From a virus, in IMG/VR virus record IMGVR_UViG_3300036985_000056, positions 1-22,450 of that record: DNA of 22,450 nt; one strand, written 5' to 3'. The notes beneath the pieces were generated by a model. The model was not told where the DNA came from and ran no database searches. It saw only the letters and a program-made list of their open reading frames with translations. Positions 1 to 22,450 of this stretch are shown here, piece after piece (position 1 is the stretch's first letter; each line of letters begins with the position of its first letter). Made by a program: the position numbers and the translations under genes.

Positions 1-435
1 GACATTCTGATTTGGGGCGACCCGGCCGGGATGAAACGGGACGAGATCTATGAGGTGACGGCGTTCGATCACCTGAGATCTCTCGGCCTGAAGGCGCAGC
101 CGACGGAAAGCAATGCGTTTCAGGTCCGGCGGGAAGCTGGGGCGGGGCCGATGACGCGCTTGGTGGGTGGTAAACCGGGTTTACTGGTCCACAAGCGGTG
201 CATGAAGGTGCGCAAATCTCTGAGCGGTGGCTATTTCTTCAAGCGGATCAGCATGGGCGCTGGGCAGGACAGGTTTAAGGATGCCCCGGTGAAGAATGAA
301 CACTCGCACGTTGGGGATGCGTTTGGCTATATGTGCTTAGGCGGCGGCGAACAGCGCAAATTGCGCGGCCGGGCGGTGGGCGGGCAGGCGGCGGCGGGCG
401 TTTACAACGCAAAAACCGATTTCAGTGTGTTCTGA
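1..435 (+). CDS. terL: Terminase large subunit, C-terminal nuclease part (5' end outside window)
   Basis: The open frame runs in from the left edge and ends at TGA 433-435, giving 145 C-terminal residues. It reads as the RNase H-like nuclease domain of a phage large terminase. It begins DILIWGDPAGMKRDE, where the Asp of GDPAG is the usual first metal-binding residue. A segment SNAFQVRREA follows, then a GGYFFKR strand, and a late HVGDAFGYM motif carrying the last catalytic Asp. The ATPase domain must lie upstream. The enzyme cuts concatemeric DNA and drives it into the prohead through the portal encoded at 1180. The first ATG in the window, at 31, is internal, not the start. The family call is by motif reading and is firm; the packaging type cannot be told from this part. 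Confidence 0.9.
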   Translation, partial: DILIWGDPAGMKRDEIYEVTAFDHLRSLGLKAQPTESNAFQVRREAGAGPMTRLVGGKPGLLVHKRCMKVRKSLSGGYFFKRISMGAGQDRFKDAPVKNEHSHVGDAFGYMCLGGGEQRKLRGRAVGGQAAAGVYNAKTDFSVF

Positions 436-926
436 TGATCGAGCTTCCCGTCTTTCGCACCACATCCGGCCAGTCGATTGTGAAGTTTCAGCCGCAGCAC
501 CTTAATCGGCTGGATCTGAAGGAGCCTGAGCTGTCCGAGCTGCGCTTGGATCCGTCAACCCTCGATCGAGTTGCGCAAGCGGCCGAGCCTGATGCGTCTT
601 GGACGGGGATGTTTCACGGGAAACCCGTTGTTTGCTTTGGAATCAGGACGATTTTCCCCGGCGTGGGCGAGGCGTGGCTGCTTCCCGGGGCGGATATTGA
701 TCGTCATGCGATATCGGTGTGCCGTGGAAGCCGTCGAATCTACAAGCATTTCATCGATGAGGGGGTGTTTCGCAGGATCCATGTTGTTGTTGATCCTGCA
801 AACGATACCGCTTTCAGGTTTGCCAAGTGGAATGGTTTTGATGTAGAAGGGATCATGCGCAAGTTTGGCGTTGACGGATCAGATCATCTACTTATGGCAA
901 GGATATCGGAACATGGGAAGTCGTAG
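435..926 (+). CDS. GNAT-fold protein resembling T7 gp13 family
   Basis: This gene encodes 163 residues. It starts at ATG 435, which overlaps the terminase stop as TGATG, so translation is probably coupled. An upstream in-frame ATG at 333 would lie inside terminase coding sequence and adds a low-complexity Arg/Gly stretch, so I rejected it. Residues from about 75 to the end show the acetyltransferase pattern: a beta strand with GEAWLLPG, a helix with SRRIYKHF, then VDPANDTAFRFAKWNGFDVEG, which is the typical GNAT segment where a neighbour-like Asn and a Phe/Gly turn precede the last strand. T7 gp13 (internal virion protein A, 138 residues) belongs to a family with this fold. It may be a virion or morphogenesis protein with or without acetyltransferase activity. 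In T7 the gene sits between gp12 and gp14; here it is next to terminase. Confidence 0.65.
   Translation: MIELPVFRTTSGQSIVKFQPQHLNRLDLKEPELSELRLDPSTLDRVAQAAEPDASWTGMFHGKPVVCFGIRTIFPGVGEAWLLPGADIDRHAISVCRGSRRIYKHFIDEGVFRRIHVVVDPANDTAFRFAKWNGFDVEGIMRKFGVDGSDHLLMARISEHGKS
899..903 (+). promoter_or_regulatory. Ribosome binding site deciding the start at 913
   Basis: AAGGA lies nine bases before ATG 913, inside the end of the GNAT-like gene. It favours ATG 913 over the longer in-frame start at 865, which would overlap the upstream gene by more than 60 bases. Confidence 0.6.
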
Positions 927-1155
927 AAGCTCCACAGCAACCCCTGCTGCTGTCACTACCGCAAATGCTGAAGTAACGGCGGTTCAACAAAAGCAAGAAG
1001 AGAAGGCCGTTGCTCAAGAGAAGCAGGCATTGACCGAAGCCTCGGCCCGTTTGCGCCTAATGCAGACTGGCGGGTTGCGTTTGCTGTTCTCTCCGCTGCG
1101 GATGCAGACATCTGAAGGAACGCAGATGAACAAAAGCCTCGGAAGCGGCATCTAA
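913..1155 (+). CDS. Small pre-portal protein, unknown (T7 gp7.3-like position)
   Basis: This gene encodes 80 residues, overlaps the GNAT-like gene by 14 bases and starts behind AAGGA. The middle (about residues 18-50) is Ala/Gln/Glu/Lys-rich and predicted helical. The C-terminal third contains TGGLRLLFSP and ends NKSLGSGI. Small proteins just upstream of the portal are usual in T7-like phages; T7 gp7.3 (99 residues, ending GGGINI) is a tail-assembly and adsorption protein at this place. The shared features are only position, size, a charged helical body and a Gly-rich tail, so the link is a guess. The frame lies in a continuous coding run and has a good ribosome site, which makes it likely to be a real gene. 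Confidence 0.6.
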   Translation: MGSRRSSTATPAAVTTANAEVTAVQQKQEEKAVAQEKQALTEASARLRLMQTGGLRLLFSPLRMQTSEGTQMNKSLGSGI

Positions 1156-1179
1156 TCCCCACAATCAGGAGCCGAATCT

Positions 1180-2736
1180 ATGGCAAAGCTTAACGTCAAA
1201 CAGATCATGGAGCGGGAGGCAAAAGCCCAAACCCGCAAAGATGAATGGCGCTCAATCTACGAGGATTGCTACGAGTTTGCGCTTCCGCAGCGCAATCTCT
1301 ACAGCGGTTTCTACGAAGGTGGCGTTGCCGGGCAAAACAAAATGCTGCGGGTCTTTGACTCGACGGCAATCCATGCGACGCAACGCTTTGCCAACCGGAT
1401 CCAAGCTGGATTGTTCCCGCCCTACAAGAAATGGTGCAGGCTCGAGGCCGGAAGCTCAATTCCCCCGGACAAGAAAGAGCAGGCAACCCAAGTTTTGGAC
1501 GCATACACCGAGCGGATGTTTGAAACTTTGCGCCAAACCAACTTTGATTTGGCGATCGGTGAGTTTCTGCTCGATCTCTGCGTCGGAACGGCCGTGATGA
1601 TGATCATGCCCGGCGACGAAGTGACGCCAATCCGCTTTACGCCTGTGCCGCAATACCTCGTTGCCTTCGAGGAAGGCCCGTTTGGGACAGTGGACAATGT
1701 TTATCGCAAGCTCCGCATGAAGGGCGAGGCGATTAAGCAGGAATACCCGGACGCAAACATCCCAGCGCACATTCAGCAAGAGATCGACAACTCGCCGGAC
1801 AAGGACATCGATCTCATCGACGCTGTGATCTTTGACAAGGACATGGGCGTGTTCAACTACCATGTGATCTGGCCGGGCAAGAACCATGAGCTAGTCCAGC
1901 GCACAATGAAGTCAAACCCGTTTGTCGTTGCGCGTTACATGAAGGTTGCGGGCGAGGTTTACGGACGCGGCCCCTTGGTTACAGCCATTGCGGACATCAA
2001 GACGCTCAACAAGACGCTCGAGCTGGTGCTGAAAAACGCCAGCATTGCGGTTGCCGGGGTTTATACTGCGGCAGATGACGGCATTCTTAACCCAAATAAC
2101 GTGCAAATCAAACCGGGCTCGGTGATTGCTGTTGCTCGCAATGGTGGACCGCAGGGCCCAAGTCTTATGCCGCTGCCGCGCTCGAGCGATTTCAACCTGT
2201 CCCAGATCATCATCAACGATCTGCGCATGAACATCAAAAAGATCTTGATGGATGACACGTTGCCGCCGGACAACATGAGCGCAAGGTCAGCGACCGAGAT
2301 CTCGGAGCGCACCCGTGAGCTTGCCACCAACCTTGGTTCTGCTTTCGGCCGACTGATCAATGAAACGATGATCCCTGTTGTGACGCGGATCCTTTTTGTC
2401 ATGGATCAGATGGCGCTGATCGATATGCCGCTGCGCGTCAACGGGCTCGAGGTCAAGGTCACCCCGGTGTCGCCGTTGTCTCAGGCGCAAAAGCTGCAAG
2501 AGGTCCAAGACGCAATGCAATACACGCAAATTGCTATGGGCATGGGCCCGACTGGCGCGGCGACTGTATCCGTCGTGCGCCTTCTGCAATTTGTGGCCGA
2601 GCGCATGGGCATCGACAGCCGGGTCATCGCAACGCAGGAAGAACAGATGGCGTTCTTTAAGCAAATGCAGCAGCAGCAAATGGCTGAACAGCAGGCCGCA
2701 ATGGCACAGCAAGCACCACAGGAGGCAATGCAATGA
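1180..2736 (+). CDS. Portal (head-tail connector) protein, gp8-like
   Basis: This gene encodes 518 residues, against 536 in T7 gp8. It starts at ATG 1180 with AGGAG at 1167-1171, eight bases upstream. The N-terminus (RKDEWRSIYEDCYEFALPQ, then STAIHATQRFANRIQAGLFPP) is the standard opening of podophage head-to-tail connecting proteins. It continues through the wing and clip regions and ends in a Met/Gln-rich tail from about residue 485. Twelve copies are expected to form the ring at one capsid vertex, through which terminase packs DNA and to which tail tubular protein A binds. The stop overlaps the next gene as ATGA. The call rests on the clear N-terminal pattern, length and gene order. Confidence 0.93.
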   Translation: MAKLNVKQIMEREAKAQTRKDEWRSIYEDCYEFALPQRNLYSGFYEGGVAGQNKMLRVFDSTAIHATQRFANRIQAGLFPPYKKWCRLEAGSSIPPDKKEQATQVLDAYTERMFETLRQTNFDLAIGEFLLDLCVGTAVMMIMPGDEVTPIRFTPVPQYLVAFEEGPFGTVDNVYRKLRMKGEAIKQEYPDANIPAHIQQEIDNSPDKDIDLIDAVIFDKDMGVFNYHVIWPGKNHELVQRTMKSNPFVVARYMKVAGEVYGRGPLVTAIADIKTLNKTLELVLKNASIAVAGVYTAADDGILNPNNVQIKPGSVIAVARNGGPQGPSLMPLPRSSDFNLSQIIINDLRMNIKKILMDDTLPPDNMSARSATEISERTRELATNLGSAFGRLINETMIPVVTRILFVMDQMALIDMPLRVNGLEVKVTPVSPLSQAQKLQEVQDAMQYTQIAMGMGPTGAATVSVVRLLQFVAERMGIDSRVIATQEEQMAFFKQMQQQQMAEQQAAMAQQAPQEAMQ

Positions 2737-2984
2737 GCGATGGGTGGGAATCGCTATCTCCGGCTTTAAACGCTCGAGCTGCGCCGGATGATCTGGATTT
2801 CATTTACGGGAAACTGTTCAAGTCGCCCGAAGGCCAGAAGGTTCTGGCGCATATGCGATCGATAACGATCGAGCAGCCCGTTTTCGTCCCGGGCGAAGAT
2901 CCCAGCTATGGCTATTGCCGGGCTGGGATGTGCGAATTGGTTCGCATGATCGAGCGGCGAGTGGAGAAGAGCAACAATGTCTGA
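2733..2984 (+). CDS. Bbp19-like phage protein
   Basis: This gene encodes 83 residues. Its ATG 2733 overlaps the portal stop (ATGA), with AGGAGG a few bases upstream inside the portal gene. The pattern YGKLFKSPEGQKVLAHMR, then QPVFVPGEDPSYGYCRAG and a final MIERRVE helix, is that of the small family named after Bordetella phage Bbp19: a short helix, a conserved proline turn, and an Arg-rich last helix. Genes of this type regularly lie between portal and scaffold in podophages of this kind. The function is unknown; a role in head assembly is inferred from position only. Overlapping starts on both sides suggest coupled translation with the portal and the scaffold. Confidence 0.75.
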   Translation: MSDGWESLSPALNARAAPDDLDFIYGKLFKSPEGQKVLAHMRSITIEQPVFVPGEDPSYGYCRAGMCELVRMIERRVEKSNNV

Positions 2985-3726
2985 AGCGCAAATGGATGAA
3001 GGCCCGCTGGTAAAGCTGAGCGGCCAACCTGAAGCCACGGCGCAAGGGGATCAGTCGATCCCTCTGCATGATGAACCGAAACCCGCCACAGCTCCGGCGG
3101 AAAATCTATCCCGGCCGGACGGCTTCCCGGCAAAGTTCTGGACCGACAAAGGCCCGGATGTCGATAAGCTGGCTAAAAGCTATTCCGAGCTGGAAAAGCA
3201 GTTCAAGTCTGGCAAGCACAAAGCCCCGGATGAGGACTATGATCTGACGGCCTTGGTGGACAAGGGCGTTGCGGAAGATGATCCGATGCTGTCCACGTTT
3301 AAGGGCTGGGCCAAAGAGGCTGGCATCAGCCAAGCGGCGTTTGAGGATATCGTCGGCAAGATTACCGATATCACCGGGAAGCAAGTCGAGTCGTTTGAGA
3401 TCGATCGCAAGGCCGAAATGGCAAAGCTTGGCGAGCGCGGCCGCGAAAAGATTGAGATGGTCGAGCGCCACATTATGAAGCTCGGGTTGTCGAACGAAGA
3501 GCGCGACGCAATAGCGTCTGGCTTGGACAATGCCTCCTCGATCAACGCAATGGTGAAGATGATCCAGTCTTTCACAAACGAAAACCTACCCGTCGCCCCG
3601 GCGGTAAACACGCCAGCGATGACCCGGGCCGACCTCGAGGCCGCGATGATGGATCCGCGCTATGGCAAAGATCGGGTCTACACTGACGGCGTTACATCGA
3701 AGTGGATGAAGTCGCAAAACGTCTAA
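2977..3726 (+). CDS. Capsid assembly scaffolding protein, gp9-like
   Basis: This gene encodes 249 residues and overlaps the Bbp19-like gene by eight bases; a GGAG lies upstream of ATG 2977. Residues 1-45 are acidic and disordered-looking. Residues 47-90 hold the common scaffold motif DGFPAKFWTDKG followed by KSYSELEKQFKSGKHKAPDE. The middle is helical and charged. The C-terminus has MMDPRYGKDRVYTDGV, which matches the conserved end of this class, the part thought to contact the coat protein. Scaffold guides major capsid protein into proheads and leaves before DNA packaging. Its place directly before the capsid gene supports the call. Confidence 0.85.
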   Translation: MSEAQMDEGPLVKLSGQPEATAQGDQSIPLHDEPKPATAPAENLSRPDGFPAKFWTDKGPDVDKLAKSYSELEKQFKSGKHKAPDEDYDLTALVDKGVAEDDPMLSTFKGWAKEAGISQAAFEDIVGKITDITGKQVESFEIDRKAEMAKLGERGREKIEMVERHIMKLGLSNEERDAIASGLDNASSINAMVKMIQSFTNENLPVAPAVNTPAMTRADLEAAMMDPRYGKDRVYTDGVTSKWMKSQNV

Positions 3727-3729
3727 CTG

Positions 3730-3758
3730 TTTACAGAGCTATCGCTTGCGTGTATCTT
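3730..3758 (+). promoter_or_regulatory. Candidate sigma70-type promoter before the capsid gene
   Basis: TTTACA (3730-3735) and TATCTT (3753-3758) are separated by exactly 17 bases. They match the bacterial -35 and -10 consensus at 5/6 and 4/6 positions. The site lies just after the scaffold stop in the only long gene-free stretch, ahead of the most highly expressed product expected here. A transcript from it would start near 3765. The -10 overlaps the left arm of the stem at 3743-3834. There is no further support such as a repeated copy in the window. Confidence 0.4.
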
Positions 3759-3834
3759 GGCCGAGATGGATAACCCTTGTGGCCCTTCTATGCAGTAAGT
3801 CCTGCTGGCCCGGCGCGGCCAAAACACGCAAGCG
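3743..3834 (+). other. Long imperfect stem-loop in the scaffold-capsid gap
   Basis: Eleven bases at 3743-3753 (CGCTTGCGTGT) are perfectly complementary to 3824-3834. After a small internal loop (three bases against one), TTGGCCG at 3757-3763 pairs with CGGCCAA at 3816-3822. This makes about 18 base pairs. Inside, GGCC 3781-3784 can pair with GGCC 3807-3810, and GCAG 3792-3795 with CTGC 3802-3805 around a six-base loop. The folded unit is 92 bases and ends 61 bases before the capsid start. No T run follows, so it is not a simple intrinsic terminator. T7 has RNase III-cut hairpins between genes, so a processing or mRNA-stability element is possible. The rest of the gap (3835-3882) shows nothing I can name; AGGAG at 3883-3887 serves the capsid gene. 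Confidence 0.6.
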
Positions 3835-3895
3835 AACCGCCCGATTTCGGATAACGGATCGCGTCTAGTTTGAAACTCATATAGGAGATTCTGCT

Positions 3896-4729
3896 ATGGC
3901 GCAGAACGTCACAACGGCGTTTGTTGACCTCTTCGAATCCGAGGTTAAGCAAGCGTATCAAGCTGAGTCGGTGTTGCGCGGCACGACCCGCACCCGCACT
4001 GGTGTTCAAGGCAACACTGTCAAGTTCCCAAAGATCGGTAAAGGCGTTGCAACTTTGCGCGTTGCCCAAACCGATGTAACCCCGCTGAACGTCACTTACG
4101 CTACAGTGTCGGCCAGCATGACCGACTATATCGCTGCTGAATACTCGGACATCTTCCACCAGTCGCACATCAACTTTGATGAGCGCCGGGAGCTGGTCCA
4201 AGTGGTTTCGAAGTCGATTGCTCGTCGTTGCGATCAGATCATCATCGATGCTCTGGCTGCTGCTTCTGGCGCTTCGACTGTTGCAACCAGCATCGGCGGC
4301 GCTTCTTCCAACATGAACATCGAAAAGATCCGCGCTGCGGCCAAAAACATGAACACCAAAAATGTTCCTGCTGAAAACCGCTATATGCTGGTCCATGCTT
4401 CGCAGCTCGATGCCATGCTTGGTGCGACCGCAATCACTTCCTCGGACTTCGCCGTCGTTAAGGCGCTGGTTCGCGGTGAAGTGAACCAGTTCATGGGCTT
4501 CAACTTCATCACGATCGGTGATCGCGACGAGGGTGGCCTGCCTAAGCCGTCCACCCGGACTTGCTTTGCTTGGCACATGGACGCCGTTGGCTACGCTGAA
4601 TCGATGGCGCAAAAGACCGAAGTGAACTATATCCCCGAGAAGACCAGCTACTTGGTTTCCTCGATGTTCTCGGCGGGCGCGATTTCCATCGATGACGAAG
4701 GCGTTGTCGCAATTTCCTGCACCGAATAA
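3896..4729 (+). CDS. Major capsid protein
   Basis: This gene encodes 277 residues, shorter than T7 gp10A (about 345), with AGGAG at 3883-3887, eight bases before the ATG. The sequence reads as an HK97-fold coat protein of the podophage type. It has an N-terminal FVDLFESEVKQAYQAESVLRG, then VKFPKIGKG and an extended E-loop-like strand, the spine-helix segment FDERRELVQVVSKSIARRCDQ, and a P-domain and A-domain part with RYMLVHASQLDAML. The C-terminus is FSAGAISIDDEGVV, typical of this class. It forms the icosahedral shell around the scaffold. It has its own leader (see the promoter and stem-loop upstream) and is followed 16 bases later by a small gene and then a terminator, so this two-gene unit can be expressed at higher level than its neighbours. 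Confidence 0.92.
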   Translation: MAQNVTTAFVDLFESEVKQAYQAESVLRGTTRTRTGVQGNTVKFPKIGKGVATLRVAQTDVTPLNVTYATVSASMTDYIAAEYSDIFHQSHINFDERRELVQVVSKSIARRCDQIIIDALAAASGASTVATSIGGASSNMNIEKIRAAAKNMNTKNVPAENRYMLVHASQLDAMLGATAITSSDFAVVKALVRGEVNQFMGFNFITIGDRDEGGLPKPSTRTCFAWHMDAVGYAESMAQKTEVNYIPEKTSYLVSSMFSAGAISIDDEGVVAISCTE

Positions 4730-4745
4730 GGAAGGGGCATCGTAA

Positions 4746-5024
4746 ATGGCTTACTCTTCGACTGGCTTCACTACTGTTTCGGCGTCCAAGCGCGGCACGG
4801 CCCCAAGCATCTATGCCTATAAAACGGCTGATGCTTTGTCGGTTGTCCGTTTTGCGGGATATTTCAACGCTCTTGCCAATACTTTGGTCGTGGGCGACTT
4901 GATCTATGCCGTGACTTCGACCGGGACCACGGCTGTTTGCTCTCTGGTTCAGGTGTTGAGCAACGCTTCTGGCGTTGTTGACTGCGCCGATGGCACAGTC
5001 TTGGCTAACACCGACACCGACTAA
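4746..5024 (+). CDS. Small post-capsid protein, possible head decoration or fibre-like protein
   Basis: This gene encodes 92 residues, with GGAAGGGG at 4730-4737 before ATG 4746. It is mostly beta-strand-like and low in charge. It opens MAYSSTGFTTVSASKRGTAP, followed by IYAYKTADAL, GYFNALANTLVVGDLIYAV and a C-terminal GVVDCADGTVLANTDTD. I recognise this as a protein type that commonly follows the capsid gene in podophages outside the T7 core group, with a conserved YFN...L..GDLIY core; it has no established function that I know. Co-transcription with the capsid gene and closure by the terminator at 5032 suggest a virion protein needed in many copies, for example a capsid decoration protein. 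That role is inference. Confidence 0.7.
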   Translation: MAYSSTGFTTVSASKRGTAPSIYAYKTADALSVVRFAGYFNALANTLVVGDLIYAVTSTGTTAVCSLVQVLSNASGVVDCADGTVLANTDTD

Positions 5025-5031
5025 AACAAGG

Positions 5032-5056
5032 TGGGGCGGCTTCGGTCGCCCCATTT
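5032..5056 (+). terminator. Rho-independent terminator with UUCG loop after the capsid genes
   Basis: TGGGGCGGC (5032-5040) pairs with GTCGCCCCA (5045-5053) as nine pairs, including one G-T wobble, closed by a C(TTCG)G tetraloop. TTT and then CCT follow, a weak T run, so read-through into the tail genes is likely. It begins eight bases after the stop of the small post-capsid gene. Confidence 0.8.
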
Positions 5057-5075
5057 CCTCCTGCTGGGGTAGAAA

Positions 5076-5693
5076 ATGGCAACTGGCGATACCGACGTTT
5101 CTGTTTGTGCTGATGCGCTGGTTATGCTTGGAGCCAGCGTTATTTCATCTTTAAGCGAGGCAACACCCGGGGCAACTGCTTGCTCCCGCCTTTATCCCGA
5201 CATTCGCGACAGCTTGATCAGCTCCTATCCTTGGTCTTGGTCTGTTCAGAAGGTGCAGCTTGCACAACTGATTACCGCCCCAACCAACGAATGGCGCTAC
5301 GCCTATCAGCTCCCAAGCAATATGCTCTCGGGGGCTCTTTCTGTGTTTGACAGCGGGGCTTCGACGGCCCAGCCAATCAACTATGGTTGGGAGATCTATG
5401 GGTCCAAGCTGTTTACCAACATGGCTATTGTCTACATTGACTATCAGGCGACAGTGAGCGAAGCGGCAATGCCGCCGTATTTTGTGCGCTTGTTGAAAAC
5501 TGCGGTGGCCGGAGAGATTGCAATGGTGATTACCGATCAGGCATCCAAATCGGAATACTATCGATCGGTTGCTTTTGGATCTATTGGCGAAAACAATCGT
5601 GGGGGCTTGTTTCGCGAGGCCGTCAACATCGACAGCCGGGGCCAGCTAAGCAAATCAATCGAGGACTTTTCGCTGATCTCTGTGAGGTATTGA
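5076..5693 (+). CDS. Tail tubular protein A, gp11-like
   Basis: This gene encodes 205 residues (T7 gp11 has 196). It starts at ATG 5076, twenty bases after the terminator; the ribosome site is weak (GGGG several bases upstream). The family pattern is clear: CADALVMLGASVISSL, then a LYPDIRDSLISSYPWSWSVQ helix (the conserved YP..RD.ll..yPW.FA-type motif), EWRYAYQLPSNML, an aromatic beta region, PPYFVRLLKTAVAGEIAMV and a C-terminal NRGGLFREA segment. Twelve copies form the gatekeeper ring between portal and nozzle and provide the fibre attachment site. The gene lies beside tail tubular protein B, one base apart. Confidence 0.92.
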   Translation: MATGDTDVSVCADALVMLGASVISSLSEATPGATACSRLYPDIRDSLISSYPWSWSVQKVQLAQLITAPTNEWRYAYQLPSNMLSGALSVFDSGASTAQPINYGWEIYGSKLFTNMAIVYIDYQATVSEAAMPPYFVRLLKTAVAGEIAMVITDQASKSEYYRSVAFGSIGENNRGGLFREAVNIDSRGQLSKSIEDFSLISVRY

Positions 5694-5694
5694 A

Positions 5695-7905
5695 ATGCGG
5701 ATTGTCCGGTTTATGACCAACTTCACCAGCGGCGAGCTGGATCCGCTGCTGAGATCACGAACCGACTTGCAGCAATATCAGAACGGGCTCGAGGCCGCGA
5801 GGAACGTGGTAATCCAACCGCAAGGCGGCGTCCGTCGCCGGGACGGCTTAGAGTTTATTCATGACTTTACGGGCTTTACAGCATTCAAAATTGTGCCGTT
5901 TGAATACAGCACAATCGATAGCTATCTGCTGGTTTTTGTGAATGGCCGAATCTATGTCTTTAAGGCTGGCGTCTTGCAGACAAACATCAATGGATCTGGC
6001 AACAGCTATGTCACCGCGACCGGGCTGACCGCCGCTATGCTGGACGAGCTAAACTATACGCAGGCTGTCGACACGATCGTGATCTGCCACGAAGATCTTC
6101 AGACAAAGCGGCTTGTCCGCAACTCTGATACAAATTGGACATGGGAAGACCTCCCGCTCGTAAACATTCCGCAATATGCTTATGAGTTTGATGAGCATCT
6201 GCCGCAGTTTACAATCACGCCCAGCGCGGTGACAGGAAATGTCACCATCACGGCATCAGCGGCGACAACAGATACCGGGTCGGCTCAGGCCGGATCAATC
6301 AGCACAATCACGCTCAAGGCCGCAACATCGTTTACAACGAATGACCAGCCTGCCGGGATGTTTGTGGTTATCACATCTGGCACGGGATCCGGGCAAACGC
6401 GGCACGTTGAGAGCTATGTGGCGTCTACCAAGATTGCCACTGTGTATCCGAATTGGACAACCGCGCCTGACGCAACGTCAAACTATAAGGTTGTGCCGTT
6501 TGCGACAACGACAGTTGGAGAATACCTTCAGGTAGTATCCGGCTTTGGCCGCGCTCGATACGTTGAGTATATCTCTGACACAGTAATGAAGGCCGTTACG
6601 TCTGTCCCGTTTTTTGACACATCCGCAATTGTCAGCACCAAATGGCGCAGCGAACATGGCTATGAGGCTTCGTGGTCTTCCGCTCGCGGCTGGCCGAGAT
6701 CTGCCACGTTCCACCAAGGCCGTCTTTACTTTGGCGGATCTAAAAGCCGGACAAACGTGATCTGGGGATCCCGGGTTATCAACTATTTTGATTTTGACCC
6801 GGGCACGGGCTTGGCTGATGAGGGGCTCGAGGCGACCCTGAACACCGACCAATACAACGCGATCGTCAACGTGGCGTCTGGATCTGACTTGCGGATCTTC
6901 ACGACGGGCGGCGAGTTCATTATTGCCAACGCGAACAATGGTCCTATCACGCCCAGCACGTTGCTGGTTCGCCCACAAACTCGCTTGGGCACAAAGGCTG
7001 GCGTTCCCATTCAAGATCTAAACGGCGCATCGGTGTTTATCCAGCGCAGCGGCCGATCGATCAACGCCTTTCAATACACCGACACAACGGCCAGCTACTC
7101 GATCCAACCGCTATCGGTTCTCAGCTCGCATTTGGTTAAAGACCCGGTTGACCTTGCTGTTCGCCGGGGAACATCAACTGACGAAACCGACACGCTTTAT
7201 GTCGTGAACGGCGAAGATGGGACGATGACTGTCTATTCAATCTTGTCGAGCCAAGGCGTCATTGCGGCGTCTGAGTTTACGACGGGATCAACTGGAACGG
7301 ATGATTTTCTCGCTGTCGGCGTTGAGATCGATCGCGTCTTTGTCATCGTAAAGCGCACAGTAAACGCATCGACCAAGTATTATTTGGAGCGGTTCTCGTC
7401 GGATGTGCTGGTGGACAGCGCCAAGATCGGAGTGTCAGGCGCGACAGTTGCTATGGAACACTTGCGCAACGCGACAGTGAAGGTGCTGCGTGATGGATCT
7501 GTTGAGGTCGATAAGGTCGTGCCGAACACAGCGCCTTATCAGATCACATTTACGACCGCAGCAACCACATCGTATCAGGTCGGGCTCGGCTTTGATGTCG
7601 AGATCCGCACCATGCCGCAAGAACCAAACTTGCCCACGGGCACATCGCTTGGCGTGAAGAAGCGGATTATCCGGGTTGATGCCTTGGTCAAAGACAGCCA
7701 GAGCATGGCGATCAACGGGACAACTGTGCCGTTCACAGCATATGGGACAACCCCGCTTGATGCGCCTGTGCCGCTTGTTACAGGGCTAAAGACAGTGCAT
7801 GGCATTCTAGGTTATACCGGGACAGGGCAAATCAGCATCACGCAGCCCTATCCGTTAAAGCTTAACTTGATCGGGATGGAATACCGATTGAGCTTGGGGG
7901 AATAA
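5695..7905 (+). CDS. Tail tubular protein B (nozzle), gp12-like
   Basis: This gene encodes 736 residues (T7 gp12 has 794), beginning one base after the previous stop. The N-terminus is characteristic: FTSGELDPLLRSRTDLQQYQNG, then a NVVIQPQGGVRRRDGLEFI turn, YLLVFVNGRIYVF and a long series of beta strands. Later comes FHQGRLYFGGSKSRTNVIWGSR, a motif found in nearly all such nozzle proteins, then VASGSDLRIFTTGGEFII. Residues about 175-270 form a Thr/Ala-rich inserted beta domain. The last 120 residues have the usual strand-rich end. Six copies make the nozzle of the short tail through which ejection proteins and DNA leave. The assignment is firm from motifs, length and gene order. Confidence 0.94.
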   Translation: MRIVRFMTNFTSGELDPLLRSRTDLQQYQNGLEAARNVVIQPQGGVRRRDGLEFIHDFTGFTAFKIVPFEYSTIDSYLLVFVNGRIYVFKAGVLQTNINGSGNSYVTATGLTAAMLDELNYTQAVDTIVICHEDLQTKRLVRNSDTNWTWEDLPLVNIPQYAYEFDEHLPQFTITPSAVTGNVTITASAATTDTGSAQAGSISTITLKAATSFTTNDQPAGMFVVITSGTGSGQTRHVESYVASTKIATVYPNWTTAPDATSNYKVVPFATTTVGEYLQVVSGFGRARYVEYISDTVMKAVTSVPFFDTSAIVSTKWRSEHGYEASWSSARGWPRSATFHQGRLYFGGSKSRTNVIWGSRVINYFDFDPGTGLADEGLEATLNTDQYNAIVNVASGSDLRIFTTGGEFIIANANNGPITPSTLLVRPQTRLGTKAGVPIQDLNGASVFIQRSGRSINAFQYTDTTASYSIQPLSVLSSHLVKDPVDLAVRRGTSTDETDTLYVVNGEDGTMTVYSILSSQGVIAASEFTTGSTGTDDFLAVGVEIDRVFVIVKRTVNASTKYYLERFSSDVLVDSAKIGVSGATVAMEHLRNATVKVLRDGSVEVDKVVPNTAPYQITFTTAATTSYQVGLGFDVEIRTMPQEPNLPTGTSLGVKKRIIRVDALVKDSQSMAINGTTVPFTAYGTTPLDAPVPLVTGLKTVHGILGYTGTGQISITQPYPLKLNLIGMEYRLSLGE

Positions 7906-7906
7906 G

Positions 7907-8443
7907 ATGGGCATCGAAACTATCATTGCGGCCGCAGCTCTGGGCACAAGTGTCGCCGGAACAGTTGGATCTGCTCGAGCAGCCAAGGAGGCCGGGGCAG
8001 CGCAGCAGCAGGGATACAATGCGCAGGCAGCTCAGGCCCAAATGCAGGGGCGCTCTCAGGCAATTGCCTATCGCCAGCAGGGCGCTGATGTTCTGCGCAA
8101 CCTAAACGAAACCTTGGCGGCAACGATTGCCATCGCCGGGGCGGGCAATGTCGATCCAACAAGCGGCTCGGCCCGTTTGCTGCAAGAGTATGCTCGGGCT
8201 GAAGCCGCGTCAGAGTTTGGCACGGCGCAGGAGAATGCCATCTTGGCAACCGCTGGGGCCACAGCTCAGGCTGGGATCTATCGTCAGGCAGGATCATCCG
8301 CCTACAGCGCCGGGGTTATGCAAGGCAATTCGATTATGTTTGGTGGGCTTGGCCGCGCTCTTAGTTTGATGCCGACATTCAACCCGTTCCAAGCGCAGCA
8401 AGGAAACCCCATCTACCAAGGCGGACCCGCCCGCTCAAGATAA
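7907..8443 (+). CDS. Internal virion protein, gp14-like
   Basis: This gene encodes 178 residues (T7 gp14 has 196), beginning one base after the nozzle gene with GGGGGAA just upstream. A small-residue-rich hydrophobic N-terminus (IETIIAAAALGTSVAGTVGSA) is followed by a long Ala/Gln-rich helix with repeated QQGYNAQAAQAQMQG. Then comes GAGNVDPTSGSARLLQEYA, a motif common in gp14-type proteins, and a Gly/Pro-rich tail. In T7, gp14 goes into the outer membrane at ejection and starts the channel. No GNAT/gp13 gene stands between this and the nozzle gene. The call is by motif, size and position. Confidence 0.8.
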   Translation: MGIETIIAAAALGTSVAGTVGSARAAKEAGAAQQQGYNAQAAQAQMQGRSQAIAYRQQGADVLRNLNETLAATIAIAGAGNVDPTSGSARLLQEYARAEAASEFGTAQENAILATAGATAQAGIYRQAGSSAYSAGVMQGNSIMFGGLGRALSLMPTFNPFQAQQGNPIYQGGPARSR

Positions 8444-8457
8444 TAACGAGGTAAACT

Positions 8458-11151
8458 ATGGCTATGCTTCCGCGCTACGAACGTCTTGGAGTGAAGGCCG
8501 CACAGCCAGCACAATTGGACTTTGCAAACTTCAGAGAGCAATCGCAGGCGTCGCAAACCCTGAGCCAAAGCCTCGGCCGTATGTCTGATTTTGCCTTTGG
8601 CGTAGCGGAGCAGAAGTTTGAGCAAGTTGCAAAACAAACAGTTTCAAAGCTTGGCGCAACCGAAACGCTGGCCCGCATCCAGAAATCTGGCGGTCCGACG
8701 AGCGGCTTCGACATGGTGGCATTCCAAACTGCTAACCGAATTGCATCGGCCGAGATCCAAATGCAGTCCGACAAGGACATCAGTAGCCTGCTGGATACAG
8801 CCCAGAAAACTGGAATGTCGATCGCGAACGTCTCATCGCATTTGGCGGACATTACCGACGGATATGCCGCAACGCTTTCGACGCTAGATCCGGACGCCGC
8901 CGGGATGCTGCGCATTCGCATCGCAGAGGCGTCAGATCAGGCCATACAGCGCTATGGATCCTATGTTGAGTCTCAGGCCAAGGCGGCTCAATCTGCTCGC
9001 ATAGAGGCCGCTGGCGATCTCTATGCGGCCAACATGATGCAGACGGCGCTAATCCCCGGCATCACGCCGGAAACGCTTTACACCATGTCGCAAAATCGCA
9101 TGAACCTTTTGATCGATGCTGGCGTCAAGCCGGACAAAGCGGCGACATGGGCGGCATCAGCTTTAAAAAATGCTGTGACGGAACACGCGGCATTTTCCGC
9201 CATGACCATGCCTCTTGCGGATCTCAAAGCTAGGGCAATGACGCCGCCGGACAAACCGCTTCCGGGCTTAGATTACACCGACACGCTTGCGCTTTGGAGC
9301 AAATCTAGCACGATCTATAACACGCGGACGGAATCGCTCCGGGTCGATGCAAGCACGTTATCCGATCAGCTCCAAGCTGAGGCCAAGGTTCTTGGCTCAG
9401 GCGGGACACCGGATCCAATACGCATTGCCGCGCTTCAAGAAAAAGCTCAGGCTCTTGCAGAGTTCGATCCTTCCTTGGCGGGCAAGGTTGCAAATCTTCA
9501 GGCCGACATAACCTTTGTCTCGGGCGTTCGCGGCATGAACGTCGATGAGCTAAACAGTGAAGTCACGCGCCTGAGCGCAGGCGTTCCCGGCGTTGGCGGG
9601 CCCGGGCTTGATACTACCGACGAAACTACCATGCTTAGCTTCGCAACGCAGACTCGAGACGCGGCGCAGCGAGTGCTAGATCTCGCAGCCGCAGATGCGC
9701 TTAGATCGAGTGAAAGAGCGGCAAATGTGATTGGCGGGGCAAGAGATGCAATCAATCGCGCAGAAAAAGAAACAGCGGATCTAATTGTCAACGATATCAG
9801 CACGGCGATCGATGTTCTGAGTCAGCAGCTCGATCAGACAAATCCAAACCCGGCCGTTGTCCAGCTCGCAATTACTGAAATCACAGCGCAGATCGCCAAG
9901 GTTCCAGAGAGCCAGATGACGCCTGAGCTTTTGGGAAAAGTGACAGAGATCAAACAGATCTCCAAAGACTTTGCTGATTGGCGAGAAATGACATCGCCCC
10001 AGCAAAATGCGTTCATCCAAAAGCTGGCAAAGGAGATCCCAGCGCAAACCCCGCCCGGCATGACTGCAATGGAAGCCCTTGCGATGAATGGTCGCCGGGC
10101 AAAGCTTTTGATGGGATTGCAGGCGTCGCAGTCTGACGCAATTGCAAAAGGCGATGCGCTATCGTTTGCGCAAGCTCAGCGGATCCAGCTTGTTGATGCG
10201 CGAGGTATTGTTCACTTTGCCGGACAACCGCTGGACTTCACAAGCCCGGAAACTGTTGTCCAGTCGTTTGAGCGTAGGCTCGATGATGTGGCAAAACTTG
10301 AAACCCGTTTTGGCGCGTCCGGCCAGAACATTTTTCTCCCGCAGGAAAAGGCACAACTCGTTGATATCCTAAAGAGCGGCGATCTCGGGTTGGCGGCAAT
10401 GACGCTTGATGCTATCGCTTCGATGGGAGGGGCGGTAACTGAAAAAGCGCTCGCAGAAATTGGGGCTGAAGATCCAGTGTTTGCTCATGTTGGCGGGATT
10501 TTTGCAGACGGAAGATCGACAAACAATGCAGCCCTTATTGAAACCGGGCAATCAATTTTGCGCGGCCTTAGACTTGAAAAGCCGAAAGCTCTTAGCGGAA
10601 ACGACCCCAAAGATGCGGCCACGGATTACTTTGGCGGCGCGTTATATTTCCTGCCGACGTTCGCCAAAGGGGCAACTCAAGCGGCCGACGCAATGTATGC
10701 CGACTTTGCGGCGCAAAACCCTGAAGCGGCAAAAAGCTTTGACGCCGAGATCTATAATACGTTCCTCGATAAAGCGCTGGGGACGATGGAAATCTCAACA
10801 AACTTTGTCAATCCGGCGTTAGTTCCGCGTGGCCTAACCTCATCTTGGATTGAAAATCTCCAGATGTATGGCTCACCTCCATCGCGAACAAAAACATCTT
10901 TTACAAAAGCAAACCCGAACTACGCCGAAGAGTTTTTTACAAAGTTTGTTGCCAACCAAGATGATTTGGTCGATTTCCCGACAAGTGCGCTCCCAGACTT
11001 GGAGTGGTATCCGTTCCTTGCTGGGCAAAAAGATGGCAAATCCGTATGGACTTTGCGGCATACGGCGGGTGGCATTTCTCAGGACTGGGCAGATAAGAAC
11101 GGAACGCGCATTTATCTGGACCTGAACGCAATGGCCGGGGTATCTCAATGA
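8458..11151 (+). CDS. Internal virion protein, gp15-like ejection protein
   Basis: This gene encodes 897 residues (T7 gp15 has 747). CGAGG lies six bases before ATG 8458. The start MAMLPRYERLGVKAAQPAQLD, followed by FREQSQASQTLSQSLGRMSDF, is the usual opening of this protein class. The rest is almost all helical, Ala/Gln/Asp-rich, with long coiled stretches (about residues 290-520) and no enzyme motif that I can see. The last 150 residues are more aromatic. In T7, gp15 and gp16 form the periplasmic conduit and DNA-translocating machine. The stop overlaps the next gene as ATGA. The role is inferred from order and look; residue-level similarity to gp15 is too low to judge by eye. Confidence 0.72.
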   Translation: MAMLPRYERLGVKAAQPAQLDFANFREQSQASQTLSQSLGRMSDFAFGVAEQKFEQVAKQTVSKLGATETLARIQKSGGPTSGFDMVAFQTANRIASAEIQMQSDKDISSLLDTAQKTGMSIANVSSHLADITDGYAATLSTLDPDAAGMLRIRIAEASDQAIQRYGSYVESQAKAAQSARIEAAGDLYAANMMQTALIPGITPETLYTMSQNRMNLLIDAGVKPDKAATWAASALKNAVTEHAAFSAMTMPLADLKARAMTPPDKPLPGLDYTDTLALWSKSSTIYNTRTESLRVDASTLSDQLQAEAKVLGSGGTPDPIRIAALQEKAQALAEFDPSLAGKVANLQADITFVSGVRGMNVDELNSEVTRLSAGVPGVGGPGLDTTDETTMLSFATQTRDAAQRVLDLAAADALRSSERAANVIGGARDAINRAEKETADLIVNDISTAIDVLSQQLDQTNPNPAVVQLAITEITAQIAKVPESQMTPELLGKVTEIKQISKDFADWREMTSPQQNAFIQKLAKEIPAQTPPGMTAMEALAMNGRRAKLLMGLQASQSDAIAKGDALSFAQAQRIQLVDARGIVHFAGQPLDFTSPETVVQSFERRLDDVAKLETRFGASGQNIFLPQEKAQLVDILKSGDLGLAAMTLDAIASMGGAVTEKALAEIGAEDPVFAHVGGIFADGRSTNNAALIETGQSILRGLRLEKPKALSGNDPKDAATDYFGGALYFLPTFAKGATQAADAMYADFAAQNPEAAKSFDAEIYNTFLDKALGTMEISTNFVNPALVPRGLTSSWIENLQMYGSPPSRTKTSFTKANPNYAEEFFTKFVANQDDLVDFPTSALPDLEWYPFLAGQKDGKSVWTLRHTAGGISQDWADKNGTRIYLDLNAMAGVSQ

Positions 11152-14100
11152 TCTTTGACCAGCTCGATGAAACGGCGTTTCCAATAACGGGCATCAGAAA
11201 TACCCCGACTTCAACGCCATCAGAAAATTTCTATGCCGCAGTAAGGCGGTATGACTATGTTGACGCCTCCAATGCCTCAAGCACAATCCTGCGGGATATT
11301 TGGGGCCCTATGGTTGCAGAAGTAAATGAGGCAACTGGGTCAAACTTTTCATCTCCGCTTGACGCGGGGGCGGAATACTCTGGCAGTTTTGGGACTTACC
11401 AAGGGGAATCCAAAGCATTCTTTGACTTTGTGACAAACTGGGAAAAGCAAAATCCCGGGAGCATATCGTCCAACACCATGAGCTTGATGAGCCTTGAGTC
11501 GATCGATGCGGCCGTGATCAGCGAGGCTCAACGCGCAGTTTCGGAATATGACGCCATTTCTGCAAACAGCGAAAGCTTTATAAATGGGGTCGCCAACTTT
11601 CTTGGCACCTTTTCGGCCGGGACAAAAGACCCTTTCAACGTAGTTTTGATGCTTGGCACTATGGGTGTTGGCACGGGCATAAACGCATCCAAGACACTGG
11701 CAGGCATTGCGCTGCGAGAGGCGCTGATCAACGGCGGCGGCGAAGTAGTTAAACAGCCGCTTGTCGCTTCGTGGTATAAAGAAATTGGCCTAGACTACAC
11801 GGCCGAAAACTTCATCTCAAACGTCGGCGGCGCAGCCGTTATCGGCGGGGCCCTGCCGATTGCGGGCGCTGGGATCAAGGCTGGCGTGGGTGTTACGACT
11901 CGGGCTGTATCTCGCGCCATTGACATGGGAACCGGGGTAACACGGCCAACCCGGGCGCTGCTCGATTTCCTCGATGCGTCTGAGCCTGAGCTGAACCGGA
12001 CGCTTTCGCCAAGCCAAATGCTTGCCGGGGTTGAAACGCTCAAGTCTGGCGGGATCAAAATCAGCCGCGAATCTCAAGCAGCCGTTACCGCCGCGCAAGA
12101 TCTTCTCGACCTTGAGGCCAGCAATCCAATTTCCGGCAATCCAGTCGGAACGATTGTCGATCATGCCAGCACAATGGCAAGCGCTCAGCACAGCCTGTTC
12201 AATGGCGAAGTGCCAAAGATCAAAGCCGTGCCGATCGAGATGGTGAAGCCCGACGCAATCTTGCAGCAGGCCGACAACCTCGATGGGTTTGTTTTCCGGT
12301 TCAACCCAAATGAAATTGGCGTCGATGCAAAGACGTTCCAGTTCAAGATGGGCGGCGACGCTTTTGGTGTGTCCGAGCGCCTGCGCGGCGTTAAGGTCTG
12401 GGATCCAATCTTGGGCGGCGAGATCCTCGTCTATGAATATGCCGACGGCCGGATGTTTGTGGCAGACGGCCACCAGCGCCTCGGGCTTGCAAAGCGGATC
12501 ATGTCTGAGGATCCAGCTCAGAACGTCGTGATCTATGGGCGCAAGTTGCGCGAAGCCGACGGCGTGACGCCTGAGCAGGCTATGGTTGTGGCTGCAATCA
12601 AGAACATCGCAGAGGGCAGCGGATCCGCGATCGATGCCGCAAAGGTGGCGCGGATCGACCCGGCGGGCTTTTCTTCGCTGATTGGCAAGACGCTTCCGCC
12701 TTCGTCCGTCTTGGTTCGCCAAGCGAATGACATGATCAACCTGACCGACAACGCCTTTGGCGCGATCATCAACGAGGTGATCCCGGCAAATTATGGCGCG
12801 ATCATCGGCCGCGTTCTCAGCGACAGGAAAGATCTGCAAGACGCTGCGGTAAAGATCTTGGCAAAGTCTGAGCCTGCCAATGTGTTTCAGGCAGAGGCGA
12901 TTGTCCGGCAAGTGCGAGAAGCCGACGCCGAGCAAGTGCAGCAATTCTCTCTGTTTGGGGAAGAGACTGTAACGGAAAGCCTATTCACCGAGCGGGCAAA
13001 GATCCTCGATCAAGCTTATCGCCAGCTCAAGCAGGACAAGGCGACGTTCGCCAACCTAACGCGCAACGCCGACCGCATCGAAGCAGAAGGCGGGAACGTC
13101 CTTGATCGTCAGCTCAACGAGCAGAAAGCAACCCAAGATGCGCAAACCATCGCCCTCCTCCAAACCCTTGCCAACCGCAAAGGACCCGTCTCTGATGCCC
13201 TCTCAGCCGCAGCCAGAGCCTTCCGCGACACCGGAAGTTATGGGCGTCCAACCCGAGACTTCCTCGAATCAGTCCGCAATGCAATTGCAACAGGCGATCT
13301 CGACCGGATATCTTCTAGCGACATTGGGCGCACTCTCGATGGTCCGTCGCCGGGCAGCGCAGATACAGTCGGCAAAGAACCAGTCCTCGATGGGTTCGAA
13401 GAACCAAACGGCGTAGCGGCCGAGCAGCAGATCGATCAGATGACGCGGGATATGTTCCCAGAGCCCGTGCCCCGGGATCAAGCCGCAGCTTCAGAGCAAC
13501 CTCAGTTTAATCCCAGATCTGCTATTGAAGAGGAGCGGGTTCCGATCGAAGAGATCAGAATGCCGATCGACAATACATTGCCGATTGATCAGATCCTCGC
13601 TCGAGTTGCAGCACTTACGGAAGAAAACATTCCGTTGGTCAGGGGATTGATTAGCAGGATTGATGCCCGTTTTGGAACAAAGTCTGGAGACAATGTAAAG
13701 GATCTGGCAAAGGTTGCGCAGAAAGCAAATCGCCCTTCAATCTTGGCAAAAAAACCTTGGCACAATGTTTCACACATCAGAGACAGCTATCGCTTTAAGA
13801 CTGTAATTGATGACATTCGGGATGTTCCGGCAATCTTTGATGAGCTTCTGGCAAGCGGGATTAGCCTAGTCAAAGTTGACACTGGCAAACTGTTCAGCCC
13901 AAAAGAATGGGGGTGGCGCATTATTGCGTTTGATCTGCGTATGCCAAACGGCCAACTTGTCGAATGGTATTTGCCGATCCGAGAGCTTGAGGCCCAGAAG
14001 AAAGCAGAAGGCCATTTGCTCTTTGAAGAATGGCGCAACAAAACGCCAGAAGAGCTAAACGCGCAGCATGACGCCTATATGGGAACCATCAGAAAGAGCT

Positions 14101-14612
14101 TTAAGGGATACGACGATGCCTTTCAGGCTTCGCTGGCTCGCATCGGCATTTCGGCAGAAGAAGCCGCCGCATCTTGGGCAAGGGCTGAAAGCTCCATGCT
14201 GGAGGCTGCGCGGAAGTCCCCAAGCTCGTCGGGCATGATTACATCGCTAGGCGAGCGTGGCTTGGAAACCCAAGCGCCATCTAGTGTTCGGAGTGCAGAG
14301 GATCCGTCAGCCCAAAACAACATGACGCGGGATGTCCCGTCTTCGATTAGTGCAAAGTCTACTTCTGGCATAGCGGAAAGCCTCCAATCTGAGCCTACGC
14401 AAGCGGGTCAGCAGTCGCTGATGCTTGACGAGGTTTCAATTATGCAGCGCGATCTCATAGACGAGCTGCAATCTACAGATACGATATCGGTTGGCCTAGT
14501 GCAAGATGCCAACGGCAACATTGTGTCACAAACGATGACTATGGCAGAAATGAAGACTATGCTGGATGCTGAAGACGAGTTCATCAAACAATTGGGGATC
14601 TGTGGGATATGA
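11148..14612 (+). CDS. Large internal virion protein with ParB-like domain and a RelA/SpoT-like region
   Basis: This gene encodes 1154 residues, with ATG overlapping the previous stop (ATGA). It stands where T7 has gp16, but I see no transglycosylase motif. Residues 140-260 are Gly/Ala-rich and hydrophobic (FLGTFSAGTKDPFNVVLMLG, then SNVGGAAVIGGALPIAGAG) and probably enter membranes. Residues about 359-510 are ParB/DdrB-like: GVSERLRGVKVWDP, DGRMFVADGHQRLGLA, then KNIAEGSGSAIDAAKVARI. Residues 600-810 are a linker with helices and an acidic, Pro-rich stretch. Residues about 850-990 resemble a RelA/SpoT synthetase: RPSILAKK, IRDSYRFKTVIDD (Asp879, Arg882), EWGWRIIAFDL, PNGQLVEWYLP (Glu939) and EGHLLFEEWR. 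The end is low-complexity. Such many-domain proteins, delivered with phage DNA, are known as polyvalent proteins. The virion place is inferred from order; the ParB-like call is good, the RelA/SpoT-like call moderate. Confidence 0.7.
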   Translation: MIFDQLDETAFPITGIRNTPTSTPSENFYAAVRRYDYVDASNASSTILRDIWGPMVAEVNEATGSNFSSPLDAGAEYSGSFGTYQGESKAFFDFVTNWEKQNPGSISSNTMSLMSLESIDAAVISEAQRAVSEYDAISANSESFINGVANFLGTFSAGTKDPFNVVLMLGTMGVGTGINASKTLAGIALREALINGGGEVVKQPLVASWYKEIGLDYTAENFISNVGGAAVIGGALPIAGAGIKAGVGVTTRAVSRAIDMGTGVTRPTRALLDFLDASEPELNRTLSPSQMLAGVETLKSGGIKISRESQAAVTAAQDLLDLEASNPISGNPVGTIVDHASTMASAQHSLFNGEVPKIKAVPIEMVKPDAILQQADNLDGFVFRFNPNEIGVDAKTFQFKMGGDAFGVSERLRGVKVWDPILGGEILVYEYADGRMFVADGHQRLGLAKRIMSEDPAQNVVIYGRKLREADGVTPEQAMVVAAIKNIAEGSGSAIDAAKVARIDPAGFSSLIGKTLPPSSVLVRQANDMINLTDNAFGAIINEVIPANYGAIIGRVLSDRKDLQDAAVKILAKSEPANVFQAEAIVRQVREADAEQVQQFSLFGEETVTESLFTERAKILDQAYRQLKQDKATFANLTRNADRIEAEGGNVLDRQLNEQKATQDAQTIALLQTLANRKGPVSDALSAAARAFRDTGSYGRPTRDFLESVRNAIATGDLDRISSSDIGRTLDGPSPGSADTVGKEPVLDGFEEPNGVAAEQQIDQMTRDMFPEPVPRDQAAASEQPQFNPRSAIEEERVPIEEIRMPIDNTLPIDQILARVAALTEENIPLVRGLISRIDARFGTKSGDNVKDLAKVAQKANRPSILAKKPWHNVSHIRDSYRFKTVIDDIRDVPAIFDELLASGISLVKVDTGKLFSPKEWGWRIIAFDLRMPNGQLVEWYLPIRELEAQKKAEGHLLFEEWRNKTPEELNAQHDAYMGTIRKSFKGYDDAFQASLARIGISAEEAAASWARAESSMLEAARKSPSSSGMITSLGERGLETQAPSSVRSAEDPSAQNNMTRDVPSSISAKSTSGIAESLQSEPTQAGQQSLMLDEVSIMQRDLIDELQSTDTISVGLVQDANGNIVSQTMTMAEMKTMLDAEDEFIKQLGICGI

Positions 14613-17062
14613 GTTTTAAAGCTTGCATCGAAGGCGCTGTCGGTAAGACCATCACCAAAGAGCAGGCCGATGAGGCGATCGGGCTCTTTGATGAGCTTGA
14701 GGTCCAATACAACAAGCAGATGGGGCCGGGCCCGGCTCAGAGCAAGGCTGCGATGGACGCCGCGAATGCAATGAAGATTGCATCGATCCAGCGCAAGCGC
14801 CGTGTGCTTTTGCAAGCTCAGTCATGGAAATCGATCCAGAAGGATATGGCGACCTATCGTGGCGGAGATCCCAACAGCATGGGATCCGCTGCCATTGCAT
14901 TGCTCGAGCAAGACACTCTTAGCAGATACCCTAGCGTTGCTCAGCTTCACAATGTGATCCAGCGCCGGGCGACATCGATGATGGAACAGGTCTTGGCAAC
15001 CTTCCGGCGCGATATTGTTGGCCGCACTCGTAACAAGGCCACAATGAAAAACCTGATTCGCGAGGCGTTTGGGGAAAACACCGGGGACGCAGCGGCAAAA
15101 GAGATGGCTACGGCTTGGGGCAAGGCATCAGATTATCTAGCTTCTCGATACAATGCGGCGGGCGGGGCGATATCGAAGCGCTCCGATTGGGCATTGCCGC
15201 AGAGCCATAGCGCCGAAAAAGTCAAAGCCGTATCCTACGAGGAATGGCGCTCCTACATCGTTCAGCGCCTCGACACCACCAGAATGATCGACCAGCGCAG
15301 CGATCTTCCCTTTACGCCTGAGCGGCTCGAGCTGGCGCTGAAAGACTCATATGATGCAATCCGCACAAACGGGGTTAGCAAGCTTGTTCCGTCAGGCCAA
15401 AAGGGCGGTCGATCGATTGCAACCCGGCATCAGGATCACCGCTTTTTTGTCTTTAAGAACGCCGATTCTTGGATGGAATACCAAGGGCGCTTTGGCAACC
15501 CGGAGCCGTTCGATGTGATGCTTGGGCATATCGATATCATGTCTAGAGAAATTGCGTTGATGGAGCGGCTCGGTCCAAACCCAACGGCAACGCTTAGCTT
15601 CATCGGCGATACATTGCAAAAGGCGGGCGTTTCAAACCACGTTTCGGTATCGAAAACGATGAGCGGCCTTTACTCGATGATTACAGGATCCAACAACGCG
15701 CCCATCAATTCAAAGCTTGCCCTGACAATGGCGGGCGTTCGGCAGGGCTTGCAGGCGGCGCAGCTCGGATCCGCAGCTCTCGCGGCTTTGACGGATCTCA
15801 ACTTTCAGCGCATAACGCGGCAGTTCAACGGCCTGCCGCAAATGAACACGATAAACAATACGCTCAAGATGCTGGTTGCATCTGAGGACAAGGGCCGCTT
15901 GGCATTGCGCCTTGGCCTGACCGCAGAGGGTTGGTCCTCAATGGCATCCGGCCAGATGCGTTTTGTAGGCGATATGTCTGGGCCCGAGGTTATGCGCCGG
16001 GTAAGCGACTTTGTTATGAGGGCCTCTCTGCTGTCGCCTTGGACAACTGCTGGTCGCTGGACGTTTGGCATGGAGTTCCTTGGAACGTTGGCAGACAACA
16101 CCGGAAAGTCCTTCGATGCGCTTGACCCCAACCTTCGCTCGGCCCTAACAAAGTATGGCATCGGGGAAGATCGCTGGGAGATCCTGCGCAAGACAACTCT
16201 CTACGATTATCAGGGCGCAAAGTTCTTGCGGGCTGACGATGTTGCCGCTCGCACCGACATCGATCCCCGGCTGGCAAGCGACATTGCGGACAAGATGTTG
16301 ATGATGATCGACACCGAAACCAACTACGCCGTTCCGTCTACGTCACTGCGCGGCCGCTTAGCTCTCACGGGTGATGTCCAGCCCGGGACATTCCCCGGCG
16401 AGATTTTGCGCTCATTTGCCATGTATAAAAACTTCAGCGTCACCTTGTTGAACACGCACATCATGCGCGGCATCACGGCAGACGGGGCCATGAACAAGGC
16501 AAAATACTTGGCAGGCTTTGCTATCAGCACAACCCTGATGGGCGCTCTGGCAATGCAGACCAAAGAGATTGTGAAGCAGCGCGACCCGATCGAGATGTTC
16601 AGCAAAAAGGGCACACCGAATGCCGCGTTCTGGGGCGCGGCCATGATGCAGGGCGGCGGGCTTTCGATCTTTGGCGACTTCCTCTTTGCAGATCTCAATC
16701 GCTATGATCGAGGTTTGGCCGAAACAATCGCGGGTCCAGTTGTTGGCTTGGCTCAGGATCTTAAGAACCTGACAATCGGCAATATGCAACAGATGATCAA
16801 TGGGCAGGATACAAACGTGGCATCGGAAGCGCTGGGCTTTGCATCTCGGTATATGCCCGGGGCGTCGGTTTGGTATATTCGCGGGGCGCTCGAGCGCACT
16901 GTGATCGATCAGGTCCGCATGATGATAGATCCCGACGCCAAAAAGCGGATGCGGGATCTCGAAAAGAAATACAAAAAAGATCGCGGCCAAGAGTATTGGT
17001 GGCGTCCGGGGCAGATGGCCCCAGATCGAGCGCCCAATCTTGGCGCTATGTTTGGGCAATGA
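14609..17062 (+). CDS. Internal virion protein resembling gp16-type C-terminal channel part
   Basis: This gene encodes 817 residues, with ATG 14609 overlapping the previous stop (ATGA). The N-terminal half is helical and charged; near residue 265 is GGRSIATRHQDHRFFVFKNA. From about residue 570 come RGRLALTGDVQPGTFPGEIL, SFAMYKNFSVTLLNTH, a hydrophobic helix (KYLAGFAISTTLMGALAMQ) and GAAMMQGGGLSIFGDFLF, followed by LNRYDRG, GPVVGLAQD and the closing QEYWWRPGQMAPDRAPNL. This series of motifs recurs at the end of the last internal protein in many podophages and corresponds to the membrane-associated end of gp16-type ejection proteins. No SLT-type catalytic Glu region is visible. It probably forms or lines the inner membrane end of the ejection channel. 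It is the last gene before the fibre region. Confidence 0.72.
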   Translation: MSFKACIEGAVGKTITKEQADEAIGLFDELEVQYNKQMGPGPAQSKAAMDAANAMKIASIQRKRRVLLQAQSWKSIQKDMATYRGGDPNSMGSAAIALLEQDTLSRYPSVAQLHNVIQRRATSMMEQVLATFRRDIVGRTRNKATMKNLIREAFGENTGDAAAKEMATAWGKASDYLASRYNAAGGAISKRSDWALPQSHSAEKVKAVSYEEWRSYIVQRLDTTRMIDQRSDLPFTPERLELALKDSYDAIRTNGVSKLVPSGQKGGRSIATRHQDHRFFVFKNADSWMEYQGRFGNPEPFDVMLGHIDIMSREIALMERLGPNPTATLSFIGDTLQKAGVSNHVSVSKTMSGLYSMITGSNNAPINSKLALTMAGVRQGLQAAQLGSAALAALTDLNFQRITRQFNGLPQMNTINNTLKMLVASEDKGRLALRLGLTAEGWSSMASGQMRFVGDMSGPEVMRRVSDFVMRASLLSPWTTAGRWTFGMEFLGTLADNTGKSFDALDPNLRSALTKYGIGEDRWEILRKTTLYDYQGAKFLRADDVAARTDIDPRLASDIADKMLMMIDTETNYAVPSTSLRGRLALTGDVQPGTFPGEILRSFAMYKNFSVTLLNTHIMRGITADGAMNKAKYLAGFAISTTLMGALAMQTKEIVKQRDPIEMFSKKGTPNAAFWGAAMMQGGGLSIFGDFLFADLNRYDRGLAETIAGPVVGLAQDLKNLTIGNMQQMINGQDTNVASEALGFASRYMPGASVWYIRGALERTVIDQVRMMIDPDAKKRMRDLEKKYKKDRGQEYWWRPGQMAPDRAPNLGAMFGQ

Positions 17063-17097
17063 AATCTGGTAAAAGCAAGTTAGAAGAAGGGTGAGGC

Positions 17098-18249
17098 ATG
17101 GCTGATATTGCAATCAATGATGTGCCGAGGAAGGCTCAGTATTCCGGGAATACTGGGCTAGGCCCATTTCAGTTCACCTTCAACATTCTGAACCAGACGG
17201 ATATCGCTGTTTACAAGAACAGCACTCCGCTCAATCTGGCGGCGGACTACACAGTAACGCTCAATCTCGACGGGACCGGATCGATCACGCTGACCGGGAC
17301 GGGCAATGGCACAGCGGTGATCTTGGCTGATGTCATTACGATCGTTGGGGATATGGCACTTGCGCGTGTGACAGACTTCACGCCGGGCGGTGATTTCCAA
17401 ACGGCGGCTGTAAACGAGCAGCTCGATTCTATGGTTGTCATGCTGCAACAGCTCGATGAGAAGATCGCGAGATCCATTCAGGGCCCGGTGCATGATACGA
17501 TCACCGGGTTTACCATGCCGACCAACCGCAAGGGCAAGGTGCTGGCGTTTGACTTGACCACGGGCGCGGCAATAAACGGGCCGACGATCGATGCGGTAGT
17601 CAACGCCGAGGCATACGCAGCGGCATCGGCGGCATCAGCGGCCGCAGCTCAGAGCGCCCTTAACTCAACGCTGGCCGTCTATGATAGCTTTGACGATCGG
17701 TATCTCGGGACCAAGGCAAGTGACCCGGCGCTCGATAACGACGGCAATGCGCTGCTTGCTGGTGCGCTTTACTTCAATAGCGTTGCCGAAACGATGAAGC
17801 TTTATACTGGCTCTGCTTGGGTTTCCGCTTATGTTTCTGGTGTTGCGTCAAACATTGGCTTTACTCCAGCGGGCGGCATTGCCGCAACCAATGTGCAGAC
17901 TGCGCTGCAAGAACTGGACACCGAGAAAGTAACCAAGACATCAAGCACTGGATCGGCGGTTGTTCCTGCCAGCACTCAAGCTAATCGCGATGCGTCTCCT
18001 GCCGCTGGTTACTTCCGCTTCAATACCGACCTTGGCAAGTTTGAGGGCTATAGCGGCTCTGCTTGGGGATCGGTTGGCGGCGGTGCTACAGGCGGCGGTG
18101 CAGATGAGGTCTTTGTCCAGAACGGACAGACCATGACAACCAACTACACCATCCCCGCAGACAAGAACGCTATGTCAACTGGTCCAATCACCATCAACGC
18201 TGGTGTTACTCTTACTGTGTCTTCGGGCGCACGATATGTGGTGATCTAA
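17098..18249 (+). CDS. Tail fibre protein with T7 gp17-type N-terminal anchor
   Basis: This gene encodes 383 residues (T7 gp17 has 553), with GAAGG at 17086-17090 before the ATG. Residues 1-150 match the T7 fibre N-terminal domain that binds the tail: IAINDVPRKAQYSGNTGLGP, FQFTFNILNQTDIAVY, TLNLDGTGSITLTG, ALARVTDFTPGGDFQTAAVN and ELDSM-like LDSMVVMLQQLDEKI. A short Ala-rich coiled shaft (about residues 165-185) and two small beta segments with YSGSAWGSV-type turns follow. The end, NYTIPADKNAMSTGPITINA to SSGARYVVI, is a fibre C-terminal knob found in many aquatic phages, so the protein looks complete, not split from the next gene. The stop overlaps the next ATG as TAATG. Confidence 0.9.
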   Translation: MADIAINDVPRKAQYSGNTGLGPFQFTFNILNQTDIAVYKNSTPLNLAADYTVTLNLDGTGSITLTGTGNGTAVILADVITIVGDMALARVTDFTPGGDFQTAAVNEQLDSMVVMLQQLDEKIARSIQGPVHDTITGFTMPTNRKGKVLAFDLTTGAAINGPTIDAVVNAEAYAAASAASAAAAQSALNSTLAVYDSFDDRYLGTKASDPALDNDGNALLAGALYFNSVAETMKLYTGSAWVSAYVSGVASNIGFTPAGGIAATNVQTALQELDTEKVTKTSSTGSAVVPASTQANRDASPAAGYFRFNTDLGKFEGYSGSAWGSVGGGATGGGADEVFVQNGQTMTTNYTIPADKNAMSTGPITINAGVTLTVSSGARYVVI

Positions 18250-18818
18250 TGTCAAAAATTGCACTAACACCTAATCCTTCTGGCACTGGAACGCTCACTG
18301 TAGCGGCTCCCAACACCAACACGGATCGCACACTGACGCTGCCAGATGTGACCACCACGCTGGTTGGCACTGACGCTACGCAGACGCTGACCAATAAGAG
18401 CATTGCTGGCTCTCAGCTTACTGGAACAGTAGCTGGTTCGCTGCTTACTGGAACAGTGGCGTCTTCTCTGCTTACTGGTGCGCTTCCTGCGATTGACGGG
18501 TCTGCGCTTACTGGCCTACCAGCGCCAACTTCAGCGCAAGTAGGAACAGCAACGGCGGGTTTGGCTTATAACGCTGTTGGGTCGTATGGGTTTTTTATGT
18601 GGAATGGCGCAACACAGCAAGCACCTGGCACAACTGTTGCTGGATCAAGTCTATATCCTGCAAACGCATTTACTCAAAGTGGCACTGCTGGATATGCCAC
18701 AGTTTTCGGACAGCCAAGTGGAACTTGGAGGCTCATGGGGCAAACAGGTTACAATAACGGAACCGTTGTACTAAGCAGAAACGATCAATACATATCTGTC
18801 TTCTTGAGGATTTCCTGA
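18249..18818 (+). CDS. Second fibre-type protein with nine-residue repeats
   Basis: This gene encodes 189 residues, and its start overlaps the fibre stop (TAATG). The N-terminus SKIALTPNPSGTGTLTVAAP, then NTNTDRTLTLPDVTTTLVG, is a common module in phage fibre and tip proteins. Residues 56-90 hold three to four repeats with an LLTGTVAS core in a nine-residue period, likely a thin beta-structured shaft. The remainder (FFMWNGATQQAPGTTV to DQYISVFLRIS) is a small Gly/Thr-rich beta domain with a C-terminal strand typical of tips. I take it as a host-contacting tip or short side fibre. No catalytic motif is seen. The stop overlaps a chaperone-like gene (TGATG). Confidence 0.7.
   Translation: MSKIALTPNPSGTGTLTVAAPNTNTDRTLTLPDVTTTLVGTDATQTLTNKSIAGSQLTGTVAGSLLTGTVASSLLTGALPAIDGSALTGLPAPTSAQVGTATAGLAYNAVGSYGFFMWNGATQQAPGTTVAGSSLYPANAFTQSGTAGYATVFGQPSGTWRLMGQTGYNNGTVVLSRNDQYISVFLRIS
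18416..18496 (+). repeat. Direct repeat, 27-base period, three units
   Basis: GCTTACTGGAACAGT is identical at 18416-18430 and 18443-18457, and a third unit starts at 18470 with GCTTACTGG. A degenerate fourth copy lies near 18507. The period keeps the reading frame and encodes the nine-residue shaft repeats, so gain or loss of a unit would lengthen or shorten the shaft without a frameshift. Confidence 0.75.
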
Positions 18819-19168
18819 TGAACTACCGCAACGCAAGGCACATCGCAAACGGCCTGATTGATTGCGAAATTGAACATCCAGTTTACGGATGGATACCTTT
18901 TACCTGTGATCCAACGGACACTGGTGCAGCGTTTGATGTCGTTTCGCTGTTTGATGCGATGGCTGCTGACCACGCTACCGCTGCTTATGTTCCGCCCACA
19001 CAAGTTGAATTAGACGCAGCACAAACCCGTTTTCGTATCGCTGAGTTGAAGCAACTGCTTGCCAGCACAGATTATGTGGCACTGGCGGACTACGATAAAA
19101 GCAAGCCTGAAGTCCTCGCACAGCGTCAAGCATGGCGCGAAGAACTTCGCACATTGGAGGCTATCTAA
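18818..19168 (+). CDS. Tail fibre assembly chaperone-like protein
   Basis: This gene encodes 116 residues, with its ATG overlapping the tip-protein stop (TGATG). The N-terminal half is a small mixed domain (CEIEHPVYGWIPFTCDP). The C-terminal half is a charged helix pair, RFRIAELKQLLASTDYVALA, then DYDKSKPEVLAQRQAWREEL and RTLEAI. The TDYV..D...K......RQAWREELR pattern is what small fibre-assembly chaperones of tailed phages show at their C-terminus. Such proteins fold or trimerise the fibre encoded just upstream, which fits this place directly after the tip gene. I see no signal peptide or membrane segment. Homology was not tested. Confidence 0.65.
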   Translation: MNYRNARHIANGLIDCEIEHPVYGWIPFTCDPTDTGAAFDVVSLFDAMAADHATAAYVPPTQVELDAAQTRFRIAELKQLLASTDYVALADYDKSKPEVLAQRQAWREELRTLEAI

Positions 19169-20295
19169 TGTCCATTACTCTTGACGGCACAAACGGCATC
19201 ACCACCCCAGACGTTGATAGTTCCGGCCCCATCACTGGGACCATAGGCACGTTTTCCAGCAGTGTCAGGGCCAACTCGTATCTGGATGCGTCCGGCGGCA
19301 ACTCGGCCACGATCAACGGGATTGTCCCCACCAATGGCGCTGTCTACTACAATCAAGATGCAGAACCCTCATCCCCGCCTAATGGGGCGATTTGGTATCA
19401 ACCAAGCTATGATGCAACATATATTCGCAGCAATTCTATTTGGCTTGGATTAAAGGTATCATTCGGACCAGCATCAGATAGAGGTATTTTCGGTGGTCAA
19501 CCCTATGATTATATATCTGTTTCTACACTAGGTAACGCTTCTCTTTTTAATGCTGCGTCAGGATATACTAGGGCGGGTGGAGCATCCAATGGAACCCGTG
19601 GTTTACATGGCGGAGGATACTCGGGTGGAAATGCTTCTGTTATATTATACATAACTATTGCAACGCAGCAAGACGTGCAAATTTTCGGTAACCTAACTGT
19701 CGCTCGTAATGGCCTTGTTGGTATCTCTAATATTACTAGGGGCGTATTTATCGGCGGTGAAGGCTCTACTGTTATGGACTATGTTACCATTGCAACTACA
19801 GGTAATGCCACTAGCTTTGGCACACTTGCTGGTAGTAGGTTTTTTATTGCTGGGTTATCAAATGCTACTAGGGGTGTGTTTGGAGGCGGAACTACTTCAG
19901 ATACCACCCTTGAATACATTACTGTTGCCACAACGGGTAGCGCCACATCTTTTGGGACTTTAGGAATTCGCTATGGGGCGGCTGGTATTTCTAATACTAC
20001 AAGAGGAGTATTCGGTGGTGGAATAACAGGGGGTTCTCCCCTTGCTACAATGCAATATGTCACTATAGCAACGGCAGCAAACGCTACAACATTTGGTAAC
20101 CTAACAGTTGCTCGTAACTATTTAGCTGGTGTTCAAAATGCTACCAGAGGTGTATTTGGGGGTGGCAACACTGGTGCAGTTTCTGCTGTCATGGATTACA
20201 TTACTGTTGCTACTACTGGTAATGCTACAACTTTTGGTAATTTAACAACTGCTCGTGAATTAATGGCTGGCGTATCAGGATATATCCCAACATGA
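19168..20295 (+). CDS. Adhesin-like protein with six kelch-like repeats (probable beta-propeller)
   Basis: This gene encodes 375 residues. The start at ATG 19168 overlaps the previous stop (TAATG) and has GGAGG ten bases upstream; an in-frame ATG at 19132 lies inside the chaperone gene and is rejected. Residues 1-55 are a fibre-type anchor with ANSYLDASGGNSATING. Residues 56-103 form a linker with PSSPPNGAIWYQ. From residue 105 to the end there are six repeats of 39-49 residues, each opening RGVFGGG or a variant, continuing YITVATTGNATTFG and ending ARN..AGVSNAT. Six Gly-Gly kelch-like units suggest a six-bladed propeller, a fold used for binding. Proteins with this repeat are common in aquatic phage sequences. 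It probably contacts the host surface. The repeat region is AT-richer than the rest of the window. Confidence 0.75.
   Translation: MSITLDGTNGITTPDVDSSGPITGTIGTFSSSVRANSYLDASGGNSATINGIVPTNGAVYYNQDAEPSSPPNGAIWYQPSYDATYIRSNSIWLGLKVSFGPASDRGIFGGQPYDYISVSTLGNASLFNAASGYTRAGGASNGTRGLHGGGYSGGNASVILYITIATQQDVQIFGNLTVARNGLVGISNITRGVFIGGEGSTVMDYVTIATTGNATSFGTLAGSRFFIAGLSNATRGVFGGGTTSDTTLEYITVATTGSATSFGTLGIRYGAAGISNTTRGVFGGGITGGSPLATMQYVTIATAANATTFGNLTVARNYLAGVQNATRGVFGGGNTGAVSAVMDYITVATTGNATTFGNLTTARELMAGVSGYIPT
19267..19320 (+). repeat. Shared fibre anchor module, copy 1
   Basis: These eighteen codons (RANSYLDASGGNSATING) match the module at 21418-21471 at 14 of 18 residues and about 39 of 54 bases. 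The match probably marks a common attachment motif in two different adhesins. Confidence 0.7.
19480..20292 (+). repeat. Six tandem kelch-like repeat units
   Basis: Units begin at 19480, 19597, 19738, 19870, 20002 and 20146, each at the Arg codon of RG(V/I/L)(F/H)-type openings. Lengths are 117, 141, 132, 132, 144 and 147 bases. Codon use differs between units, so they are old repeats or are kept apart by selection, not a fresh amplification. Unit 1 is the most divergent. Confidence 0.8.
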
Positions 20296-21092
20296 CAAAC
20301 TCTCTCGCCACCACAGCAATCCAGTTCAGCCTTGCCTCTGTTGCCAATCAAGCAGCGGTTGCACGGGTCACTGAAAAACTGCCAGAACTCACCGCCAAGA
20401 CCCAAGCCTTCGACCGCAGCAATAGCCAGACCACTCTCAACATGATGTCGCTGACCATGATGAATGGACAGTCTCCCATGCGGATGTTGCGGCAGGTCTT
20501 GGCAGAGGTCGAACAGCGCAAGATGGCACTGGCAGAAGCACAGCTATCCCATGCCAAGTTGTTGGCTGAGATCGAAGCCTTAAACGCCCAAGAACCAACA
20601 CCCATTGTTGAAGCTGAACTGCGGTTGAAATACGTCAGCCAATCCATGATGGAGAGCAAGGTCAACGGCGCGTTCAAAGACATAGCAGCCTTGATCGACG
20701 CCTATGACAACATCAAGGCCAAGCACGGCATCGACGATTGGGATGAGACAACCTACGAGGCAGAGGAAAAGAAGCACCACATCCGCCGTGGGTTTGAGTT
20801 TCTCTACCGCAACCTAATCCAGTTCGGTCGCCCGCAAGAAGTGACGATTGAATACCTACAACAGTATGGCGTCCATGTGCAGACGGCACTGGGTGAGGTG
20901 TCGGGCTACATCAACGTGGTCAATGAACGCCTAGTCGCTGGTGATCGACCCACGGGGGCGGACATGGAAACCTTCTTTGATCAGATGGCTTCTAAGTATG
21001 CACCCTGCGCCGACGAGGCATCAGAGCGGATGTTCGGCAAGCTGGACTTCACCAACACGGATTATATGCTCAAGCTGGAGGTCAAAGAATGA
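20292..21092 (+). CDS. Unknown protein with coiled coil, in the fibre region
   Basis: This gene encodes 266 residues, overlapping the propeller gene by ATGA. Residues 40-60 are Met-rich (LNMMSLTMMNGQSPMRMLRQ). Residues 62-100 form a clear heptad-like helix (EVEQRKMALAEAQLSHAKLL). The rest is a charged globular helical domain with GAFKDIAALIDAYDNIKAKH, IDDWDETTYEAEEKKHHIRR and IEYLQQYGVHVQTAL. There is no signal peptide, membrane segment or known catalytic motif. I believe similar proteins accompany fibre genes in aquatic phages, but cannot name the family. Its place between a propeller adhesin and another fibre, with coupled translation, suggests an assembly factor or a structural adaptor. 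Codon use looks more like the core genes than like the propeller. Confidence 0.6.
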   Translation: MTNSLATTAIQFSLASVANQAAVARVTEKLPELTAKTQAFDRSNSQTTLNMMSLTMMNGQSPMRMLRQVLAEVEQRKMALAEAQLSHAKLLAEIEALNAQEPTPIVEAELRLKYVSQSMMESKVNGAFKDIAALIDAYDNIKAKHGIDDWDETTYEAEEKKHHIRRGFEFLYRNLIQFGRPQEVTIEYLQQYGVHVQTALGEVSGYINVVNERLVAGDRPTGADMETFFDQMASKYAPCADEASERMFGKLDFTNTDYMLKLEVKE

Positions 21093-21403
21093 TCGTCGAA
21101 TATAAGTTCATCCGCGAACAGGACCAGACCCGTGCGCCTTCGTGGGTGTTAGACAGCGGTTACTTTCAAGACCCTGATGATTTCACGCTGGTCGGCACAA
21201 CCAAGAATGACGATGTGCGGGAGTTCTACGTTCCCGACACGGTCGTGCGCCTGACCCGCCAGCAGTTGATTGATCGTGTCGTTGCCATCCATGCGCGTCA
21301 TCCCATGTACAAAATGGGTGCTACGCCTGTGGATCGTGAACTAATGACTGACGCTGATGTCTCTGCTATGGTAGAAGCTTGGTGCGACCAACGAGGTGAA
21401 TGA
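21089..21403 (+). CDS. Unknown small protein in the fibre region
   Basis: This gene encodes 104 residues, with ATG overlapping the previous stop (ATGA) and an overlap with the next gene's possible first ATG. It is an acidic mixed alpha/beta protein: IVEYKFIREQDQTRAPSWVL, SGYFQDPDDFTLVGT, DDVREFYVPDTVVRLTRQQL and a final helix VSAMVEAWCDQRGE. I do not recognise the family. A Trp and several charged residues in a short soluble protein placed directly before a fibre gene would fit a chaperone, but position is the only evidence. Good coding context on both sides makes the gene itself likely. Confidence 0.6.
   Translation: MIVEYKFIREQDQTRAPSWVLDSGYFQDPDDFTLVGTTKNDDVREFYVPDTVVRLTRQQLIDRVVAIHARHPMYKMGATPVDRELMTDADVSAMVEAWCDQRGE
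21393..21396 (+). promoter_or_regulatory. Ribosome binding site choosing between two starts
   Basis: GAGG lies three bases before ATG 21400 and nine before in-frame ATG 21406. The spacing favours 21406, which also gives the usual fibre opening MSTIKANTYLD. Confidence 0.5.
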
Positions 21404-21405
21404 CC

Positions 21406-22002
21406 ATGTCAACGATCAAAGCCAACACTTACTTGGACGCGGCTGGGGGTAACACCGCCACGATCAATGGCGCTGTTCCGGCATCGTTGGCATCGCCCGC
21501 GCTGACAGGAACGCCCACCGCCCCCACGGCCTCTGTTGGCACCGATACCACGCAGATTGCTACGACTGCGTTTGTGCTGGCTAACGTCCCTGCTGCTGGC
21601 GGCATGACGTTGCTTGGGACACTGACCACTACCAGTGGCTCTTCTCAAACTTTGTCTGGTCTTAACCTGACATCGTATAAGCAGTTGCTGGCAGTGTTTA
21701 AACTTGTAGGTTCAAACGTAACTTCTGGTATAATTATTAGTAGTGGTATTGGTTTAACCATCACTGATAATGGTGGCACTAGTGCAGGAATATGCGGAAC
21801 CATGTTATATGATTTAACAAATGGAATACTTACAACAAGCGCCTCTGCAACCATCAACGCTGCCTCTACAAACCAAGCAGTTATAGGAAGCGCGTGGGCA
21901 GCGGTTACAAATAGCAGCATTACAACTGCGTCTACTAGCATAACTTTTAGTTCCTCAGGAACATTTAACAAGGGTTCTATCCTTATCTACGGGGTGAAAT
22001 AA
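21406..22002 (+). CDS. Third small fibre-type protein
   Basis: This gene encodes 198 residues from ATG 21406; ATG 21400 would add two residues. The N-terminus TIKANTYLDAAGGNTATING repeats the anchor of the propeller protein. Next comes SPALTGTPTAPTASVGTDTT followed by QIATTAFVLANV, one of the most common fibre motifs of tailed phages. From residue 65 the protein is a Ser/Thr/Ile-rich beta domain with ISSGIGLTITDNGG and a final FNKGSILIYGVK strand, likely a small jelly-roll-type tip. The domain has no catalytic motif. The coding DNA becomes AT-richer from about 21690, at the tip. The stop overlaps the next start (TAATG). Confidence 0.72.
   Translation: MSTIKANTYLDAAGGNTATINGAVPASLASPALTGTPTAPTASVGTDTTQIATTAFVLANVPAAGGMTLLGTLTTTSGSSQTLSGLNLTSYKQLLAVFKLVGSNVTSGIIISSGIGLTITDNGGTSAGICGTMLYDLTNGILTTSASATINAASTNQAVIGSAWAAVTNSSITTASTSITFSSSGTFNKGSILIYGVK
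21418..21471 (+). repeat. Shared fibre anchor module, copy 2
   Basis: These eighteen codons (KANTYLDAAGGNTATING) correspond to 19267-19320 in the propeller gene. The four differing residues are all conservative (K/R, T/S, A/S, T/S). Confidence 0.7.
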
Positions 22003-22256
22003 TGGACTACTTTGAAGTCATCACAAATGCTACTACAGGTGAAGTAACAACCCGTCCTTACACTGCTGAAGAGATTGCTGCTGTCATTGCTGCAAGCGTC
22101 CCTACCCTAGAGCAGCAGCAAGTTGCCCGCGCAGAAGCCTACCGCAACGAAGCCGACCCGCTCTTCTTTATGTCTCAGCGCGGTGAAGCAACTGTTGAAG
22201 AGTGGCAAGCCAAGGTCGCACAGATCAAAGCGCGCTTCCCCTATCCAAGTGAGTAA
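22002..22256 (+). CDS. Short fibre-associated protein, chaperone-like
   Basis: This gene encodes 84 residues, with ATG 22002 overlapping the fibre stop (TAATG). A short beta N-terminus, YFEVITNATTGEVTTRPYT, is followed by a helix AEEIAAVIAASVPTLEQQQ. The rest is AYRNEADPLFFMSQRGEATV and EEWQAKVAQIKARFPYP. The YRNEADPLFF...RGE.....W..KV..IK.RFPYP pattern is widespread in small proteins that follow fibre genes in aquatic phages. Function is unproved, but the place after a fibre tip is that of an assembly chaperone. It is unrelated in sequence to the chaperone-like protein at 18818. Confidence 0.65.
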   Translation: MDYFEVITNATTGEVTTRPYTAEEIAAVIAASVPTLEQQQVARAEAYRNEADPLFFMSQRGEATVEEWQAKVAQIKARFPYPSE

Positions 22257-22261
22257 TTGAT

Positions 22262-22450
22262 ATGCAGCAGGAGATGGACTTCATGGAACTAGCGAAACTC
22301 CTGCTGCAATTTGCGGTGCTACCGATTGTTGCTTTTATGTGGGCGCACTACAAGATGACACAAGGCCACCAGACAGAAATTGCCGTCATAAAAACTGAGT
22401 TTTCGTTAACTAAAGAAGGCCATGACCGCGAGCTGAAAGAGATCAAGGAT
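22262..22450 (+). CDS. One-helix membrane protein, possible holin or other lysis protein (3' end outside window)
   Basis: The open frame runs off the right edge; 63 residues are visible from ATG 22262, which lies five bases after the previous stop. It starts QQEMDFMELAKLLLQFAVLP and continues IVAFMWAHYKMTQG, giving one transmembrane helix near the N-terminus. A polar, charged helix with VIKTEFSLTKEGHDRELKEI follows. Three ATGs fall in the first eight codons (22262, 22274, 22283). AGGAG at 22269-22273 is best placed for the third, so the true start may be 22283. A short membrane anchor plus coiled-coil-like body right after fibre genes is where podophages usually begin the lysis genes. A holin or a spanin-type protein is possible; the missing part is needed to decide. 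Confidence 0.55.
   Translation, partial: MQQEMDFMELAKLLLQFAVLPIVAFMWAHYKMTQGHQTEIAVIKTEFSLTKEGHDRELKEIKD
22269..22273 (+). promoter_or_regulatory. Ribosome binding site for a possible internal start at 22283
   Basis: AGGAG lies inside the first codons of the membrane-protein frame, nine bases before ATG 22283. The upstream ATG 22262 has only a weak GTGAG nearby. Confidence 0.5.

Follow-up and report, generated by a model that had tools for sequence, protein, structure and literature searches.

Hairpins at the 5′ end protect mRNAs in bacteria, and the T7 gene 10 leader protects its mRNA. A second described leader is putL of phage HK022, located just past its promoter; about 70 nt long, paired from +3, and made of two stem-loops, it needs no other factor to act on RNA polymerase (PMC9378689). 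The locus analyzed here precedes the capsid gene in IMGVR_UViG_3300036985_000056, a 22,450-base virus record with T7-like virion genes, the whole of which we call the window. The preliminary description of this DNA had placed a promoter-like element and a long hairpin in the gap before the capsid gene. On comparison with relatives, the conserved structure is a 99-nt leader running from the predicted transcription start, and not that hairpin. The genes and signals of the region are as follows.

In the window, head-tail connector gene (PF12236).
2977-3726, scaffold gene (PF05396).
3730-3758, plus strand, sigma70-like promoter TTTACA-17-TATCTT (−35 at 3730-3735, −10 at 3753-3758; 9 of 12 consensus matches).
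3883-3888, plus strand, ribosome-binding-like AGGAG, assigned from its sequence, kept in the gaps of relatives and outside the folded leader.
3896-4729, plus strand, major capsid protein gene (277 aa; PF19821, E = 7.4e-74; phrog_3437).

The window also encodes tail proteins, including tail tubular A beyond the capsid gene. Its scaffold-capsid gap is 169 nt. A megablast of the window against phages gave no match, and 80 IMG/VR contigs with close capsid relatives were aligned over this gap. From these we built a covariance model of the leader form found in the window (type 1, model R1), with the window itself kept out of the sequences used; a second model (R2) represents a type-2 form described below. 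The window carries the features that define both types, namely hairpins P1/P2 and P5/P6 with mirrored loops, P3, P4, and a pseudoknot.

3765-3863, plus strand, conserved capsid leader RNA of type 1, 99 nt (R1, E = 3.2e-14, 62.5 bits; R2, E = 3.5e-4, 23.8 bits).
3765-3788, plus strand, hairpin A (P1, 3765-3769 with 3784-3788; loop AUAA, 3770-3773, opposite C3783; P2, 3774-3775 with 3781-3782).
3792-3805, plus strand, hairpin P3 (GCAG-UAAGUC-CUGC), all four pairs of which show two-sided changes across relatives.
3806-3829, plus strand, H-type pseudoknot (UGG, 3806-3808, with CCA, 3819-3821; P4, 3813-3817 with 3825-3829).
3832-3862, plus strand, hairpin B (P5, 3832-3839 with 3855-3862; P6, 3841-3843 with 3848-3850; C3840 opposite AUAA, 3851-3854).

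Hairpins A and B carry the same asymmetric loop, 5′-GG-NNNA-Y / R-C-CC, in mirror orientation. In the window, P1 has one U-U mismatch and P4 one C-A mismatch. Five P4 pairs show two-sided changes across relatives, and the UGG/CCA pairing of the pseudoknot is formed in 95.7% of cells, with a two-sided change from G-C to A-U in two distinct sequences.

Support for this fold came from two alignments. In 14 diverse type-1 leaders aligned with MAFFT, and so not fitted to the structure, 14 pairs had two-sided changes in 40 cells, compared to a shuffled mean of 8.6 and with none of 500 shuffles as good. RNAalifold, run independently, returned the same helices. Among 39 distinct type-1 leaders, in an alignment made by the model and thereby fitted to the structure, 93.3% of cells were paired and 17 pairs had two-sided changes in 121 cells (shuffled mean, 29; 0 of 500 shuffles), and sliding the partners by 1 to 3 columns lowered pairing to 33 to 42%. 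Because MAFFT misplaced P5 by one base when given all type-1 leaders, the models were built from a consistent subset, to which the remaining leaders were then aligned by model.

The long hairpin of the preliminary description is formed by an inverted repeat that we found to be exact over 12 nt per arm, TCGCTTGCGTGT and ACACGCAAGCGA, with further inner pairs. Scanning the 22-kb window, we found it to be the longest perfect inverted repeat with arms no more than 120 nt apart.

3742-3753, plus strand, left arm of this hairpin, within the promoter spacer and outside the local transcript, with no covariation with the right arm.
3824-3835, plus strand, right arm of this hairpin, which the conserved fold divides into the P4 3′ strand, AA, and the P5 5′ strand.

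A covariation search had been suggested for the outer stem. In 31 type-1 leaders, the arms of the same phage paired at 8.74 of 14 positions and arms swapped between phages at 8.63 (P = 0.17). This permutation rules out the outer hairpin as a conserved structure, and it gives no support to the candidate RNase III processing hairpin, for which compensatory change in the long outer stem had been looked for. The outer arm is missing in about half of the type-1 lineages, and on these alignments the stem is explained by sequence conserved within each arm for other reasons. The suggested comparison of folding energy with shuffled sequence gave a split answer. The read-through RNA from 3730 to 3834 has a folding energy of −40.9 kcal/mol (z = −3.13), which 3 of 200 shuffles matched or bettered, whereas the local RNA from 3765 to 3865 is unremarkable (z = +0.09), and because of this last value a minimum-energy test would miss the conserved leader. 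Folding energy alone misleads here, since the read-through segment stands out and the true leader does not.

The promoter part of the preliminary description fared better. Its −10-like box at 3753-3758 does overlap the left arm, by one base, and the box belongs to the consensus match in the gap. Matches to the promoter consensus are equally frequent by chance in the region around 3730-3758; the window's promoter stands above chance because its position relative to the leader RNA is fixed in relatives. Measured from the end of the best promoter-like pair to the GG of P1, the distance was 7 to 12 nt in 25 type-1 lineages (mostly 9 to 10; median, 9) and mostly 8 to 9 nt in 41 type-2 lineages (median, 8), with three outliers (14, 19, and 19) among the 66; over all of them the −10 box nearly always fell 7 to 11 nt ahead of P1. 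With the usual start about 7 nt after the −10 box, P1 would begin at about +1, which places the 5′ end of the predicted local transcript inside the fold. For the window, the predicted start is about 3764-3766, in keeping with the earlier proposal that transcripts beginning near 3765 would lack the left arm. Ahead of this start, the gap is far more variable among relatives, promoter-like hexamers excepted.

As judged from sequence, the capsid unit is read by the host RNA polymerase. A T7-type single-subunit RNA polymerase (PF00940) was absent from the records of 14 relatives, which may be fragments, while the T7 positive control matched; on this count we set aside a T7-type cassette read by a phage-encoded enzyme. 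For the Methylophilales (OM43) phage MEP301, whose capsid is 58% identical to that of the window, the authors of the genome report no RNA polymerase gene (PMC8024684). In two metagenome-assembled contigs, L289 and L290, hairpins resembling intrinsic terminators with T runs were read by eye about 45 to 100 nt upstream of the leader, overlapping or abutting the capsid promoter. These hairpins look as though they end the upstream operon and are consistent with a separate capsid unit.

The preliminary description had proposed a switch in which RNA read through from upstream is folded into the long hairpin or cleaved by RNase III, and the local transcript, lacking that structure, is left open to high capsid translation. 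It was right that a structured RNA lies ahead of the capsid gene, and the long hairpin exists. However, the local transcript is not free, as a conserved fold with strong covariation occupies its extreme 5′ end. That read-through RNA can fold differently held in part: in 17 of 30 type-1 lineages, which are related to one another, shuffling the upstream sequence made it less stable, but the outer arm shows no covariation and is absent as often as noted above. We consider this switch very improbable.

Another kind of upstream complementarity was seen in the MEP301 subclade. There, an inverted repeat spans the −10 box, and its pairing with the P1 5′ strand is kept while the sequence changes (P ≤ 0.005 in most members). 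In ten loci, changes in the left arm of the −10 repeat go along with changes in the P1 5′ strand and in its 5′ flank. In three loci, the promoter spacer is complementary to parts of the leader other than those in the window (UGG with the 5′ strand of P4; the 3′ side of P5). The complementarity in type 1 and in the MEP301 subclade would make read-through RNA misfold the leader. Because the promoter DNA of several lineages thus encodes a strand complementary to a portion of the leader, we considered that the leader is gated by the start site, acting on the host polymerase in the manner of put, or on the mRNA, only when made from its own promoter. Compared to shuffled upstream sequence, the probability of the native helices showed no overall effect (P = 0.08 for type 1 and 0.81 for type 2), so the case for start-site gating stays weak and we regard it as decidedly unlikely.

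The leader fold was found ahead of the capsid gene in well over a hundred other phage sequences, mostly marine or freshwater. MEP301 and its capsid relatives carry the second form, type 2, at the same place, with 15 two-sided pairs in 11 sequences and 21 such pairs in 183 cells in 38 sequences. R1 matched several type-2 leaders (E down to 2e-7) and R2 matched type-1 leaders (E down to 1.7e-9), which makes the two types one superfamily. Linkage was examined with patterns of the leader's 3′ half that were derived from capsid neighbors but searched regardless of neighbors, and so could match elsewhere. The type-1 pattern lay 36 to 41 nt upstream of a capsid gene on the same strand in 119 of 120 stretches, the remaining one being at a contig end. 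For type 2, 114 of 120 stretches preceded a capsid gene; of the other six, five stood no farther than about 142 nt from the end of a contig, and the last was an alignment-start artifact. Each of ten longer type-1 records held exactly one copy.

Leader matches also occurred in metagenome-assembled contigs L291, assigned to a Hyphomicrobiales bin, and L289, assigned to an Opitutae bin; these bins may be wrong. The former (JAIXTP010000026.1; 186,520 bases) encodes a capsid relative with a leader and is a possible prophage or a misbinned phage. A record named “Dunaliella viridis virus SI2” (NC_023841) lists a green alga as host. However, the virus belongs to Caudoviricetes by classification and shares 44% capsid identity with the window, and its true host is probably a bacterium. 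Vibrio phage CKB-S2 has a minimal form with the two loop-bearing hairpins only, and L290 looks the same by eye, although its predicted fold shows the first hairpin only. The covariance models found no match in HTVC010P-type pelagiphages, most Vibrio phages, T7, or HK022. In four phages with related capsids and no leader (a pelagiphage, the others Vibrio phages), a short hairpin lies close to where the capsid transcript would be expected to begin; the simple hairpins of the leader-less Vibrio phages fold no better than shuffles. No Rfam 15 family matched the window or any of nine relatives' loci of both types, MEP301 included, at E values up to 10 or 1.

At the other end of the cassette, one small gene follows the capsid gene, and a hairpin stands ahead of tail tubular A.

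5032-5053, plus strand, terminator-like hairpin TGGGGCGGC-TTCG-GTCGCCCCA with a weak T tail.

In the 500 nt that follow the capsid stop, a hairpin with a T tail was present in 36 of 50 type-1 loci, against 3.4 expected, and in 31 of 59 type-2 loci, against 2.3 expected; the T tail in the window is too weak for this filter. In relatives, terminator-like hairpins, several of them capped by UUCG or GAAA loops, occupy the position of T7 Tphi about 300 to 400 nt past the capsid stop.

A terminator-like hairpin downstream of the leader is what a put-like RNA could act upon. The put RNA of HK022 binds the zinc-binding domain of the RNA polymerase beta-prime subunit and suppresses termination. Such a leader would bind the host RNA polymerase that made it, so that pauses and terminators are ignored and the tail and late genes, about 17 kb past the capsid terminator, are transcribed. 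The leader shares with putL its place, a similar size, and a two-hairpin core in a phage that is host transcribed; there is no excess of promoter-like sites farther along the window, and the conserved internal loops suggest a binding partner. Set against this, neither R1 nor R2 matches HK022 (NC_002166), the leader was found before capsid genes only and in one copy per record, and antitermination just ahead of the capsid terminator would undo the short cassette. We think a put-like action, the main rival to the reading favored below, possible but on balance doubtful.

The twin loops could instead be an operator, bound by a protein of phage or host origin (capsid, scaffold, or ribosomal) that would adjust capsid translation or stability. 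One conserved internal loop is present twice, mirrored, and is kept in the minimal form of CKB-S2 and, by eye, in L290; the linkage to the capsid gene is strict. However, the leader stops about 20 nt ahead of the ribosome site, and we know of no HK97-fold capsid protein that regulates its own mRNA. An operator is, in our estimate, unlikely, and both it and the put-like action stay live because twin loops call for a partner. A trans-acting or packaging RNA derived from the leader would fit a compact, pseudoknotted, and conserved element, but no terminator separates it from the capsid gene, and the constant spacing of 36 to 41 nt to the capsid start points to action in cis. We consider this reading highly unlikely.

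Comparison among relatives shows that the fold is conserved, that it is locked to the predicted start and stands strictly ahead of the capsid gene, and that a terminator-like hairpin follows the cassette. The reading we favor, with a confidence just short of an even bet, is a 5′-terminal leader that raises the yield of capsid mRNA through 5′-end protection and insulation. We favor protection because the leader is locked to +1 and stops before the ribosome site, and because hairpins occupy the corresponding position in T7 and Vibrio phages. Host RNA polymerase would start at the sigma70-type promoter, giving a dedicated capsid transcription start in the gap, and the first 99 nt or so of the transcript would fold into the compact leader. 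The paired first bases may shield the mRNA from decay that starts at the 5′ end. Since the leader in the window ends about 20 nt upstream of the ribosome-binding site, it would leave that site unhidden, and it may hold it apart from upstream sequence. The expected result is an excess of capsid protein, of which the phage requires hundreds of copies. A plain stabilizer would have no need of a pseudoknot or of two identical, conserved internal loops, and the mechanism may be more specific than stabilization; the two loops probably have a protein partner or stack against one another.

Taken together, we believe that this is a large and well-supported class of structured RNA, absent from Rfam, in widespread aquatic T7-like phages without their own RNA polymerase. 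We found no paper describing it, in a literature covered in part, so that a prior account outside Rfam is possible. The leader marks the capsid transcription start in unannotated genomes and offers a model-based marker for these phages, and MEP301 with its OM43 host is a cultured pair that carries it. It also poses the question of how a T7-like capsid yield is obtained with the host polymerase alone.

Of the known systems, T7 shares the order of scaffold, promoter, capsid, terminator, and tail tubular A (phi10, gene 10, and Tphi being taken from the T7 annotation), a match here of consensus and synteny only. The T7 phi10 transcript likewise begins with a perfect 8-bp hairpin at +1 (z = −3.0). 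T7 combines its own RNA polymerase with that simple 8-bp hairpin, whereas here a host-type promoter is combined with a pseudoknotted, twin-loop leader of about 99 nt. HK022 putL is alike in being a cis RNA at the start of a phage operon that the host transcribes, with pairing that begins at about +1 to +3 and a two-hairpin core (PMC9378689). It differs in that put serves early operons, while the leader described here precedes only the capsid gene.
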